Assembly: GCF_018219815.1 (NCBI RefSeq)
Contig: NZ_JADMKU010000005.1
Location: 124,001 to 188,000 of the forward strand
Reading direction: 5' to 3'
Length of the DNA stretch: 64,000 nt
Source of the DNA: Thalassovita aquimarina
Lineage (GTDB): Bacteria > Pseudomonadota > Alphaproteobacteria > Rhodobacterales > Rhodobacteraceae
The notes under the pieces are model-generated. The model had not been told where the DNA came from and ran no database searches. It worked only from the letters and a program-made list of their open reading frames with translations. Below, piece by piece: positions 1-64,000 of this stretch. Within the stretch, counting starts at the first letter, position 1, and each line of letters begins with the position of its first letter. Position numbers and translations under genes: made by a program.

Positions 1-611
1 GCGGCATCAGGCCGCTGCCCGACGCCAACCTGAAGGCGCTGCGCGCGCTGTGCGACGCCAACGGCATCCTCCTGATCCTTGACGAGGTGCAGTGCGGCAT
101 GGGCCGGACCGGCAAGCTCTTCGCCCATGAGTGGGCAGGCATCTCGCCCGACATCATGATGGTGGCCAAGGGCATCGGCGGCGGCTTCCCGCTGGGCGCG
201 GTGCTGGCCACCGAAGACGCCGCCAGCGGCATGACAGCGGGCACCCACGGGTCGACCTATGGCGGCAACCCGCTGGCCTGCGCGGTGGGGGCCGCGGTGA
301 TGGATATCGTCGCCGATGCCGATTTCCTCGACGGCGTGCGCGCCCGCGCCGGCCTCATGCGGCAAAAACTCGAAGGCCTGGTCGCCGCGCACCCGGATGT
401 CTTCGACTGCGTGCGCGGATCCGGCCTGATGCTGGGGCTGAAATGCAAGGTGACCAACATGGACGTGGTCAATGCCGGTTACGACAACCTGGTGATCACC
501 GTTCCGGCCGCCGACAACGTGATCCGCCTGCTGCCACCGCTCAATCTCAGCGAAGAGGAAATCGACGAAGCGCTCGCGCGGCTCGACAAGGCGGCGCAGA
601 GCCTGACCTGA
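1..611 (+). CDS. argD: acetylornithine aminotransferase, C-terminal part (gene starts before the window)
   Basis: The first full codon of the open frame is at position 3 and there is no start, so only the last ~202 codons are present. It is a class-III, PLP-dependent aminotransferase: the cofactor-binding stretch [15 protein letters not shown] is followed by the PLP-lysine motif [15 protein letters not shown] and by [15 protein letters not shown], the substrate/phosphate loop. ArgD makes N-acetylornithine from N-acetylglutamate semialdehyde in arginine synthesis and can also act as succinyldiaminopimelate aminotransferase. Ornithine carbamoyltransferase follows 89 bp downstream on the same strand, which favours ArgD over other class-III transaminases. 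What is seen: family motifs. What is inferred: substrate, from the argF neighbour. Confidence 0.88.
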
Positions 612-612
612 T

Positions 613-658
613 CTTCTTCTTTTTAAAAATATCCCGGGGGAGTCGCCTGCAAGGCGAC
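613..658. repeat. interspersed element copy 1 (polypyrimidine tract, AAATATCCC, GC hairpin)
   Basis: Between argD and argF lies a 23-bp block (613-635) starting CTTCTTCTTTTT and ending AAATATCCC. It matches the reverse complement of 61303-61325 at 21 of 23 positions. Directly after it is a small hairpin, GTCGCC (642-647) pairing with GGCGAC (653-658). In the second copy a GC hairpin also sits beside the block. The shared layout suggests a dispersed intergenic element rather than chance. It could act as a post-transcriptional or termination signal between the two arg genes. Confidence 0.6.
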
Positions 659-700
659 GGGGGCAGCGCCCACCTCCCCGCTCCGACGAAAGACAAAGCG

Positions 701-1627
701 ATGACCCATTTTCTCGATATCAACACCACCAGCCCCGATGACCTGCGGTCGATGATCGACAGCGCCAAGTCAATGAAGGCGGCCCGCAATGGCCGCCCGA
801 AAGGCGCGCCCGACGACGATCAGCCGCTCGCCGGGCACATGGTCGCCCTGATCTTCGAAAAGCCCTCGACCCGGACCCGGGTCAGCTTCGACGTGGGCGT
901 GCGCCAGATGGGCGGCCAAACCATGGTGCTGTCGGGCGCCGACATGCAGCTGGGGCACGGCGAAACCATCGCCGACACCGCCCGTGTGCTATCGCGCTAT
1001 GTCGACCTGATCATGATCCGCACCTTCGAGGAACAGACCCTGCTGGAAATGGCCGAATACGCCTCCGTTCCGGTCATCAACGGGCTGACCAACCGCACCC
1101 ATCCGTGCCAGATCATGGCCGACATCCAGACCTTCGAGGAACATCGCGGCTCGATCAAGGGCAAGAAGGTGGTCTGGTGCGGCGACGGCAACAACGTCTT
1201 CGCCAGCTTCGCCCATGCTGCCGGGCAGTTCGGCTTCGACCTGACCTTCTCGGGTCCGCCGCCGCTGGATCCCGAAATGGTGTTCGTCGAGGAAGCCCGC
1301 GCCAAGGGATCGAAGGTGGAAATCGTGCGCGATCCGGTCGCCGCGGTGGATGGCGCCGATCTGGTCGTCACCGATACCTGGGTGTCGATGCACGATCCGC
1401 AATCGGCCCGCGAACGGCGGCACAACCAGCTGCGGCCCTATCAGGTCAACGAAGAACTGATGAGCCACGCCAAGCCCGATGCGCTGTTCATGCACTGCCT
1501 GCCCGCGCATCGCGACGACGAAGCGACCAGCGCGGTGATGGACGGGCCGCATTCGGTGATCTTCGACGAGGCCGAAAACCGGCTGCACGCGCAAAAGGCC
1601 GTCATGCGCTGGTGCCTCGGGGTCTGA
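701..1627 (+). CDS. argF: ornithine carbamoyltransferase
   Basis: Transfers the carbamoyl group of carbamoyl phosphate to ornithine, giving citrulline in cytoplasmic arginine synthesis. The 308-aa protein has the carbamoyl-phosphate motif STRTR (residues 56-60), HPCQ (134-137), DTWVSM (225-230, the ornithine-binding loop) and HCLPAHR (265-271) with the catalytic cysteine. Length is normal for the family. The frame stays open upstream to position 131, but that part overlaps argD in another frame and has no family similarity. ATG 701 gives the expected N-terminus MTHFLDI. It lies in the same orientation as argD, so the two probably share a transcript. carB, which makes the carbamoyl phosphate, is 20 kb away. 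Confidence 0.95.
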
Positions 1628-1962
1628 GGAACAAAGCGCGAAGCCGGGCCGGACCTGGCCGTCGGTTGGTATCTAAAGTCCAACAGAGGGCAGCGCCCGA
1701 CCGCGGATGGGCGCACCTTCGCCTGTGGTTGCCACTTTATCCATCCGACACTTCCAACGTTCATGCCTGGCCCAATCGGTGAGAAAGCGCCCGTCCGAAG
1801 GGGCGGTCGGGCGCTGCCCGGCGGCGCAAGCGCCGCTATTCGGGCTGGGGCCCATGCGTTCGACCAGCAGGCACCGGCGGGAAGCCGCCTTGTCCAACAC
1901 GCGCCCCTGTCCTGCCCGCCCGACCGATTGTAAGCTTCGGGCCTGACCGCAGGAGGCCCACC
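1628..1962. repeat. gene-free stretch with a perfect 17-bp inverted repeat (1688-1704 / 1803-1819)
   Basis: This 335-bp gap between argF and the transglycosylase gene has no coding sequence I can support. It carries GGGCAGCGCCCGACCGC at 1688-1704 and its exact reverse complement at 1803-1819, 98 bp apart. The 11-bp core GGGCAGCGCCC also occurs at 661-671 in the argD-argF gap. Such a long-range stem could fold in the RNA, or the arms could be ends of a small degenerate element. A Shine-Dalgarno sequence (AGGAGG, 1951-1956) for the next gene closes the gap. Confidence 0.7.
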
Positions 1963-2442
1963 ATGATGTCGTTTTCGCGCCGCAGCGCCTTGTGCCTTCT
2001 CTCCGCCACAGCGCTTGCCGCCTGTGGCGGGCACCGACGCGAAACCCGCTCGACGCGGAATACCGAACCGGGTCTTTACCCGAATGAAACGCCGCAACTG
2101 CGCCGCCTGATCAACAAATACGCCGATCATTACGAGGTGCCGCGCAGCCTCGTGCACCGGGTGGTCCAGCGCGAAAGCATGTACCGGCCCGAGGCCCGCA
2201 ACGGACCGTATTACGGCTTGATGCAGATTCTGCCGCAAACGGCGCGCGGCATGGGGTTTCGCGGTAAGCCCCGCGACCTGCTGGATGCCGAAACCAACCT
2301 GAAATACGCGGTCAAGTACCTGCGCGGCGCCTGGATGGTGTCCGACGGCAGCCAGGACAAGGCGGTGATGTGGTATGCCCGCGGCTATTACTACGAAGCC
2401 AAGCGGCGCGGGATGCTGCGCGAAACCGGCCTGCGCGGCTAA
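1963..2442 (+). CDS. lytic transglycosylase lipoprotein, SLT domain
   Basis: A 159-aa exported protein that probably cleaves the glycan strands of peptidoglycan non-hydrolytically. The N-terminus has basic residues, a hydrophobic core and the lipobox LAAC with Cys21, so it should be lipidated and membrane anchored. The SLT domain follows at about residues 45-150: catalytic Glu71 in VVQRES, then GLMQILPQTAR (85-95), the family signature. It is short compared with Slt70 or MltC and is essentially lipoprotein linker plus catalytic domain. An AGGAGG ribosome site 6 bases upstream supports ATG 1963; ATG 1966 is equally readable. Its stop touches the stop of the convergent AsmA gene. Confidence 0.88.
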   Translation: MMSFSRRSALCLLSATALAACGGHRRETRSTRNTEPGLYPNETPQLRRLINKYADHYEVPRSLVHRVVQRESMYRPEARNGPYYGLMQILPQTARGMGFRGKPRDLLDAETNLKYAVKYLRGAWMVSDGSQDKAVMWYARGYYYEAKRRGMLRETGLRG

Positions 2443-4368
2443 TCACTGCTTCAGCAGGTCGAAAATCCCCTTCACCGCCTCGTCCTCGATCTTCTTCTTT
2501 AGCGCGTCCTCGAGGCTTTGCCCCTCTTCCACCTCGACGCCGAGCTCTTTCTGCAGCTTATCCTTGACCTTGGTTTCTGCCTTTTCCTTCAAGGCTTTCT
2601 TTTCGTCCTGCAAGTTCAGGTCGATCGCCTTTTCCAGATCGGGCCAGATTTTCGGTGACGACCACGGGCCCCTGATCCGCACCGGGATGACCACGCCGCC
2701 TTCGCTCGTCGCGCTGGCGGCCTTGGGGGTGAACAGGTAATCGATGTCGCGCGCGCCCAATCCCACGCGGCCTTCGCCGGTGGCGGAAATCACCGGCAGT
2801 TGCAGCAGCAGGTCCTTGTTGTAAAGATCGCCCTTCTCCATGGTGAAGCTGGCCGACAGGCTATCGAACACCGTGGTGCCGCCGGTGGCCAGCCCCTTGC
2901 GCATCAGGCTGTCCAGGTCGATCCCCTTGATGGTGCCGCGCCCCATCGTGACGCCGCCCTTTCCGGACAGCGAATTCATGAGCGCATGCACCGAGTTGCC
3001 CGCGCCGAGATAGTCGACAGAGGCATCGGACAGGCCGGTAAAGCGGGTAATCCCGGCCAGATCGCCCAGAAGCTGTTGCATCTCGACGCCACTGACCTTG
3101 ACGTTGCCGCCGACGCTCAACCCGTTGCGGTTATTGGCCACCACCTGCCCCGCGAAGGATCCCGAATAACCGGCCATCCGGTTCAGCGTCACCACCGCCC
3201 GCGACCGGTCCACGGTGATGCCCAGCCCCGCATTGCCGAAACTCAGACCGGCCACCCGCAATCCCTGCAGCCCAAGCGTTACCTTTGCGTTGAACAGGCC
3301 AAGGGCGCTGGCATCGATCGGCGCTTTCGACCAGCCCGACGCGCTGTCCGAACCGCCCGGTCCGCCGAGACCGGACAGGTCGAGCACTCCCGCCGACAAT
3401 TTCGCCGTCACATCCGGCACCGCGGCGGCCAGATCGACGTCCACCTCGCCGGCGAAACCGTTCTGGTCGAGCATCACGCTCAGGTCGCGCAGGCTCAGCC
3501 GTTGCGCGGTGGTCAGGGTCAGGTCGCCCGAAACCTTCGACCGCCGGCCCAGCCCCTGCGGCAGCGACACCCTACCGAAGCCGAGCGACGCCAGGAAAGC
3601 GCCGGTATCGGGCAGGTCCGCCACCACCAGGCCCTGCGCCTGCATCGGCAGACCGGCACGACCGTCGAAACTGACCGTGCCGCCATCGGCGCTTGCCTTG
3701 ACCGCGATCCCGGTCACGTCGCCCTCGATCAGCGCGGCCAGGTCGGCGATATCACCGGTCAGCGTCAGCGCCCCGGCCCCTTCGGGCCGGGACGAGGCCT
3801 TGAGGCTTGCCGCGCCGCGATATTGCGGCCAGCGCAGGTCGAGCGCGATATCGTCGACGCGGGTTTCCTGCCCCGTTCCGTGATCGACATAGCGCAGCAC
3901 GCCGCCTGAAATCAGCGCCCGGTCGAGCGACAGCGCCAAGGCGTTGCTGCGGCCCGACGGCTGCCCCGAAGGCGCCACGCCCTCGACCCCCAGTTGCCAG
4001 TTCACCCGCCCGTTGGCGGCCTTTTCCAGCAGGATTTCCGGGTTGACCGCTTCCAGCCCGACGATCTTCACCTCGCCGCCGATCAGCGCCATCGGATCAA
4101 CGCCCACCTTCAGGCTGTCGGCCTTGATCAACGGGCCACTGCCGGACCACGGCGCGTTGGCGATCTCAAGCGCCCCAGTGGAAATCCCCAGCACCGGGTA
4201 GAAGCTGGCCTTGCTGTCGCCCTTCAGCACCACCTCGCGCCCGGTCTGGGCGCGGATCTGATCCGCCGCCACCTGCGCGATCCGGTCGCCGGGCAGGAAA
4301 ATCACCCCGATCAGCGCCACGCCGACCAGGACAAAAACGAAACCGATCAAACGGAAAACCCAACGCAT
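2443..4368 (-). CDS. AsmA family protein
   Basis: A 641-aa envelope protein of the AsmA/TamB-like superfamily. A single N-terminal membrane helix (about residues 6-26) is followed by a long, low-complexity beta-rich region with many short Gly/Asp/Leu repeats, as in AsmA proteins thought to form periplasmic grooves that move or sense phospholipids. A conserved C-terminal AsmA block (about 430-570) includes [17 protein letters not shown]. The last ~55 residues are strongly charged and probably helical, ending in repeated Lys/Glu segments. The start ATG 4368 gives the membrane helix immediately. It is convergent with, and directly abuts, the transglycosylase gene. The exact lipid-related role in this group is not established. 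Confidence 0.85.
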
Positions 4369-4473
4369 CGCAGCCCCCTTGCGAATTTACTTTTGGGGTC
4401 AGGTTAGATCAGAGCGCAGCCCACAACAACGGCAATGCGGCAACGCGGCAAACACCTGCTGCCGCAAATCCCT

Positions 4474-4502
4474 TTGCATGGGCTCCATCGACCCCCTATA
4501 TG
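4474..4502 (+). promoter_or_regulatory. candidate promoter of rimO placing transcription start at the ATG
   Basis: TTGCAT (4474-4479) and TATATG (4497-4502) are 17 bp apart. Only six bases separate the -10 box from the ATG at 4509, so transcription would begin at or next to the start codon. This argues that translation starts at 4509 rather than at the in-frame ATG 4500, which lies inside the -10 box. Confidence 0.5.
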
Positions 4503-4508
4503 CGCGTC

Positions 4509-5882
4509 ATGACCAGCAATCCGCCCGATCTCCGCCCCGACCTCGCTCCGCGCGCCCGCATCAGCGACACGCCCCGCCAAGGCCAGCCGACCATCGGCAT
4601 GGTGTCATTGGGCTGTCCCAAGGCATTGGTCGACAGCGAACGCATCCTGACAAGGCTGCGCGCCGAAGGGTACGGGATCAGCCCCGATTATTCCGGCGCC
4701 GACGCGGTGATCGTGAACACCTGCGGGTTCCTGGACAGCGCCAAGGCCGAAAGCTTGGAAGCGATCGGCGAGGCGCTGAATGAAAACGGCAAGGTGATCG
4801 TCACCGGCTGCCTGGGCGCGGAACCGGAATATATCACCGGCGTGCATCCCAAGGTTCTGGCCGTGACCGGCCCGCATCAGTACGAACAGGTGCTCGACGC
4901 CGTGCATGGCACGGTGCCGCCCGATCCAGATCCGTTCGTCGACCTGATGCCTGCCAGCGGCGTCAAACTGACCCCGCGCCACTACAGCTATCTGAAAATT
5001 TCCGAGGGCTGCAATCACAAGTGCAAATTCTGCATCATCCCCGACATGCGCGGCAAGCTGGCCAGCCGCCCGGCCTTCGCGGTGGTGCGCGAGGCGGAAA
5101 AGCTGGTGGAAAGCGGCGTCAAGGAACTTCTGGTGATTTCGCAGGACACTTCCGCCTACGGGCTGGACCGGCAGCACGGTTCGGAACGCGGGCACCGGTC
5201 GCATATCACCGATCTGGCCCGCGACTTGGGCAGCTTGGGCGCCTGGGTGCGGCTGCATTACGTCTACCCTTACCCGTTCGTGCGCGAATTGATTCCGCTG
5301 ATGGCCGAAGGGCTGGTTCTGCCCTATCTCGACATTCCGTTCCAGCATGCCGATCCGAAGACCCTGAAACGGATGGCCCGCCCGGCGGCGGCGGAACGCA
5401 CGCTGGACCGTATCGCCGAATGGCGGTCGATCTGCCCCGACATCACCCTGCGGTCCACCTTCATCGTCGGTTATCCGGGCGAGACGGAAGAGGAATTCCA
5501 GACCCTGTTGGACTGGATGGACGAGGCGCAGCTCGATCGCGTCGGCTGCTTCCAATACGAAAACGTCGAAGGCGCACGGTCGAATGCCCTGCCGGATCAC
5601 GTGCCCGACGAGGTCAAGCAGGACCGCTGGGAACGCTTCATGGCCAAGGCGCAGGAGATTTCCGAGACCAAGCTGGCGGCCAAGGTGGGCCAGGTGATGG
5701 ACGTGATTGTCGACGAGATCGACGAGGACGGCGCCACCTGCCGCACCAAGGCCGATGCACCGGAAATCGACGGCAACCTGTTCATCGACGAGGGATTCGA
5801 GAATCTGTCGGTCGGCGATATCGTGACCGTCGAGGTGGACGAGGCCGGGGAATACGATTTGTGGGGCCGGTTGACCGGTTAA
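4509..5882 (+). CDS. rimO: ribosomal protein S12 methylthiotransferase RimO
   Basis: Radical-SAM enzyme that adds a methylthio group to the beta-carbon of an aspartate of ribosomal protein S12. The 457-aa protein (counted from ATG 4509) has the UPF0004 domain with three cluster-binding cysteines (C36, C72, C101), the radical-SAM motif CxxxCxxC at C168/C172/C175 (GCNHKCKFC), and a C-terminal TRAM region (about 390-457). The [12 protein letters not shown] segment after the cluster motif fits RimO rather than MiaB. An upstream in-frame ATG at 4500 would add three residues but falls in the likely -10 box. It is divergent from the AsmA gene, and the next gene (dgkA) is convergent. Confidence 0.93.
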
Positions 5883-6029
5883 TCGGCTACTGCGCCCCAA
5901 AACTCCGTGACGCGAACCGGACACCAAGATTAAAGCGCCCGCCCGCCCTCATGGGCGCGGTCTGCCCTTCGTTCTGATATTCATTGCATTGCGCAGATTT
6001 TCAGAGCCGTTCCCGACCCGCTCAGCGCC

Positions 6030-6380
6030 TCACCAAATCAGCACCGCCAGCCAGGCCACCCCGGCGGCAATCGCCGCCACCGCCACGCCCGCCGATCCGG
6101 CATCCTTGGCGCGCCGGGCCAGATCGCGTTCCTCCTTGGAAATGTCGTCCACCACGGTCTCGATCGCAGTGTTGAACAGCTCCGCCACCATCACCAGAAT
6201 CCCGAGCGCCAGGATCAGCGCGCGCTCGGCCCCGGTCAGCGGCAGGATGAAGGCCAGGGCAGCCGACACCACGTTTGCCCAGACCCAGCTCCGGAACGAA
6301 TATTCACTGCGCCAGGTGTCCCGGCACCCGGCCCAACTCCAAATGATCCTGAGCCGCAAGCGTTTGAAAAAATACAGCAT
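6030..6380 (-). CDS. dgkA: diacylglycerol kinase (DgkA type)
   Basis: Small integral-membrane kinase that phosphorylates diacylglycerol to phosphatidic acid, recycling lipid released during envelope glycan synthesis. The 116-aa product has an amphipathic N-terminal helix (KRLRLRIIWSWAG), three hydrophobic segments (about 32-50, 52-70, 93-115) and the active-site signature ELFNTAIETVVDDIS around residues 67-81. E. coli DgkA is similar in length and topology. Start chosen at ATG 6380, which gives the usual amphipathic start; the frame is open further upstream but without family features. It is convergent with rimO across 147 bp that hold only a weak GC hairpin. Confidence 0.9.
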   Translation of the reverse strand: MLYFFKRLRLRIIWSWAGCRDTWRSEYSFRSWVWANVVSAALAFILPLTGAERALILALGILVMVAELFNTAIETVVDDISKEERDLARRAKDAGSAGVAVAAIAAGVAWLAVLIW

Positions 6381-6586
6381 CCCGCGATCATGACGACAGT
6401 TGTGATGCGGATCAAGACCGGGCCGCAAAAGGGCCTGCTGAAGTTCCGTAAAAGCCGCGACGGAACCGAACGCCGGTCCCGCCCGCATCGATCCAGGCAC
6501 CGTACACGTGGCGCATCAGAGCAGGGCTAATCCCCGGCCCCTCGCCGCCTTGCCTTTGCAAAGCGGCGCAGGATGGCCATGCAAAC

Positions 6587-6606
6587 GCCCGACCGGCAGA
6601 TCGGGC
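6587..6606 (-). terminator. weak hairpin just after the DUF6455 cluster
   Basis: GCCCGA (6587-6592) pairs with TCGGGC (6601-6606) immediately beyond the stop of the last DUF6455 gene. Read on the minus strand it is followed by GTTTGC, a poor U-tract, so termination here is only a possibility. Confidence 0.3.
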
Positions 6607-6607
6607 C

Positions 6608-6862
6608 TCAGGCCCCGGACAGTTCTTCCAGCAGCGCCTTGTTGCGGCAATAATCCGGCGCCTCACTGGCCTGCCCGTGCGCGTCCATCCACGGCTGGCA
6701 ATCGCCTTCGCGATTGCACTGGGCGCAGCGCATGGCGGCTTCGCGATATTTGTGAACCGCGCTCGGATCACGTTCCATCGCCCGGGCGAAATCGACCCCC
6801 AGAACCTTTCCCATCCGCGCCATGATCGGCGTATGAACGCTAAGTCGGTTGATGAATCCCAT
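6608..6862 (-). CDS. DUF6455 family protein, third of three tandem paralogues
   Basis: An 84-aa soluble protein with no assigned function. It shares with its two upstream neighbours the pattern CxxC-x5-C-x2-W (CAQCNREGDCQPWM, residues 47-60) followed by a fourth cysteine in YCRNKALL near the C-terminus. Four conserved cysteines in this spacing suggest metal or iron-sulfur binding, but that is inference. ATG 6862 has a GGAGAG ribosome site. Of the three, it diverges most at the N-terminus (a longer, MGFINRL-type segment). It is the last gene of the cluster, 17 bp after the second copy. Confidence 0.82.
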   Translation of the reverse strand: MGFINRLSVHTPIMARMGKVLGVDFARAMERDPSAVHKYREAAMRCAQCNREGDCQPWMDAHGQASEAPDYCRNKALLEELSGA

Positions 6863-6879
6863 GAGTTCTCTCCAGTCTG

Positions 6880-7143
6880 TCAATGTTTCAATGCATTCAG
6901 GGTTTGCGCGTTGACACAGGTCGCGGGGACCTGATCGCAGCCGCCGCCCTGCGTCGCCAGCCATTGCTGGCACTGCGACACCAGCGGGCATTGCCGGCAG
7001 CGCGTGACCATTTCGGAATATCCCTGCGGGGTCAGCTTTCCTTCGCTCATCGCCTCGGTCAGGCTCAACCCGATGCTGCGCGCGACCGAGCGCGTCAGCC
7101 AAAAATGCAAAACAGGATCGCCCAGCGGCGTAACGATACCCAT
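6880..7143 (-). CDS. DUF6455 family protein, second tandem copy
   Basis: An 87-aa protein of the same family as both neighbours. The conserved block is CRQCPLVSQCQQWL (about 49-62), then ATCVNAQTL with the fourth cysteine. The first 35 residues (GDPVLHFWLTRSVARSIGLSL) parallel the first copy (GDRKRHYWLAQRMAQTTGTDL), so the two are clear paralogues. ATG 7143 is preceded by AAGGAGG. Only one base separates it from the stop of the first copy, and that copy's last codons contain its ribosome site, so translation is probably coupled. Function unknown; typical of Rhodobacterales. Confidence 0.85.
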   Translation of the reverse strand: MGIVTPLGDPVLHFWLTRSVARSIGLSLTEAMSEGKLTPQGYSEMVTRCRQCPLVSQCQQWLATQGGGCDQVPATCVNAQTLNALKH

Positions 7144-7144
7144 A

Positions 7145-7414
7145 CTAGCCTCCTTCCGACACGGCTTGCCTGATTTCCATGTACGCACCGCAGTTGGTAC
7201 ATCCGGCCGGGGCCTCCTTGGCGGTTTCGTGCCTTGCCAACCAGCGCTCGCAGCTTTCTGTCCAATCACAGCCGCGGCAGGCCTCGACAATCTCCGCCCA
7301 TTGCTGCTGGCTCAGGTCACCCGCGTCATAGGCACCGGTCAGATCGGTTCCTGTGGTCTGTGCCATGCGTTGGGCCAGCCAATAATGACGTTTCCGGTCG
7401 CCGAGCCGTTTCAT
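7145..7414 (-). CDS. DUF6455 family protein, first gene of the tandem set
   Basis: An 89-aa protein, the promoter-proximal member of three paralogues read on the minus strand. It contains CRGCDWTESCERWL (about 46-59) and a C-terminal CTNCGAYMEI, giving five cysteines in all. The N-terminal half looks helical (GDRKRHYWLAQRMAQ, GTDLTGAYDAGDLS). No signal peptide or membrane segment is seen, so it should be cytoplasmic. The start at ATG 7414 has a GGATCGAAACG upstream region with a modest GGA site. I know this family only as a conserved unknown of Rhodobacteraceae. Confidence 0.85.
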   Translation of the reverse strand: MKRLGDRKRHYWLAQRMAQTTGTDLTGAYDAGDLSQQQWAEIVEACRGCDWTESCERWLARHETAKEAPAGCTNCGAYMEIRQAVSEGG

Positions 7415-7440
7415 CGTTTCGATCCTCCCTAGCCCAATTA

Positions 7441-7470
7441 AAAAATAAACCGGACGGCCGTTGGCCGTCC
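7441..7470 (-). terminator. rho-independent terminator after the IMPACT-type gene
   Basis: GGACGGCC (7452-7459) pairs with GGCCGTCC (7463-7470), with loop GTT. On the minus strand the stem runs into GGTTTATTTTTT (7441-7451 and beyond), a strong U-tract. It lies 45 bp past the stop of the gene at 7515-7865 and separates it from the DUF6455 cluster. Confidence 0.8.
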
Positions 7471-7514
7471 TTGATAAGGATCAAAACACGCAATCGCACC
7501 GGCAGGTGGCAGCG

Positions 7515-7865
7515 TTACAAGGCGTCGAAATAGGCTTTCACACAGGTTTGCACATGGCGGAACCGGTCGCCGCCAAGATGCTTGCCGCCATACCAGCGGG
7601 TCACCACGACGATCTGATCGGTGACGTTTTCACGTTCCAGCATCCGCAGGATCACGTTGCCGGCGCCGCTTTCGCCGTCATCATTCTTGCGTTGCGTGCC
7701 ATCCGATTGCAGCACCGCCCAGCTGTTATGGGTGGCCTTGGCGTATTTCTTCTGCCGCTTGAGCATTTTCAGGAATGCCGCGATATCGTCGGGGCCGCTG
7801 ACCGGCCCTCCCGACACGGCATAACGCGACCCACGGTCGCTGACGACGTTTTCAAGCTGGATCAT
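7515..7865 (-). CDS. IMPACT/YigZ family protein (UPF0029 domain)
   Basis: A 116-aa protein that is essentially one IMPACT N-terminal domain. The signatures are KATHNSWAV (about 45-53), DDGESGAGNVILRMLE (65-80) and VVTRWYGGKHLGGDRF (89-104). The WYGGxxLGxDRF form looks more like eukaryotic IMPACT than the longer bacterial YigZ, and the YigZ C-terminal domain is absent. IMPACT links to GCN2 control in eukaryotes; the bacterial role is unclear. ATG 7865 was chosen because it clears the end of the upstream M48 gene; a TTG at 7925 would overlap that gene by 47 bp. The two are probably co-transcribed. Confidence 0.82.
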   Translation of the reverse strand: MIQLENVVSDRGSRYAVSGGPVSGPDDIAAFLKMLKRQKKYAKATHNSWAVLQSDGTQRKNDDGESGAGNVILRMLERENVTDQIVVVTRWYGGKHLGGDRFRHVQTCVKAYFDAL

Positions 7866-7878
7866 GTCGAGGCGCCCG

Positions 7879-8607
7879 TTACTCACCGGGAACCTGCCGA
7901 TATTGACGGACCGTGCGCCGTACAAGGGCGATCCGCTGGGAATTCGGCGGGTGTGTGCCCAGCATCTTGTCGCCCGGATCAGCGATGCGACCGAAGAACC
8001 GCGCCCCGATCACCGGGTTAAATCCCGCCCGCAGCGAAATCACCGTACCAAGCTCATCCGCCTCGAGTTCGAAATCTTTCGAATAGCGCAGCGCGCCCAG
8101 GGCCGCGCCGAGCTTGCGTGCGTCGCGGATTTCCCGGCTGTTGGCGCCGTTGACCGACGCCATCTGCGCCAGCACCTCGGCGCCCTGGCGCGCGTTGATT
8201 TCCTGCATCGCCAGATGCCCGGCAATGTGATGCGCCGCTTCGTGTCCCATGACAAAGGCCAGTTCGTCGGCGTTGCGCGCGTCGTTGATCAGCGCGTAAT
8301 TGAACAACAGGATCGGGCGACCGCTGCGGGTCAGGAACTGGTGGGCGTTGGCTTCGCCGCCATCCTTGTCATCAATGACGATCTTGAAATCGCAATTGGT
8401 CTTCGGCGACAGTTCGCGGCATTGCGCTTCGGCCACGGGTTCGATCGCCTTGGCCACCGACACGAACATCAGCGCCGCCTGTCGCGTCGGCTTCACCGGC
8501 GCCTTTTCCTGCGCCGGTTCGCCCGGCGCGGGTTTTTCCGCCCCCGCAGGGACCTCCATGCACCCAGAAAGCCCAAAGGCGACGGCAAGGATCAGGAACA
8601 AGCGCAT
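7879..8607 (-). CDS. M48 family metalloprotease lipoprotein
   Basis: A 242-aa putative envelope zinc protease. The N-terminus MRLFLILAVAFGLSGC is a lipoprotein signal with Cys16. The zinc site HEAAHH sits in MGHEAAHHIAGH (about 124-135), and the third ligand is expected in FELEADELG (about 185-193), the ExxxD-type helix of M48. The C-terminal THPPNSQRI matches the TH-P-x(2)-R-I motif of the family. It resembles the Loi/YcaL-type lipoproteins that police outer-membrane protein assembly, without TPR repeats. ATG 8607 has AAAGGA nine bases upstream; the frame open beyond it is antisense to the next gene. Confidence 0.88.
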   Translation of the reverse strand: MRLFLILAVAFGLSGCMEVPAGAEKPAPGEPAQEKAPVKPTRQAALMFVSVAKAIEPVAEAQCRELSPKTNCDFKIVIDDKDGGEANAHQFLTRSGRPILLFNYALINDARNADELAFVMGHEAAHHIAGHLAMQEINARQGAEVLAQMASVNGANSREIRDARKLGAALGALRYSKDFELEADELGTVISLRAGFNPVIGARFFGRIADPGDKMLGTHPPNSQRIALVRRTVRQYRQVPGE

Positions 8608-8682
8608 CGAATTTCCTTTTTTCTGCCCGACCTTTCTAGCACGTCGCGAAGCGATAGCCAGCCCAGCCGGATCAGATCGCGC

Positions 8683-8710
8683 TTGCCTCGTGGGGACGAT
8701 CGCGTATCCT
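8683..8710 (+). promoter_or_regulatory. promoter of the 81-aa gene, probably giving a leaderless mRNA
   Basis: TTGCCT (8683-8688), a 16-bp spacer, and TATCCT (8705-8710), then only six bases to the ATG at 8717. No Shine-Dalgarno sequence can fit, so the transcript should begin at or next to the start codon. Confidence 0.55.
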
Positions 8711-8716
8711 CGAGAC

Positions 8717-8962
8717 ATGTTTACAATCGAACACGATTTCGACGCCACTGTCGTCACCCTGATCGATGAGGGCGAAGCGCCTTTGCAGGAAGACGTCACC
8801 ATCAACGCATTCGAAGACTGCGTGACGCTCGAACAATACGATGCACGGCTGGACAAGGTGCAGAAAATCACCTTTTCGCTGTCGCAGTTGCAGGAACTGG
8901 CGGCGGCGCTCGACCTGCCGGAAGGGGTGTACAAGCTGCGCCCGGTGGAGCAGCCGGATTAG
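8717..8962 (+). CDS. conserved hypothetical protein, 81 aa
   Basis: I do not recognise a named family. The product is small and acidic (MFTIEHDFDATVVTLIDEG at the start) and looks like a compact alpha/beta protein with a helical stretch SLSQLQELAAALDLPEG near the C-terminus. It has no cysteine pair, signal peptide or membrane helix. Coding is supported by codon usage like the neighbours and by the promoter placed directly before the ATG. It lies between a divergent M48 lipoprotein gene and a convergent DUF167 gene. Its stop TAG overlaps the reverse-strand TAA of that gene within four bases (8959-8962). Confidence 0.75.
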   Translation: MFTIEHDFDATVVTLIDEGEAPLQEDVTINAFEDCVTLEQYDARLDKVQKITFSLSQLQELAAALDLPEGVYKLRPVEQPD

Positions 8963-9213
8963 TCGACCCGGAACACCTTGTCGCGCGCGGTCTGCCCACG
9001 CACCAGCACCAGCCGCGACTTGGCGATCCCCATCGCCTTGGCCAGCAGCTTCTGAACCGCCGCGTTGGCCTTGCCGTCCTCGGGCACGGTGGTGACATAG
9101 ACCCGCAGCTGATCCTCTTCGACGGTGATCTTGTTGCGCGACGCCTTCGGCGTCACCCGCACCGCGATTTCGCGTCCCTCCACCGCCAGATGGCTGAGAT
9201 CGTCCTTTGCCAT
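8959..9213 (-). CDS. DUF167 (YggU) family protein
   Basis: An 84-aa member of the YggU/DUF167 family of small conserved proteins with unknown biochemical role. The signature is seen in IAVRVTPKASRNKI (about 15-28), EDGKANAAVQKLLAKAMG (45-62) and RLVLVRGQTARDKVF. ATG 9213 gives the usual length; the frame upstream is antisense to the intergenic region. It is convergent with the 81-aa gene and overlaps its stop by four bases, and divergent from the deacetylase gene 109 bp away. Confidence 0.87.
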   Translation of the reverse strand: MAKDDLSHLAVEGREIAVRVTPKASRNKITVEEDQLRVYVTTVPEDGKANAAVQKLLAKAMGIAKSRLVLVRGQTARDKVFRVD

Positions 9214-9322
9214 GCCGTCTTTCCCTTCAGATCCGCGGCGCAGCATACCGGGTTTCAACGGCATGGACATCCCCGATTGCGCCCCGGATAGTGGCCGCAA
9301 CGAACACCAAGGGAGGCGATGA

Positions 9323-10429
9323 ATGCGCACGGGATTTTTCTGGGATGAACGATGTTTCTGGCATGCTGGCGGCGATTACGCGGTGACCTTTCCGCTGGGC
9401 GGGCATGTGCAGCCGCTGGCCGCCGGCGGGCTGGCCGAGAATCCCGAAACCAAGCGGCGGCTGAAGAACCTGATGGACGTGACCGGCCTGACGGACGAAT
9501 TGGAGATGCGCCACGCCCCCGCCGCCAGCTGGGAAGACCTGGCCCGCGTCCACCCGGAAGAGTTCCTGCGCAAGTTCAAGGACGTGTCCGATCAGGACGG
9601 CGGCGAACTGGGCCTGCGCACCCCGTTCCTGCAAGGCGGCTTCGAAATCGCGGCGCTGTCTGCGGGGCTGGCCAAGGCGGCGCTGTTCGACGTGCTGCGG
9701 GGCGATCTGGACAACGCCTATGCGCTGTCGCGCCCGCCCGGGCATCACTGCCTGCCGGACTGGCCGAACGGATTCTGTCTGCTCAACAATATCGGCATCG
9801 CGATCGAGGCCGCCAAGGCCGCCGGTCTGGCGCAGCGTTTCGCGGTGGTGGACTGGGACGTGCATCACGGCAACGGCACCGAGGCGGTGTTCCTCGACCG
9901 TGACGACGTACTGACGATTTCCATTCACCAGGAACACAACTACCCGCTCGACACCGGCGAGATCGAACAGACCGGGACCGGCAAGGGCGAAGGGTTCAAC
10001 ATGAACATCCCGCTGCCGCCGGGTGTCGGGCATGTCGGGTATCTTGAAACGATGGAGCGGATCGTGCTGCCCGCGCTTGCCCGGTTCAAACCCGACGTGA
10101 TCATCATCGCCTGCGGCTTCGACGCCAGCATCTATGACGAACTGGCACGGATGATGTGCACCCCCGAAACCTATCGCGAAATGACCCGGCAGGTAAAACA
10201 GGCAGCCGACGAGCTGTGCGATGGCAAGCTGGTGATGGTGCACGAGGGCGGTTATTCCCAAGTCTATGTCCCGTTCTGCGGCCACGCCACGCTGGAGGAA
10301 CTGTCCGGCAGCGCCATCCGCGCCGAGGACCCGATGGCCGAAACCGTCAGGATCCGGCAGCCGAATGCCCGGTTCGATGCCTTCATCAGTGGCTTGATCG
10401 GCGAAATGGCCGACACCCTGCTGGGCTAG
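9323..10429 (+). CDS. class II histone deacetylase family amidohydrolase
   Basis: A 368-aa zinc amidohydrolase of the arginase/deacetylase fold. Active-site features are RPPGHHC (137-143, general-base His pair), WDVHHGNGTE (178-187, zinc ligands Asp179 and His181) and ACGFDAS (about 258-264, the third zinc Asp). In bacteria such enzymes remove acetyl groups from polyamines, proteins or small amides such as acetoin-related substrates; the substrate here is unknown. A GGGAGG site eight bases upstream supports ATG 9323. Downstream come two other small-molecule enzymes in the same direction, but the 110-bp gap gives no proof of an operon. Confidence 0.88.
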   Translation: MRTGFFWDERCFWHAGGDYAVTFPLGGHVQPLAAGGLAENPETKRRLKNLMDVTGLTDELEMRHAPAASWEDLARVHPEEFLRKFKDVSDQDGGELGLRTPFLQGGFEIAALSAGLAKAALFDVLRGDLDNAYALSRPPGHHCLPDWPNGFCLLNNIGIAIEAAKAAGLAQRFAVVDWDVHHGNGTEAVFLDRDDVLTISIHQEHNYPLDTGEIEQTGTGKGEGFNMNIPLPPGVGHVGYLETMERIVLPALARFKPDVIIIACGFDASIYDELARMMCTPETYREMTRQVKQAADELCDGKLVMVHEGGYSQVYVPFCGHATLEELSGSAIRAEDPMAETVRIRQPNARFDAFISGLIGEMADTLLG

Positions 10430-10539
10430 GGAACGGTCCACCGCAGGACGCCTCAGGCGATCCGTGCTATGCTTTTCAAGGGCGCGCGCGCAAGCGCCGC
10501 CCGGCACGGATTTACGCGATTTGAAGCGAGGGTGTTGAA

Positions 10540-11142
10540 ATGGCCGAAATCGATTTCTGGTATTCAATCGGAAGCACGTACAGCTATCTCACCGTCATGC
10601 GCCTGCCGGAAGTCGCGCTGGCAACCGGCACGACCTTCCGCTGGCGGCCGTTCGACGTGCGCCACATCATGATCGAACAGAACAACGTCCCGTTCCGGGA
10701 CAAGCCGGTGAAAGCCGCCTATATGTGGCGCGACATCGAACGCCGCGCCAAAACCTACGGGCTGGCGCCGAAAGTCCCCGCCCCCTACCCCTTGGCCGAA
10801 CTTGTTCTGGCCAACCAGGTCGCGATTGTCGGGGCCGAAGAAGGATGGGTCGAAGACTATACCCGCGCCACCTACCGACGCTGGTTCGAGGCCGGCCAAC
10901 CCGCCGGCGAAGATCCCAACCTATCAGACAGCCTGAAGGAAATCGGGCAAGACCCGGACCGCGTCCTGCGGGAGGCGAAATCCGACCGCATCGTCGGCGC
11001 ACTTGCCAAGGCAACCGAGGAGGCGCAAACGCTCGGCATTTTCGGCGCGCCGAGCTTCGCTGTCGGGCGGGAAATATTCTGGGGCGATGACAGGCTCGAT
11101 GACGCCATCGCATGGGCGCAGCGGGGCGCGACGCCCGAATAG
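10540..11142 (+). CDS. DsbA-fold 2-hydroxychromene-2-carboxylate isomerase family protein
   Basis: A 200-aa thioredoxin-fold protein of the HCCA isomerase/kappa-class GST group. The N-terminal FWYSIGSTYSYL (6-17) replaces the redox CxxC of DsbA with the serine-containing glutathione site used by this family, and the C-terminal GIFGAPSFAVG (about 165-175) holds the cis-proline. No signal peptide is present, so it is cytoplasmic and glutathione-dependent rather than an oxidative folding enzyme. HCCA isomerase acts in naphthalene breakdown, but no aromatic-degradation genes lie nearby, so the true substrate is unknown. ATG 10540 follows GCGAGGGTG. Confidence 0.83.
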   Translation: MAEIDFWYSIGSTYSYLTVMRLPEVALATGTTFRWRPFDVRHIMIEQNNVPFRDKPVKAAYMWRDIERRAKTYGLAPKVPAPYPLAELVLANQVAIVGAEEGWVEDYTRATYRRWFEAGQPAGEDPNLSDSLKEIGQDPDRVLREAKSDRIVGALAKATEEAQTLGIFGAPSFAVGREIFWGDDRLDDAIAWAQRGATPE

Positions 11143-11212
11143 TCCGACTGATGGCTTGACCTGTCGCGGCGCAGCGCCGACATAAGGCACGACCGCAACA
11201 GGAACGAAATCC

Positions 11213-11791
11213 ATGCCTGAAAAGAACCAAGCCGCCCTCGATTTCCTTCTCAGCCGCCGGTCGCGCCCGGCCAAGACGCTGACCGGCCCGGTGCCGACGC
11301 GGGACGAGCTGATGCCGATCCTGACCGCCGCCGCGCGCACCCCCGATCATGGCAAGCTGGAACCCTGGCGTTTCATAGTGCTGGAAAAACCCGCGCTGAC
11401 CCGGCTCGCCGGCATCGCGCAGGCGCGGGGTGAAGCGCTCGGCCTGGAAGAGGACCGGGTCGCCAAGGGGGTGAACCAGTTCGCCACCGGCAACCTTGCT
11501 GTCGCCGTCATCGAGATCATCAAGCCCAATGACAAAGTGCCAGCGCTGGAGCTGAGCTATTCCGCCGGTGCCGCCTGCCTGGCGATGCTGAACGCCGCGT
11601 TGGCCTCGGGCTGGGGCGCGAACTGGCTGTCTGGCTGGCCCAGCCACGACCGCAGCTTCATGACGCAAGCATTGAATCTGGCCGATAACGAACGCATCGC
11701 CGGCTTCATCCATATCGGCACCGAAACCGCCACGCCGCCCGAACGCCCGCGCCCGGACCTGGAGAAGATCACCCAATGGCTATCGGAATAA
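11213..11791 (+). CDS. nitroreductase family protein (YdjA-like)
   Basis: A 192-aa FMN-dependent oxidoreductase. The N-terminal LLSRRSRPAKTL (12-23) binds FMN phosphate, AARTPDHGKLEPWRF (42-56) matches the YdjA group, and the middle block SAGAACLAMLNAALASGWGANWLSG is cut here as two parts: SAGAACLAMLNAALA and GWGANWLSG, the second FMN loop. C-terminal GFIHIGTE is conserved. It is a minimal nitroreductase that works as a dimer with NAD(P)H; the physiological acceptor is unknown. Its last 16 bases overlap the start of the EI24 gene, so the two are translationally coupled. Confidence 0.88.
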   Translation: MPEKNQAALDFLLSRRSRPAKTLTGPVPTRDELMPILTAAARTPDHGKLEPWRFIVLEKPALTRLAGIAQARGEALGLEEDRVAKGVNQFATGNLAVAVIEIIKPNDKVPALELSYSAGAACLAMLNAALASGWGANWLSGWPSHDRSFMTQALNLADNERIAGFIHIGTETATPPERPRPDLEKITQWLSE

Positions 11792-12516
11792 TCTTTTCGT
11801 CCTTCTTCTCGGCCCTCGGACAGATCGGCGATCGCCGCTTCCGCCGGGTTCTGATGTTGGGGATCGTGCTGACATTCGCGCTGCTGGTCGCGGTTTTCGC
11901 CGGTTTGCTGTGGCTCCTGCAGGCCACCGTCGGGGACCAGGCCGTGATCCCGCTGATCGGCGAAGTGACCTGGCTCGACGACCTGCTCAGCTGGTCGAGC
12001 TTTTTCGTGATGATCGGGCTGTCGGTGTTCCTGATGGTGCCGGTGGCGTCGGCCATCACCTCGATGTTCCTCGACGAGGTGGCGCAGGCGGTCGAGGACC
12101 GGCATTACCCGCAGCTGCCCGCCGCGCACAATGTCGGTTTCTTCGAAGCGGTCAAGGATACCGTGAACTTCCTCGGCATCATCATCGCAGCCAACATCCT
12201 GGCGCTGGTTCTCTACGCGATCCTGCCTGTCGGGGCGCTGTTCATCTTTTGGGGTCTGAACGGGTATCTTCTGGGGATGGAATATTTCACCCTCGCCGCG
12301 ATCCGCCGGGTCGGCCGGATCGAGGCGAAGGCGCTGCGCAAGCGGCACCGGCTGACCATCTGGACCGCCGGCACCCTGATGGCGGTGCCGCTATCGGTGC
12401 CGCTGCTGAACCTGCTGATCCCGATCCTGGGCGCGGCGACCTTCACCCATATCTATCACAAGCTCACAGCTCGGGCGTCGACATCCGGTGGAACCAGTCG
12501 ATATCGCGCAGGGTGA
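11776..12516 (+). CDS. EI24 domain membrane protein (CysZ-like)
   Basis: A 246-aa integral-membrane protein of the EI24/CysZ family. Hydrophobic segments are seen at about residues 25-50, 78-100, 130-165 and 200-225. Family features include SFFVMIGLSVFLMVPVAS and GYLLGMEYFTLAAIRR, the latter cut from the third segment. CysZ imports sulfate in enterobacteria, while many EI24 proteins have no known substrate; sat-cysC lies 28 kb away, too far to assign this role. It starts inside the nitroreductase gene. Its 3' end overlaps the convergent DUF1467 gene by 53 bp. Confidence 0.85.
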   Translation: MAIGIIFSSFFSALGQIGDRRFRRVLMLGIVLTFALLVAVFAGLLWLLQATVGDQAVIPLIGEVTWLDDLLSWSSFFVMIGLSVFLMVPVASAITSMFLDEVAQAVEDRHYPQLPAAHNVGFFEAVKDTVNFLGIIIAANILALVLYAILPVGALFIFWGLNGYLLGMEYFTLAAIRRVGRIEAKALRKRHRLTIWTAGTLMAVPLSVPLLNLLIPILGAATFTHIYHKLTARASTSGGTSRYRAG

Positions 12517-12742
12517 TGATCCCGCTCAGGATGATTCCGGCGATGACGCACCACAGGATGATGGCGATGATCGTCGTGATGATCGCCTTTTTCTTCAGGT
12601 TATGTTCATAGGGGGCTCCCGCATGGGTGCCCGGAACGATGTCGCCGACGTCGCCCTGGGTTTTCAGGCGCAGCGGCAGCACGATGAAAAAGGTCATGAA
12701 CCAGATCACCGCGAACAGGACGATAGCGGAGGTGGGCCCCAT
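12464..12742 (-). CDS. DUF1467 family membrane protein
   Basis: A 92-aa protein with two membrane helices: about residues 5-24 (IVLFAVIWFMTFFIVLPL) and 53-74. Between them is a conserved segment with TQGDVGDIVPGTHAGAP, the recognisable part of DUF1467. Function is unknown. It follows the methylmalonyl-CoA epimerase gene with a one-base TGATG-type stop/start overlap, so the pair is translationally coupled. It overlaps the convergent EI24 gene by 53 bp. Confidence 0.87.
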   Translation of the reverse strand: MGPTSAIVLFAVIWFMTFFIVLPLRLKTQGDVGDIVPGTHAGAPYEHNLKKKAIITTIIAIILWCVIAGIILSGIITLRDIDWFHRMSTPEL

Positions 12743-13146
12743 CAGACCTGCTCCAACTCGACGAGGCAGCCGTTGAAATCCTTCGGATGCAGGAACAACA
12801 CCGGCTTGCCGTGGGCGCCGATCTTGGGTTCGCCGTTGCCCAGAACGCGGGCGCCGGTTTCCTTCAGGTGATCGCGGGCCGCGATGATGTCGTCGACTTC
12901 ATAGCAGACGTGGTGAATGCCCCCCGCCGGATTCTTTTCCAGGAACCCGTTGATCGGGCTGTCGTCGCCCAGCGGGTAAAGCAGTTCGATCTTGGTGTTG
13001 GGCAATTCGATGAACACCACGGTGACGCCGTGATCGGGTTCGTCCTGCGGTTCCCCGACCTTGGCGCCCAAGGCGTTGCGGTATTGCTCCGACGCCGCTT
13101 CCAGGTCCGGAACGGCGATGGCGACATGGTTCAGGCGGCCAATCAT
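12742..13146 (-). CDS. mce: methylmalonyl-CoA epimerase
   Basis: Interconverts (2R)- and (2S)-methylmalonyl-CoA, linking propionyl-CoA carboxylation and the ethylmalonyl-CoA pathway to methylmalonyl-CoA mutase and succinyl-CoA. The 134-aa glyoxalase-fold protein has LNHVAIAVPDLEAA (5-18, metal His7), IELLYPLGDDSPI (about 53-65), GGIHHVCYEV (74-83, metal His) and a C-terminal NGCLVELEQV with the metal Glu. Length is standard. ATG 13146 follows GAGGAGACCCCGAA, a good ribosome site. It is the first gene of a pair with the DUF1467 gene. mcd at 59.5 kb belongs to the same pathway. Confidence 0.92.
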   Translation of the reverse strand: MIGRLNHVAIAVPDLEAASEQYRNALGAKVGEPQDEPDHGVTVVFIELPNTKIELLYPLGDDSPINGFLEKNPAGGIHHVCYEVDDIIAARDHLKETGARVLGNGEPKIGAHGKPVLFLHPKDFNGCLVELEQV

Positions 13147-13301
13147 TTCGGGGTCTCCTCTCGGTCAATGCTTGCAGCCCTTATGCGGGCTGCCGCGCCA
13201 CGACGCAAGCGTCAGGCGGCCGCAGAGGGACCCGCCCGTTAACGCAGCCTTAGCCGACGCAGCGTCATTCTGATCCGCCTTTCCGCACGGAGGACTGCAG
13301 A

Positions 13302-14030
13302 ATGGACGACCGCGATCTTTTCCAATCGGCCAGCTTTCCCAATCCTGTCCGGCCTCTTCTGGGGTTGACGCTTCTGGCGGTCGAGGACAGCCGCTACGCC
13401 CGCGACGCGTTGCGGCTGATGGCGCAGCGCAGCGGTGCGCGGATTCGAACGGCTGACGGCCTGGCGGCGGCGGGGCGGCATCTGGATCTCTACCGCCCCT
13501 CGGTGATCATCGTCGATCTGGGCCTGCCAGATGGTGACGGAACGCAGCTGATCGCCCGGCTGCACCGGGCCAGTCCCCGCATTGGCATCATCCTCGGCAC
13601 CAGCGGCGACGACACGGCGGACGGAACGGCGATCAAGGCCGGGGCCGACGGGTTCCTGCCCAAGCCGGTGACCAGCCTGGCGAATTTCCAGGAACTGATC
13701 CTGTCGCACCTGCCTGAACCCAGCCGCCCGATGGTCCCGCGCATCGTCAATGACGACGTGATCCGGCCCGACATGCTGAGCTATCGCGAAGACCTGATCC
13801 GTGTCGCCGACCTGCTGCGGAACGCCCCCGAGGGCAAGGGGCTGGACTACCTCGCCCAGTTCCTCACCGGCGTCGCCCGCAGCGCCGGCGATCACGCGCT
13901 GCAATTGGCGGGCGAGGCGTTGACCATCGCCCGGATGCAACGCCGGGCCTGCCGCGCCCAGCTGGCGCAGATCGCCGGGCTGGTGCAGGACCGACTGAAC
14001 GGCACGACTGGGTCAGAGCCCCGGGTCTGA
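13302..14030 (+). CDS. response regulator receiver protein without a DNA-binding domain
   Basis: A 242-aa protein with a CheY-like receiver domain at about residues 20-140: acidic pocket VEDSRYARD, phosphoacceptor Asp in VIIVDLGLPDGDG (about 68-80, Asp72), conserved Thr/Ser in LGTSGDD and Lys in FLPKPV. The C-terminal ~100 residues are helical (SYREDLIRVADLLRNAPEGK and ALTIARMQRRACRA) and look like a four-helix bundle, but I see no HPt histidine motif. It may be a phosphorelay partner or sink. GGAGGA eight bases before ATG 13302 supports the start. No histidine kinase is adjacent. Its last 18 bases overlap the convergent GNAT gene. Confidence 0.82.
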   Translation: MDDRDLFQSASFPNPVRPLLGLTLLAVEDSRYARDALRLMAQRSGARIRTADGLAAAGRHLDLYRPSVIIVDLGLPDGDGTQLIARLHRASPRIGIILGTSGDDTADGTAIKAGADGFLPKPVTSLANFQELILSHLPEPSRPMVPRIVNDDVIRPDMLSYREDLIRVADLLRNAPEGKGLDYLAQFLTGVARSAGDHALQLAGEALTIARMQRRACRAQLAQIAGLVQDRLNGTTGSEPRV

Positions 14031-14726
14031 CGCGACCCGGACCAGCGCGGTCAGGTCGCTCAGGCTTTCGACCTGCCGCCCATCGGCGTCGAAATTGCCC
14101 GGCGACAGCCAGACCCGGAACGCTTCGGCCAAAGCCGGCCAATCCTTGTCGGTTGCAGAGAACCACGCGGTGTCGCGGTTGCGGCCCTTGACGATCATGT
14201 GCTGGCGGAACACGCCCTCGAAGCTCAATCCCAGCCGCTGCGCCGCGCGGCGCGATCCCATGTTGCGGGCGTCGCATTTCCATTCGAACCGGCGATAGCC
14301 GTTGTCGAACGCCCATTGCATCATCAAGAAAAACGCTTCAGTGGCGGCGCGGGTTTTCTGCAGCGACGGCGACAGGTTGATATGGCCCAGTTCGATCACC
14401 CCCATCGCCGGGGTGATCCGCAGGAAGCTGGCGACGCCGCCGAACGCGGCCGCCTCGACATCCTGGATCGCATAGAACAGCGGATCGTCGCCCGCCTCCA
14501 TCTCCCGCACCCAGCGGTGATAGGCCGCCGCCGAATGGAACGGGCCGTAGCCCATGTAATCCCACACCGCGTCATGGTCTTCGAAGGCGCGGAACAACAG
14601 TGCCGCGTGCCGCTCCGCCGACAGAGGTTCCAGCCGCGCATAGCGTCCTTCAAGCACCGTACCCAACGGCGCCGGGCAGGGTTTCCAATCCGGGACCGCT
14701 TCGCCCAGTTTGCGCTGTTCGGTCAT
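14013..14726 (-). CDS. GNAT family N-acetyltransferase (RimJ/RimL type)
   Basis: A 237-aa acetyltransferase. It begins with a ~30-residue leader and the motif LEGRYARLEPLSAERH seen in RimL-like proteins. The acetyl-CoA-binding part includes IELGHINLSPSLQKTRAATE (about 115-134) and RFEWKCDARNMGSRRAAQRL (143-162), ending in GLSFEGVFRQHMIVKGRNRD. These all match the group that acetylates protein N-termini or small amines. The target is unknown. ATG 14726 follows GGAAAGAGGAACACG, a clear ribosome site. It is convergent with the response regulator gene. Confidence 0.88.
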   Translation of the reverse strand: MTEQRKLGEAVPDWKPCPAPLGTVLEGRYARLEPLSAERHAALLFRAFEDHDAVWDYMGYGPFHSAAAYHRWVREMEAGDDPLFYAIQDVEAAAFGGVASFLRITPAMGVIELGHINLSPSLQKTRAATEAFFLMMQWAFDNGYRRFEWKCDARNMGSRRAAQRLGLSFEGVFRQHMIVKGRNRDTAWFSATDKDWPALAEAFRVWLSPGNFDADGRQVESLSDLTALVRVASDPGL

Positions 14727-14795
14727 GTCGTGTTCCTCTTTCCAGCCGGGGCGACGCTAGCGCGAGACCGAAGCGAAAGAAAAGAGATCATTCCA

Positions 14796-16046
14796 CTATC
14801 GCAGCAGCTTCGGATCGCTCCCCATGTCGAGCCCCGGGAACACCGCCTGTTCGACCACCGCCCGGTCCAACCCAAACAGCCCGCGCATCGCCCAGCCGGC
14901 ATAGGCTCGCACGTCGCCGGTCGGCATCAGGTCGCGGCGCTGATAAAGATCGGCCTCGGCCAGGCCCGGCCACTGTCCGTAAACACGGCCGCCACGCACC
15001 GCGCCGCCGGCCAGCAGCATCGCGCCGCCGGTACCGTGATCTGTGCCCTTGGTCCCGTTTTCCCTCACCGTGCGGCCGAATTCGGTCATCGCCAGAACCG
15101 CGGTCTTCTTCCAATGCGGGCCCAGTTCCGCCTTCAGGGTTAGGATCGCCTGCGCCAGTTGATCCAAGGCTCGCGGCAAGGTCCGTTCCTGGCCATTATG
15201 GGTATCCCAGCCGCCAATCGAAAAAGAGGCGATGCGCGTATCGGCCCGCAGCCGCTTGGCGGTGAACTCGGCGATCAGTTTGATCCCCTTCGGCTTGCCC
15301 TTCGCCTGCCCCTGCGCCGGGGCCGACATTCCGGCCATGCCCTGCATGTCGCCCGTTGCCGCCATCTCCTCTGCCGCCATCGCCTGCATCGATCCCGACA
15401 GCATCTGCGCCTCTGCAAAGGCATCACGGAACAGCGGGTCGTCATGCATTACCAGCTCGGCGAGCCGCGCGCCCTGCGGGCTGAGCTTCAGGGCCACGTC
15501 GGGCGACCAGTTCGCCACCGGGACGTCGCCCGACAGCAGAAGCATGTTGTCATGCCCGATCGCATAGGCGGTTTCGGCCGACATTCCGGGCTGCGTCTGC
15601 AGCAACCGGTTCAGCCAGCCATCGCGCCCCGACGCGGGGCCAAGTGTGACAGTGCCCGCCTCCAGCAGGTCCTGACCGTCGAAATGGCTGCGCTTGTCGC
15701 GATACGGGGTGGAAACCGCGTGGACAAAGCCCAGATCGTTCGCCTGCCACAGCGGGTACAGCGGCGCCAGCGCCGGGTGCAGTGCGAAGTACCCGTCCAG
15801 ATCCAGCGCCCCCGCGTCCGGCCGCAGCGCCAGGGTGCGCCGCAATCCTGCGAGACCCGGGTCGCCATAAGGCTGCACCACGTCGAGCCCATCCATCGCG
15901 CCGCGCAGGATGATCACCACCAGCCGATTGTCCCACGGCGCCGAAGCCAGGCTGACCGGGGTCAGCAGAGGGCTGGCCGCCGCCGAACAGCCCAGGATGG
16001 CGGAACGGGTCAGGAAACCGCGGCGGGTAAACATTGTGTCGCTCAT
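14796..16046 (-). CDS. DUF1501 protein with Tat signal
   Basis: A 416-aa exported protein. The twin-arginine signal TRRGFLTRSAILGCSAA (7-23) predicts folded export to the periplasm. The body belongs to DUF1501, a sulfatase/alkaline-phosphatase-like fold: LVVIILRGAMDGLDVVQPY, HFDGQDLLEAG, GGWDTHNGQ and AMTEFGRTVRENGTKGTDHG are typical, the last giving histidine and aspartate metal ligands. A Met/Gly/Gln-rich insertion near 225-250 (GDMQGMAGMSAPAQGQ) is unusual. It is the second gene of a pair with the DUF1800 gene, ten bases apart, an association conserved widely in bacteria. Function is unproven. Confidence 0.87.
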   Translation of the reverse strand: MSDTMFTRRGFLTRSAILGCSAAASPLLTPVSLASAPWDNRLVVIILRGAMDGLDVVQPYGDPGLAGLRRTLALRPDAGALDLDGYFALHPALAPLYPLWQANDLGFVHAVSTPYRDKRSHFDGQDLLEAGTVTLGPASGRDGWLNRLLQTQPGMSAETAYAIGHDNMLLLSGDVPVANWSPDVALKLSPQGARLAELVMHDDPLFRDAFAEAQMLSGSMQAMAAEEMAATGDMQGMAGMSAPAQGQAKGKPKGIKLIAEFTAKRLRADTRIASFSIGGWDTHNGQERTLPRALDQLAQAILTLKAELGPHWKKTAVLAMTEFGRTVRENGTKGTDHGTGGAMLLAGGAVRGGRVYGQWPGLAEADLYQRRDLMPTGDVRAYAGWAMRGLFGLDRAVVEQAVFPGLDMGSDPKLLR

Positions 16047-16056
16047 CGGTCGGGCC

Positions 16057-17457
16057 TCATTTACGTTGAAAGGCGGGGGAGGTGAGGATCAGGGCGATCC
16101 CCTCGCGCCTGTTTTCGGCCGCCTTGGCCGCGAAACGCACCGCCTCGGGCGCGTCGCGGCCCAGTGCCTCGGTGACGAAGGTCCGAGGGTCGGGCAGCGG
16201 TTTGCGCATCTTCGCGGGCGCCGACAAGGCCCAGTCGATCCGCGCGGTCAATCCCTGCGGCGTCAACCAGGTCGTGTCCTCTTCGGCCCATCCGTCCGGG
16301 CCCAGCGGCATCTGCCACGGTTGCCCCATCAGCCTGAGCGGCCGCAGGAACAGCCGCGCCACCAGCTTTTCATGTTTGCGCCCGTCCGCGATTCCGGTGA
16401 ACACCTGCGGATCAATCGCCAGGGCGCGCATAGCCGAGGCGATGAATTCGTCGGGCAGCTTGATGTTGGTCAGCTCCGGCCGCCACGCCGCCGGATGGGT
16501 CAGCAGAGCCTCATAGACCTGCGCCAGGTCGCCGCCGGTGTCGCGGTAGCGTTCGCTCAAGGTCCGTACCAAATCGGGATCGGGCGTGTCGGACACGAAA
16601 TGCACCGCCAGTTTGCGCGCGATATGCGCGGCTGTGGCCGGATGTGCCGCCAGATCCTCCAAGACGGCGCGAATGTCGTGCAGTCCGGGTTTGCCGCCGC
16701 CATAGCTTTTGCCCAGCACGGTTTCGGCCCCGGGTTCGGCGAACTCCTTGCGGAATTTCATCCCCTGTTTTGCGTTGTAGGCCAGCCCGGTCAGCAGTTC
16801 GGCCAACTGCCTGACATCTGTCTGCGTATAGGGACCGCCAACGCCCAGCGTATGCAGTTCCAGCAATTCCCGCGCGAGGTTTTCGTTCAGCCCCGCCCTG
16901 GCACCGACTCTTTGCGCCTTGGGGCTGTCCGGTCCCATTGAATTTCCCTGATCCAGGTAATGCAGCATCAGCGGGCTTGTCGTCACCGCGTAGAGAAGAT
17001 CGGCAAACCGCCCCGACAGGTGCGGCCGGATCGCGTCTTCGATATAGGGCGATGTGGCGCGCTTCAGCAGCCCCGCCTTGCCCTGTGCGGTGAAGTGATC
17101 GGCCCAGAAGGCGGCGAGCCTTTCGCGGAACCCGTCCCCGGTCCAGGCCCGCCGGATCAGCGACAGGGCCAGCCAGCGGCGATGTTCCTCGCGCGCGGCC
17201 TTCTTAAGCAGCTGGTAGTCCTTCCTCACCGCCTCGCCCGCTTCGGTGCCGCGCAGCTTCTTGAGCTCCTTGCGCAACCTGGCGCCTTCCAGCATGCGGG
17301 CGCGGAAGACCGAAAACGGCTCGACCGGGAAGCGCGCGGCAATCGTGTCGGGCCCGCGCAGCCGCAGCAGCATATCGGCGACGGTTTCCGGCGGCGCGAC
17401 GCGGGGCGACAGGCCGTAGCCGAAGCGTTTTTCCGCCAGAATGGGATCGAACGTCAC
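16057..17457 (-). CDS. DUF1800 family protein
   Basis: A 466-aa protein of the DUF1800 family, nearly always encoded beside DUF1501. Family landmarks are LAEKRFGYGLSPR (8-20), FWADHFTAQGK (about 125-135), ARELLELHTLGVGGPYTQ (195-212) and FHDIR-type HDIRAVLEDLAAHPATA. The N-terminus has no clear signal peptide, so it may be cytoplasmic or carried by its partner. The start is GTG 17457 with GGAGG nine bases upstream; no ATG fits the conserved N-terminus. A Lys/Glu/Arg-rich region (about 52-95) is likely helical. Function is unknown. Confidence 0.86.
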   Translation of the reverse strand: MTFDPILAEKRFGYGLSPRVAPPETVADMLLRLRGPDTIAARFPVEPFSVFRARMLEGARLRKELKKLRGTEAGEAVRKDYQLLKKAAREEHRRWLALSLIRRAWTGDGFRERLAAFWADHFTAQGKAGLLKRATSPYIEDAIRPHLSGRFADLLYAVTTSPLMLHYLDQGNSMGPDSPKAQRVGARAGLNENLARELLELHTLGVGGPYTQTDVRQLAELLTGLAYNAKQGMKFRKEFAEPGAETVLGKSYGGGKPGLHDIRAVLEDLAAHPATAAHIARKLAVHFVSDTPDPDLVRTLSERYRDTGGDLAQVYEALLTHPAAWRPELTNIKLPDEFIASAMRALAIDPQVFTGIADGRKHEKLVARLFLRPLRLMGQPWQMPLGPDGWAEEDTTWLTPQGLTARIDWALSAPAKMRKPLPDPRTFVTEALGRDAPEAVRFAAKAAENRREGIALILTSPAFQRK

Positions 17458-17626
17458 CGGGTAGCCTCCGCCTGTTGCATGCGCTGAAGATAGTGCAATC
17501 GATGGGGCATTTCATCTTATTCGTTTTTATCGAATGGACGCCCAGCGACTCTTCGCTCGGTACGGCGAAAACGCTTTGAAAGCGACGGATGCTGCCCCGG
17601 TGAAGACTGCGGCCAGCCGTTTCCAA

Positions 17627-17659
17627 CAAAAAAGCCGGCGGACAATCGCCGCCGGCTTT
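17627..17659 (-). terminator. rho-independent terminator of aspS
   Basis: AAAGCCGGCGG (17631-17641) pairs perfectly with CCGCCGGCTTT (17649-17659), loop ACAATCG. On the minus strand the stem is followed by TTTTTTG (17627-17633). It lies 20 bp past the aspS stop. Confidence 0.9.
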
Positions 17660-17679
17660 CTCATTCGATGTGGGTCGGA

Positions 17680-19455
17680 TCATTCCTGCGGGATGACCCG
17701 CAGGCCCAGTTCCATCAGCTGGTCCGAGGTCGGATCGCTGGGGGCGTTCATCATCAGGTCCTCGGCGCGCTGGTTCATCGGGAACATCACAACTTCGCGG
17801 ATGTTCGCCTCGTCCGCCAGCAGCATCACGATGCGGTCGACGCCGGCGGCGCAGCCACCGTGCGGCGGGGCGCCGTATTGGAACGCGTTGACCATGCCGC
17901 CGAAGCGCTTCATCACCTCGTCCTTGCCGTAACCGGCCAGTTCGAACGCCTTGAACATGATTTCCGGCTTGTGGTTCCGGATCGCGCCAGACACCAGTTC
18001 GTAGCCGTTACAGGCCAGGTCGTACTGGTAGCCCTTCACGTGCAGCGGATCGCCCAGCAGCGCGTCGAGACCGCCCTGCGGCATCGAGAACGGGTTGTGG
18101 TCGAAGTCCAGGCCGCCGTTTTCTTCGTCCAGCTGGAAGATCGGGAAATCGACGATCCATGCGAATGCGAAACGGTCCTTGTCGATCAGGCCCAGTTCTT
18201 CGCCGATCACGTTGCGGGCGCGGCCCGCGACGGCTTCGAACGCCTTCGGCTTGCCGCCGAGGAAGAAGGCCGCGTCGCCAACACCAAGGCCCAGTTGCTG
18301 GCGGATCGCCTCGGTCCGTTCCGGGCCGATGTTCTTGGCCAGCGGCCCTGCGGCTTCCATGCCCTCTCCCTGATCGCGCCAGAAGATGTAGCCCATGCCC
18401 GGCAGACCTTCCTGCTGGGCGAACTTGTTCATCCGGTCACAGAACTTGCGGCTGCCCCCCGTCGGCGCGGGGATGGCGCGAATCTCGGTACCTTCCTGCT
18501 CCAGCAGCTTGGCGAAGATCGCGAAGCCTGAGTCGCGGAAATGGTCCGACACGACCTGCATCTTGATCGGGTTGCGCAGGTCGGGCTTGTCGGTGCCGTA
18601 CCACAGCGCGGCGTCGGCGTGGGGAATCTGCGGCCATTCGCGGTCGACCTTGCGGCCGCCGCCGAATTCCTCGAACACGCCCTGCAGCACCGGCTGGATC
18701 GTGTCGAACACGTCCTGCTGGGTGACGAAGCTCATTTCCATGTCGAGCTGGTAGAAATCGGTGGGCGAGCGGTCGGCGCGCGGGTCTTCGTCGCGGAAGC
18801 ACGGCGCGATCTGGAAATACTTGTCGAAGCCCGCGACCATCATCAGCTGCTTGAACTGCTGCGGCGCCTGCGGCAGTGCATAGAACTTGCCCGGGTGCAG
18901 ACGCGACGGCACAAGGAAGTCGCGCGCGCCCTCGGGGCTCGACGCGGTGATGATCGGGGTCTGGTATTCGCGGAAGCCCTGATCCCACATCCGCTTGCGC
19001 ATCGACATGATCACGTCCGAGCGCAGCTTCATATTGTCCTGCATCACTTCGCGGCGCAGGTCGAGGAAGCGGTACTTCAGCCGGGTTTCTTCCGGGTATT
19101 CCTGATCGCCGAACACCATCAGCGGCAATTCATCGGCCGCGCCCAGCACTTCCAGGTCGCGGACATAGACTTCGATCTCGCCGGTGGGCAGCTTGGGATT
19201 GATCAGGCTTTCGTCGCGCGCCTTCACGGTGCCGTCGATGCGGATACACCATTCGGAGCGGACCTTTTCCATCTCGGCGAAAACCGGGCTGTCGGGATCG
19301 CACAGCACCTGGGTCACGCCGTAATGGTCGCGCAAATCGATGAACAACACGCCGCCATGGTCGCGGACCCGATGGACCCAACCCGACAGGCGGACGGTTT
19401 CGCCCACATGGGACTTGTTCAGTTCGGCGCAGGTTTGGCTGCGGAAAGTGTGCAT
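17680..19455 (-). CDS. aspS: aspartyl-tRNA synthetase
   Basis: Charges tRNA-Asp (in many alphaproteobacteria also tRNA-Asn) with aspartate. The 591-aa bacterial-type class II enzyme has an N-terminal OB-fold anticodon domain ([15 protein letters not shown], about 19-33), class II motif 2 in [15 protein letters not shown] (about 217-231), a GAD insertion (about 300-400) and motif 3 in [14 protein letters not shown] near 530-545. ATG 19455 gives the standard start MHTFRSQTC; the in-frame upstream extension (to 19491) lacks conservation. A strong -35 box and a downstream terminator frame it as a single-gene transcript. A nondiscriminating role cannot be judged without knowing whether asnS exists elsewhere. 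Confidence 0.95.
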
Positions 19456-19514
19456 GGTTCGACCTTTCATCAGGCATCGTCGGTGCGCCAACGCGCACGG
19501 AATTCATCCGCGCC

Positions 19515-19543
19515 GATACAACGGGGTGAAGGCCGGATGTCAA
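19515..19543 (-). promoter_or_regulatory. candidate aspS promoter
   Basis: On the minus strand, a perfect -35 TTGACA (19543-19538) and TGTATC (19520-19515) are separated by 17 bp. Transcription should begin near 19508, giving a leader of about 53 nt. Confidence 0.6.
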
Positions 19544-19663
19544 GAGGCAGAGGCCCAAACTGCGGCGGCGAGCCCGTCATTCCAGAGAAAAAAGACCAAA
19601 GCGGCGTGCAAACCGGGCCACGGCAAGGGAACGAGGCAGGCCGGTTTTCAGCCCGGCGATCCC

Positions 19664-20311
19664 TCACCCGTCGACCAGCCGCGCCGCGATCAGCCCGCGC
19701 AGCGCGTTGCCCAGATGCAGCGCCCGCGCACATCGCAGATCCTCCAGCGTCAGCACCGCTTCATGCGCGGCGCCGCGCTCCAGCATCTCCTGCCGCAGCA
19801 CCCCGGGCAGCACGCCGCAGCTCAGCGCCGGGGTCAGAACCCTACCATCCTGCCGGGTCAGGAACAGGTTGCTGATCGTGCCCTCGCACAGTTCGCCGCG
19901 GGAATTGACGAACAGCGCTTCGTCGATCCCGCCGGGCAACGCCGCGCGGGTCCGGTCGTACAGGGCGCGCCTGGTGGTCTTGTGGCGCAACCACGGATCG
20001 TTCGGGTCAAGACGCGTCTGCGCGACCATTACCCGCCACTGCCCCGGCGTTTCACCCAGCGGCGTCAAGGTCAGTTCCATCCCGCCATCCCGGCCCAGCG
20101 TCAGCCGGCAGCGTTGCGGCACCGGCGCCTCCAGCCCCGCAACCGTTTCCAGCGCCCGGTCCCGGTCAAAGGCGAAACCCAGCTCAGCGGCGCTGCGCCG
20201 CATCCTTTCTAGATGGCGATCCAACCGCAGCGCGCCGTGACCGGGCTGCCAGCCGAAGGTTTCGATCAGGCGCAAGTCATCACCGGAAGGTCGGCGAACC
20301 GGGCTTTCCAT
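19664..20311 (-). CDS. pabC: aminotransferase class IV, probable 4-amino-4-deoxychorismate lyase
   Basis: PLP enzyme that releases pyruvate from aminodeoxychorismate to give p-aminobenzoate for folate. The 215-aa protein has the class IV features: RHLERMRRSAAELGF (about 37-51), the PLP-lysine region DPWLRHKTTRR with Lys near 112, NSRGELCEGTISNLFL (137-152) and GVLPGVLRQEMLE. It is shorter than E. coli PabC (~270 aa). The start ATG 20311 lies 46 bp inside the upstream pabB gene, so the two are translationally coupled, which supports the PabC role over a branched-chain aminotransferase. Direct proof of the substrate is lacking. Confidence 0.85.
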   Translation of the reverse strand: MESPVRRPSGDDLRLIETFGWQPGHGALRLDRHLERMRRSAAELGFAFDRDRALETVAGLEAPVPQRCRLTLGRDGGMELTLTPLGETPGQWRVMVAQTRLDPNDPWLRHKTTRRALYDRTRAALPGGIDEALFVNSRGELCEGTISNLFLTRQDGRVLTPALSCGVLPGVLRQEMLERGAAHEAVLTLEDLRCARALHLGNALRGLIAARLVDG

Positions 20312-21405
20312 AGCGCTTCCTCGTATTCCGATCCGACGGTGCTGTCCCAGACGACGCCGCCGCCGACATTCAGGACCGCCTTGCCGCCCTCGACCATCAC
20401 CGTGCGGATGGCCACGCTGAATTCCGACCGCCCGTCCGGCGCGGCCCAGCCGATGCTGCCGCAATAGGCGTCGCGCGGCCAAGGTTCGAGATCGTGCAGA
20501 ATCTCCATCGCCCGCAGCTTGGGCGCCCCGGTGATCGACCCACAGGGAAACAGCGCCCGGAATATGTCGCTCAGCCGCACACCGTCGGCCAGCTTTGCCT
20601 GCACCCGGGACACCATCTGATGCACGGTCGCATAGCTTTCCACCCGGAACAGTTCAGGCACCTGCACCGATCCCGGCGCAGCGATGCGGGAAATGTCGTT
20701 GCGCAGCAGGTCCACGATCATCAGGTTTTCCGCCCGGTTCTTCGCGTCCCGCGCCAGGAAGTCGCGCAAACGGGCGTCTTCGGCCGGATCCGCGCCGCGC
20801 GGCTGGGTGCCCTTCATCGGCCGGGCTTCGAGCATGCCCTGGGCATCGGTGCGGAAGAACAGTTCGGGCGAACGCGACAGGATCGCCGGGTATCCGTCCT
20901 GCAGCACCAGCGCGCCATGTCCCACGGCCTGCCGCGCCGCCAGTGCGCCGTAAATGCCCAAGGCGTCGCCGTGGACGTCGGCATCGATCGGAAAGGACAG
21001 GTTAGCCTGATAGATGTCCCCCGCGCCGATCAGATCATGCAGCAGCCGGAACCTGTCGCCATAGCGCGCCGCATCCCAGCGTGGCCGCAGGTTGTCCAGC
21101 ACGCCCGCCGCGGCAACCGGACCGGCCTCCCCGGGCCCGTCGTAGAGACCGAAGGCCAGCAACGGCACCCCACGCCCGGATGGCAAACGCGGCTTCAGCC
21201 GGTCTTCCAGCGCATATCCCAGTTCGTAGCTGGCATAGCCCGCAAGCCACAACCCGCTTCGCCGCGCGGCGTCCAGCGCCGCCAGCGCGTCTTCCACCTC
21301 CTGCGGTTCCTGCGCGACAATCACCGCCCGGGGGGTATCGAACCATGCGGCGCGCCCTTCGGGGCCGTGATCGAATCTGACCTTCATCCGCGCCTTCGCA
21401 CTCAT
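20266..21405 (-). CDS. pabB: aminodeoxychorismate synthase component I
   Basis: Aminates chorismate to aminodeoxychorismate with a glutamine amidotransferase partner (PabA) not seen here. The 379-aa chorismate-binding enzyme has ARPMKGTQPRG (about 215-225, the PIKGT-type nucleophile Lys seen in PabB), ENLMIVDLLRNDISRIA (246-262), FPCGSITGAPKLRAMEI (about 315-331) and GSIGWAAPDGRSEFSVAIRT (347-366). Only the C-terminal catalytic domain is strongly conserved; the N-terminal part is short. AAGGAG ten bases before ATG 21405 fixes the start; ATG 21387 is a less likely alternative. It is the promoter-proximal gene of pabB-pabC. Confidence 0.9.
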   Translation of the reverse strand: MSAKARMKVRFDHGPEGRAAWFDTPRAVIVAQEPQEVEDALAALDAARRSGLWLAGYASYELGYALEDRLKPRLPSGRGVPLLAFGLYDGPGEAGPVAAAGVLDNLRPRWDAARYGDRFRLLHDLIGAGDIYQANLSFPIDADVHGDALGIYGALAARQAVGHGALVLQDGYPAILSRSPELFFRTDAQGMLEARPMKGTQPRGADPAEDARLRDFLARDAKNRAENLMIVDLLRNDISRIAAPGSVQVPELFRVESYATVHQMVSRVQAKLADGVRLSDIFRALFPCGSITGAPKLRAMEILHDLEPWPRDAYCGSIGWAAPDGRSEFSVAIRTVMVEGGKAVLNVGGGVVWDSTVGSEYEEALWKARFADLPVMTCA

Positions 21406-21494
21406 TATTGGTTCTCCTTGCCCCGTAGATACGGGATTCTTCCGCTTTTGACAGACTTCCTTGGGCTCAGGACGCAGATGTTTGCTGAAGCCCC

Positions 21495-21522
21495 TTGCGC
21501 CTTGCCCGCCGTTGTCTATAAC
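21495..21522 (+). promoter_or_regulatory. candidate carB promoter
   Basis: TTGCGC (21495-21500) and TATAAC (21517-21522) with a 16-bp spacer precede carB by about 70 bp. A perfect TTGACA at 21448-21453 lies further up, but no -10 box stands 16-18 bp from it. Confidence 0.4.
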
Positions 21523-21593
21523 CCGCAACAATTTGCGCGGGGCGAGTCACGCCCCTGCCCGCTGCTGCCCGCAAAATAAAAAAGAGGTCCGCC

Positions 21594-24500
21594 ATGCCCA
21601 AAAGAACCGATATCTCCTCGATCATGATCATCGGGGCCGGGCCCATCGTCATCGGCCAGGCCTGCGAATTCGACTATTCCGGCGCCCAGGCCTGCAAGGC
21701 CCTTCGCGAAGAAGGCTACCGCGTCATCCTGGTCAACTCGAACCCTGCCACGATCATGACCGATCCCGGCCTCGCGGATGCGACCTATATCGAGCCGATC
21801 ACGCCCGAGGTGGTCGCCAAGATCATCGAAAAGGAACGCCCCGACGCGTTGCTGCCCACCATGGGCGGGCAGACCGGGCTGAACACCTCGCTGGCGCTGG
21901 CCGACATGGGGGTGCTGGAAAAGTTCGGCGTGGAACTGATCGGCGCCAACCGCGACGCCATCGAAATGGCCGAGGACCGCAAGCTGTTCCGAGAAGCGAT
22001 GGACCGGATCGGGCTGGAAAACCCCAAGGCCACCATCATCACCGCGCCGAAGAAAGCCAGCGGCGATGCCGATCTGGAAGCCGGCGTGCAGCTGGCGCTG
22101 GACGAACTGGAAGAGATCGGCCTGCCGGCGATCATCCGTCCCGCCTTCACCCTCGGCGGCACCGGCGGCGGCGTGGCCTATAACCGCGAAGACTACATCC
22201 ATTATTGCCGCACCGGCATGGACGCGTCGCCGGTGAACCAGATCCTTGTCGACGAAAGCCTGCTGGGCTGGAAGGAATACGAGATGGAGGTCGTGCGCGA
22301 CAAGGCCGACAACGCCATCATCGTATGCGCCATCGAAAACGTCGATCCGATGGGCGTGCATACCGGTGATTCCATCACCGTCGCCCCGGCGCTGACCCTG
22401 ACCGACAAGGAATACCAGATCATGCGCAACGGCTCGATCGCCGTGCTGCGCGAGATTGGCGTCGAAACCGGTGGGTCGAACGTGCAATGGGCGGTCAACC
22501 CGGCCGACGGCCGCATGGTGGTGATCGAAATGAACCCGCGGGTGTCGCGGTCTTCGGCGCTGGCATCGAAGGCGACCGGTTTCCCGATCGCCAAGATCGC
22601 CGCGAAGCTGGCGATCGGCTACACGCTGGACGAGCTGGATAACGACATCACCAAGGTGACCCCGGCGTCGTTCGAGCCGACCATCGACTATGTCGTCACC
22701 AAGATCCCGAAATTCGCCTTCGAAAAATTCCCCGGCTCCGAACCCCACCTGACCACCGCGATGAAATCGGTGGGCGAGGCGATGGCGATCGGTCGTACCA
22801 TCCATGAATCGCTGCAAAAGGCGCTATCATCGATGGAATCGGGTCTGACCGGTTTCGACGAGGTGGAAATCGAAGGCGCCCCCGACAAGGCCGCGGTGAT
22901 CAAGGCGATCAGTCGCCAGACCCCGGACCGGATGCGCACCATCGCACAGGCGATGCGCCACGGGCTGACCGATGACGAAATCCATGCGGTCACCATGTTC
23001 GACCCGTGGTTCCTGGCCCGCATCCGTGAAATCGTCGAAGCCGAGGAAGTGGTCAAGAAGGACGGCCTGCCGGTCACCGAGGACGGTCTGCGCAAGCTGA
23101 AGATGCTGGGATTCTCCGACGCCCGCCTGGCCGATCTGACCGGCCGGACCGAAGCCAATATCCGCCGCGCCCGCCAGAACCTCGGCGTCACCGCCGTATT
23201 CAAGCGGATCGACACCTGCGCCGCCGAATTCGAGGCCCAGACTCCCTACATGTATTCGACCTATGAAACCCCGGCGATGGGCGAAGTGGAATGCGAAGCG
23301 CGTCCCTCGGATCGCAAGAAAGTGGTGATCCTCGGCGGCGGCCCGAACCGGATCGGTCAGGGGATCGAGTTCGATTACTGCTGCTGTCACGCCTGTTTCG
23401 CGCTGACCGACGCGGGCTATGAAACCATCATGATCAACTGCAACCCCGAAACCGTGTCGACCGACTACGACACGTCGGACCGGCTGTATTTCGAACCGCT
23501 GACGTTCGAACACGTGATGGAAATCCTGCGGGTCGAACTGCAAAACGGCACCCTGCACGGCGTCATCGTGCAGTTCGGCGGCCAGACCCCGCTGAAACTG
23601 GCCAATGCGCTCTATGAGGAAGGTATCCCGATCCTCGGCACCTCGCCCGACGCGATCGACCTGGCCGAGGACCGCGAACGGTTCCAGCAGCTGGTCAACA
23701 AGCTGAACCTGAAGCAGCCGCATAACGGCATCGCGTCGTCGGACGCCGAAGCGCTGAAGATCGCCGAGGATATCGGCTTCCCGCTGGTGATCCGCCCGTC
23801 ATACGTGCTGGGCGGCCGGGCGATGGAAATCGTCCGCGACATGGCGCAACTGGAGCGCTACATCAACGAGGCCGTGGTGGTGTCGGGCGACAGCCCGGTG
23901 CTGCTCGACAGCTACCTCAGCGGCGCAATCGAATGCGACGTCGATGCCCTGTCCGACGGCAAGACCGTGCATGTGGCTGGCATCATGCAGCATATCGAGG
24001 AAGCGGGCGTGCATTCGGGCGACAGCGCCTGTTCGCTGCCGCCCTATTCGCTGCCGCAGGACATCATCACCGAGATCAAGCGCCAGACCGAAGCGCTGGC
24101 GCTGTCTCTGGGTGTCGTCGGGCTGATGAACGTGCAGTTCGCGGTCAAGGACGGCGAGATCTACCTGATCGAGGTGAACCCGCGCGCTTCGCGGACCGTG
24201 CCCTTCGTCGCCAAGGCCACCGACAGCGCGATCGCGTCGATCGCGGCGCGCCTGATGGCGGGCGAACCGATGGAAAACTTCCCGTTCCGCGGCGAATATC
24301 CCAAGGATGCCAAGCCCGGCACCCTGCCGATGGCCGACCCGCTGACGCTGGCCGATCCCAACATGCCCTGGTTCAGCGTGAAGGAAGCGGTGCTGCCCTT
24401 CGCCCGCTTCCCCGGCGTCGACACCATTCTCGGGCCGGAAATGCGGTCGACCGGCGAAGTGATGGGCTGGGACACCTCTTTCCCGCTGGCCTTCCTCAAG

Positions 24501-24923
24501 GCGCAGCTGGGCGCGGGCACCGACCTGCCCTCGGGTGGCAAGGTCTTCATCTCGATCAAGGATGACGACAAGACCGCGCTGATGGTCGAAGCCGCCCAAA
24601 CCCTGATCGATCAGGGCTTCACCATCGTCGCGACCCGCGGCACCGCCGCCTGGCTGTCGGAAAACGGCATCGCCTGCGACACCGTGAACAAGGTGTACGA
24701 AGGCCGCCCGAACATCGTCGACATGCTGAAGGACGGGCAGATTTCGCTGGTGCTGAACACCACCGAAGGCGCCCAGGCGGTGGCGGACAGCCGCGAAATC
24801 CGCTCGGTCGCGCTCTATGACAAGATCCCCTATTTCACCACCGCCGCCGGCGCCCAGGCCGCAGCGCAGGCGATCAAGGCCCGCACCGAGGGTGATTTCG
24901 GGGTGATGAGCCTGCAGGGCTGA
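21594..24923 (+). CDS. carB: carbamoyl-phosphate synthase large subunit
   Basis: Makes carbamoyl phosphate from bicarbonate, ammonia (delivered by CarA) and two ATP, for arginine and pyrimidine synthesis. The 1109-aa protein has two ATP-grasp synthetase halves: the first begins [20 protein letters not shown] (10-29) and includes [11 protein letters not shown]; the second begins [20 protein letters not shown] near 577 and includes [16 protein letters not shown]-terminal MGS-like allosteric domain follows (from about 970, [17 protein letters not shown]). The length is slightly above E. coli's 1073. AAAGAGG before ATG 21594 is the ribosome site. carA is not in this window, so the two subunits are encoded apart. 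Confidence 0.97.
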
Positions 24924-24932
24924 GATCTTGCC

Positions 24933-24961
24933 GATCCGCCCGCCGAACCGGCGGGCGGATC
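24933..24961. terminator. strong hairpin after carB
   Basis: GATCCGCCCGCCG (24933-24945) pairs perfectly with CGGCGGGCGGATC (24949-24961) around an AAC loop, ten bases past the carB stop. A U-tract is lacking, so it may be a stabilising or rho-assisted end. Confidence 0.6.
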
Positions 24962-25146
24962 AACAAGCCGCAACAATTTGATTCGAAAAATCCCGATCCC
25001 TCGGGTAGCCGATGCCGCTTCGCGCGGGAAGGGACATGCGAGCGCCTGCAATAAAATACAGGCGCCAGCTAAGAACCTATAGATTTTGACAGGGTCTCCT
25101 GCCGCAAGTTCCGCGCTTTTGCCAAGACAGAAGCCCCTGCGCGATC

Positions 25147-25300
25147 CTATCCTTTAGAGGTAGGTCGGTTTAGGACAAGAACCATCCCCAAGTCCGTACC
25201 GTGATCGCTCGCGGCAACCTGACCAGCCTGTGTATTTGATAGGTACATTCTGAAAGTCTTTTCAAAAATTCGGGGGCTCCTACAGCGGGAGCCCTCTATT
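25147..25300 (+). ncRNA. possible small RNA ending in a terminator
   Basis: The 381-bp gap between carB and the LuxR-type gene has no supported protein gene. AAGACA (25123-25128) and TATCCT (25147-25152), 18 bp apart, form a plausible weak promoter. About 120 bp further on is a hairpin GGGCTCC (25274-25280)/GGAGCCC (25288-25294) followed by TCTATTTTG. Promoter and terminator together would define an RNA of about 140 nt, extending past the end of carB's own hairpin. It does not match 6S, SRP or tmRNA as far as I can tell. The terminator may instead simply serve the convergent LuxR-type gene. Confidence 0.3.
25274..25300. terminator. bidirectional terminator between carB region and LuxR-type gene
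   Basis: GGGCTCC/GGAGCCC stem (25274-25294) with T-rich tails on both sides: TCTATTTTG on the plus strand and CGAATTTTTG on the minus strand. It starts five bases beyond the stop of the LuxR-type gene. Confidence 0.75.
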
Positions 25301-25304
25301 TTGT

Positions 25305-26384
25305 TCAACTCTGCTTGGATCTTCCCGTCGATTTCACCGCCCGTCGCGACACCGTCAGATAACTGACGCCAAGGCCATCCATATGCACCACAATTTGGTC
25401 ATCGCCGGCCGCTTCGCGCATCCCCTGCAATTCCGGCACCATGCCCGCGCTCATCGCGAGGGCGGCGATTTCAGCCCGGTTGCCACAGCCGGTCTTGGCC
25501 ATCAGGCTGTGCAGGCGCTGGCGCAGGGCCGACACCGAAATGCCCAGATCTGCGGCGATCTGCTTGTCCTGCAGTCCGCGCCCGATCAGTTCCAGCAATT
25601 CGCGCTGCTTGTCGCTGATCTGGTTGCGGTCGAAATATTCCGAAACGAAATGCGCCATATAGCGCTGATGCGCGATCAGCGCGGCCACGTTCAGCGTCCA
25701 GCCATGCGCCCTGACGATCGCCAGCATGTCGCGCCGCGCATGATCGCCGGAAAAGTTGATGATCCCCGATTGCGGCGGCGCATTCACCCGCAACGGCACC
25801 GAAAACCCCGACCGCATGCCGCGGCGGGCCGCTTCGCGCAGCACCTCGACCCGGCGTTGCGGCAGGTGCAGGTAGTCGTCGATGAATTCGTATCCGATCA
25901 GGATCGGCGTCAGATGTTTCGACGCGTGGCTGCGAAAATAGGACCACTCCATGTTCTCGGGGTCTTCGTTTTCCTGATTCAGCCAGCGGGCATCGTAGGA
26001 AGTGCGCACGAAAAGCCGCTGCTGTCCTTCCGAGGACGAACTGACGGTGACGAAATCGATGAAGGGCAGGTCCAGCTGGCGACCAAGCTGAACCAGCCGG
26101 TCCCAGACCTCGACCGAATGGCGGGTGTCTTCGACATCGCATAGGAATTCATGCAACAGCGGCGGCGTGAAACGCTCCGCGCCCAGAAGTTCCCGTCTCG
26201 ATGGCGTATCCGAACCCTGTCCCAATGACCCGCTTTCTGTTTTCAACCACAATCCCGCTTCGACCGGCACGCCCTCGGGGTCTTCCCGATTCCGATCCGG
26301 GAAGGGCGCCGCCTTGAATAACTTAACAATAATCTCGCCGTTTTGATAGCCGCGCGCCGCTGCGAACCGATAGACGGGCGTCAT
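25305..26384 (-). CDS. LuxR family transcriptional regulator with autoinducer-binding-like domain
   Basis: A 359-aa regulator. Residues ~85-235 resemble the acyl-homoserine-lactone-binding domain: SYDARWLNQENEDPENMEW stands where LuxR proteins carry the Trp/Tyr/Asp ligand residues, and RSGFSVPLRV keeps the conserved Gly. The LuxR helix-turn-helix is at about 255-305 (LIGRGLQDKQIAADLGISVS, then LRQRLHSLMAKTG). Unlike TraR-type proteins it has ~70 residues before the ligand domain and ~50 after the DNA-binding domain. No luxI synthase is adjacent, so it would be a solo receptor; ligand binding is uncertain because the pocket motif is degenerate. ATG 26384 has a GGGGAAG ribosome site. Confidence 0.82.
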   Translation of the reverse strand: MTPVYRFAAARGYQNGEIIVKLFKAAPFPDRNREDPEGVPVEAGLWLKTESGSLGQGSDTPSRRELLGAERFTPPLLHEFLCDVEDTRHSVEVWDRLVQLGRQLDLPFIDFVTVSSSSEGQQRLFVRTSYDARWLNQENEDPENMEWSYFRSHASKHLTPILIGYEFIDDYLHLPQRRVEVLREAARRGMRSGFSVPLRVNAPPQSGIINFSGDHARRDMLAIVRAHGWTLNVAALIAHQRYMAHFVSEYFDRNQISDKQRELLELIGRGLQDKQIAADLGISVSALRQRLHSLMAKTGCGNRAEIAALAMSAGMVPELQGMREAAGDDQIVVHMDGLGVSYLTVSRRAVKSTGRSKQS

Positions 26385-26428
26385 CGCCGACCGCTTCCCC
26401 GCGAGCGCCGGGAATGGTTTTCAGCCTC

Positions 26429-26456
26429 TTGCCTTCTGCGCGCGCGCGGCGATAGA
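26429..26456 (+). promoter_or_regulatory. candidate tdk promoter, start-codon-proximal
   Basis: TTGCCT (26429-26434) and GATAGA (26451-26456), spaced 16 bp, stand seven bases before ATG 26464. This is the same geometry as at rimO and the 81-aa gene and predicts a leaderless transcript. Confidence 0.4.
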
Positions 26457-26463
26457 TGCGGCC

Positions 26464-27045
26464 ATGGCTAAGCTCTACTTTCACTATTCGACCATGAATG
26501 CCGGCAAATCGACCGTGCTTTTGCAGGCGTCCTACAACTACCGCGAACGCGGCATGAACACCTACGTGCTGACCGCCGGTTTCGACAACCGCGCCGGAAG
26601 CGGCAAGGTGGCATCGCGTATCGGTATCGACTGCGACGCCGATACCTTCAACGCCGGCGATGATCTTTACGCCAGGGTGGCCGAACGGCTGCAGGACGGC
26701 CCCATTGCCTGCATCTTCATCGACGAATCGCAGTTCCTGGACAAGGATCAGGTCTGGCAACTGGCCCGGGTGGTGGACGACCTGAACGTGCCGGTGATGT
26801 GCTACGGGCTCAGGGTCGATTTCCGCGGCGAATTGTTTCCCGGATCGGCCGCGCTGCTGGCGCTGGCCGATGAAATGCGCGAAGTGCGCACCATCTGCCA
26901 TTGCGGCAAGAAGGCCACGATGGTGGTGCGGATGGGGCCGGACGGCACCGCGCTGAAGGAAGGCGCGCAGGTGCAGATCGGCGGCAACGAAACCTATGTG
27001 TCGCTGTGCCGCCGCCATTGGCGCGACGCGGTGGGCCACCAGTAA
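26464..27045 (+). CDS. tdk: thymidine kinase
   Basis: Phosphorylates thymidine to dTMP with ATP in nucleoside salvage. The 193-aa type II enzyme has the P-loop STMNAGKST (9-17), the DESQF motif in IFIDESQFLD (about 83-92) with the catalytic base, and a zinc site formed by CHCGKKATMVV (around 144-154) and SLCRRHW (about 181-187). The lasso-loop region before the C-terminus is present. No Shine-Dalgarno sequence is visible, in line with the promoter box just upstream. It is a single gene, divergent from the LuxR-type regulator. Confidence 0.95.
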   Translation: MAKLYFHYSTMNAGKSTVLLQASYNYRERGMNTYVLTAGFDNRAGSGKVASRIGIDCDADTFNAGDDLYARVAERLQDGPIACIFIDESQFLDKDQVWQLARVVDDLNVPVMCYGLRVDFRGELFPGSAALLALADEMREVRTICHCGKKATMVVRMGPDGTALKEGAQVQIGGNETYVSLCRRHWRDAVGHQ

Positions 27046-27102
27046 GGCCCGTCGGCCTTCGGCCTTGTTCCGGGCATGACTTCCTGATGAGCGGACGGCA
27101 GC

Positions 27103-28224
27103 TTATGCGCGTTCGACGATCACCGACCCGACCGAATAACCGGCACCGAAGGAACAGATCAGACCGATATCGCCCTGCCTCATGTCCTCGGAATTCTTCG
27201 AGAAGGCGATGATCGACCCGGCCGAGGACGTGTTGGCGTAATCCTGCAGGATATTGGGCTGTTCGCCCGGTTCCGGTTCGCGCCCCAGCACCTTGCGGCC
27301 GATGAAATCGTTCATGCTCTTGTTGGCCTGATGCAGCCACATCCGGCGCAGATCGCCCGGCATCACGCCCTCGTCCGCCATGTGGTTCTGAACATGGGCC
27401 GACACCATCGGCACCACTTCCTTGAACACCTTGCGGCCGTTCTGCATGAACTGCATGTCGCGGCGGTCCTTCACCCCGTCAGGACGGTTGCGGCGCAGGA
27501 AACCGTTGTTGTTGCGGATGTTGTTGGAAAACTGCGTCGCGCAACGGGTCGAACGCACGATCCAGTGATCGCCCTTCGCCTCGTCGGCGCGTTCCAGAAC
27601 CGTCGCCGTGGCCACGTCGCCGAAGATGAAATGGCAATCGCGGTCGCGCCATTCCAGGTGACCGCTGGTGATCTCGGGATTGACCACTATGGCGCGGCGC
27701 ACCGATCCGACGCGGATCATGTCGGCGGCGGCCTGAATGCCGAAGGTGGCCGAGGAACAGGCGACGTTCATGTCGAAGGCAAAGCCGCCTGCGCCCAGTT
27801 CCTTCTGTATCTCGATCGCCACCGCCGGATAGGCCCGTTCCATGTTCGACGCAGCGCAGATCACCAAATCGATGTCTTCACCGCTGCGGCCCGCCTGTTC
27901 CAGGGCGGTCTTGCAGGCCTTCACCGCGATTTCGGTCATGATGCCGGGCTCGTCGTCGCTGCGCTGGCGGAACCGGGGATACATCCGGGTCGGATCCAGG
28001 ATGCCTTCCTTTTCCAGCACGTAGCGCTGTTCGATGCCCGAGGCCTTGAAGATGAACTCGGGCGAGGAATACTCCTTCGCCGCGACCTCGCCCGCCGCGA
28101 TCGCCTCGGCGTTTTCGGCGTTGTAAAGGTCAACATAGGCGTTGAACGCCTCGACCAGTTCTTCGTTGGTGATGATTTCCGGCGGGGTAAAAACCCCGGT
28201 CCCGGTGATCGCAGGAATATGCAT
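27103..28224 (-). CDS. beta-ketoacyl-ACP synthase III-like protein (long FabH type)
   Basis: A 373-aa thiolase-fold condensing enzyme. Catalytic residues are visible as Cys156 (VACSSATFG), His298 (WLHQANKSMND) and Asn331 (YANTSSAGS). It is ~50 residues longer than housekeeping FabH and carries an N-terminal insertion (about 25-75, with EAFNAYVDLYNAENAEAIAA) and a basic middle loop (NNNGFLRRNRPDG). It probably initiates fatty-acid or related acyl chains, or makes a specialised beta-keto acyl compound; whether it is the main FabH is uncertain because plsX and ACP genes are not nearby. ATG 28224 gives the usual start MHIPAITGTG; the upstream extension is not conserved. Confidence 0.82.
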   Translation of the reverse strand: MHIPAITGTGVFTPPEIITNEELVEAFNAYVDLYNAENAEAIAAGEVAAKEYSSPEFIFKASGIEQRYVLEKEGILDPTRMYPRFRQRSDDEPGIMTEIAVKACKTALEQAGRSGEDIDLVICAASNMERAYPAVAIEIQKELGAGGFAFDMNVACSSATFGIQAAADMIRVGSVRRAIVVNPEITSGHLEWRDRDCHFIFGDVATATVLERADEAKGDHWIVRSTRCATQFSNNIRNNNGFLRRNRPDGVKDRRDMQFMQNGRKVFKEVVPMVSAHVQNHMADEGVMPGDLRRMWLHQANKSMNDFIGRKVLGREPEPGEQPNILQDYANTSSAGSIIAFSKNSEDMRQGDIGLICSFGAGYSVGSVIVERA

Positions 28225-28306
28225 CTGACCCCCCAGAAAACGAGGTGTCCAGAACATCCCAGACAGGTTGCAGCGTCAACCCTTACCGCAGGGGAAAGTG
28301 CCGGAA

Positions 28307-29269
28307 TCAAACCCTGTTCGGCGGCGTTTCCCCGGCAAAGAAGGCCTGCAGATTGCCCAGTGCCATCATCCCCATCCCTGTGCGCACTTCCAACGCGGCG
28401 GTGCCCAGATGCGGCAACAGCGTGACGTTGGAGAGCCCGCGCAGCGCCTCGGGCACCTCGGGTTCGAATTCGTAGACATCCAGCCCGGCACCACCGATCC
28501 GGCCCTCCCGCAGCGCCTCGGTCAACGCGGTTTCATCCACCACGTTGCCGCGGGCGATGTTGATCAGATGCGCGTGTTCCTGCATGGCGGCCAGAAAATC
28601 AGCCCCGATCAAATACATCGTTTCCGGCCCGCCGGGCACAGCGATCACGATGAAATCGGAACGCCGCGCCAGTTCCTCGAGGCTCACCTGATGGGCAGGA
28701 AAATCCACCGCCTTTTCCGACCGGTTGGTGTAAAGAACCTCCATCCCGAAGCCGTGATGGCACCGCCGCGCGATGGCCTCGCCGATCCGGCCCATGCCGA
28801 TGATGCCGACGGTCTTGCCGCTGACATGCAGACCCAGAAACTGGGTAGGATGCCAGCCCTGCCACTGCCCCGATCGCACCAACCGTTCACCTTCGGCCGC
28901 GCGCCGCGCGCTCATCAAAAGCAGAGTCATCGCGATATCGGCGGTGGCATCGGTCACGGCGCCGGGGGTATTCGTCACCGTCACCCCGTGATCCGCCGCC
29001 GCCGCGACGTCGATATGGTCGACACCGACCCCGAAATTCGCCAGCATACGGCAACGCGGGCGGCCGAACTCGGCGAAGATCTCGGCGGAAAACCGATCCC
29101 CCAACGTCGGCATCATGCCATCGTAGAGCGCCAGCGCCGAGCGCATTTCGGACGCGCTCATCGGCGTGTTGCTGGCACGATGCTCGACATCGAACAGCTC
29201 TTCGGCCCGCGCCACCACCTGCGCCGGCATCGGACGGGTAATCAGCACCCTGGGATTCTTGCGCCTCAA
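28307..29269 (-). CDS. D-isomer-specific 2-hydroxyacid dehydrogenase (glyoxylate/hydroxypyruvate reductase type)
   Basis: A 320-aa NAD(P)H-dependent reductase. The Rossmann motif GIIGMGRIG (about 155-163) and the catalytic Arg (NIARGNVVD, about 237-245), Glu (YEFEPEVP, near 268) and His (LPHLGTAA, about 286) are all present. The sequence is closest in style to glyoxylate/hydroxypyruvate reductases (NTPGAVTDATADIAMTLLL, about 99-117). The start is TTG 29269, overlapping the csaA stop in a TTGA arrangement, with GGGAGG placed six bases upstream; the next ATG (29230) would remove the first strand. It is the last gene of proC-csaA-dehydrogenase. Confidence 0.87.
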   Translation of the reverse strand: MRRKNPRVLITRPMPAQVVARAEELFDVEHRASNTPMSASEMRSALALYDGMMPTLGDRFSAEIFAEFGRPRCRMLANFGVGVDHIDVAAAADHGVTVTNTPGAVTDATADIAMTLLLMSARRAAEGERLVRSGQWQGWHPTQFLGLHVSGKTVGIIGMGRIGEAIARRCHHGFGMEVLYTNRSEKAVDFPAHQVSLEELARRSDFIVIAVPGGPETMYLIGADFLAAMQEHAHLINIARGNVVDETALTEALREGRIGGAGLDVYEFEPEVPEALRGLSNVTLLPHLGTAALEVRTGMGMMALGNLQAFFAGETPPNRV

Positions 29270-29604
29270 TGCATCCTCCCGCCCAAGGGAACGTCCTGAT
29301 CGGGCGACAGCAGAACGATGTCGCCCTTGGTGTCGGGCAGGCCCAGCACCAGAACCTCGGACATGAACTTGCCGATCTGGCGCGGCGGGAAATTGACCAC
29401 CGCCATCACATGCTTGCCGGTCAGGCTTTCGGGCGTGTAATGCGCCGTCACCTGGGCCGAGGTCTTTTTCTCGCCGATCTCATCCCCGAAATCGATCCAC
29501 ATCTTGATCGCGGGTCTACGCGCTTCCGGATAGGGTTCGGCCCGCACCACGCGGCCCACCCGGATATCGACCTTCATGAAGTCGTCGAAGCTGATCTCAG
29601 CCAT
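29266..29604 (-). CDS. csaA: CsaA-type tRNA-binding protein
   Basis: A 112-aa protein that is a single OB-fold EMAP-II/tRNA-binding domain. Visible signatures are FMKVDIRVGRVVRAEPYPEA (9-28), IGEKKTSAQVTAHYTPESL (43-61) and VVNFPPRQIGKFMSEVLVLG (69-88). B. subtilis CsaA is reported to bind tRNA and to act as a secretion-related chaperone. It overlaps the end of proC by 8 bp and the start of the dehydrogenase gene by 4 bp, so the three genes are tightly coupled. No functional link between the three products is obvious. Confidence 0.88.
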   Translation of the reverse strand: MAEISFDDFMKVDIRVGRVVRAEPYPEARRPAIKMWIDFGDEIGEKKTSAQVTAHYTPESLTGKHVMAVVNFPPRQIGKFMSEVLVLGLPDTKGDIVLLSPDQDVPLGGRMH

Positions 29605-30412
29605 TGGCGAGCTCCCTCGACCGGTCGGCCCCCGCCTTGACGGCGCGCCGCAGCAGCACCGGGAAACCGGTTTCCTCGTCCATCAGCACTTCCAGCGCCG
29701 CCTGGGTGGTGCCGTTCGGGCTGGTGACGTTGACGCGCAGCTGCGCCGGGTCTTCCTCGGCTTGTTCCGCCAGCGCCCCGGCCCCGGCAACCGTCGCCTT
29801 GGCCAGCCGCATCGCCAGGTCCGCCGACAGGCCCTGCGCTTCACCCGCAGCGGCAAGCGTTTCGATCAGGTGGAACACATAGGCCGGGCCGGACCCGGAG
29901 ACACCTGTCACCGCGTCCATCTGGTCTTCGCCCTCCAGCCGCACCACCTGGCCGACCGCGCTCAGCAATCCTTCGGCCATGTCGAGAGCCTCGCCCGACA
30001 CATGCGCATTGCCGATGATCGCGGTGATGCCGCGGCCGACGGCGGCGGGGGTGTTGGGCATCGCCCGCACGATCGGGGTCCGATTCCCCAGCACCTCTTC
30101 GAATTTCGCAATCGGGGTGCCCGCGGCGACCGACACGAAAACCGTTTCACCATTGCCCATCGCCGCCAGCACCGGCAACGCATCGCCCATCATCTGCGGC
30201 TTCACCGCGACCAGCACCACGGCGGGGTTTTCGGGCAGATCGGCGTTGATATTTACTCCGGTGGAGCGAAGCCACTCGGACGGGTTCGGATCGATGACCC
30301 AGACGGACCCGGTCGGCAACCCCTGGTTCAACCAGCCGGCCAGCATCGCCGACCCCATCTTGCCACAGCCCAGCAGCACCAGCCCGCCATCGGCGACGTG
30401 ATCCATATTCAT
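29597..30412 (-). CDS. proC: pyrroline-5-carboxylate reductase
   Basis: Reduces pyrroline-5-carboxylate to proline, the last step of proline synthesis. The 271-aa protein has the dinucleotide motif LVLLGCGKMGSAMLAGWL (11-28) and the C-terminal signature VTGVSGSGPAYVFHLIETL (about 162-180) followed by NVTSPNGTTQAAL, both diagnostic. ATG 30412 is preceded by AAGGGG; ATG 30406 would remove two residues. It is the first gene of a three-gene overlapped group and follows the YbjN gene in the same direction. Confidence 0.92.
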   Translation of the reverse strand: MNMDHVADGGLVLLGCGKMGSAMLAGWLNQGLPTGSVWVIDPNPSEWLRSTGVNINADLPENPAVVLVAVKPQMMGDALPVLAAMGNGETVFVSVAAGTPIAKFEEVLGNRTPIVRAMPNTPAAVGRGITAIIGNAHVSGEALDMAEGLLSAVGQVVRLEGEDQMDAVTGVSGSGPAYVFHLIETLAAAGEAQGLSADLAMRLAKATVAGAGALAEQAEEDPAQLRVNVTSPNGTTQAALEVLMDEETGFPVLLRRAVKAGADRSRELANG

Positions 30413-30452
30413 GTCATACCCCTTGCCCGTTGTTTCCGGTTCGGGGGAAGGT

Positions 30453-30953
30453 TTACGCGCGGCCGTAGGCCTCTGCAATGGCGACCTGCATTGCGTCGTC
30501 GGTGGTGCGGTTGCCCCACACGACCAGCTGAATCGCCGGGTAGTAGCGTTCGGCGCTCAGCACCGCGGCGTTGATCATGGTGTCGATCTGTTCGGCGCAG
30601 GCTTCCTGCCCGCCCGCCAGCACCAGACCGTAGCGATAAACCATCAGGTCCTGTTCGGCCCAGAAGGTGAACGATCCGGCCCAGCATTGGTCGTTGATCG
30701 CGTTCAACGTCTCGTAAACCGCCGGGACACGATCCTTGGGCGGTTCCATTTCGAAGGTACAGATCAACCGCAGCGTTTCGTCATAGGCCGACCAGGCCAG
30801 CGTCAATGTATAGGTGCGCCACTGACCATCGACCGACATGGAAATCTGGTCATCGCCGATCCGGTCAAAATCCCACTGATGATGCACGGCGATGTATTCG
30901 ACGATGTCGATGGGGTGAAGATCTTCCTGCATGAACTGCTCGGACAAAGCCAT
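30453..30953 (-). CDS. YbjN domain-containing protein
   Basis: A 166-aa soluble protein of the YbjN/type III secretion chaperone-like fold. Recognisable parts are IDIVEYIAVHHQWDFDRIGD (15-34), TLTLAWSAYDETLRLICTF (about 49-67) and a helical second half (AVYETLNAINDQCW). In enterobacteria YbjN affects motility and stress phenotypes, and the fold often binds proteins; no specific role can be given here. It starts at ATG 30953 with AGAGGTGGCGTC upstream. It is in the same direction as proC, 40 bp ahead, so proC may depend on its promoter. Confidence 0.87.
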   Translation of the reverse strand: MALSEQFMQEDLHPIDIVEYIAVHHQWDFDRIGDDQISMSVDGQWRTYTLTLAWSAYDETLRLICTFEMEPPKDRVPAVYETLNAINDQCWAGSFTFWAEQDLMVYRYGLVLAGGQEACAEQIDTMINAAVLSAERYYPAIQLVVWGNRTTDDAMQVAIAEAYGRA

Positions 30954-31347
30954 GACGCCACCTCTTTTCTGCTCGACTCCGGGGCGTGGCAGCGCCCCAA
31001 GCGCTTGTTGCCTGCTCTAAGGATCGGGGACGTGTCCCCCGTCCTTACTAGATATGGTGGGCCTCTAAAGATTGGCTGTAAAGCTAAATTTTGGGGATAA
31101 CCGCAATAAGTTGTGGATGGATTACACCTATCCGCCGAATATTGAGGCAAAGCCGCATCCCGAAAAAATGAGGATTTTCGCGTCACCCGCGAATCCTGCC
31201 AACCGGGTTTTCCCCAGAGATTCTTTGACCTGACGCAAGGTTAAGGAAAATCATCTGGGTTAAGAAATTTGCGCGTGCCAAGGGCCGGGAGGGCCGTTAG
31301 AAATTTACTCCGCCCGAGAACCGCACGCGTTTATTGGGAGAGGAAAT
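30954..31347. other. intergenic region between divergent YbjN and cytochrome c genes
   Basis: No gene is supported in these 394 bp. A short hairpin GGGGAC-GT-GTCCCC (31026-31039) stands in the first third. The second half is AT-richer and holds TTGACC (31226-31231) with two AAGGTTAAGG/GGGTTAAG-like tracts downstream, a possible promoter region for the cytochrome gene. GGAGAGGAAAT before 31348 is its ribosome site. Confidence 0.5.
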
Positions 31348-31773
31348 ATGACGAAAAGTTTTACACGGTGGGTTGCCCTGTTTTCGATTGGCCTGGGCAT
31401 TGCCGGCTCCGCTAATGCCGCCGGCATGTCGCTCGGGGAATTCGAATATCAGAACAGCTGCGCCCAGTGTCACGGCATGGACGCCAAGGGCGATGGGCCG
31501 GTTACATCGTTTCTGCGCAACGTTCCGCCGGACCTGACGATGCTGCAGCAAAACAATGACGGCGTATTTCCTTTCGCCAGCGTCTACGCGGTGATCGACG
31601 GCAGCGCCCAGGTCGACGTGCATGGCCGCGACATGCCGCTTTGGGGCAACCGCTACAGGAAACGGGTCGCCAACGACCCCGACGGCGACTTTTCGCCCGC
31701 TGACACGGAAATGTATGTGCACACGCGAATACTCGCGCTGATCGACTATCTCGCCTCGGTGCAAGCCAAGTAG
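31348..31773 (+). CDS. periplasmic c-type cytochrome
   Basis: A 141-aa monohaem cytochrome. A Sec signal peptide (residues 1-24, cleavage likely after SANA) is followed by the haem-binding CAQCH (38-42) and a probable axial methionine in GRDMPLWGNRY (about 95-105). It resembles the single-domain cytochromes that carry electrons to oxidases or dehydrogenases. The C-terminal YVHTRILALIDYLASVQ helix matches the last helix of class I cytochromes. GGAGAGG before ATG 31348 is a strong ribosome site. It stands alone, so its redox partner is not evident. Confidence 0.9.
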   Translation: MTKSFTRWVALFSIGLGIAGSANAAGMSLGEFEYQNSCAQCHGMDAKGDGPVTSFLRNVPPDLTMLQQNNDGVFPFASVYAVIDGSAQVDVHGRDMPLWGNRYRKRVANDPDGDFSPADTEMYVHTRILALIDYLASVQAK

Positions 31774-31823
31774 GCGAAGGCCGCCGATCCCGTTGCATGC
31801 GCGGTCACGCGCCTGAGCCTCAC

Positions 31824-31853
31824 GCCGGGGCCGTCATCAGAGACGGCCCCGGC
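31824..31853. terminator. hairpin between convergent cytochrome c and UbiK genes
   Basis: GCCGGGGCCGTC (31824-31835) pairs perfectly with GACGGCCCCGGC (31842-31853), loop ATCAGA. There is no U-tract on either strand, but the location between two converging stops fits a shared terminator. Confidence 0.6.
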
Positions 31854-31890
31854 AATATGTCCGGCCGGACCGTTCGCCGACCCGGCGACC

Positions 31891-32136
31891 TTAGTCCGCA
31901 GCTTTTTCCAGCGCTTCGATTCGCGCCTTCAGCGCGTCGTTTTCTTCCCGCGCCTTCTGCGCCATCGCGCGGACGGCCTCGAATTCTTCGCGGGTGACGA
32001 AATCGCGGTCGGCCAGCCAGCGATCGACAAGGCTTTTCGCGGCGTTTTCCGCTTCATCCTTGGCGCCCTGTGCCACGCCCATCGCGTTGGTCATCAACTG
32101 CGACATATCGTCAAAAAATTTGTTGCGCGTCTGCAT
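31891..32136 (-). CDS. ubiK: UbiK/BMFP family accessory factor
   Basis: An 81-aa, highly charged coiled-coil protein of the YqiC/BMFP family. In E. coli UbiK assists ubiquinone biosynthesis under oxic conditions, linking Ubi enzymes to lipids. The N-terminal amphipathic stretch KFFDDMSQLMTNAMGVAQG (6-24) and the C-terminal coiled coil REEFEAVRAMAQKAREENDA (48-67) are both seen. ATG 32136 has GGAGAG at the right distance; a GTG at 32148 would add four residues but lacks a ribosome site. It is divergent from lgt. Confidence 0.8.
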   Translation of the reverse strand: MQTRNKFFDDMSQLMTNAMGVAQGAKDEAENAAKSLVDRWLADRDFVTREEFEAVRAMAQKAREENDALKARIEALEKAAD

Positions 32137-32163
32137 GTGGCTCTCCACCGTTACACTTGCCCC

Positions 32164-32170
32164 CTATATG
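32164..32170 (+). promoter_or_regulatory. CTATATG -10-like box upstream of lgt
   Basis: CTATATG at 32164-32170 matches the box at rimO (4496-4502) and trxB (37089-37095). It lies 62 bp before lgt. A matching -35 is not convincing, so this is a tentative promoter call. Confidence 0.35.
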
Positions 32171-32232
32171 GGCTGCATCGCAGAAGTTCACAAGGTTGAC
32201 TTCCCGGTTCAGGCAAAGGCACACAGTCGCAC

Positions 32233-33120
32233 ATGCAGGCCATGATCCCCTTCCCCGACATCTCGCCCGAGATTTTCACCATCACGCTGTTTGGCGTGGA
32301 ATTCGCGCTGCGCTGGTACGCGCTGGCCTACATCGCCGGCATCCTGATCGGCTGGCGGCTGATCGTGGCCGCGGTGAAGCGCCCCCGGCTCTGGCCCGGC
32401 GACACATCGCCGATGACGCCCGAACAGATCGAGGAATTGCTCAGCTGGATCATCGTGGGCGTGATCCTCGGCGGGCGGCTGGGCTACGTGATGTTCTACA
32501 AACCGGTCTATTACCTGCGCCACCCGCAGGAAATCCTGATGGTCTGGCAGGGCGGCATGTCCTTCCACGGCGGCTTCCTCGGCGTGGTCATCGTGGCGCT
32601 GATCTTCGCCGCGCGCTACAAGGTGCCGCGCCTGTCGCTGGGCGACAGCCTCGCGCTGGCGGCGCCGGCCGGGCTGATGCTGGGCCGGATCGCCAATTTC
32701 ATCAATGCCGAACTGTGGGGCCGCCCGACCGACCTGCCCTGGGGCGTGGCCTTCCCCGGCGCCTCGGCGCAGACTTGCGACGGCGTCGTCGGCATCTGCG
32801 CCCGCCATCCCTCGCAGCTTTACGAGGCGGCGCTGGAAGGGATAGTGCTGGGCACGTTGCTGCTGTGGCTGGCATTCCGCCGCGGCGGGTTGAAAGTGCC
32901 GGGCCAGATCATGGGCCTGTTCATCGCGGGATACGGACTTGCCCGGTTCATCGTGGAATTCTTCCGTCAGGCCGACGATCAATTCATCAGCGTCGACAAC
33001 CCGATGGGGTACGTGCTGCAACTGGGGCCGGCAGGGGTCACGATGGGGCAATTGCTGTCGCTGCCGATGCTGATCCTCGGGCTGGTCATCGTCGCCTATG
33101 CGAGACGGCGCGCCGCATGA
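32233..33120 (+). CDS. lgt: prolipoprotein diacylglyceryl transferase
   Basis: Inner-membrane enzyme that moves diacylglycerol from phosphatidylglycerol to the lipobox cysteine, the first step of lipoprotein maturation. The 295-aa protein has seven or so membrane helices. Signature residues are in [17 protein letters not shown] (26-42), [12 protein letters not shown] (about 75-86), [11 protein letters not shown] (about 106-116, essential His) and [16 protein letters not shown] (about 150-165). HPSQLYEA (about 194-201) completes the family pattern. ATG 32233 gives a normal start. The stop overlaps the start of the next gene (ATGA), opening a three-gene operon. Several lipoproteins in this window would be its substrates. 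Confidence 0.95.
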
Positions 33121-34175
33121 CCGGCATGCGCGATCACCTTCTGGCGCGCATGGAAGCCAGCGGCCCGATGACGGTGGCCGATTACATGGCCGATTGCCTG
33201 CTGCATCCGACGCTTGGTTACTACACAACGCGCGATCCGCTCGGCGCGGCGGGCGATTTCACCACGGCGCCGGAAATCAGCCAGATGTTCGGCGAACTAG
33301 TCGGGCTGGCGCTGGCGCAGGCCTGGATCGATCAGGGCCAACCGGCGCCTTTCGTGCTGGCCGAGGCCGGACCGGGCCGTGGGACGCTGATGGCCGACAT
33401 CCTACGCGCGACCCGCGCCGTTCCGGGATTTCACGACGCGATGCAACTGCACCTGATCGAAGCCTCGCCGGTGCTGCGCGACAAGCAGCGCGAAACCATC
33501 GGCCGCGACGCCACGTGGCTCGACAGCATTGCCGACCTGCCCGAATTGCCGCTGTTCTTCGTCGCCAACGAATTCTTCGACGCGCTGCCGATCCGGCAAT
33601 TCGTCCGCGACGGCGCGGGCTGGCGCGAAAGACGGGTGATGGCCGAGAACGGAAAGCTGGGTTTCGCGCTTGGCGGCGTGGCGCCGGTCGAGGTGCTGCA
33701 CTACCGGCTGGAAGACACCAAGGACGGCGATCTGGTGGAACTCTGCCCGGCAGCGCCCGGGCTGGCAGCAGAAATCGGACGCCGGATCGAATCCCACGGC
33801 GGCGCGGCACTGATCTTCGATTACGGCGACTGGCGCTCGCTGGGGGACACGCTGCAGGCGGTGCAGGCGCATGAAAAAGTGGGACCGCTGGACGCGCCGG
33901 GCGCGTCCGACCTGACCGCCCATGTGGATTTCGAAGCTCTGGCCATTGCCACCCCTTCGGCCCATACCAAACTGACCGCGCAGGGGGTGTTCCTGGAACG
34001 GCTGGGCATCACCGCGCGGGCGCAGGCCCTGGCGGCACGCTTGCAGGGCGATGCGCTGGAAAACCTGATCGCCGCACATCGGCGCTTGACGCACCCGCAG
34101 GAAATGGGGACGCTCTTCAAGGTGCTTGGATTCTACCCGACAACCCAGATAGCCCCGCCCGGATTTGACACATGA
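33117..34175 (+). CDS. MidA/NDUFAF7 family SAM-dependent methyltransferase
   Basis: A 352-aa class I methyltransferase related to mitochondrial NDUFAF7, which dimethylates an arginine of complex I subunit NDUFS2. Typical blocks are [20 protein letters not shown] (18-37), [18 protein letters not shown] (about 46-63), [18 protein letters not shown] (82-99, SAM site) and [16 protein letters not shown] (about 142-157). [10 protein letters not shown] and HVDFEAL near 245-275 are also family features. It overlaps lgt by four bases and pgeF by four bases, so all three are co-translated. A complex I role is inferred from the family; nuo genes are not in the window. Confidence 0.88.
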
Positions 34176-34927
34176 CCCTGGAAATTCTGACCTCCGACCT
34201 GCTGGCCCAGACCAGGCATGGTTTCTTCACCCGCAGGGGCGGCGCGTCCTCGGGCGTTTTCGCCGGGCTGAACTGCGGCCAGGGGTCGTCGGATCAGTCC
34301 GAAATCGTCGAAATCAACCGCACCCGGGTGGCACGGGCGATGGAAGTTCCGCTTTCCCATCTGGTCACGGTGCATCAGGTCCATTCCGCCAAGGTCGCGC
34401 AGGTCGACGGCCCGTTGACCACCCGGCCCGAAGCAGACGCCATCGTCACCGCCACCCCAGGCCTTGCCCTGTCGGTGCTGACCGCCGATTGCCAGCCGGT
34501 GCTGTTCGCCGACCGCAAGGCCGGCGTCATCGGAGCCGCCCATGCCGGTTGGCGCGGCGCGCTTGATGGCATCCTTGAGGCGACGCTCGACGCGATGGAG
34601 GCGTTGGGTGCCAACCGTGCCGACACCGTCGCCGCGATCGGTCCGACGATCAGCCAGCGCGCCTATGAGGTCGGGCCAGAATTCCTGGACGATTTCCTTG
34701 TCGAAGACCCGACGAATTCCCGCTTCTTCGCCAATGGCAACGGCGACCGCTACCTGTTCGACCTGCCCGCCTTCGGGCTGCATCGGCTGCGCCAGGCCGG
34801 AATCGGCGATGCCGAATGGATCCGCCATTGCACCTATTCCGACCCGGCCCGGTTCTTTTCCTACCGCCGCGCCACCCATGAGGGCGAAGCGGATTACGGA
34901 CGACTGATTTCCTCCATTCTCCTTTAA
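34172..34927 (+). CDS. pgeF: purine nucleoside phosphorylase/peptidoglycan editing factor (laccase domain)
   Basis: A 251-aa member of the YfiH/DUF152 family, described both as a broad purine nucleoside phosphorylase and adenosine deaminase and as a factor that edits peptidoglycan precursors. The zinc site is visible as His71 (VTVHQVHS), Cys107 (LTADCQPVLF) and His124 (AAHAGWRGAL). The C-terminal HCTYSDPARFFSYRR is also conserved. The start overlaps the methyltransferase stop (ATGA). Third gene of the lgt operon; this three-gene order is common in the group. Confidence 0.9.
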   Translation: MTLEILTSDLLAQTRHGFFTRRGGASSGVFAGLNCGQGSSDQSEIVEINRTRVARAMEVPLSHLVTVHQVHSAKVAQVDGPLTTRPEADAIVTATPGLALSVLTADCQPVLFADRKAGVIGAAHAGWRGALDGILEATLDAMEALGANRADTVAAIGPTISQRAYEVGPEFLDDFLVEDPTNSRFFANGNGDRYLFDLPAFGLHRLRQAGIGDAEWIRHCTYSDPARFFSYRRATHEGEADYGRLISSILL

Positions 34928-35189
34928 CGCGACTGGTTTTCGCCGCAATCACGGGTCGGATGAAACCGGGCCCGACGACGCCGCATTCTGGGATCAGAGG
35001 CACGGCCAAAAACTATTTTATACAAGCACTTTCAATGACTTGAGATTTTTCGTGAACAATAACGCCAAAACGGCGGGATTTCACCAAATTGCCGCATTTG
35101 CCGCCGCCTCTGCCCAATCATGGCCGCAATGAAAGATCATGTTTGAAACAAGCAACACGCTTCCGGTGCAACGAGTAGGAATTGATAAA

Positions 35190-35309
35190 ATGAAAAAACA
35201 AAAACGCTGGATGAAATCAGCCATCGCAACATCCAAGAGCGACCTGCCCGCACTGCCCTGGGCGCGCAAGAAGGGCGCCAAAACCGAACCGCAGCGCCGC
35301 AGTGCCTGA
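35190..35309 (+). CDS. 39-aa basic small protein
   Basis: A short frame below usual annotation length. It starts at ATG 35190 with a TAGGA ribosome site and ends at TGA 35309. The product begins MKKQKRWMKSAIATSKSD, continues with LPALPWARKKGAK, and is rich in Lys and Arg. I have the impression that similar small MKxxKRWMKS...LPWAR proteins are common in Rhodobacterales, but I cannot verify this here. It lies in an AT-richer stretch, 262 bp after pgeF, and has its own strong terminator 70 bp downstream. No function can be proposed. Confidence 0.72.
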   Translation: MKKQKRWMKSAIATSKSDLPALPWARKKGAKTEPQRRSA

Positions 35310-35376
35310 CACCATCTTATCCTTGGCCCGCTCACGCCGAGTATCCTTTTAACCAGTAGCGAAGTGAGTGCCAGTT

Positions 35377-35406
35377 AAGGAACCGCCACCCGCGTGGCGG
35401 TTCTTT
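35377..35406 (+). terminator. rho-independent terminator after the 39-aa gene
   Basis: GAACCGCCAC (35380-35389) pairs with GTGGCGGTTC (35394-35403), loop CCGC; AAG and TTT extend the stem with one GU pair. TTTCTGTTTC follows. Confidence 0.88.
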
Positions 35407-35520
35407 CTGTTTCAACCCAGCGATCGAATCGAATTATGGCAAACGCGTTCACCGCCGGGAAACAAAGCAACGGCCATCCGGGGGATTGCTGCACCCGCAG
35501 TATCCAATGTCGTCCCCTTT

Positions 35521-35550
35521 TTGACAATCGTCGGAAACAGGGGTCATTAT
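35521..35550 (+). promoter_or_regulatory. candidate promoter of the Hint-like gene
   Basis: A perfect TTGACA (35521-35526) and CATTAT (35545-35550), spaced 18 bp, stand 88 bp before the likely GTG start at 35639. The rest of the 329-bp gap (35310-35638) holds only the terminator at 35377-35406. Confidence 0.5.
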
Positions 35551-35638
35551 CCCGACATCAACAGTTGGAACTGAAACAGTCCCTCTGTCGTCGTCGGTGG
35601 GGGCCGGCGCGGATGCGACGCAGCGAAGGTGCGTGAGA

Positions 35639-36403
35639 GTGAACAGCATTTTGCCCCCGTCCCGTTACCGGGCTTCGACCCCGTATTCCCAGGACCGCGA
35701 TCAGGCGGTTATCTCTGCCGACCCGGTCAAGACCGCACTGATGCGGCGCTACGAGGTGCAGTATCTGGATCAAGACGGTTCCGTTGCGGCCCGTTCGGCC
35801 ATCGCCCCGGCCACTGCCCCGTTCGAAGCCGCCTTTTCCGCCTTCGCCCGCGGCACCCTGATTCAGACCGCCGACGGCCCCTGCGCGATTGAGGATATTG
35901 TTCCCGGCATGCGGATCGAGACCAAGGAATACGGCCCGCTTCCGATGCTGTGGCGGGGCATGATGAACATCATCCCAAACACCCCGACCGACCGGCCCGA
36001 ACAGGCGCAACTGACCCGGATCATGGCTGGCACGTTCGGCTTGGGCCGCCCGGGATCGGACCTGGTTCTGGGTCCGGCCGCCCGGATGCCGCGCCGGGGG
36101 CATATCGAAGGTTTCGTTCCGATCCGACATTTCGCCGACGGCGACAGCGTGGTCCAGACCTCGCCGCCCTCGCCGGTGCAGGTGTTCCACCTATGCCTGC
36201 CGCAACAGGCGACGATCCGCGCCAACGGCCTGCCGATCGCCAGCTATCATCCGCGCTTCGGCCTCGGCGAAACGATGGGGCCACAGATGCTGAAGCTGTT
36301 CCTGTCGCTGTTCCCGCATGTCGAGGCCCTGAACGAATTCGGCCCCGCGCTGCACCGGGACGCGTCGCGACAGGTGAACCTGCTGGAAGACGTCGCGATC
36401 TGA
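35639..36403 (+). CDS. Hint-domain protein lacking the nucleophilic cysteine
   Basis: A 254-aa protein related to the Hedgehog/intein (Hint) proteins frequent in Rhodobacterales. The block AFARGTLIQTADGPCAIEDI (about 63-82) followed by VPGMRIETKEYGPLPMLWRG is the usual Hint start, but the usual CF-x-GT is AFARGT here, so the first-residue Cys is replaced by Ala. The later SP-x-HR motif appears as LGPAARMPRR, also lacking its His. It is therefore unlikely to self-splice or self-cleave. GTG 35639 has GAAGG nine bases upstream; GTG 35633 and 35597 are alternatives. It is monocistronic, with the convergent Lrp gene next. Confidence 0.8.
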   Translation: MNSILPPSRYRASTPYSQDRDQAVISADPVKTALMRRYEVQYLDQDGSVAARSAIAPATAPFEAAFSAFARGTLIQTADGPCAIEDIVPGMRIETKEYGPLPMLWRGMMNIIPNTPTDRPEQAQLTRIMAGTFGLGRPGSDLVLGPAARMPRRGHIEGFVPIRHFADGDSVVQTSPPSPVQVFHLCLPQQATIRANGLPIASYHPRFGLGETMGPQMLKLFLSLFPHVEALNEFGPALHRDASRQVNLLEDVAI

Positions 36404-36439
36404 TCGCGCGATCAGGGGACGGACAGTGGCGCGAACCGG

Positions 36440-36940
36440 TCAGGCCGACCGGTTCAGCCGCTCTTCCAAAACATCGAAGGGCACGCCGGGTTCATCCTTG
36501 GCGCTGCGGATGACAAGGCTGGTCTTGACCGAAGCCACGTTGGGCGCGGTCAGCAATTCGCCGGTCAGGAAGCTCTGGAAGGTACTCAGGTCAGGGGCCA
36601 CGCATTTCAGGATGAAATCGACCTCGCCGTTGAGCATGTTGCATTCGCGGACCAGCGGCCAGCCGCGGCACAGCTCCTCGAACGCGCTGAGGTCGGACTC
36701 GGCCTGGCTCTGCAGCCCGACCATGGCATAGACCTGAACCTCGAAACCCAGTTCGCGGGCGTCGACCTCGGCGTGGTACCCCTTGATATAGCCGGCTTCT
36801 TCAAGCGTCCGCACCCGGCGCAGGCAGGGCGGCGCGGAAATCCCCACCCGCTTCGCCAGTTCGACATTCGTCATTCGGCCATCGGCCTGAAGTTCAGCCA
36901 GAATTTTCCGGTCAATGGGGTCAAGCCGCGTCGTAGGCAT
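36440..36940 (-). CDS. Lrp/AsnC family transcriptional regulator
   Basis: A 166-aa feast/famine regulator. The N-terminal winged helix (about 5-55) includes LDPIDRKILAELQADGRMTN and VELAKRVGISAPPCLRRVRT; the C-terminal RAM ligand/oligomerisation domain (about 70-150) follows with VQVYAMVGLQ and GEVDFILKCVAPDL. Such proteins sense amino acids. It is divergent from trxB with a 192-bp AT-rich gap, and often in this group an lrp-like gene sits next to trxB. Autoregulation through that gap is likely but not shown. Confidence 0.92.
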   Translation of the reverse strand: MPTTRLDPIDRKILAELQADGRMTNVELAKRVGISAPPCLRRVRTLEEAGYIKGYHAEVDARELGFEVQVYAMVGLQSQAESDLSAFEELCRGWPLVRECNMLNGEVDFILKCVAPDLSTFQSFLTGELLTAPNVASVKTSLVIRSAKDEPGVPFDVLEERLNRSA

Positions 36941-37088
36941 CCGAATTCTCCTTTGAGCGAAGTCATATACCTGCTCCGTTCCGCGCGCAACTTTATTTCG
37001 TGTATGCGCAATATCATTGCCGAATCTTCAAGATTTTACGCATTTTCCGTTTTCGCCATCTAGGCCTTTTCCCAACGCCCGGCGGGGT

Positions 37089-37095
37089 CTATATG
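37089..37095 (+). promoter_or_regulatory. CTATATG -10-like box upstream of trxB
   Basis: Same CTATATG core as at rimO and lgt, 37 bp before the trxB ATG. The -35 position reads TTTTCC, weak, so activation by a regulator is possible. Confidence 0.4.
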
Positions 37096-37132
37096 CGTTG
37101 AAGCTTCTGGAATTTCGAAAAAGGGTCCCGAC

Positions 37133-38074
37133 ATGGCCGATACACGTCACACCAAGGTTCTGATTATCGGGTCCGGTCCCGCCGGCTATACTGCGGGGGT
37201 GTATGCCGCGCGCGCGATGCTGTCACCCATCCTGGTGCAGGGGATCGAACCGGGTGGACAGCTGACCACCACGACCGAAGTCGAAAACTATCCCGGCTTC
37301 ACCGAAGTTCAGGGCCCCGACCTGATGGTCAAGATGCAGGAACACGCCGCGGCCATGGGCTGTGACATCGTCGGCGACATCATCACCGAACTGGACACCT
37401 CCAAGCGTCCGTTCACCGCCAAGGGCGACAGCGGCACCATCTACACCGCCGACGCGGTGATCCTTGCCACCGGGGCGCGCGCCAAGTGGCTGGGGCTGGA
37501 CAGCGAAGAGGCCTACAAGGGTTTCGGCGTGTCGGCCTGCGCGACCTGTGACGGGTTCTTCTATCGCGGCCAGGAAATCGTGGTGATCGGCGGCGGCAAC
37601 ACCGCCGTCGAAGAAGCGCTGTTCCTGACCAATTTCGCCTCCAAGGTCACGCTGATCCACCGCCGCGACGAACTGCGCGCCGAAAAGATTCTGGTCGACC
37701 GGCTGATGAAGAACGAAAAGATCGAACCGCTGTGGTTCCACACGCTGGAAGAAGTGGTCGGCGAGGATAATCCCAAGGGCGTCACCGCCGTGCGCGCCAA
37801 GAACGTCAAGACCGGCGAGATCACCGAGATCCCCTGCAAGGGCGTCTTCGTCGCCATCGGCCACGCCCCCGCGAACGAACTGGTCAAGGACGTGCTGGAA
37901 CTGCACAATGGCGGCTATGTGAAGGTCAACCCGGGCAGCACCGAAACCTCGATCCCCGGCATCTTCGCCGCTGGCGACCTGACCGACCACAAGTACCGTC
38001 AGGCCGTCACCAGCGCCGGCATGGGCTGCATGGCCGCGCTGGATGCCGAACGCTGGCTGGCCGAACAGGAATGA
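37133..38074 (+). CDS. trxB: thioredoxin-disulfide reductase
   Basis: FAD enzyme that passes electrons from NADPH to thioredoxin. The 313-aa protein has the FAD motif [19 protein letters not shown] (10-28), the redox-active CATCD (136-140) in [13 protein letters not shown], the NADPH motif [16 protein letters not shown] (about 150-165) and the C-terminal [20 protein letters not shown] (282-301). Length is normal. AAAGGG ten bases before ATG 37133 is the ribosome site. The P450 gene follows in the same direction after 62 bp but has a separate start region. Confidence 0.95.
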
Positions 38075-38136
38075 CCGGCCGCCATTTTTAGCGACCAGAC
38101 CAGAATCGTGTTAGCATGGCGAAAAGGATTTTCGCC

Positions 38137-39465
38137 ATGCAGCCACCTTCCGCAGCCGCGCTGGCCCATATTCCGGCAGCCCCCCAGCTTCCCATCTTCG
38201 GCAACACGCTCGAAGTCCTGAAGGACCCGAATGCGCTTTACCGCCGTTCCTCCGCCGCGTTGGGGAAGGTCTACAGGATCAAGTTCCTGAACGAATGGCG
38301 CGTGTCGCTGGCCAGCGCCGACGGGGTCGAATACATCCTGATGGACCCCGATCACCTGTTTTCAAGCGAACACGGCTGGACCGTGCTGACCGAACTTTTC
38401 CCGCGCGGGCTGATGTTGCGGGATTTCGACGACCACCGCGCCCATCGCCGCATCATGCAGGCCGCATTCCGCAAATCCGCGATGGACAGCTACCTGGCGA
38501 TGATGGCCCCGGCGCTGGACGACATGGTGGCGCAATGGCCGGTCGGGCAGCAATTCGAATTCTATCCCGCGATCAAGAACCTGACCCTTCGGATGGGGGC
38601 GAACGTGTTCATGGGCCTACCGGTGGACGCGCCCGCCACCGATGCGCTGAACCGGGGCTTCATAGACGAAATCGCCGCGTCGGTCGCGCTCCTGCGCAAA
38701 CCCCTGCCCTATACGAAGTACCGCCGCGGGCTGGATGCGCGCGCCCACCTGATCGAGCAGTTTTCCGCGTTGATCGAGGAACGGCGCGACGGCGATGGCC
38801 AGGATTTCTTTTCCCAGATGTGCCGCGCCACGGACGAGGACGGCAAAAGCTGGACCGACAGCGAAATCGTCGACCACTTCAACTTCCTGATGATGGCCGC
38901 GCATGACACCACTGCCAGCGCCCTGACCGCGATGGTCTGGGCGCTGAGCGAACATGTCGAATGGCAGGACCGGTTGGCGCGGGAAATCGCCGACCTGGGG
39001 CCCGGCCCGTTCGAACAGGACATGCTGGACCGGATGCCGCTGACCGACATGGTGTTCAAGGAAGCGCTGCGGATGATGCCACCGGTGCCGCTGATCCCGC
39101 GCCGGGCGATGCGCGATTTCGAATGGAACGGGGTGAAGATCCCGGCGGGCACTTCGGTCACTGCGCTGGTCGGGCCGATCATGATGTCGCCCGAATATTA
39201 CACCGATCCCGAAACCTTCGACCCCGAACGGTTTTCCCCCAACCGGGCCGAGGACCGGTCGCATCGTTTCGCCTGGGCGCCGTTCGGCGGCGGTGCGCAT
39301 AAATGCATCGGGCTGCATTTCTCGACCATGCAGGTCAAGGTCTTCCTGCGCGCGCTGCTGGGCCGCTACAAGGTGCTGCCGGCGAAACCGGGGCCGGTCG
39401 CTTGGAAACCTCTCCCGATACCGCAACCGAAAGGCGGATTGCCGGTGGTCCTGCAACGGCGCTAG
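38137..39465 (+). CDS. cytochrome P450
   Basis: A 442-aa haem monooxygenase. The I-helix oxygen motif is MMAAHDTTASA, the K-helix ExxR is in FKEALRMMPPVPLIPR, and the haem-thiolate loop is FAPFGGG-type: WAPFGGGAHKCIGLHF with Cys390. It has no membrane anchor, so it is a soluble class I enzyme needing a ferredoxin and reductase, neither nearby. The general look (PIFGNTLEVLKDPNALYRRS) resembles CYP120/CYP51-like soluble P450s of alphaproteobacteria. Start: ATG 38137 with AAGGA eight bases upstream; ATG 38116 would add seven residues. Substrate unknown. Confidence 0.88.
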   Translation: MQPPSAAALAHIPAAPQLPIFGNTLEVLKDPNALYRRSSAALGKVYRIKFLNEWRVSLASADGVEYILMDPDHLFSSEHGWTVLTELFPRGLMLRDFDDHRAHRRIMQAAFRKSAMDSYLAMMAPALDDMVAQWPVGQQFEFYPAIKNLTLRMGANVFMGLPVDAPATDALNRGFIDEIAASVALLRKPLPYTKYRRGLDARAHLIEQFSALIEERRDGDGQDFFSQMCRATDEDGKSWTDSEIVDHFNFLMMAAHDTTASALTAMVWALSEHVEWQDRLAREIADLGPGPFEQDMLDRMPLTDMVFKEALRMMPPVPLIPRRAMRDFEWNGVKIPAGTSVTALVGPIMMSPEYYTDPETFDPERFSPNRAEDRSHRFAWAPFGGGAHKCIGLHFSTMQVKVFLRALLGRYKVLPAKPGPVAWKPLPIPQPKGGLPVVLQRR

Positions 39466-39487
39466 GTCCGCCCTGTCCCGGGCGGAC
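39466..39487 (+). terminator. hairpin at the end of the P450 gene
   Basis: GTCCGCCC (39466-39473) pairs with GGGCGGAC (39480-39487) directly after the stop codon. No U-tract follows, so it is a weak candidate. Confidence 0.4.
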
Positions 39488-39709
39488 GCCATCCTTATCG
39501 CGGCGCAGAAAATCCGTCTCGACGTGGTGTGATCCGCCCCCATCGCCGGGCCCCCGCCGCCCCCGGCGATGTCATGTCTTGTCGCGGTTCGTTCGCACGC
39601 CCGCAGGCGAACAACGTTCCATCCGCACCGATATGGCCCGAAGCTCGTTTTTCCTGTCGCCGCGTTGCAGCGACATCACTCTTATATCCGGGCTGCGCGG
39701 CGCTTTCTC

Positions 39710-39738
39710 TTGCATTTAACAGGCTCCGTCGACTAGAT
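39710..39738 (+). promoter_or_regulatory. candidate sat-cysC promoter
   Basis: TTGCAT (39710-39715) and CTAGAT (39733-39738) with a 17-bp spacer stand 56 bp before ATG 39795. The rest of the 329-bp gap after the P450 gene (39488-39709) shows no gene. Confidence 0.45.
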
Positions 39739-39794
39739 GCCCGCGAAATCCGTAACCGCCCTGCACGAGCAGATAGTGAAAAGGCATTGATTCG

Positions 39795-41513
39795 ATGTTG
39801 CCCAACCTCGCCCCTATTCCCGAGCTCTACGTTTCCTATGACAGCGCCCAGAAACTGAAGGTCGAAGCCGCCGACCTGACCAGCTGGGACCTGACCCCGC
39901 GCCAGATCTGCGATCTGGAACTGCTAATGAACGGCGGCTTCAATCCGCTGAAGGGTTTCCTGAGCGAAGAGGATTACAACGGCGTCGTTGACAACATGCG
40001 CCTTGCCGACGGGTCGCTCTGGCCGATGCCGATCAATCTGGACGTGTCGGAAGACTTCGCCGCGAAGCTCGAGATCGGCCAGGACATCGCCCTGCGCGAC
40101 CAGGAAGGCGTGATCCTCGCCACCATGACGGTCACCGACCGCTGGGAACCCAACAAGTCGCACGAGGCCGAAAAGGTCTTCGGCGCCGATGATATCGCGC
40201 ATCCCGCCGTCAACTACCTGCACCACTCCGCCGGCAAGATCTACCTTGGCGGTCCGGTCACCGGCATCCAGCAGCCGGTCCACTACGATTTCAAGGCCCG
40301 CCGCGACACGCCGAACGAACTGCGCGCCTATTTCCGCAAAATGGGCTGGCGCAAGATCGTCGCGTTCCAGACCCGCAACCCGCTGCACCGGGCACACCAG
40401 GAACTGACCTTCCGCGCCGCCCGCGAAGCACAGGCCAACCTGCTGATCCATCCGGTCGTCGGCATGACGAAACCGGGCGATGTCGATCACTTCACCCGGG
40501 TGCGCTGCTACGAGGCGGTGCTGGATAAATACCCCGCCGCCACCACCGCGATGAGCCTTCTGAACCTGGCCATGCGCATGGCCGGCCCGCGCGAAGCGGT
40601 CTGGCACGGGCTGATCCGCGCCAACCACGGCTGCACCCATTTCATCGTTGGCCGCGACCATGCCGGCCCGGGCAAGAACAGCGCCGGCGAAGATTTCTAC
40701 GGCCCCTACGACGCGCAGGACCTTTTCCGCGAACACCAGGATGAAATCGGCATCGAAATGGTCGATTTCAAACACATGGTCTATGTCCAGGAACGCGCCC
40801 AGTACGAACCCAACGACGAAATCGCCGACAAGGATGACGTCACCATCCTGAACATTTCCGGCACCGAACTGCGCCGCCGCCTGGCCGAAGGGCTGGAAAT
40901 TCCGGAATGGTTCTCCTTCCCCGAAGTGGTGGCCGAACTGCGCCGCACCAAGCCGCCGCGTTCGAAACAGGGCTTCACGGTCTTCTTCACCGGTTTCTCG
41001 GGTTCCGGCAAATCGACCATCGCGAACGCGCTGATGGTCAAGCTGATGGAAATGGGCGGCCGTCCGGTCACCCTTCTGGATGGTGATATCGTGCGTAAAA
41101 ACCTCAGCTCGGAACTGGGATTCTCGAAGGAACACCGCGATCTGAACATCCGCCGCATCGGCTATGTTGCATCGGAAATCACCAAGAATGGCGGCATCGC
41201 CATCTGCGCCCCGATCGCGCCCTACGCCACCACCCGCCGGGCGGTGCGCGAAGACGTCGAACAGTTCGGCGCCTTCGTAGAAGTCCACGTCGCCACCTCG
41301 ATCGAGGAATGCGAACGCCGCGACCGCAAGGGGCTCTACAAGCTCGCGCGCGAAGGCAAGATCAAGGAATTCACCGGCATTTCCGATCCCTATGACGTGC
41401 CCGAGAACCCCGAACTGAGCGTCGAGACCGAAAATGTCGATGTCGACAACTGCGCCCACCAGGTCCTGCTGAAGCTTGAATCGATGGGGCTGATTTCCGG
41501 CAACTGGGCCTGA
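39795..41513 (+). CDS. bifunctional sulfate adenylyltransferase/adenylylsulfate kinase
   Basis: A 572-aa fusion that activates sulfate to APS and then phosphorylates it to PAPS. The N-terminal single-chain (dissimilatory-type, Sat) sulfurylase contains QTRNPLHRAHQELT (about 192-205, HxxH nucleotide site) and THFIVGRDHAGPGK (near 281-294). The C-terminal CysC kinase starts near 395 with the P-loop GFSGSGKST (400-408), then LLDGDIVRKNLSSELGFS and ICAPIAPYA. This order (Sat then CysC) is known from marine alphaproteobacteria and differs from CysDN systems. It supplies PAPS or APS for cysteine synthesis. A terminator follows immediately. Confidence 0.94.
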   Translation: MLPNLAPIPELYVSYDSAQKLKVEAADLTSWDLTPRQICDLELLMNGGFNPLKGFLSEEDYNGVVDNMRLADGSLWPMPINLDVSEDFAAKLEIGQDIALRDQEGVILATMTVTDRWEPNKSHEAEKVFGADDIAHPAVNYLHHSAGKIYLGGPVTGIQQPVHYDFKARRDTPNELRAYFRKMGWRKIVAFQTRNPLHRAHQELTFRAAREAQANLLIHPVVGMTKPGDVDHFTRVRCYEAVLDKYPAATTAMSLLNLAMRMAGPREAVWHGLIRANHGCTHFIVGRDHAGPGKNSAGEDFYGPYDAQDLFREHQDEIGIEMVDFKHMVYVQERAQYEPNDEIADKDDVTILNISGTELRRRLAEGLEIPEWFSFPEVVAELRRTKPPRSKQGFTVFFTGFSGSGKSTIANALMVKLMEMGGRPVTLLDGDIVRKNLSSELGFSKEHRDLNIRRIGYVASEITKNGGIAICAPIAPYATTRRAVREDVEQFGAFVEVHVATSIEECERRDRKGLYKLAREGKIKEFTGISDPYDVPENPELSVETENVDVDNCAHQVLLKLESMGLISGNWA

Positions 41514-41534
41514 TAGCCCCCCATACGAATGATG

Positions 41535-41566
41535 AAAGGCGCGCCAGGTGGCGCGCCTTTTTCTTT
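41535..41566 (+). terminator. rho-independent terminator of sat-cysC
   Basis: AAAGGCGCGCC (41535-41545) pairs perfectly with GGCGCGCCTTT (41550-41560), loop AGGT, followed by TTTTTCTTT. Confidence 0.93.
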
Positions 41567-41591
41567 GGTCCATCGGCTGAACGCCTCGGGC

Positions 41592-42077
41592 TTACTTCAT
41601 CCGCATCCGTGCCATCATATTGTCCTTCAACACGAACTGGTGCAGCAGCGCCGCCGCGACGTGCAGGATGACCATGAACATGCCGATATTGAACAACACC
41701 TCATGCGCCTCGGCAGCCGCTTTCACGCCGCCGAACCAGGCCGCCAGTCCCGCCGACGGGATCGCCAGCATGCCAAGGTACAGCCCGACGTGAATCAGCT
41801 TGGCCGCCTTGTCCTGCAACGGCCGGCCGGTCTCGATCTCCGGGGGGGCGCCCTTCACCAGCCGCACGATCAGCCGCAGAACGACCAGCGCCAGGATCGC
41901 GATCCCGACAAGAACATGCACCCGCGCCACGGTTGTGGGTTCGGCGCTGCCGGTCCGCATCAGCGACCGCCAGACATCACCCATCGCGTCGGCGCTGAAA
42001 TAGCTGACCACCATCAGCGCCGCGATGCCCCAATGCAATCCGATCTGAAACTTGCTGTATTTTTCCGGCTGCGCCAT
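41592..42077 (-). CDS. cytochrome b561 family protein
   Basis: A 161-aa membrane dihaem cytochrome of the CybB type. Four hydrophobic helices are seen at about 14-30, 50-70, 92-112 and 130-150, with paired histidines: IGLHWG (His13), ARVHVLVG (about 49), KLIHVGLY (about 95) and VILHVAAALLHQF (about 140 and 146). Such proteins pass electrons between quinol and periplasmic or superoxide acceptors. The start ATG 42077 has GGAGAG. An extended frame upstream (to 42371) is antisense-like and unrelated. It is convergent with sat-cysC. Confidence 0.88.
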   Translation of the reverse strand: MAQPEKYSKFQIGLHWGIAALMVVSYFSADAMGDVWRSLMRTGSAEPTTVARVHVLVGIAILALVVLRLIVRLVKGAPPEIETGRPLQDKAAKLIHVGLYLGMLAIPSAGLAAWFGGVKAAAEAHEVLFNIGMFMVILHVAAALLHQFVLKDNMMARMRMK

Positions 42078-42169
42078 TCTCGCTCTCCGTCCATTGGCTG
42101 AAACAAACCGAGGCCAGTTGCCTCGCTCCAATGATACGTGAGCAACGCGAAGTTCCGTCGCCGCGTCCG

Positions 42170-42186
42170 CCAGATATTTCATCTGG
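42170..42186. other. short palindrome between b561 and DUF1150 genes
   Basis: CCAGAT (42170-42175) and ATCTGG (42181-42186) around ATTTC form a small perfect inverted repeat 24 bp beyond the DUF1150 stop. No U-tract follows on either strand; it may be a weak terminator or binding site. Confidence 0.35.
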
Positions 42187-42210
42187 GGCCGCAGCACATG
42201 GGCGCGGGCC

Positions 42211-42438
42211 TCAGTGCACCGCCACCGGCGCGAAATCGTGTTGCCGCGCCAGCAGGAAGGCCAGCTTGCGGTCGCCCACCAGGGCCAGCTGTTCGCCTTC
42301 CTCGCTGCAAACCGCATAGACCGTTTCGGTGCGGCCCAGCTGCACCTGCAAATCCTCCGGCAGGTCGGCAACTTTCACGGGGCGCACGTAGACGATTTGA
42401 TTGTCGTCATCTTGTCCGAAATCGAATTTTACATCCAT
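42211..42438 (-). CDS. DUF1150 family protein
   Basis: A 75-aa acidic protein of DUF1150, a small alphaproteobacterial family without known function. Typical features are VYVRPVKVADLPEDLQ (16-31) and LALVGDRKLAFLLARQHDF (51-69). It lies four bases after the Hsp20 gene in the same direction, a conserved pairing that suggests a heat-shock or protein-quality link. No signal peptide or metal motif. ATG 42438 has GGAAAGGG upstream. Confidence 0.87.
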   Translation of the reverse strand: MDVKFDFGQDDDNQIVYVRPVKVADLPEDLQVQLGRTETVYAVCSEEGEQLALVGDRKLAFLLARQHDFAPVAVH

Positions 42439-42442
42439 CGCG

Positions 42443-42856
42443 TTACCCTTTCCTGATGTTGATGGTCTGCACCACCGTTTCCGGCTGGTGCCGCGTCAGA
42501 TCGACGTGCAGCAGGCCGTTTTCCATCACCGCCTCGCCCACTTCGACCCCGTCGGCCATCACGAAGGAGCGCTGGAACTGGCGCGCCGCGATTCCGCGAT
42601 GCAGGAACACGCGGCCTTCTGAATCGTCCTTCTGACGGCCCCGGATGACCAGTTGCTGATCTTCGACGGTGATCGACAGGTCGCCTTCGGCGAACCCGGC
42701 CACGGCCAGCGTGATCCGGTAGGAATTCTGCGACGTCTGTTCGATATTGAATGGGGGATAACCTTCGTTACCGGATTTCGCGTTGCGTTCCAGCAAACGT
42801 TCCAGCTGATCGAACCCCAGAAGGTAGGGGTGTGACCCCAGGGTAAGCTTTGTCAT
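42443..42856 (-). CDS. Hsp20 family small heat shock protein
   Basis: A 137-aa alpha-crystallin-type chaperone similar in length to IbpA. The N-terminal arm FDQLERLLERNAKSGNEGYP (15-34) is followed by the crystallin domain (about 35-125), including YRITLAVAGFAEGDLSITVE (46-65) and LHVDLTRHQPE. It lacks a clear I-x-I tail. It holds unfolding proteins for the ClpB/DnaK system. AAGGACG before ATG 42856 sets the start; the long frame continuing upstream is antisense to purE and YdcH. I see no clear ROSE-type thermometer in the very short leader. Confidence 0.9.
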   Translation of the reverse strand: MTKLTLGSHPYLLGFDQLERLLERNAKSGNEGYPPFNIEQTSQNSYRITLAVAGFAEGDLSITVEDQQLVIRGRQKDDSEGRVFLHRGIAARQFQRSFVMADGVEVGEAVMENGLLHVDLTRHQPETVVQTINIRKG

Positions 42857-43016
42857 CGACACGTCCTTATGATCAAGCGACAGTCCAAACCGTGCAGGCC
42901 CCGTTTCGGCGACCTGCTCATGAAATATGGGCATCCGTCCATCGCTGTGCAAGACCTTTGCGAAAGCGCGGCTTTTCAGTATCTTAACAAGGTGCACAAT
43001 CAACGGAATCACGGCT

Positions 43017-43241
43017 ATGAACGCTTCTTCAGACCTTTCGATGAAAACGGACGAGGTCCTGCGCGTCGAATTGGAGGTGTTCCGCCGCGAACACCGCGAC
43101 CTTGACGAAGCGATTACCGCCCTGACCGAACGCGGCACCGCCGACCAGCTGACGCTGCAGCGGCTGAAGAAGAAGAAGCTGCAGCTCAAGGACCTGATCG
43201 CGCGGATCGAGGACCGGCTGACACCGGATATCATTGCGTAA
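43017..43241 (+). CDS. YdcH family protein (DUF465)
   Basis: A 74-aa helical hairpin protein. The signature is [20 protein letters not shown] (about 15-34) with [20 protein letters not shown] (49-68), the heptad pattern and KKKKLxLKD core of DUF465. Function is unknown, though the family is very widespread. The start ATG 43017 has ACGGAATCACGG upstream, a weak ribosome site; ATG 43041 is possible but cuts the first helix. It precedes purE by 56 bp, a frequent neighbour. Confidence 0.87.
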
Positions 43242-43297
43242 CCCGCTGCCTTGGCTATAGTGCGCGCTCCATTGGCAGGGCGATACAGGGGCGATAC

Positions 43298-43786
43298 ATG
43301 GCACAGGTCAAAGTGGGCATCATCATGGGCAGCCAGTCGGACTGGCCGACCATGAAGGAAGCCGCCGACATTCTCGACGAATTGAACATCCCTTACGAGG
43401 CCAAGATCGTTTCGGCCCACCGCACACCGGACCGGCTGTGGGACTATGGCAAGACCGCCGTCGATCGCGGCCTGCAGGTGATCATCGCCGGCGCCGGCGG
43501 CGCCGCGCACCTGCCCGGCATGATGGCCAGCAAAACCCGGGTGCCGGTAATCGGCGTGCCGGTACAGACCAAGGCGCTGTCGGGCGTCGACAGCCTGTAT
43601 TCGATCCTGCAGATGCCGCGCGGTTTTCCGGTCGCCACCATGGCGATCGGCGGCGCGGGGGCCAAGAACGCGGGGCTGATGGCCGCCGCGATCCTTGCCA
43701 ATACCGACGCCGGTATCGCACAGCGCCTCGATGACTGGCGCGAAGCCCTGTCCGCCTCCATTCCAGATGAGCCCTCCGATGACTGA
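43298..43786 (+). CDS. purE: N5-carboxyaminoimidazole ribonucleotide mutase
   Basis: Converts N5-CAIR to CAIR in purine synthesis. The 162-aa class I PurE has [20 protein letters not shown] (6-25), [19 protein letters not shown] (about 40-58, catalytic His) and [18 protein letters not shown] (about 66-83). Oligomer-forming C-terminal residues are present. A CTATAG box (43255-43260) is found 37 bp upstream. It overlaps purK by eight bases, so both enzymes are made together, as usual for this two-step replacement of class II PurE. Confidence 0.95.
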
Positions 43787-44846
43787 TCCTTTGCAAACCG
43801 GTGCCGTGATCGGCATTCTGGGCGGCGGCCAGCTTGGCCGGATGCTCTCCGTCGCGGCCTCCCGCCTCGGGCTGAAGGCCCATATCTACGAGCCAAGCGC
43901 CAACCCGCCCGCAGGCGATGTGGCCCATATGGTGACCACCGCGTCCTACGAAGACGAAGCGGCGCTCACCGCCTTCGCCGAAGCGGTGGACGTGATCACC
44001 TACGAATTCGAAAACATCCCCACCTCGGCCCTGGACCTCCTCGAGAAGATGCGCCCGATCCGGCCCAACCGCCGGACGTTGGCGGTGTCGCAGGACCGGC
44101 TGCTCGAAAAGGCCTTCCTCAGTGAACACGGGCTCAAGACCGCGCCCTTTGCCGCCGTGGACGACGAAGTGGACCTGGCCGAAGCCATCGCCGAAATCGG
44201 CACGCCCGCGATCCTGAAAACCCGCCGCTTCGGCTATGACGGCAAGGGCCAGGCGCGGATCATGACCACAGAGGATGCGGAAACTGCGCTCGCCGACATG
44301 GCCGGCGCGCCGGCGATCCTCGAAGGTTTCATCGATTTCAGCCATGAGGTATCGGTCATCGGCACCCGCGGAGCCGACGGCGAAGTCGCCTGTTTCGATC
44401 CGGGCGAAAACGTCCATCGCGACGGCATCCTGCGCACCACCACCGTGCCGGCGAACCTGACCAATGCGCAGCGCACCGACGCGGTGCTGCTGACCGCGAA
44501 GATCCTCAACACGCTGAACTATATTGGCACGATGGGGGTGGAACTCTTCGTCACGCCCGAGGGCCTGATCGTCAACGAAATCGCCCCCCGGGTGCACAAT
44601 TCCGGCCACTGGACGCAAAACGGATGCTCCGTCGACCAGTTCGAACAGCATATCCGCGCCGTGGCGGGCTGGCCGTTGGGCGACGGCAAGCGGCATTCCG
44701 ACGTGCAGATGGAAAACCTGATCGGCGACGACATGGAGCGGGTCCCGCATATCGCCAAGGAAACCAACGCCGCGCTGCACCTTTATGGCAAGGCCGAGGT
44801 CAAGCCGGGCCGCAAGATGGGTCACGTGAACCGGATCATGGCCTGA
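43779..44846 (+). CDS. purK: N5-carboxyaminoimidazole ribonucleotide synthase
   Basis: ATP-grasp enzyme that carboxylates AIR with bicarbonate. The 355-aa protein starts with [20 protein letters not shown] (9-28), includes [12 protein letters not shown] (about 73-84), [16 protein letters not shown] (about 147-162) and the C-terminal [18 protein letters not shown] (266-283), all PurK signatures. ATG 43779 lies inside the last codons of purE. It is convergent with phnM after a 101-bp gap in which I see no clear terminator. Confidence 0.95.
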
Positions 44847-44947
44847 TTTGGGCAAGCCGGGCCAGCGTCCGTCCGTGGGATGGCGCTGACCGGCGGCCTG
44901 ACGGGCGAGTTCCGGGCCGGGATTTCTGCGGATCGGGGAACGCCCAC

Positions 44948-46081
44948 TCAGCCCAAGAAACGCTCTGCCACCGCGCCGCTCAGATAGGTCACCCGGCCCC
45001 CGGCGATGGTCGCGCCGATGCGGCCCTCGCCATCCAGCACCACAAGGTCCGCCCGCTTGTCGGCTTCCAGAACGCCGCGATCGGTCAGCCCCAGCACCCG
45101 CGCCGGGCCCTCCGACACCAGCGCCCAGGCCTTTTCCAGACCGACCTCTTGCGACAGGATCAGCGCCGCCTGGCGCGGCGCGGGATAGTGATAATCCGAC
45201 GCCAAGGCGTCGCACAGCCCGTCGCGCACCAGATCCGCCGCGCTGGCATTGCCCGAATGCGACCCGCCGCGCACCACGTTGGGCGCGCCCAGCACCACCG
45301 CGTCCCCCAATCCGCACGCTTCAGCCGCCGCCGCCTGCGTTTCGGGGAATTCCGCGATCGTCACGCCGCGCTTGTGCCAGCCCCGGCGCAGATCGGCGGT
45401 GTCGTCGTCATGGCTGCCCAGTGCAACGCCCCGTTCCCCCAGCCGCTGCGCCAACCCTGCGACCGCCGGGGCGACGCCCGTCATGTGCCGGTGCAATTCC
45501 TTCATCATCGCCAGATGCGCCTCGGGGCTGCGCCCGCCCTTCAGCGCCTGTCCGGTCAGCCGCGGCGGCCGCTTGCCCCGGTTCAGCGCGTCATGCGGCA
45601 GGTGATCGTTGAACACCACGTAGGCAACGCCGTATTCCGCAACCGTCGCTTCGAAATCCCCGTAGTCGTCCAGCATGAACAGTTCGAACCGCAACTGCGC
45701 ACGCAGATCGGTGCCGGTGCCGCGGTAATCGCGCAGCGCGCGCAGGAAGCGCAGCGCGAAGTCGCGCCCGCGCATGCCGCCCTCCCAGCTCCAGAACTGT
45801 GCCAGGTAGGCGGTGGTGATGCCGTTGGCCGCCAGCTCCGCCTCGGCCGAGGCCAATCCCGCCGACAGGTCCTTCATCGCACCCCGGCGCGGCGCCAGGT
45901 GCCTTTCGAACCCGTCGCCATGCAGATCGACGATACCGGGCAGCACCCGGAACCCGCTCAGGTCGATGCGCCGCCCCATCCCCGTCCCGGTCAGCCGGCC
46001 GCCTGAAATGCCCAGATCGGCGCGCATCAGCCCGTCGCGCAACAACAACTCGGCGCCGCAAAGGCTCAGCTCCAGCACCAC
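44948..46081 (-). CDS. phnM: alpha-D-ribose 1-methylphosphonate 5-triphosphate diphosphatase
   Basis: Metal-dependent amidohydrolase-fold enzyme of the carbon-phosphorus lyase pathway, removing pyrophosphate from the methylphosphonate triphosphate intermediate. The 377-aa protein has LPGIVDLHGDGFERHLAPR (47-65, HxDxxE-type metal motif), NDHLPHDALNRGKR (about 158-171), LGSHDDDTADL (about 216-226) and GAPNVVRGGSHSGNASAADL (about 260-279), typical of PhnM. It starts at GTG 46081 directly after the lipase stop, with GAGGA as ribosome site. No other phn gene is in the window, which is unusual for this normally clustered gene. Confidence 0.9.
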   Translation of the reverse strand: MVLELSLCGAELLLRDGLMRADLGISGGRLTGTGMGRRIDLSGFRVLPGIVDLHGDGFERHLAPRRGAMKDLSAGLASAEAELAANGITTAYLAQFWSWEGGMRGRDFALRFLRALRDYRGTGTDLRAQLRFELFMLDDYGDFEATVAEYGVAYVVFNDHLPHDALNRGKRPPRLTGQALKGGRSPEAHLAMMKELHRHMTGVAPAVAGLAQRLGERGVALGSHDDDTADLRRGWHKRGVTIAEFPETQAAAAEACGLGDAVVLGAPNVVRGGSHSGNASAADLVRDGLCDALASDYHYPAPRQAALILSQEVGLEKAWALVSEGPARVLGLTDRGVLEADKRADLVVLDGEGRIGATIAGGRVTYLSGAVAERFLG

Positions 46082-46810
46082 TTATTCCTCCTCGGACAGT
46101 TTCATCAGCGCCTCGGGCCAGGTCAGGTCGCGATCGAATGCCCCTTTTTCGATAAATTCGATCGCCTGCGCAATCACCATTGGATCGTTCATCATGAAGG
46201 TATGCGTCACCGGCAGCACGATATGATCGGCCATGCCCGCGACCCGGGTCGAGGCAACGGATACCTTGCCGTCGTCTTCGCCCTCGATCAGCGCCGAAAA
46301 GACCGGGTTGAGCGACTGGTTGCCCGCGATCACCCCCAGTTCGAAATCCACCTTAGGCAGATGTGCCGGCAGCCCGTCTTCGCCGGTGCCCAATTGCCGC
46401 CCCGCCGGGCCATTGAACCAGCCGAACGCATCGAGTTCGCCAAAGGCGTCCACCACCTCGGATCCGCCGTTTGGCGGCGCCAGCATCACCACCCGGCCGA
46501 TATCGGCGGTGCCGTGACCGATCAACCAGTAACGCAGCAGGATACCGCCCATCGAATGGGTCACGAAATGGATCGGCCGGTCCTCGCATTGCGCCGCCGC
46601 GCGGGGCAGAACCTCCTGCGCCAGGTTGGAAATGGTTTCTTCGGTCGAGGGATAACCGGGACGCACGACTTCGAAGCCTTTTCGGAGCAACACCTGTTCC
46701 ATCAGCAGGAACGAACTTTCGGTCCGCGCCAACCCGTGCAGCAGCACGACGCATTGCGCCCCGGCCTGTGCCGGAACAAGCAACGTCAGAATGAGAATCA
46801 AGATACGCAT
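46082..46810 (-). CDS. secreted alpha/beta hydrolase (lipase-like)
   Basis: A 242-aa exported serine hydrolase. A Sec signal (residues 1-18, cleavage likely after AGA) is followed by [14 protein letters not shown] (21-34, oxyanion-hole HG), the nucleophile elbow THSMGG (about 83-88, Ser) and a probable catalytic His in VTHTFMMND (about 205-213). It resembles the PGAP1-like/triacylglycerol-lipase group that is short and lacks a lid domain. A TATGTC box stands just six bases before ATG 46810, so the mRNA may be leaderless. phnM begins immediately after its stop. Confidence 0.85.
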
Positions 46811-46869
46811 GGGCCCGACATAGGGGTTTCATACCCCGTCTGAAAGGCCGCGGTGCGAAAACGCGCCCG

Positions 46870-47685
46870 CTAGTCCAGCCCGTTCAGCACGAAGGGCGTC
46901 AGCTGCTGCGCGACCAGCCGGTGATAGGCCGAACTGGGGCTGACCGTGGCCGCGCGCGCCTGTGCCGCGCCGAAGATCATGCCCTTGTTTCCCTGTTTCG
47001 ACACCCAGGAATCCGTTTCGATGCGCACCAATTCGACCTTGCCGCCTTGCAGCCGCGACAGCATCGACCGGTTCAGAATCCTGGGCGCCTGCTGCCCTTC
47101 CTCCAACCACAGCAACAGCACCGGCCGCGCGAAAAGCTGCAGCGCCAGCGCCATCCGGTCCAGCCATGTCGCCTGCAACTCCGCCCGCACCTCGCGGAAC
47201 TTGCGCCGCGATACGTGCTGCAACCGGTTCAGCAGATGCCCGACAAAGGTGAATTCGGTGAAGTCCACCGACGGATACAGCTGCCGCAGCGGCGCATTGG
47301 CCTTGATGAACCGGTCGTTGCGGCGCGGATGCACCGCGTAGAACCGGTTCGACAGGTATTGCGGTCCCATCAGTTGCAACACCACCAGCCTTGCATTGCG
47401 CGCCATCGAAATCACCGTCGCGTCCTGGATGAAGCTGTCGATCCCCGCACTGGCGCTGCCGAGGTTCAGGCAGGGCAAGCCGGTCATGTCCTCGACCAGT
47501 GCCGGGTAGGGCCGGGCGACGAACTTTCCGAAGGTTTCGCTGCCGCCGATGAAACAGACATAGTCGCGCGGCAACGGTCGCAGCGGCCCGCGGAATTGCA
47601 GTTTCGACCGGCCGTATTGGCACGGCAGGTAATCCAGGTCCTCGACCTCTCGCTTCGCATAGATCATAGCGCCCACCAGTTTCAT
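46870..47685 (-). CDS. DUF6473 family protein
   Basis: A 271-aa protein of a Rhodobacterales family I know as DUF6473, function unknown. Conserved blocks are DYLPCQYGRSKLQFRGPLRP (18-37), VCFIGGSETFGKFVARPYPA (43-62), NLGSASAGIDSFIQDATVIS (74-93) and SNRFYAVHPRRNDRF (112-126). GGSETFGK and the NxG-x2-xAG-x-D pattern suggest an SGNH-hydrolase-like fold, but that is inference. There is no signal peptide. ATG 47685 was chosen; a start at 47667 (MIYAK) is possible. It is divergent from the 3-hydroxybutyryl-CoA dehydrogenase gene. Confidence 0.82.
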   Translation of the reverse strand: MKLVGAMIYAKREVEDLDYLPCQYGRSKLQFRGPLRPLPRDYVCFIGGSETFGKFVARPYPALVEDMTGLPCLNLGSASAGIDSFIQDATVISMARNARLVVLQLMGPQYLSNRFYAVHPRRNDRFIKANAPLRQLYPSVDFTEFTFVGHLLNRLQHVSRRKFREVRAELQATWLDRMALALQLFARPVLLLWLEEGQQAPRILNRSMLSRLQGGKVELVRIETDSWVSKQGNKGMIFGAAQARAATVSPSSAYHRLVAQQLTPFVLNGLD

Positions 47686-47824
47686 AACCCGCGTCAGCTT
47701 GATCCCGAGTCGTTGAAAAAGGGCTAATCTTAAAATGCGCTGGATTTGAATGTGTCACGGGCGGTCTTGCAGCCGCGGCTCACACATGCCTATCTGGGGA
47801 TCGGAACGGATGAGGGACAGGATC

Positions 47825-48700
47825 ATGGAAATTCGCAAAATCGGCGTGATCGGGGCCGGGCAGATGGGCAACGGGATCGCGCATGTGATGGCGCTGGCCG
47901 GGTATGACGTGCTGCTGAACGATATCAGCCAGGAAGCGCTCGATGCCGCCGTCGCGCTGATTTCGCGCAACCTCGACCGCCAGGTCAGCCGCGACAAGAT
48001 CAGCCAGGCCAACAAGGATGCCGCGATGGCGCGGATCAGCACCACGCTGACCCTGACCGACCTTGGGAAAAGCGACCTGGTGATCGAAGCCGCCACCGAA
48101 CGCGAAACCGTGAAACAGGCGATCTTCGACGAACTGGGGCCGCACTTGCTGCCGCACACGATCCTGACCTCGAACACCTCGTCGATCTCGATCACCCGGC
48201 TGGCCAGCCGAACCGACCGGCCGGAACGGTTCATGGGCTTCCATTTCATGAACCCGGTGCCGCTGATGCAACTGGTCGAACTGATCCGCGGCATCGCCAC
48301 GGACGAGGCAACCTACAAGGCCTGCCTCGGCGTGGTCGAACGGCTGGGCAAAACCGCCGCCAGCGCCGAAGATTTCCCCGCCTTCATCGTCAACCGGATT
48401 CTCGTGCCGATGATCAACGAAGCGGTATACACGCTCTACGAAGGGGTCGGCAACGTGAAGTCGATCGACGAATCAATGAAACTGGGCGCCAACCACCCGA
48501 TGGGGCCGCTGGAACTGGCCGATTTCATCGGGCTGGACACGTGCTTGGCAATCATGAACGTGCTGCATGACGGGTTGGCCGATACCAAGTACCGGCCCTG
48601 CCCGCTGCTGGTGAAATATGTCGAAGCCGGCTGGCTGGGCCGCAAGTCGGGGCGCGGATTCTACGATTACCGTGGCGAAACCCCGGTGCCGACGCGCTGA
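47825..48700 (+). CDS. 3-hydroxybutyryl-CoA dehydrogenase
   Basis: NAD(P)-dependent enzyme oxidising (S)-3-hydroxybutyryl-CoA to acetoacetyl-CoA. The 291-aa protein has KIGVIGAGQMGNGIAHVMAL (5-24, Rossmann), TSNTSSISITRLA (about 115-127), MGFHFMNPVPLMQLVELI (about 137-154, catalytic His) and ADFIGLDTCLAIMNVL in the C-terminal dimerisation part. Its length matches clostridial Hbd/PaaH2-type stand-alone enzymes, not FadB fusions. The start ATG 47825 follows GAGGGACAGGATC. It can feed acetoacetyl-CoA into acetate assimilation or polyhydroxybutyrate turnover; neighbours give no further hint. Confidence 0.92.
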   Translation: MEIRKIGVIGAGQMGNGIAHVMALAGYDVLLNDISQEALDAAVALISRNLDRQVSRDKISQANKDAAMARISTTLTLTDLGKSDLVIEAATERETVKQAIFDELGPHLLPHTILTSNTSSISITRLASRTDRPERFMGFHFMNPVPLMQLVELIRGIATDEATYKACLGVVERLGKTAASAEDFPAFIVNRILVPMINEAVYTLYEGVGNVKSIDESMKLGANHPMGPLELADFIGLDTCLAIMNVLHDGLADTKYRPCPLLVKYVEAGWLGRKSGRGFYDYRGETPVPTR

Positions 48701-48770
48701 ACCATTCGCGGCGAACGCGCCGCTGCGGGTCGCTTTCTGCTCTCTGTCAGGATGACGGCCCGCGCCGCGC

Positions 48771-49688
48771 TCAGTCGCTCAGGCCAAGCGTGTGTTCGCG
48801 CAGCCAGGCGATGAAACCGCGCGGATCCGATGACAGCCGTTCCATATGGTCATCGCCCAGCGGCTCACCGACGATCGGCTTCATCGGCCGGTTGCAGCTA
48901 TGCACGATTTCATGCAGCAGCAGCCCCTGCCGCAGCGTCGCCGAGATTTGGTTCGCCATCTGGTACCAGCGCGAATTTTCGCCGGGGTAATGGATCGGCA
49001 CCACTTTCGCGCCCGACCGGCGGATCATCTGTGCGGTGAACACGTTCCAGTCCGCTTCCTCGACAGGGCCGAACATGGTCTTGGACGACGCCACCACGCC
49101 CGAAGGGAAAACACTGACCACGCCGCCGTCCTTCAGGTGCGCCATCGCTGCGGCGCGCATTTCCACGCTCTTGCGCTGCGCATCTTCTTCATGCGGAAAA
49201 GGCACCGGAATCAGGTAGGACGAGGCGCTTTCGTCCAGACCGGTCAGCAATTCCCGGGTCAGGATGCGGAAATCGCTGCGCCGCCGCCCGATCAGTTCGG
49301 CCAGGACCATTCCGTCCACCAATCCGTGCGGGTGGTTCGCAACCACTACTACCGGCCCCTCGGCCGGGATCCGTTCGATCTGTTCCTGCGGCGTCTGCAG
49401 GTCGATCCCCATCACGTCGAGGCACGCGCCCCAGAATTCCAGCCCCTGCGGCGCGCCACGGCGTTCGAATTCACGGATCATGCGCAGGATCGAAATCTTG
49501 CCGGTCAGCCACTCGATCGACCGGATCGTCAGGGCCTTGGCAGTGTTGTCGAACGTGTTGGCATAGGTCAGGCTGCGCCGGTCATAGGTCGTGAAGCTCA
49601 CGCCGTGCTGAGGCTGTGCCGTCTGCTCTTTATGTGCCCTGTCCAATACGCGCCCCGTACCATCCATACCACGCAATCCCGCGCTCAC
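48771..49688 (-). CDS. lysophospholipid acyltransferase family protein (PlsC-like)
   Basis: A 305-aa acyltransferase probably acting on lysophosphatidic acid or another lyso-lipid. The acyltransferase motif is VVVANHPHGLVDGMVLAELI (about 93-112), with motif III-like FPSGVVASSKTMFGPVEEA (193-211) and the VVPIHYPGENSRWYQ block (about 229-243). The HPxGxxDG form resembles OlsA/hemolysin-type acyltransferases. It starts at GTG 49688, overlapping the HPr stop (GTGA) with GAAGAG as ribosome site; ATG 49667 is an alternative. It ends the chvI-HPr operon, so it may be co-expressed with carbon-status signalling. Confidence 0.84.
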   Translation of the reverse strand: MSAGLRGMDGTGRVLDRAHKEQTAQPQHGVSFTTYDRRSLTYANTFDNTAKALTIRSIEWLTGKISILRMIREFERRGAPQGLEFWGACLDVMGIDLQTPQEQIERIPAEGPVVVVANHPHGLVDGMVLAELIGRRRSDFRILTRELLTGLDESASSYLIPVPFPHEEDAQRKSVEMRAAAMAHLKDGGVVSVFPSGVVASSKTMFGPVEEADWNVFTAQMIRRSGAKVVPIHYPGENSRWYQMANQISATLRQGLLLHEIVHSCNRPMKPIVGEPLGDDHMERLSSDPRGFIAWLREHTLGLSD

Positions 49689-49963
49689 ATCTCTTCGCCG
49701 AACCGGTCAGCAACCAACGCCTCGATCGCATCGGAAAGCGCTTCGGCATCCGGGCCGGAGGTCTGGACTTCAATAGTGGTTCCCTTGGAAGCTGCCAACA
49801 TCAAAAGCCCCATGATGCTGTCGCCCGAAGCCGACATGCCGTCACGGCAGATCTCGGCCGTGGCATCGAACCCTTCGACCACTTCCACCAGCTTGGCGGA
49901 AGCGCGGGCATGCAGTCCTTTTTCGTTGATGATCTCGAACTTGCGCAATGTTGTTTCGGGCAT
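49685..49963 (-). CDS. HPr family phosphocarrier protein
   Basis: A 92-aa phosphocarrier of the nitrogen/regulatory PTS. The EI-phosphorylated histidine is His18 in NEKGLHARAS and the HprK-targeted serine is Ser49 in SGDSIMGLLML. Both are intact, so it can serve both the phosphorelay and HprK. In alphaproteobacteria this truncated PTS regulates carbon and nitrogen metabolism rather than transporting sugar. It sits between EIIA and the acyltransferase, one base from the former. EI (ptsP) is not in the window. Confidence 0.93.
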   Translation of the reverse strand: MPETTLRKFEIINEKGLHARASAKLVEVVEGFDATAEICRDGMSASGDSIMGLLMLAASKGTTIEVQTSGPDAEALSDAIEALVADRFGEEM

Positions 49964-49965
49964 GC

Positions 49966-50361
49966 TTACTGAACTTTTGTTACAATCTGGCTGTCAATAT
50001 ATTTGCGCCCGGCTTCCATCGCAGCACGGACAGCATCTGCTACACCAAGATGGCGGGATTTTGCCAGCTTGATCAACATCGGAAGATTGGCGCCATAGAG
50101 AATCCGGCGATTTTCGGGCTGGCAGGCCATCAGCGACAGGTTCGACGGCGACCCGCCGAACATGTCGGTCACAACCACGACGCCATGGCCATTGTCGACC
50201 GCGTCGGCGGCTTCGCAGATTTCGCGCTGTTTCTGGGCCCGGTCATGATCGGCGTCGATGGAAATGGCGCGAATACCGGACTGGGGGCCGACGACATGTT
50301 CGATCGCGGCCAGGTATTCCTGCGCCAATCCCCCATGCGCGACAATGACGATGCCGATCAC
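49966..50361 (-). CDS. PTS EIIA component, mannose/fructose type
   Basis: A 131-aa EIIA-Man domain. The phosphorylated His9 is in [14 protein letters not shown] (4-17), and [17 protein letters not shown] (about 60-76) is the typical active-site lid. No IIB, IIC or IID permease is encoded nearby, so this protein is regulatory. It overlaps rapZ by four bases (ATGA) and is followed by HPr after two bases. In related alphaproteobacteria this gene (manX) belongs with chvI, chvG and hprK. Confidence 0.92.
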
Positions 50362-51302
50362 GCTTGCCTTCCCTCGCTTTCGTCCGCTGTCTCTTGCGAT
50401 GGTGTTGCGGCGGCGCTTGCCTGCCTCCGCTCAAGTTCGCGATGTCTAGTTGACACCTGCCAGCCGTCCTCCGCAAGGGCCTGAGACATCTTTTCTGCAA
50501 TTGCAACCGACCTGTGTTGGCCGCCGGTACAACCGAACCCGATGGCGAAATGCGCCTTGCCCTCGTCCATATAGGCCGGCAGCAGCATCCTGGCCAAGTC
50601 GAGCATCTTGTCGAAGAACGGCGCAAAACGCGGATCCTGCGCGACATAATCGGCGATCTCGGCGTTGCGCCCGTCGAGGGCGCGCAGCGATTGTTCCCAG
50701 TAGGGATTTCGCAGGAAACGGCAATCCAGCACCATGTCCATGCCGCGCGGCAAACCGCGCTTGTAGGAAAAGGAATTCACCGACACCGCCAACCGGGCGC
50801 CGCTTTCGGGACTGATCAGCCGTTCGACCTCGGCGCGCAATTCGTGCGGGGTCAGATCGGAACTGTCGATCAGGATATCCGCCCGCGCCCGGATCGGCAC
50901 CAGCAGGTCCAGTTCCCGCCGCACGCCCTGTTCGGGGCCTTCCGCCGGGGCCAACGGGTGCCGCCGCCGGGTTTCGGAAAACCGCCGCAGCAAAACGTCA
51001 TAGCGGCAATCGAGATACAGAAGCTCGGTTTCCACCCCCGGCGCGTCGCGCAGGCTGTCGAGCGTTTCGATCAGCGCGTTGACGGAAAAATCGCGGTTGC
51101 GCACGTCCAGACCCAGCACCAGGTCGCGCCCCAGCGGCGGGTCTTCCAGCAGGCGCGGCAGCAGGCTCAGCGGCAGGTTGTCGATCGCCTCGAAGCCCAG
51201 ATCCTCCATCGTGCGGATCGACGTGGTGCGCCCGGCACCGGACGGCCCGGTGACGAGAACGATGCGCTGTCGCGCCACGCTGTTTGTTTCGGCTTCGCTC
51301 AT
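50358..51302 (-). CDS. rapZ: RNase adapter protein RapZ-like nucleotide-binding protein
   Basis: A 314-aa member of the YvcJ/RapZ family. The P-loop is [11 protein letters not shown] (17-27), with Arg replacing the usual Lys, as is common in the family; [32 protein letters not shown] (about 93-112) and the C-terminal [18 protein letters not shown] (about 263-280) are signatures. In E. coli RapZ guides RNase E to the GlmZ small RNA and binds glucosamine-6-phosphate; the alphaproteobacterial role is unclear. Between hprK and the EIIA gene, it fits the same operon. Confidence 0.92.
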
Positions 51303-51305
51303 GGC

Positions 51306-51743
51306 TCAGTCCCGCCTGCCCGACTTGAGATAGTGCAGAATCGCAGCCGGAAAATGCTGCATCTGCACATTGTGCAGCAAAGGCCGGGAAAGGCCCAGAA
51401 CCGTAACGGTCTTTTTCTCCGGCAGACGCAAGGTTTCTTCCCGGCCCAGATCAACCCAGAGACGGGCACGGGCCGGGCCCACGGCTACGGCGTTCAGGAT
51501 ACCGACGAAACGGGCCTCGATCTGGCCGCGAATGGTGCCGGGCGCATCGGCCCACAGGGTTTCGCCCTCTTTCCAGATGCATGTGCGGTCATCGGAAACC
51601 AACCCGGCGCCCAAGGCCATCAACTGCAGCGCCAGCGCGGATTTTCCCGCCCCCGCGCGGCCGGTGATCACCACCGCACGGCCGTCAAGCGCGACGGTAC
51701 TGGCATGCAGGATCAGGCAATCTTTGTCCGCCGGGCGGCCCAC
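51306..51743 (-). CDS. hprK: HPr kinase/phosphorylase, short form
   Basis: A 145-aa protein containing only the catalytic domain of HprK, as in other alphaproteobacteria. The P-loop is VITGRAGAGKSALALQ (25-40), and LVSDDRTCIW (about 49-58) and the RGQIEARFVGI segment (about 73-83) match the second and third signatures. The N-terminal ~130-residue domain of the Gram-positive enzyme is missing. It would phosphorylate Ser49 of HPr. No ATG fits; GTG 51743 begins two bases after the chvG stop, a coupled arrangement. GTG start confidence is moderate. Confidence 0.88.
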   Translation of the reverse strand: MGRPADKDCLILHASTVALDGRAVVITGRAGAGKSALALQLMALGAGLVSDDRTCIWKEGETLWADAPGTIRGQIEARFVGILNAVAVGPARARLWVDLGREETLRLPEKKTVTVLGLSRPLLHNVQMQHFPAAILHYLKSGRRD

Positions 51744-51744
51744 G

Positions 51745-53463
51745 TCACACCGGCAGGCCCACGACGAAGCGCGCGCCCAGCGGTTCCGAGGTCGCGTCGG
51801 CATCGGTGGGGCGGATGTTTTCGGCCCAGATCACGCCGCCATGAGCCTCGACGATCTGCTTCGAAATCGCCAGGCCAAGGCCGGAATTGTTGCCGAACTG
51901 GTTTTCCGGCCGCTCCGAATAGAACCGCTTGAACACCTTGGTCAGCGCCTCTTCGGGGATGCCCGGGCCGGTATCTTCGACGACAACCAGGACCCGGTTT
52001 TCGCGCTGACGGGCCCAGACGCGGATCGCGTCGCCCTGTTCGCAGAAACTGATCGCGTTGGTAATCAGGTTGACGAAGACCTGCGCCAGTCGCGCTTCCA
52101 GCCCCATGATCTCGATCGGCTTGTCGGGCAGGTCGGTGATGAAATCGACCCCCTGCTCACCCGCCTGCTGGCCCAGGTATTCGCTCAGGTTGCTCAGCAT
52201 TTTCAGCAGATCGAAGGATTCCTGTTCTTCCTTCACCAGTTCGCTGTCGAGCCTTGAGGCGTTGGAAATGTCGCTGACCAACCGGTCCAGCCGCCGCACG
52301 TCGTGATCGATCACGTCTAAGAGCTTTTCGCGCTGATCATCACGCTTGGCGACCCGCAGCGTGCCCACGGCCGAACGCAGGCTGGCCAGCGGGTTCTTGA
52401 TCTCGTGCGCCACGTCGGCGGCGAATTGTTCGTTGCCGTCGATCCGGTCGTAAAGCGCCGACACCATGCCGCGCAGCGCGCCGGACAGCCGGCCGATTTC
52501 ATCGGGCCGCGCGGTCAGGTCGGGAATGCGGATGCGGCCGCCGGTCTTCTGCCGCTTGTCGCGCGCGCCGCCGAGTTCGGCAGCGGTGGCCAGATCGGCC
52601 AGCGGATTGGCGATGGTCGAGGCCAGAACGAGGCTCAGCCCGATCGACACCAGAATGGCGATCAGGAACATCTGCAGGATGCGTTCGCGCTGCGCCCGCA
52701 CCAGGTGATCGACCTCGCCAGCGGCGCTGGTCAGGGCCACGACCCCGACGATGCTGCCGCCCTGTTCGATTGGGGTGGCGGCGGTGAAGATCTTGGTGCC
52801 GCCGGTGGCCGGCCCCATGTCGATTTCGGCTTCGCCGGACAGGACGTTACCGGCCAGTTTCCGCGCCCGCTCCTCGACGCTGGGCAGCGGCGCCGGCGCC
52901 GTCCTCGGCGACGACAGGCCCGACATCCTGTCCCAGAGCCAGGTCAGGCCGTCGACGATCAGCGTCGGCCCCGGTTCGGGCATGTCTGCGGTCGGGGCAC
53001 CGCCCTGCCCTTCGATACTGGAAACCAGCGCGATGTCGCGATCGAAGACAAAGGCTTCGATCCCTTCGCGCAGGTCCAGCCCGCCAAGCAGGCGCGCCAC
53101 ATCCACCGCGCCGCCCGCGGCAATTTCCGAAGCGGCGCCCTCGGGCAGCTGCGCCTCGATCACGTCGGCGATCAGTTCCGCCTGCGCCACCAGGGAATTG
53201 GCCCGTTCCACCGCGAATGAATCGCGCGATGAATTCAGCAGCAGCACCCCGGCAACCAGGATGTTCAGCGCGATCAGGTTGAAGGTGATGATCTTGCGGG
53301 TCAGCGGCGACCGGTTCAACGACAGCCAACCGCGCCGTTCCCGCCGAACGCGCAGTTCGCTGTCCACGGTGCTGTCGGGGGCGACAAAATCGTCGCCCAA
53401 GACCACGTCGCCACCTTGTCGTGTCGCCGTATCCCGCAAATTTACCCCTTCAGCCAACGCCAT
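51745..53463 (-). CDS. chvG: sensor histidine kinase ChvG
   Basis: A 572-aa membrane kinase. Transmembrane helices at about 58-78 and 260-282 flank a periplasmic domain of ~180 residues; then HAMP (about 282-335), HisKA with His353 (DVAHEIKNPLASLRS), and an HATPase domain with LITNAISF, EDTGPGIPEEAL and GLGLAISKQIVEAHGG. ChvG (ExoS) senses acidity or envelope cues and is held by ExoR in rhizobia. The cytoplasmic N-terminus (about 1-50) is unusually long. It lies two bases after chvI and directly ahead of hprK. Confidence 0.93.
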   Translation of the reverse strand: MALAEGVNLRDTATRQGGDVVLGDDFVAPDSTVDSELRVRRERRGWLSLNRSPLTRKIITFNLIALNILVAGVLLLNSSRDSFAVERANSLVAQAELIADVIEAQLPEGAASEIAAGGAVDVARLLGGLDLREGIEAFVFDRDIALVSSIEGQGGAPTADMPEPGPTLIVDGLTWLWDRMSGLSSPRTAPAPLPSVEERARKLAGNVLSGEAEIDMGPATGGTKIFTAATPIEQGGSIVGVVALTSAAGEVDHLVRAQRERILQMFLIAILVSIGLSLVLASTIANPLADLATAAELGGARDKRQKTGGRIRIPDLTARPDEIGRLSGALRGMVSALYDRIDGNEQFAADVAHEIKNPLASLRSAVGTLRVAKRDDQREKLLDVIDHDVRRLDRLVSDISNASRLDSELVKEEQESFDLLKMLSNLSEYLGQQAGEQGVDFITDLPDKPIEIMGLEARLAQVFVNLITNAISFCEQGDAIRVWARQRENRVLVVVEDTGPGIPEEALTKVFKRFYSERPENQFGNNSGLGLAISKQIVEAHGGVIWAENIRPTDADATSEPLGARFVVGLPV

Positions 53464-53465
53464 GA

Positions 53466-54167
53466 TCAGTCTTCGTTATATCGGTAGCCGATGCCGTAAA
53501 GCGTCTCGATCGCCGCGAAATCGGCGTCGGCCGACCGCATCTTCTTGCGCAGGCGCTTGATATGGCTGTCGATGGTGCGGTCATCAACATAGACCTGATC
53601 GTCATAGGCCACATCCATCAGCTGATCGCGCGATTTCACGAAACCCGGACGTTGCGCCAGCGCCTGCAGAAGCAGGAATTCGGTCACCGTCAGCGACACA
53701 TCCTTGCCCTTCCAGGTCACCGAGTGGCGCAGCGGATCCATCCGCAGGTCGCCGCGTTCGATCACCTTGGTTTCTTCGGTTTCCGGCACCTCGACGCCCG
53801 CCTGGACATCCTGCCGGCGCAACAGCGCGCGGATGCGCTCGACCAGCAGACGCTGCGAAAACGGTTTCTTGACGTAATCGTCGGCCCCCATGCGCAGGCC
53901 CAGGACCTCGTCGATCTCATCATCCTTGGAGGTCAGGAAAATGACCGGCATGGTGGTTTTCTGGCGCAACCGCTGCAGAAGGTCCATGCCGTCCATCCGC
54001 GGCATCTTGATATCCAGAACGGCCATGTCCGGAAGCTTTCGGTTGAATGCATCCAGAGCGGATTGGCCGTCGTTATAGGTTTCAACCTCGAACCCTTCTG
54101 CCTCAAGGGTCATGGCGACGGATGTCAGGATATTCCTGTCATCGTCCACAAGGGCGATCTTCGACAT
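53466..54167 (-). CDS. chvI: response regulator ChvI
   Basis: A 233-aa OmpR/PhoB-type regulator. The receiver domain (1-120) has VDDDRN (7-12), the phosphoacceptor Asp52 in [13 protein letters not shown], and the conserved Thr and Lys ([13 protein letters not shown]). The winged-helix domain (about 140-233) ends [12 protein letters not shown] 54167 with AAAGGA nine bases upstream is preferred; the extension to 54236 lacks conservation. In rhizobia ChvI governs envelope polysaccharide, acid response and central metabolism. It is divergent from pckA, an arrangement conserved across the class. Confidence 0.94.
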
Positions 54168-54533
54168 CGGAGAATTCCTTTTACTGCTCTTATTGCCTAT
54201 TTTTTTCCTCATTATGCCCATTTTCCCCCTTGGCAATCAATCGGAAACTGCGAATCAGCCGTGCCATGCACCAGATTTCACGGCAAATTCCTCAACCAAT
54301 GGCTAATTTACCTCACATTCGGCATCGGCACCGGGCGGCGATTGGGGGATTTTCGCCGTGATTGCGCTAACTTGCATTTGGTTGCGCTAACTGCGCCAAA
54401 CCGTCCTGTTCCTTCATGGAAACGTCATGTTAAGAGGCCGGTTATCGGGTGCAGCATCCGGTCGGGAACGGGAGAGGGTTCCGTCCCCGCAGGGAACATC
54501 GCCGCAACTCGCGCGGCTACAGGAGCTTGGCAT
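54168..54533. promoter_or_regulatory. chvI-pckA divergent control region with tandem 11-bp repeats
   Basis: The 366-bp gap has no gene. TTGCGCTAACT occurs at 54362-54372 and again at 54382-54392, exactly 20 bp apart, i.e. two helical turns on the same face of the DNA. Each contains GCGCTAAC, like a half-site of LacI-family regulators of central carbon metabolism (CceR of Rhodobacter, PckR of rhizobia). The region near chvI is AT-rich (TATTTTTTTCC around 54198-54208). The pckA ribosome site AGGAG is at 54521-54525. Confidence 0.6.
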
Positions 54534-56132
54534 ATGACATTTGGACGGGTAAACCCGCAATTCCAGCTGGAAGATCAGGGGATCAAGGGGCTGGGCGATG
54601 TCTTTTACAATCTTATGGAGCCCGCGCTGATCGAAGCCGCGGTCAAGAACGGCGAAGGCACGCTGGGCAAAGGCGGCGCCTTCCTGGTCACCACCGGCAA
54701 GTTCACCGGCCGGTCGCCCAAGGACAAGCACGTCGTCAAGACCGACAGCGTCGCCGACAAGATCTGGTGGGAAAACAACGCGGCGATGTCGCCCGAAGGG
54801 TTCGACAACCTCTATGCCGATATGCTGGAGCATATGAAGGGCAAGAAATACTATGTCGAGGACCTGGTCGGCGGCGCCGATCCGGAACATGCGATCAACG
54901 TCCGCATGGTGACCGAACTGGCTTGGCACGGGCTGTTCATCCGTCACCTGCTGCGCCGTCCCGAACGCGAAGCGCTGGACAGCTTCATCGCCGATTTCAC
55001 CGTCATCAACTGCCCCAGCTTCAAGGCCGATCCCGAACGCCATGACTGCCGCAGCGACACCGTGATCGCGATGAACTTCGACAAGAAGCTGATCCTGATC
55101 GGCAACACCGAATACGCCGGCGAGAACAAGAAATCGGTGTTCACCCTGCTGAACTACCTGCTGCCGGAAAAAGGCATCATGCCGATGCACTGCTCGGCCA
55201 ACCACGCCATCGGCAACCCGGTCGACACCGCGATCTTTTTCGGCCTGTCGGGCACCGGCAAGACCACCCTGTCGGCCGACCCGTCGCGCACCCTGATCGG
55301 CGATGACGAACACGGCTGGTCGGATCGCGGCACCTTCAACTTCGAAGGCGGCTGCTATGCCAAGACCATCGGCCTGAACCCCGAGGCGGAACCGGAAATC
55401 TACGCCACCACCTCGAAATTCGGCACCGTGATCGAAAACATGGTCTATGACGAAGAAACCTTCGAACTGGATTTCGAGGATTCCAGCCTGACCGAAAACA
55501 TGCGCTGCGCCTATCCGCTGGAATATATCTCGAATTCCTCGGACAGCGCGCTTGGCGGCCATCCGAAGAACGTGATCCTGCTGACCTGCGACGCCTATGG
55601 CGTGCTGCCGCCGATCGCGCGGCTGACCCCGGCGCAGGCAATGTATCACTTCCTGTCCGGCTTCACCTCGAAGACCCCGGGCACCGAACGCGGCGTGGTG
55701 GAACCCGAACCCACCTTCTCGACCTGCTTCGGCGCCCCGTTCATGCCGCGCCGGCCGGAAGCCTACGGCAACCTGCTGCGCGAAAAGATCGGCAAGCACG
55801 GCGCGACCTGCTGGCTGGTCAACACCGGCTGGACCGGCGGCGCCTTCGGCACCGGTTCGCGGATGCCGATCAAGGCCACCCGCGCGCTGCTGACCGCCGC
55901 TCTGGAAGGATCGCTGAACGAGGTTGAATTCCGCAAGGACGAAAACTTCGGCTTCGACGTGCCGGTCGATGTGCCGGGCGTCGACCCCCAGCTGCTGGAC
56001 CCGCGCCAGACCTGGGCCGATCCCGCCGCCTATGACGCGCAGGCCGCCAAGCTGGTGCAGATGTTCGCAGACAATTTCGAACAGTACCTGCCTTACATCG
56101 ACGAGGATGTGAAAGCCGCCGCGATCGGCTGA
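54534..56132 (+). CDS. pckA: phosphoenolpyruvate carboxykinase (ATP)
   Basis: Turns oxaloacetate into PEP with ATP, the entry step of gluconeogenesis from organic acids and acetyl-CoA. The 532-aa enzyme shows RSPKDKHVV (about 64-72), the P-loop [16 protein letters not shown] (237-252, kinase 1a), LIGDDEHGW (kinase 2, metal Asp) and [20 protein letters not shown] (about 436-455). ATG 54534 has AGGAG at the right distance; the longer open frame upstream overlaps chvI on the other strand. Expression should depend on carbon source, and on the tandem repeats upstream by inference. A strong terminator follows. Confidence 0.97.
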
Positions 56133-56162
56133 TCGCCGGACGTACCCTGCAACACGCCAAAG

Positions 56163-56195
56163 ACGCCCCGGCCATTGGCCGGGGCGTTTCTTTTT
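56163..56195 (+). terminator. rho-independent terminator of pckA
   Basis: ACGCCCCGGCC (56163-56173) pairs perfectly with GGCCGGGGCGT (56177-56187), loop ATT, followed by TTCTTTTT. Confidence 0.93.
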
Positions 56196-56236
56196 GCACG
56201 CTCTCCGTGGATCGCGCGGCAGCGGAAACCCGGGTT

Positions 56237-56956
56237 TCAGGCCGCGTGCGCCGGTTCCATCACTTCCTTGGTCGGCACATGCATGACATGGCGCAAATCC
56301 TCCAGCGCCATCCAAACCATGTTGCAATCCAGCGGCTCGTTGCGGCCCTCGATCTTCCAGCTCAGGCAATAGGGATCGCAATGCATGTAGCCTTCGCGTT
56401 CGGCCAGCCCGCGCCGGGCGATCGGACGCAGCATGAAGCCGAACAGAAAATCCGGCTGCCAGTGCAACATCGCCGTCAAAAACGAAAAACGGGCAAGCAA
56501 ATCGATCAATCCGCGGCCGCGATAGGCCGAATCATCTTTAAGCCACATTTCACCATGATACACCGCGCGGCCGGTAATCTTGGCCGCTCCGGGCCCCGGG
56601 CGGAACCACGATCCATCGTGATCGATGCCCACTCCACCGGGCGGAAAATCCCCGAAACGGGACGAAAGATACCGCGCCAAGGTTTGATCATACAGGTCCA
56701 GAAGGCGCATTGCCTGGGTATGAACCAAGACCCCCTTGGAATTGCGGCCTATGATCCAAATGCCTCGGGCTGCTGGTAAAAATTGCTTTGTCGGATCAAA
56801 GGGAGGCCCCAGCGGCTGTTCCGGTCGGCCATCCTTCACGATCTGGGCATATCTTTCGAAATCGTCACCGACTTCGATATGCAGATGCTGGGACTTCAGG
56901 GCATTGGCGGTCTCAGACAGGTACCGCGCTCCATCAAATACATCTTGTATGCTCAT
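56237..56956 (-). CDS. hypothetical protein with GNAT-like C-terminal half
   Basis: A 239-aa protein of no family I can name. The segment DSAYRGRGLIDLLARFSFL (about 142-160) has the R-G-x-G-x arrangement that binds the acyl-CoA pyrophosphate in GNAT enzymes, followed by HWQPDFLFGFMLRPIARRGL and AEREGYMHCDPYC, resembling the strand-helix end of that fold. It could be an acyltransferase, though sequence support is thin. AGGAG eight bases before ATG 56956 is strong. It lies 40 bp after the LysR-like gene, so the pair forms an operon; the upstream member probably controls it. Cytoplasmic; no signal peptide. Confidence 0.72.
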   Translation of the reverse strand: MSIQDVFDGARYLSETANALKSQHLHIEVGDDFERYAQIVKDGRPEQPLGPPFDPTKQFLPAARGIWIIGRNSKGVLVHTQAMRLLDLYDQTLARYLSSRFGDFPPGGVGIDHDGSWFRPGPGAAKITGRAVYHGEMWLKDDSAYRGRGLIDLLARFSFLTAMLHWQPDFLFGFMLRPIARRGLAEREGYMHCDPYCLSWKIEGRNEPLDCNMVWMALEDLRHVMHVPTKEVMEPAHAA

Positions 56957-56996
56957 TTTGGACTCCTGTGCTGCACACAACAACAGGATGCCCAAC

Positions 56997-57899
56997 CTAG
57001 GCGGAAATGTCTTTCGATTGTTCCCGCATCGCGGGAGCGCCCTCCATCAGTTCCTCCGCCGGCATGGATTCGATAATCTCCTGCGACAGGCCCTCGATCT
57101 GCAGATCATAGCTCCGCACCACGATCGATCCCATCGCGAAACTGTCGTCGGGATAGCGGCATCCCAGCAACAGCCGCTTGAAGCTGATCGGTTCCGGCCC
57201 GCCCTCTTCGCCCCGGTCCATCAGCGTGTGAACGTGGTCATAACGCAGCCCGCGACTGGCGCGGATTTCCTCGAACGGCTGCGACAGCTGCACCGCGTGG
57301 GACGCCCCGCCGGGCAGCGCCGGAACCGCGCGGCCGATCGAACTGCTTTCCCAACGCCAGCCATACCATGTCGCATAGGACGATTTGCTGCCCACCGCGG
57401 TGCAGATCCAGTCCTCGGCCGATTTGCGGAACACCATCAGGCTTTCGCGGATCGGATCGAAGGCTTCATGGGTGATCACCCCTTCCGCCTCGGCCCAGCA
57501 TTTCACCGCCTTTTTCAGCAATTCGTTCTGGCCGGTCCAGATATCGCTGATCGGATGCTGCTGCAGGTAAAAACGCCAGCCGTCCGGATCTTCCTTGCCG
57601 ATATGGAACAGGCCGCCGATATGACCGGTTTCATTGTTCAGCCACGCGGCGCCGCGCGCCTGGATATCCTGCGCCTCGCGCAGGCAACTGCGGCCCGCAT
57701 CGGTCAACTGGTATTGCCGGTCGACGATGACGAAAAGCTGCTCGCCCTTGAGTTCTTCGAGGATGTTGATATGGCGGCGCACCGTCTGCCGGGTGGAATC
57801 CAGTTGCGCGACCGTGTGTGACAGGTTCAACGTCTCCGCCAAGGAGGTAAAGGAGCGTAAAAGTTCGAACAGCAACGGGTGATTCTTCAACTCCGCCAT
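56997..57899 (-). CDS. LysR-like winged-helix protein with an unrelated C-terminal domain
   Basis: A 300-aa protein. Residues ~8-75 look like a LysR-type DNA-binding domain: LRSFTSLAETLNLSHTVAQL, then STRQTVRRHINILEELKGEQ, then LFVIVDRQYQLTDAGR. The remaining ~220 residues do not resemble the periplasmic-binding-protein-like sensor of LysR regulators; they include SKSSYATWYGWRWESSSIGR (about 163-182) and a Trp-rich WTGQNELLKKAVKCW stretch. It may be a regulator with a new ligand domain. Downstream is the GNAT-like gene; upstream, divergent, is an XRE gene. Codon usage is like the neighbours. Confidence 0.72.
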   Translation of the reverse strand: MAELKNHPLLFELLRSFTSLAETLNLSHTVAQLDSTRQTVRRHINILEELKGEQLFVIVDRQYQLTDAGRSCLREAQDIQARGAAWLNNETGHIGGLFHIGKEDPDGWRFYLQQHPISDIWTGQNELLKKAVKCWAEAEGVITHEAFDPIRESLMVFRKSAEDWICTAVGSKSSYATWYGWRWESSSIGRAVPALPGGASHAVQLSQPFEEIRASRGLRYDHVHTLMDRGEEGGPEPISFKRLLLGCRYPDDSFAMGSIVVRSYDLQIEGLSQEIIESMPAEELMEGAPAMREQSKDISA

Positions 57900-57986
57900 G
57901 TGACCCCTTATGGTAGCGTCAGGCGTTAACTACACTCGGAATAGTAACAACCAGCACCACTTCCACGTTGAAAAGACTGCTTGACC

Positions 57987-58000
57987 CCTGTTTTTACAGG
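57987..58000. promoter_or_regulatory. 14-bp inverted repeat in the LysR-like/XRE divergent gap
   Basis: CCTGTTTTTACAGG is a perfect inverted repeat (CCTGT/ACAGG around TTTT) 88 bp before the LysR-like start and 132 bp before the XRE start. It overlaps a TTGACC (57981-57986) -35-like box. It is a good candidate operator for one of the flanking regulators. The remainder of the gap (58001-58131) is AT-rich, with a near-palindrome GATGATTTTTATT...AATTCATC at 58034-58068. Confidence 0.45.
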
Positions 58001-58131
58001 CCTTCGAAAGCAGGTAAAGCCCCCCTATACTGATGGATGATTTTTATTCCCGTCAAGAAAATTCATCATCAGTTGATTGAATGGATCCGAATTGTTTTCT
58101 TCTTCTGGTAGTCTAGAGATGGAAGTTAGAT

Positions 58132-58506
58132 ATGTCGCACCCAGTAGATGTTCACGTAGGCAAGAAACTGAAGAACCTTCGCGTGCTGCGCGGACTGACC
58201 CAAACCGATGTCGCCAAGGGGTTGAATATCTCGTTCCAGCAGGTTCAAAAGTACGAACTTGGCCGTAACCGCATTTCGGCCAGCAAGCTGTTCGAAATTT
58301 CCAATATCCTGAACGTTCCGCCGTCCTACTTCTTTGAAGGGCTGGACCAGACCGCCGACGAAAACACCCCGGTGATCGACGAGGAAACCGCGCGCATCGC
58401 ATCGGTCTTCAGCAAGATCAAGGATGAACGCCTGAAGGCGCAGATCCGGTCCTTCGTCGACGCGGTTGCCGGTTATGTGCCCGCCGACGACGCGACGACG
58501 CACTGA
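58132..58506 (+). CDS. XRE family helix-turn-helix regulator
   Basis: A 124-aa regulator. The helix-turn-helix (about 10-65) reads VGKKLKNLRVLRGLTQTDVA then KGLNISFQQVQKYELGRNRI and SASKLFEISNILNVP, a typical Cro/CI domain with the QKYE-x-GxN-x-IS signature common in alphaproteobacteria. The C-terminal ~45 residues are helical and may dimerise. ATG 58132 is preceded by GATGGAAGTTAGAT with a GGA core. It is divergent from the LysR-like gene and convergent with the TauE/SafE gene, which ends four bases beyond its stop. Confidence 0.9.
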   Translation: MSHPVDVHVGKKLKNLRVLRGLTQTDVAKGLNISFQQVQKYELGRNRISASKLFEISNILNVPPSYFFEGLDQTADENTPVIDEETARIASVFSKIKDERLKAQIRSFVDAVAGYVPADDATTH

Positions 58507-58509
58507 TCG

Positions 58510-59280
58510 TCAGTAGAAAACGGCGCGGCGCACAAGGTTCAGCGCCGCGACGAAAAGCACGATCAGGGTGACACGGCGAAACGTCGCCTGATCGATCCGG
58601 TCATGCACCTGCAGCCCGATCCAGGTCCCGGCAAGCGCCGGGATCAGCAGCGCGGCGGAAAACATCGCGGTGTCGCTGCGCACCACGCCGGACCCGATAT
58701 GCGCGCCCAAGAGCGCCACCGCGCCAAGACCATAGATCACGCCCTGGATGCGCAGCTGTTCAGCCTTCGGCGTGTCCAGCGCAGTCAGGTACAGCACTGT
58801 GGGCGGCCCCCAGACGCCGGACATGCCGCCGACCAGACCGGCAAATCCGCCGATCGCCGCCTCGATCGCGCCCCGCCCGCTTTCCGGCAGCCGCAGCCGA
58901 ACCCCCATCAGCTGGATCAGCACGAACACCGAAACCGGTGCGCCGATCAGCAGCAGCATCACCTGCGGCGAAATCAGCCGCACCAGTTGCGCGCTGGCCA
59001 GGATCGTCACCAGCCCGACCAGCAGGAACACCCGGAACCGCTTGACCGAAGCCCAGGCCGCCGCCCGCCCCTGCCGCAGCGCCTGCCAGCCATTGGTCGC
59101 CACGGTCGGCAACATCAGCCCCGCCAGCGCCAGCTGCGGGTCGATGAAACTGCTCAGGCCGGAAATCAGGATCATCGGCATGGCGAAGCCCACCATCCCC
59201 TTGATGAACCCTGCCAGCAGGGCGATCACGCAGGCAGACGCGAAGACCTGCGGCGACATGAGCGTAAAAAGCGTATCCAT
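58510..59280 (-). CDS. TauE/SafE (TSUP) family transporter
   Basis: A 256-aa inner-membrane protein with eight or so hydrophobic segments. The TSUP fold is shown by the repeated motif pair AGFIKGMVGFAMPMILISGL (23-42) and GGFAGLVGGMSGVWGPPTVL (143-162), including the conserved G-x-GGG-like MVGFAMP/GMSGVWGPP sites. The family exports sulfite, sulfoacetate or other organosulfonates. ATG 59280 gives a full first helix. The substrate cannot be deduced from the neighbours. The frame remains open far upstream, but that part is antisense to mcd. Confidence 0.88.
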   Translation of the reverse strand: MDTLFTLMSPQVFASACVIALLAGFIKGMVGFAMPMILISGLSSFIDPQLALAGLMLPTVATNGWQALRQGRAAAWASVKRFRVFLLVGLVTILASAQLVRLISPQVMLLLIGAPVSVFVLIQLMGVRLRLPESGRGAIEAAIGGFAGLVGGMSGVWGPPTVLYLTALDTPKAEQLRIQGVIYGLGAVALLGAHIGSGVVRSDTAMFSAALLIPALAGTWIGLQVHDRIDQATFRRVTLIVLFVAALNLVRRAVFY

Positions 59281-59470
59281 AAGATCTGTTAGAGCACAGC
59301 CCCGAAATGCTGCAACAGGAAAACGCTCGGTCCGTTCGGGGGCCCCTGTGGAATATCGCACAATTCTTGGCTTTAGCTCGCGGGACACTACTTTCAAGCG
59401 TGAAACCCCGCCCTCCCCCATAGCCAACACGCAACTTTCGAACCTCCAAGTGTCGCAATTGGTATTTTTG

Positions 59471-59481
59471 TTGCGCTGCAA
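59471..59481 (+). promoter_or_regulatory. TTGC-GCT-GCAA palindrome upstream of mcd
   Basis: TTGCGCTGCAA (59471-59481), followed by CTGCAAAAGG, stands 45 bp before the mcd ATG in the 246-bp gap between divergent TauE/SafE and mcd. RamB/ScfR-type regulators of acyl-CoA metabolism bind TTTGCAAA-like sequences, so this may be an operator. No clear -35/-10 pair was found. Confidence 0.4.
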
Positions 59482-59526
59482 CTGCAAAAGGAATATGTCA
59501 CACCGCAGCAATTGAGGATATGATTC

Positions 59527-61206
59527 ATGGCCCATGACGGACAGGACCTGACGATGACCGATACCGCACTTCTCCCCGACCTGCTGACATTGACCGGCGC
59601 GGCCGTGGCCCCGGTCAATGCATTGGTGGAAACCGCAACCGCCCATGTACGCGATGCCGTGTCGCGCGACGGCCGGGTGTCCGGCGCCGCGCTGGAAGCC
59701 GACCAGGCGATGGCGCATGGCCTGTCCTGGCTGGCCACCTATGGCCAGTCGCTGACCCAGATGCAGGCCTGGGCCGAGCGCCTGACGGCCGATGGCAAGT
59801 TCGGAGAGATGGAACAACTGATCCACCAGATCGCCTTTGGCGAATACCTGGCCCAGATCAAGGGCGGCATCCCGATGAGCCAGGGCGAAATCGCCCGCCT
59901 GTCCGACCTGGGCGTGGATGGTGCGTCGCTGGAAACCGACGCGATTTCGACACTGATCGCGCGCGGCAACAGCCAGGCCGCCCGCACCCGCCTGGTCGAG
60001 CTGATGCGCGACAATGCCGGCCACGCCACCTTCGGCGCCAGCGGGTTGGACGAGGAACTGGAAATGATCCGCGAACAGTTCCGCCGCTATGCCGATGAAC
60101 GGGTCGCCCCGAACGCCCACGACTGGCACCTGAAGGACGATTTCATCCCGATGGAGATCATCGAGGAACTGGCCGAAATGGGCGTGTTCGGCCTGACCAT
60201 CCCGGAAGACTTCGGCGGGCTGGGCCTTTCCAAGGCATCGATGGTGGTGGTGTCCGAAGAACTGTCGCGCGGTTATATCGGCGTCGGCTCGCTCGGCACC
60301 CGCTCGGAAATCGCCGCCGAACTGATCTTGGCCGGCGGCACGGATGCGCAGAAGGAACAGTGGCTGCCGAAACTGTCCAGCGGTGAAATCCTGCCCACCG
60401 CCGTGTTCACCGAACCCAATACCGGGTCCGACCTCGGCAGCTTGCGCACCCGCGCGGTCAAGACGGAATCCGGCGATTATGAAATCACCGGGAACAAGAC
60501 CTGGATCACCCACGCCGCCCGCACCCATGTGATGACCCTGCTGGCCCGTACCGATCCCGACAGCACCGATCACCGCGGCCTGTCGATGTTCCTGGCGGAA
60601 AAGACCCCGGGCGACGACGAAAACCCGTTCCCGACCGAAGGCATGACCGGCGGCGAAATCGAGGTTCTGGGCTATCGCGGCATGAAGGAATATGAACTGG
60701 GCTTCGACCAGTTCAAGGTGAAGGGCGAGAACCTGCTCGGCGGGGTCGAGGGCCAGGGCTTCAAGCAGCTGATGAAAACATTCGAGGCCGCCCGCATCCA
60801 GACCGCCGCCCGCGCCATCGGCGTGGCGCAGAACGCGCTCGAGGTGGGCATGCAATATGCCGAGGACCGCAAGCAGTTCGGCAAGTCGCTGATCCACTTC
60901 CCGCGCGTCGCCAACAAGCTGGCGATGATGGCGGTGGAAATCATGGTGGCACGGCAGCTGACCTATTTCTCGGCCTGGGAAAAGGACCACGACCAGCGCT
61001 GCGATCTTGAGGCCGGGATGGCGAAGCTGCTGGGCGCCCGCGTCGCGTGGGCGGCGGCGGACAACGCGCTGCAGATCCACGGCGGCAACGGCTTCGCGCT
61101 GGAATACCAGATCAGCCGCATCCTGTGCGATGCACGGATCCTGAACATCTTCGAAGGCGCGGCCGAGATTCAGGCCCAGGTGATCGCCCGGCGGTTGCTG
61201 GGCTGA
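59527..61206 (+). CDS. mcd: (2S)-methylsuccinyl-CoA dehydrogenase
   Basis: A flavin-dependent acyl-CoA dehydrogenase that should oxidise methylsuccinyl-CoA to mesaconyl-CoA in the ethylmalonyl-CoA pathway. The 559-aa protein has a ~170-residue N-terminal extension (GEMEQLIHQIAFGEYLAQI, with IKGGIPMSQGEIARL next) before the usual dehydrogenase core, which is characteristic of Mcd. The core shows FTEPNTGSDLGSLRTRAV (about 297-314), GNKTWITHAAR, the RIQTAARAIGVAQNAL helix and QIHGGNGFALEYQISRILCD (516-535). ATG 59527 has GAGGA nine bases before it; ATG 59554 is an alternative. A terminator follows. Substrate assignment rests on architecture plus mce elsewhere in the window. Confidence 0.82.
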   Translation: MAHDGQDLTMTDTALLPDLLTLTGAAVAPVNALVETATAHVRDAVSRDGRVSGAALEADQAMAHGLSWLATYGQSLTQMQAWAERLTADGKFGEMEQLIHQIAFGEYLAQIKGGIPMSQGEIARLSDLGVDGASLETDAISTLIARGNSQAARTRLVELMRDNAGHATFGASGLDEELEMIREQFRRYADERVAPNAHDWHLKDDFIPMEIIEELAEMGVFGLTIPEDFGGLGLSKASMVVVSEELSRGYIGVGSLGTRSEIAAELILAGGTDAQKEQWLPKLSSGEILPTAVFTEPNTGSDLGSLRTRAVKTESGDYEITGNKTWITHAARTHVMTLLARTDPDSTDHRGLSMFLAEKTPGDDENPFPTEGMTGGEIEVLGYRGMKEYELGFDQFKVKGENLLGGVEGQGFKQLMKTFEAARIQTAARAIGVAQNALEVGMQYAEDRKQFGKSLIHFPRVANKLAMMAVEIMVARQLTYFSAWEKDHDQRCDLEAGMAKLLGARVAWAAADNALQIHGGNGFALEYQISRILCDARILNIFEGAAEIQAQVIARRLLG

Positions 61207-61238
61207 TCCGCCTTCACAAACGGATTCTTCCCCAACTG

Positions 61239-61265
61239 GCGCGGCCCTTCGGGCCGCGCTTTTTT
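61239..61265 (+). terminator. rho-independent terminator of mcd
   Basis: GCGCGGCCC (61239-61247) pairs with GGGCCGCGC (61251-61259) around a TTCG-type loop; TTTTTTG follows at 61260-61266. Confidence 0.92.
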
Positions 61266-61270
61266 GTTTC

Positions 61271-61325
61271 GCCGGGCCGGTGGCCCGGCAATGCCTCCGG
61301 CGGGGATATTTGGAAAAAGAAGAAG
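61271..61325. repeat. interspersed element copy 2 (GC hairpin plus GGGATATTT and polypurine tract)
   Basis: GCCGGGCC (61271-61278) pairs with GGCCCGGC (61282-61289). The block at 61303-61325 begins GGGATATTT and ends AAAAAGAAGAAG. This block is the reverse complement of the first copy at 613-635 with 21 of 23 matches (GG versus TT in the middle). It lies between the mcd terminator and the convergent SLAC1/TehA gene. Confidence 0.65.
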
Positions 61326-61336
61326 CCGGGAGACGG

Positions 61337-62311
61337 TTATTCCGGCTGGCAGATTTCCCCGTCCCTGATTGCCCGCAGGGTCCGGAACACAAGCCCCACG
61401 ATGATCACCAGCAGCACCACCAGCAGGCCCGAGCCGATCAGCTTGTGCACCGGGCTTGCGGCATTGGCGGCGAAGTTGAAGCTGGCGATGGTCACCGCGG
61501 CGAAGGGGAAGCTCAGCGCCCAGAAGCTGAGCGCGAAGGGCAGCTTGACGATCCGCGGCAGCTGCATCGCCACGATCAGCGCGAACAGGTAGGCCCCGTT
61601 GAGCAGGATGCGGGCGAAGGCATCGACCTCGCCATAAAGCCGCACCCAGGCGACGAAGGCGACGGCGGGCGGCGCGATCAGGATCACCAGCGTCGGCTGC
61701 AACCGCCCCGGCAGCGGGTCGTGGAAGATCAGCCGGTTCATCACAAGCGTCATCAGCACGATCCAGAAAATCAGACCGACCGACATGAAATACCAGCTGA
61801 GTTCGACATAGCCGAGCGGCACGCCGGCGATCGGCACGATCACGTTGCCCACCGCCGGGATGAACCAGGCCGGGCTCAGGTGACCGGTCTGGAACGCCCG
61901 GGCGCCGATCCAGCCGGACACAACCGCGATGGTCAGGACACCATGCGACGCCGCGCCGATCAGCCACAGCGCCTCGGCCAGCTGCGCACTGCGCGGCAGG
62001 GTCGCAGTCGCCAGCAGCAGCAGGGAAATGGAAATCGCCGGGAAAAAGGCCAGCCGCACCGGATGCTTCCATTCCGCCACCACCGCCTGCGGATATTGCA
62101 GCGCCTTGGCGACATAGCCCATGGCGATCAGCAACGCGATGAACATGGTCGCGCCATAGGCGACGGTCGAGACAGTGCCGCCAAGACCGAAAGCCAGTTC
62201 CGCCGCGTGCAGCGCCAGCGTCAGCCCCGCCATGCCCATGACGATGGCAAAAAAGGTCACCGGGTAATGTTCCAGCCGGTTACCGCCTTGTTCCTGCAGG
62301 GGGTTGGTCAT
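61337..62311 (-). CDS. SLAC1/TehA (TDT) family anion channel or transporter
   Basis: A 324-aa membrane protein with about ten hydrophobic helices. Family features are LEHYPVTFFAIVMGMAGLTL (13-32), HPVRLAFFPAISISLLLLA (about 83-101), SPAWFIPAVGNVIVPIAGVP (about 146-165) and MTLVMNRLIFHDPLP (about 190-204). Relatives include TehA (tellurite resistance in E. coli) and the plant SLAC1 anion channel; dicarboxylate or sulfite export is also described in the superfamily. GGAAGGAG before ATG 62311 is strong. The frame extending upstream to 62386 is not conserved. Substrate unknown. Confidence 0.88.
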   Translation of the reverse strand: MTNPLQEQGGNRLEHYPVTFFAIVMGMAGLTLALHAAELAFGLGGTVSTVAYGATMFIALLIAMGYVAKALQYPQAVVAEWKHPVRLAFFPAISISLLLLATATLPRSAQLAEALWLIGAASHGVLTIAVVSGWIGARAFQTGHLSPAWFIPAVGNVIVPIAGVPLGYVELSWYFMSVGLIFWIVLMTLVMNRLIFHDPLPGRLQPTLVILIAPPAVAFVAWVRLYGEVDAFARILLNGAYLFALIVAMQLPRIVKLPFALSFWALSFPFAAVTIASFNFAANAASPVHKLIGSGLLVVLLVIIVGLVFRTLRAIRDGEICQPE

Positions 62312-62428
62312 GCCCCGTCTCCTTCCCGTGTGCGCGCGAATGCATAGTGTTGCCAGCCATGCCACGCGGCGGCAAGGGACAGCCATGACTTAAATCAAGA
62401 TTTTCCTTGGCATCCGGGCCCTTGGCGC

Positions 62429-63988
62429 TCAGGCCCCGACGATCCGGGCACTCATCAACGCGCCGACATGGTGACTGCGCTCGAGGTAGCGGGCGATCTG
62501 CACTTCGGCCGCATGGCCGGCAAAGCGCGGCGCAAGGCAGCGCAGCAATAGCCATTCCGACAGCGCCATGAAATCGGCAGCCTGTTCCGCCGGGGCTTCG
62601 GAACCGGCCAGCGCCGCGCGCGCCCGGGTCCACAGAGCGACCTCTTCGGGGGTGGCGTTGGCGGCGGCGAAAGCGGCGAACCGGTCGGCGGCAGCGGAGG
62701 CGCTGCCGCCGAGCAGACGGGTGGCCAGCGTCAGCGCATGGATGCCGTTTGCGCCCTCGTAGATGCGGCAGATGCGGGCATCGCGCCAGACCTGGTCGAT
62801 GCGGTATTCCTGCAGGTAGCCGTAACCGCCCAGGCACTGGATGCCCAGATCGGCGGCGCGGCTGGCGGCGTCGGTGCAGAAATGCTTGGCGATCGGGGTG
62901 AGGAATTCCACCAGCGCCGGGTCGTCGCCCTTTTCCAGTTCGACCACCGCGAGGTGGCAGATCGCCCGGCCCAGCAGCGACAGCGCCCGCATCTCCGCCA
63001 GCATGTTGCGCACGTCGGGGTGCTGATCCAGCGTCACCGGCTGACCGTCGGGCCCGCGCCCCTGCTGCCGTGCGGCGCAATAGGCGGCCGCGATGTCATG
63101 GGCGCGGCTGGCATGCGCCACGCCCTGCAGCGCCACGTCGATGCGGGCGTGGTTCATCATGGTGAACATCGCCCTGAGCCCGGCGCCTTCTTCTCCGATC
63201 AGTTCGGCCCGTGCGCCGTCGAAGGCCATCTGGCAGGTGGGCGAGGCATGCAGCCCCATCTTTTCCTCGATCCGGGTCACGGTGATGGCGTTGCGCGCAC
63301 CGTCAGGCAGATGCGAGAGACAAGCGAACAGCGACAATCCCTTCACGCCGCTGCCCGTCTCGCCGGTACGGGCCAGCACCAGGTGGAAAATGCCTTCGCT
63401 CAGGTCCTGATCACCGCCCGAGATGAAGATCTTTTCGCCGCTGATCGCCCAGCCGTCGCCATCCCTTACCGCGCGGGTGCGCACCCGGCTCAGGTCCGAT
63501 CCGGCGCCGGGTTCGGTCAGGCACATGGTCGACAGCCAATCGCCCGAAGCCAGTTTCGGGATGTAGGCCGCTTTCTGTGCCTCGTCGCCGTATTCCAGCA
63601 GCACCCGCACCGCGCCGGGCACCAGCCCGGTCACCATCTGCAGCGCATGGTTGGCGCCGGTGAAAATCTCCGATGAGCAGGCCAGCGCAATGCCGCCCAT
63701 CCCCTGCCCGCCGAATTCCTCCGGCACGGTCAGCGACGGCCAGCCCTGGTCTGCATAGCTCTGGTACAGTTCCCGAAACCCGTCCGGCATCGCCACCCGG
63801 CCGTCTTCCAGCCGGCATCCCTGCCTGTCGCCCACTTCATCCGTGGGGGCGATTTCGCTTTCGGCAAAGCTGGCGAAATGCTGGGTGATTTCGCGGATAA
63901 GGTCGCCATCCCAATCGGGCAGGGCATCGGCGCCGACCTTTTCGAGCGTGAACAGGATGTCGTCGACAGGGGCTGCGAAGGGTTTCAT
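62429..63988 (-). CDS. acyl-CoA dehydrogenase, DmdC-like
   Basis: A 519-aa dehydrogenase of the long form with an ~30-residue leader (APVDDILFTLEKVGADAL) shared with 3-methylmercaptopropionyl-CoA dehydrogenase DmdC. Landmarks are WPSLTVPEEFGGQGMGGIAL (about 83-102), CLTEPGAGSDLSRVRTRAV (about 158-176), MGLHASPTCQMAFDGARAEL (about 247-266) and QCLGGYGYLQEYRIDQVWRD (388-407) with RICRIYEGANGIHALTLATR following. It is ~70 residues shorter than typical DmdC at the C-terminus, so the DMSP role is not assured. AAGGAT before ATG 63988 is the ribosome site, so the gene is complete in the window. Confidence 0.85.
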   Translation of the reverse strand: MKPFAAPVDDILFTLEKVGADALPDWDGDLIREITQHFASFAESEIAPTDEVGDRQGCRLEDGRVAMPDGFRELYQSYADQGWPSLTVPEEFGGQGMGGIALACSSEIFTGANHALQMVTGLVPGAVRVLLEYGDEAQKAAYIPKLASGDWLSTMCLTEPGAGSDLSRVRTRAVRDGDGWAISGEKIFISGGDQDLSEGIFHLVLARTGETGSGVKGLSLFACLSHLPDGARNAITVTRIEEKMGLHASPTCQMAFDGARAELIGEEGAGLRAMFTMMNHARIDVALQGVAHASRAHDIAAAYCAARQQGRGPDGQPVTLDQHPDVRNMLAEMRALSLLGRAICHLAVVELEKGDDPALVEFLTPIAKHFCTDAASRAADLGIQCLGGYGYLQEYRIDQVWRDARICRIYEGANGIHALTLATRLLGGSASAAADRFAAFAAANATPEEVALWTRARAALAGSEAPAEQAADFMALSEWLLLRCLAPRFAGHAAEVQIARYLERSHHVGALMSARIVGA

Positions 63989-64000
63989 CTCGGGATCCTT

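Follow-up and report, generated by a model that had tools for sequence, protein, structure and literature searches.

A conserved GNAT-fold enzyme and sensor-regulator cassette in Thalassovita aquimarina

What might a bacterium sense with a regulator whose sensor matches no curated family, encoded directly upstream of an enzyme that matches none either? The question is raised by three genes in a window of 64,000 nucleotides, the whole stretch of DNA analysed here, from the genome of Thalassovita aquimarina (contig NZ_JADMKU010000005.1, positions 124,001 to 188,000). An earlier note, made from the letters alone, had described a small self-regulated unit comprising a LysR-like helix on a non-LysR sensor, a GNAT-like protein and a divergent XRE regulator. 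The cassette is real and conserved, and one detail of that earlier finding is wrong. The best reading is a self-regulated enzyme-sensor module, to which a probability of roughly one half is assigned.

Cassette layout and the divergent promoter region

The gene features lie as first described (Table 1), including the R-G-x-G segment of the 239-aa protein, the 40-bp gap before it, which is exact, and the divergent XRE gene. The three frames look real, because comparison with locus L037 gave dN/dS values of 0.09/1.4 for the GNAT gene, 0.12/1.05 for the LysR-like gene, and 0.05/0.80 for the XRE gene, with dS near saturation. A terminator-like stem separates P0001 from a gene that we take to be pckA-like; four such stems occur in the region against 2.7 expected.

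Table 1. Coordinates of the cassette features, counted from the first letter of the window
Feature	Position	Strand	Description
P0001	56237..56956	-	239-aa predicted GNAT-fold protein, unrecognised family; ATG at 56956, stop codon ending at 56237
P0002	56997..57899	-	300-aa regulator, predicted LysR winged helix plus unrecognised sensor; ORF 57899-56997
P0003	58132..58506	+	124-aa XRE/Cro-type regulator, divergent; HTH_3 E 3.8e-15
P0002-P0001 gap	56957..56996		exactly 40 nt; both genes on the same strand, operon-like
Y-R-G-R-G	56510..56524	-	P0001 residues 145-149
LysR-type winged helix	57690..57866	-	P0002 residues 12-70; PF00126
Sensor region	57042..57638	-	P0002 residues about 88-286; possibly PAS-like
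20-bp element, window copy	58033..58052	+	conservation across loci
Second conserved element	58066..58079	-	CAATCAACTGATGA; consensus CnATCAATTGnTTA; 52 nt from XRE start
Terminator-like 13-bp stem	56161..56189	+	between pckA-like gene (name presumed) and P0001; consensus match only

The perfect 14-bp inverted repeat reported at 57987-58000 did not survive inspection: the segment reads CCTGTTTTTACAGG, and because its reverse complement, CCTGTAAAAACAGG, differs from it, only 5-bp arms around TTTT are left. One repeat of this kind (arms of 5, loops of 0-10) occurs in the 232-nt intergenic stretch, against a mean of 2.6 in shuffles, and 88% of 1000 shuffles reach the observed count, which is chance level. 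When nine related intergenic regions were aligned with this one and read by eye, the repeat proved not to be kept, and it was rejected as an operator on both grounds; a larger imperfect palindrome (57993-58018) is likewise not kept in that alignment and was set aside.

A 20-bp element, with consensus ATGGATGATTTATnTACCAT and a weaker window copy (score 14.6), is conserved in the divergent promoter region, and its occurrence across loci follows the presence of the XRE gene. When 31 genomes were scanned with up to three mismatches, the element was found at the cassette in eight of ten cassette genomes, the exceptions being the window's own genome and G592, and only four further matches occurred in those ten, which argues against a wide regulon. 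The element is a putative operator, and since it is conserved at this position it fits self-regulation of the cassette. The XRE protein would bind it and restrain one or both promoters, as the co-occurrence of site and gene suggests. What stands of the small self-regulated unit proposed earlier is the GNAT-fold protein, the kept adjacency, and the operator-like element; what falls is the 14-bp repeat as its operator.

P0003 is presumably kin of PraR, PhrR, and CdxA, XRE regulators of Alphaproteobacteria that are likewise short proteins. Within a quorum-sensing circuit, CinS is reported to inactivate PraR; its consensus is given as TTGCAA in PMC4149787, and PMC10688885 places orthologues in several genera. 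A paralogue elsewhere in the T. aquimarina genome shares 51% identity with P0003 over residues 1-77. P0003 was the only cassette protein matched by PADLOC, through its HTH region alone, and a PHROGs search returned nothing useful.

The enzyme and the sensor

Profile and structure searches of P0001, proposed when the cassette was first described, pointed to a GNAT fold in an unrecognised family: no Pfam or NCBIfam match, and thus no curated GNAT family, was found up to E 10, and PADLOC, searched up to E 0.01, gave none either. The AlphaFold model (pLDDT 90.3) gave 132 Foldseek matches at E <= 0.001, of which the best 50 are almost all acetyltransferases (TMq 0.35-0.47), and on this model P0001 is predicted to have a GNAT fold. 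Motif A of GNATs has the form R/Q-x-x-G-x-G/A. The Y-R-G-R-G of P0001, which we take to be this CoA-binding motif, is conserved in alignment A6 (R146 in 71 of 73 rows, G149 in 72 of 73), and is a predicted motif A, though the final G/A is absent. Residue E136 is acidic in every row of A6 (73/73) and of A1 (30/30); family-wide the position holds 23 E and 11 D among 57 rows, so that it is not uniformly acidic.

Membership in the LuxI family was considered and rejected, with no PF00765 match to P0001 and only weak LuxI profile similarity, below that to ordinary GNATs. In hhalign comparisons, P0001-family profiles reached probabilities of 47.8-91.6 against PF00583 rows, the 91.6 coming from the widest alignment, and 18.6-53.6 against LuxI rows, with PF00583 above LuxI for each of the four profiles. 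No LuxI was named among the best 50 of the 132 Foldseek matches.

P0002 carries a predicted LysR-type winged helix, since HTH_1 (PF00126) matches with E 1.4e-8 and 35 bits against a cut-off of 26.6. With that helix and its divergent neighbour gene it resembles LysR-type regulators, but its C-terminal part has no LysR substrate-binding match in Pfam up to E 10, which bears out the proposed joining of a LysR-like helix to a non-LysR sensor. No other Pfam match in P0002 exceeded its cut-off, and neither PF03472 nor GerE was matched. Most of the 50 Foldseek matches listed for P0002 align about 80 columns, the size of a winged helix. A LOV/PAS structure, 8q5e, the sole LOV among those listed, stands at rank 50 (E 3.5e-3, TMt 0.56), and TtgV at ranks 39 and 42 aligns about 300 columns, but with an rmsd of 13-16. 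The sensor profile compares with PAS_5 rows at E 0.14-0.53 when built from LysR rows only and at 5e-4 from wider rows, and among proteins neighbouring GNATs three (L153, L155, L140) exceed the PF07310 cut-off while L144 falls narrowly under it. Fold and profile evidence lean toward a sensor that is possibly PAS-like. A plain PAS_5 domain is less likely, given the weak profile comparison and a sensor profile that matches just one of 30 PAS_5 loci.

Conservation of the enzyme-sensor pairing

Adjacency of the two genes, a check asked for beforehand, holds across relatives. Among 80 loci found through P0002 relatives, a P0001 homologue lies directly downstream of the regulator in 71, always on the same strand and with gaps of 7-232 nt, and an XRE homologue is divergent in 76. 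A GNAT-side sample of 30 loci, the window's included, holds a LysR-like gene in 20, with an XRE gene at 18 of those. The loci are related by descent, and therefore the counts are not independent events. Among the matches listed from open-licence PMC papers, a literature search found nothing on this gene pair.

At nine of the 80 loci the LysR-like gene, the XRE gene, and the element are all present while the GNAT is missing, and a search run without a positive control found none elsewhere in those nine genomes; the regulators can therefore do without the enzyme. This persistence weighs against a GNAT toxin restrained by an XRE or LysR-like antitoxin, a reading that is very improbable even though XRE proteins stand next to GNATs and the P0003 HTH resembles antitoxin models, all far below cut-off. 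P0001 has no match to known toxin families in Pfam, NCBIfam, or PADLOC, nor to any other family there, and a sensor domain is, to our knowledge, not an antitoxin feature.

Among more distant members of the P0001 family, this sensor domain recurs as the partner but is joined to other heads. The nine weakest family matches in Rhodobacteraceae (E 2.5e-10 or weaker) all stand tail-to-tail with a sensor-domain protein; by their gene lists, L118-L120, examined alongside them, show no sensor. Sensor profiles of LysR-headed and other non-XRE rows match those of XRE-headed rows with a probability of 95.6 (E 1.2e-8), and one sensor domain, as judged by these profiles, is common to regulators with different heads. 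Across the class, an iterated sensor profile finds a sensor neighbour at 21 of 28 GNAT loci (20 plus L129, which is identical with L116 among the nine weak matches) and none at the other seven; part of its training set came from these same loci. A profile from LysR regulators only finds five of 28. Control loci gave 0 of 28 for ordinary GNATs, 0 of 30 for LuxI, 1 of 30 for PAS_5, and 0 of 10 for ordinary LysR; XRE homologues occur in 5 of 28 class loci, against 0, 1, 0, and 0 in the same controls. On a GNAT tree of 76 rows, the partner label changes 10 times, against 40.9 in shuffles.

These comparisons support an enzyme-sensor link that extends past the window's clade, at the level of sequence, though not to 14 rhizobial plasmid loci, none of which has a sensor beside the GNAT. 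Because those 14 and the seven class loci lack a detected sensor, the enzyme can do without it. Neighbours kept by shared descent only, with separate functions, would accord with the relatedness of the loci, the GNAT missing in 9 of 80, and the sensor missing in 14 of 14; this account is improbable, as the pairing recurs both in tandem and tail-to-tail, with different heads, whereas controls gave 0-1.

Metabolic neighbours and likeness to known systems

All 10 members of one sister clade have an MFS-like ORF immediately downstream of the GNAT, and each of the five ORFs tested matches MFS_1. A detoxification route has been weighed, in which the sensor would respond to an antibiotic or a toxic amine that the GNAT would then acetylate and, in this one clade, the MFS protein would pump out. 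It draws on the joint presence of sensor, GNAT, and MFS there, on the best NCBIfam matches of three MFS proteins (two EmrB-type efflux, one MdtL-type, all below cut-offs), and on a patchy distribution (28 of 198 family genomes). It is nevertheless unlikely: the sister clade's MFS family, the only one searched for, stands beside none of the 71 window-type GNATs (L045, L091, and L094 have <1500 nt of downstream sequence), and nine genomes retain the regulators although they lack the enzyme. The rhizobial relatives also sit near ligases and aminotransferases that look biosynthetic.

Within 5-6 kb of the rhizobial GNAT, an ATP-grasp gene occurs in 9 of 14 loci and an EctB-like aminotransferase in 4 of 14, and in one rhizobial member a LuxR matching PF03472 (E 4.1e-31) lies at a distance of 2.2 kb. 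The four loci with the aminotransferase recall ectoine EctA/EctB, a GNAT with a diaminobutyrate aminotransferase, but they have no annotated EctC in gene tables that are incomplete, an ATP-grasp gene is annotated, and sequence searches against Pfam, NCBIfam, and PDB gave P0001 no EctA match. A symbiotic diaminobutyrate aminotransferase is described in PMC10228743.

Some GNATs acetylate proteins such as regulators, and the close pairing of this GNAT with regulators of several architectures would suit an enzyme that sets the activity of the regulator itself or of another protein, its small-molecule product being irrelevant. Such a role has a low probability, given that the pairing tracks the sensor domain across different DNA-binding heads, that a transporter follows the GNAT in one clade, and that rhizobial plasmids have small-molecule enzymes nearby with no sensor found.

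That the genes stand side by side in many relatives suggests, for the self-regulated enzyme-sensor module, that the switch reads a small molecule which the enzyme produces or modifies. P0001 would be a CoA-dependent GNAT that acylates a small metabolite at its amino group, the sensor of P0002 would bind the product or the substrate of P0001, and the winged helix would control how the operon of P0002, and perhaps other genes, are transcribed.

As in LuxI/LuxR acyl-homoserine-lactone systems, a GNAT-fold enzyme adjoins a one-component sensor regulator, and some genomes keep regulators without the enzyme, for which LuxR solos are the comparison. The cassette differs in that P0001 lacks a PF00765 match and keeps its predicted CoA-binding motif A, in that P0002 lacks both PF03472 and GerE, and in that the genome has two separate LuxI-family genes: a PF00765 scan found three places, two over cut-off and none at the cassette. 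LuxI/LuxR-like signalling by the cassette is possible but unproven. Its fullest form, cell-cell signalling built from other parts, would have an unrecognised GNAT clade make a diffusible N-acyl molecule read by an unrecognised sensor. In the course of alphaproteobacterial evolution that sensor would have been transferred among LysR, XRE, and other heads; one clade's dedicated MFS protein would export the signal, and genomes with the regulators but without the enzyme would listen in. This form is tentative and rather unlikely.

One enzyme family and one sensor domain with an exchanged DNA-binding head form the pattern expected of a synthase-receptor system. The gene pairs listed, many of them in culturable roseobacters (Thalassovita mediterranea and Roseobacter sp. 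GAI101 both carry the cassette), are places to seek the ligand. Should that ligand diffuse between cells, the pairs would represent a class of signalling that searches for LuxI/LuxR have overlooked; should it remain intracellular, they would still be a new type of metabolite-sensing regulator.

The cassette and its conservation

The three-gene layout described in the earlier note is borne out: the gene of P0001, a GNAT-fold protein, lies behind that of P0002, a LysR-headed regulator 40 nt upstream, and the XRE gene of P0003, a putative relative of PraR, is divergent. Residues 12-70 of P0002 form a LysR winged helix (PF00126, E 1.4e-8), beyond which a Pfam search gave nothing above a cut-off. 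P0001 matched nothing in Pfam or NCBIfam up to E 10, and its profile matched nothing among PDB sequences up to E 10. The sole wrong detail was a perfect 14-bp inverted repeat at 57987-58000, which in fact consists of 5-bp arms around TTTT; the intergenic stretch holds one such repeat against a shuffle mean of 2.6, the repeat is not conserved in an alignment with nine related regions, and it was set aside.

Coordinates of the cassette genes, putative elements and LuxI-family genes
Feature	Position	Strand	Remarks
P0001 gene	56956-56237	-	239 aa
P0002 gene	57899-56997	-	300 aa; 40 nt upstream of P0001
P0003 gene (XRE)	58132-58506	+	124 aa; divergent
20-bp element, window copy	58033-58052		weaker than consensus
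Second element, window copy	58066-58079		weaker than consensus
LuxI-family genes (L123, L124)	G000:C67:103880-104398 and G000:C34:519-1010		PF00765

Of 198 genomes sampled from the family, 28 encode a P0001 homologue, the window's own genome counted, and within flanks of 1.5 kb a P0002 homologue lies directly upstream of the GNAT gene in 20 of 30 loci (the window's included), 18 of which also have the XRE gene. A scan of genome contigs for P0002 homologues gave 164 relatives, and among the best 80 of these the suggested pairing is kept in 71, with the P0001 homologue 7-232 nt behind in the same orientation; 76 of the 80 have a divergent XRE gene, which was not found in three Rhodospirillales or Pelagibius loci and in L041. 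The nearest named relatives are Thalassovita. Nine loci retain the LysR-like and XRE genes without the GNAT gene (L060, L073, L080, L095, L097, L100, L105, L107, L109), and a profile search of their genomes, run without a positive control, found no GNAT elsewhere. In the Sulfitobacter loci L100 and L107 the next gene looks like pckA, the kind of gene that also lies past the GNAT in the window. Two Tateyamaria loci (L072:5934-7508, L074:5934-7509) carry two tandem GNAT copies behind the LysR-like gene; L087 and L108 have a single copy.

From alignments of 73 sequences for P0001 and 79 for P0002, AlphaFold produced models with pLDDT values of 90.3 and 88.7, respectively. Foldseek gave 132 matches for the P0001 model at E <= 0.001, and the best 50 of these are nearly all acetyltransferases, together with phage Mom (TMq 0.35-0.47), with none named LuxI; judged by its predicted fold, P0001 is a GNAT. 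For P0002, most of the matches listed span about 80 columns, corresponding to the winged helix. The matches that bear on the sensor region are weak ones: TtgV, ranked 39 and 42 (rmsd 13-16), and a LOV/PAS protein, ranked 50 (TMt 0.56).

A sensor domain on different heads

The nine weakest Rhodobacteraceae GNAT matches (E 2.5e-10 or weaker; L111-L117, L121, L122) are each arranged tail-to-tail with a gene encoding a protein similar at its C-terminus to the P0002 sensor, and eight of these partners appear XRE-headed in the alignment; of two compared with Pfam, HTH_3 is above the cut-off in L115 and below it in L112. At L111:4594-5019 the sensor part is open and an HTH-like stretch lies in a different frame, perhaps a broken gene. 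The gene lists of L118-L120, with closer GNATs, show no sensor-like neighbour. Profile-profile comparison of the XRE-headed domain with P0002 and other non-XRE sensors, the query holding no XRE-headed row, gave a probability of 95.6 (E 1.2e-8), and LysR-headed rows only gave 58-70 (E 4e-5 to 1e-4). On these alignments, one sensor domain is common to regulators with different heads. Eight sensor proteins gave no Pfam match anywhere along their length at E <= 1; three others passed the PAS_5 cut-off.

The GNAT family was found in 40 of 385 sampled alphaproteobacterial genomes, and the 10 matches in 398 genomes of the phylum all fall inside the class, whatever its share of those 398. With two window-type loci (L126, L127) set aside, 28 class loci (L128-L155) were compared, and a sensor protein lies within about 1.5 kb of the GNAT in 20, by a profile containing proteins from the tested loci after its first round, or in five by a LysR-only profile; L129, the same place as L116, adds the XRE-headed type beyond these 20. 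Control counts for the sensor profile were 0/28 for ordinary GNATs, 0/30 for LuxI, 1/30 for PAS_5 and 0/10 for ordinary LysR loci, and a P0003-type XRE stands beside 5/28 class GNATs (controls 0, 1, 0, 0). On a GNAT tree of 76 rows the partner label is strongly clustered, changing 10 times against a shuffled mean of 40.9 (0/200 shuffles as low); GNATs with XRE-headed partners and rhizobial plasmid members are each set apart by a single branch (support 100/100 and 99/97, respectively). Together these results support a module that joins one enzyme family to one sensor domain and in many cases includes an XRE gene.

Other neighbours of class GNATs include a phytochrome-type histidine kinase (PHY, HisKA_2) at L143:2-1339 and, directly upstream, genes whose sulfatase match falls short of the Pfam cut-off (L133:1-1296, L134:2299-3624).

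Putative regulatory elements

Seventy-seven XRE/LysR intergenic regions, from 76 loci and the window, were searched for shared elements. In most, a 20-bp element with the consensus ATGGATGATTTATnTACCAT sits roughly 100 nt away from the start of the XRE gene, and another element, CnATCAATTGnTTA, roughly 52 nt away. The nine loci that lack the GNAT all have the 20-bp element (scores 12.2-19.9), and they were part of the set that it was derived from. Eighteen loci were scored separately: the element is at shuffle level in all six without a recognised divergent XRE gene and scores 6.6-21.1 in the 12 with one (shuffle maxima 3.6-9.6), L014 merely equalling its shuffle maximum. Six of the 12 are window-type (L002-L004, L006-L008), at least some sharing genomes with the building set, and six belong to the sister GNAT clade, outside that set, where the element can be a near-perfect dyad (L018: GTGGATGATTTATCATACAG). 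Because it tracks the divergent XRE gene, the element is most likely a site of the XRE protein. Across ten cassette genomes it was found at the cassette in eight, with four matches elsewhere, so no wide regulon is evident. PraR, a rhizobial XRE regulator, has the consensus TTGCAA (PMC4149787).

Enzyme context and possible roles

In the sister clade (L013-L019, L021, L022, L029) the GNAT is directly followed by an ORF of MFS-like sequence in 10 of 10 loci, with MFS_1 matched by all five tested; a LysR-like gene beside the pair was not found in L021 or L022. A profile of the ten MFS-like ORFs matched nothing in the 71 window-type loci, the 28 class loci, positions 50001-64000 of the window, or control loci (0/28, 0/30, 0/30). 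A different MFS_1 gene is found close to the GNAT, in the same orientation and separated from it by a short ORF, at L135:2658-3647 and L145:3-986.

Plasmids searched with P0001 gave 24 records, 23 rhizobial and one from Roseibium, the 20 listed all being annotated "hypothetical protein". Fourteen rhizobial plasmid loci were opened (L292-L305, including pNGR234a), and in nine of them an ATP-grasp-type gene is annotated no more than 5-6 kb from the GNAT; of four tested, two are amino-acid ligases by PF18603 and two are D-Ala–D-Ala-ligase-like. Since the plasmids are related, these ligases are a lead and not a statistic. An EctB-like aminotransferase occurs in four of the 14, as does an annotated LuxR-type gene (H2, H5, H9, H11), the one tested (H2) having an autoinducer-binding domain. 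Neither the sensor nor the XRE was found in any of the 14, and the sensor's absence counts against a general GNAT–sensor pairing. The MFS-like ORFs and plasmid neighbours favour a small-molecule substrate for the GNAT. The reading we favour most, at a probability of about 0.5, is that the GNAT would acylate a small amine and the sensor would read its product or substrate; the main rival, a detoxification unit, appears unlikely.

The P0001 family resembles LuxI over 33-103 columns, in and beyond the stretch around residues 60-90 (probability 19-54); with ordinary GNATs all four P0001-family profiles reach higher values (48-92). Two genes of the LuxI family pass the PF00765 cut-off in the window's genome, away from the cassette. 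Cell–cell signalling, the boldest reading and one that overlaps with acylation and sensing, appears rather unlikely. That the regulators persist without the enzyme in nine genomes fits either eavesdropping or a sensor of a common metabolite.
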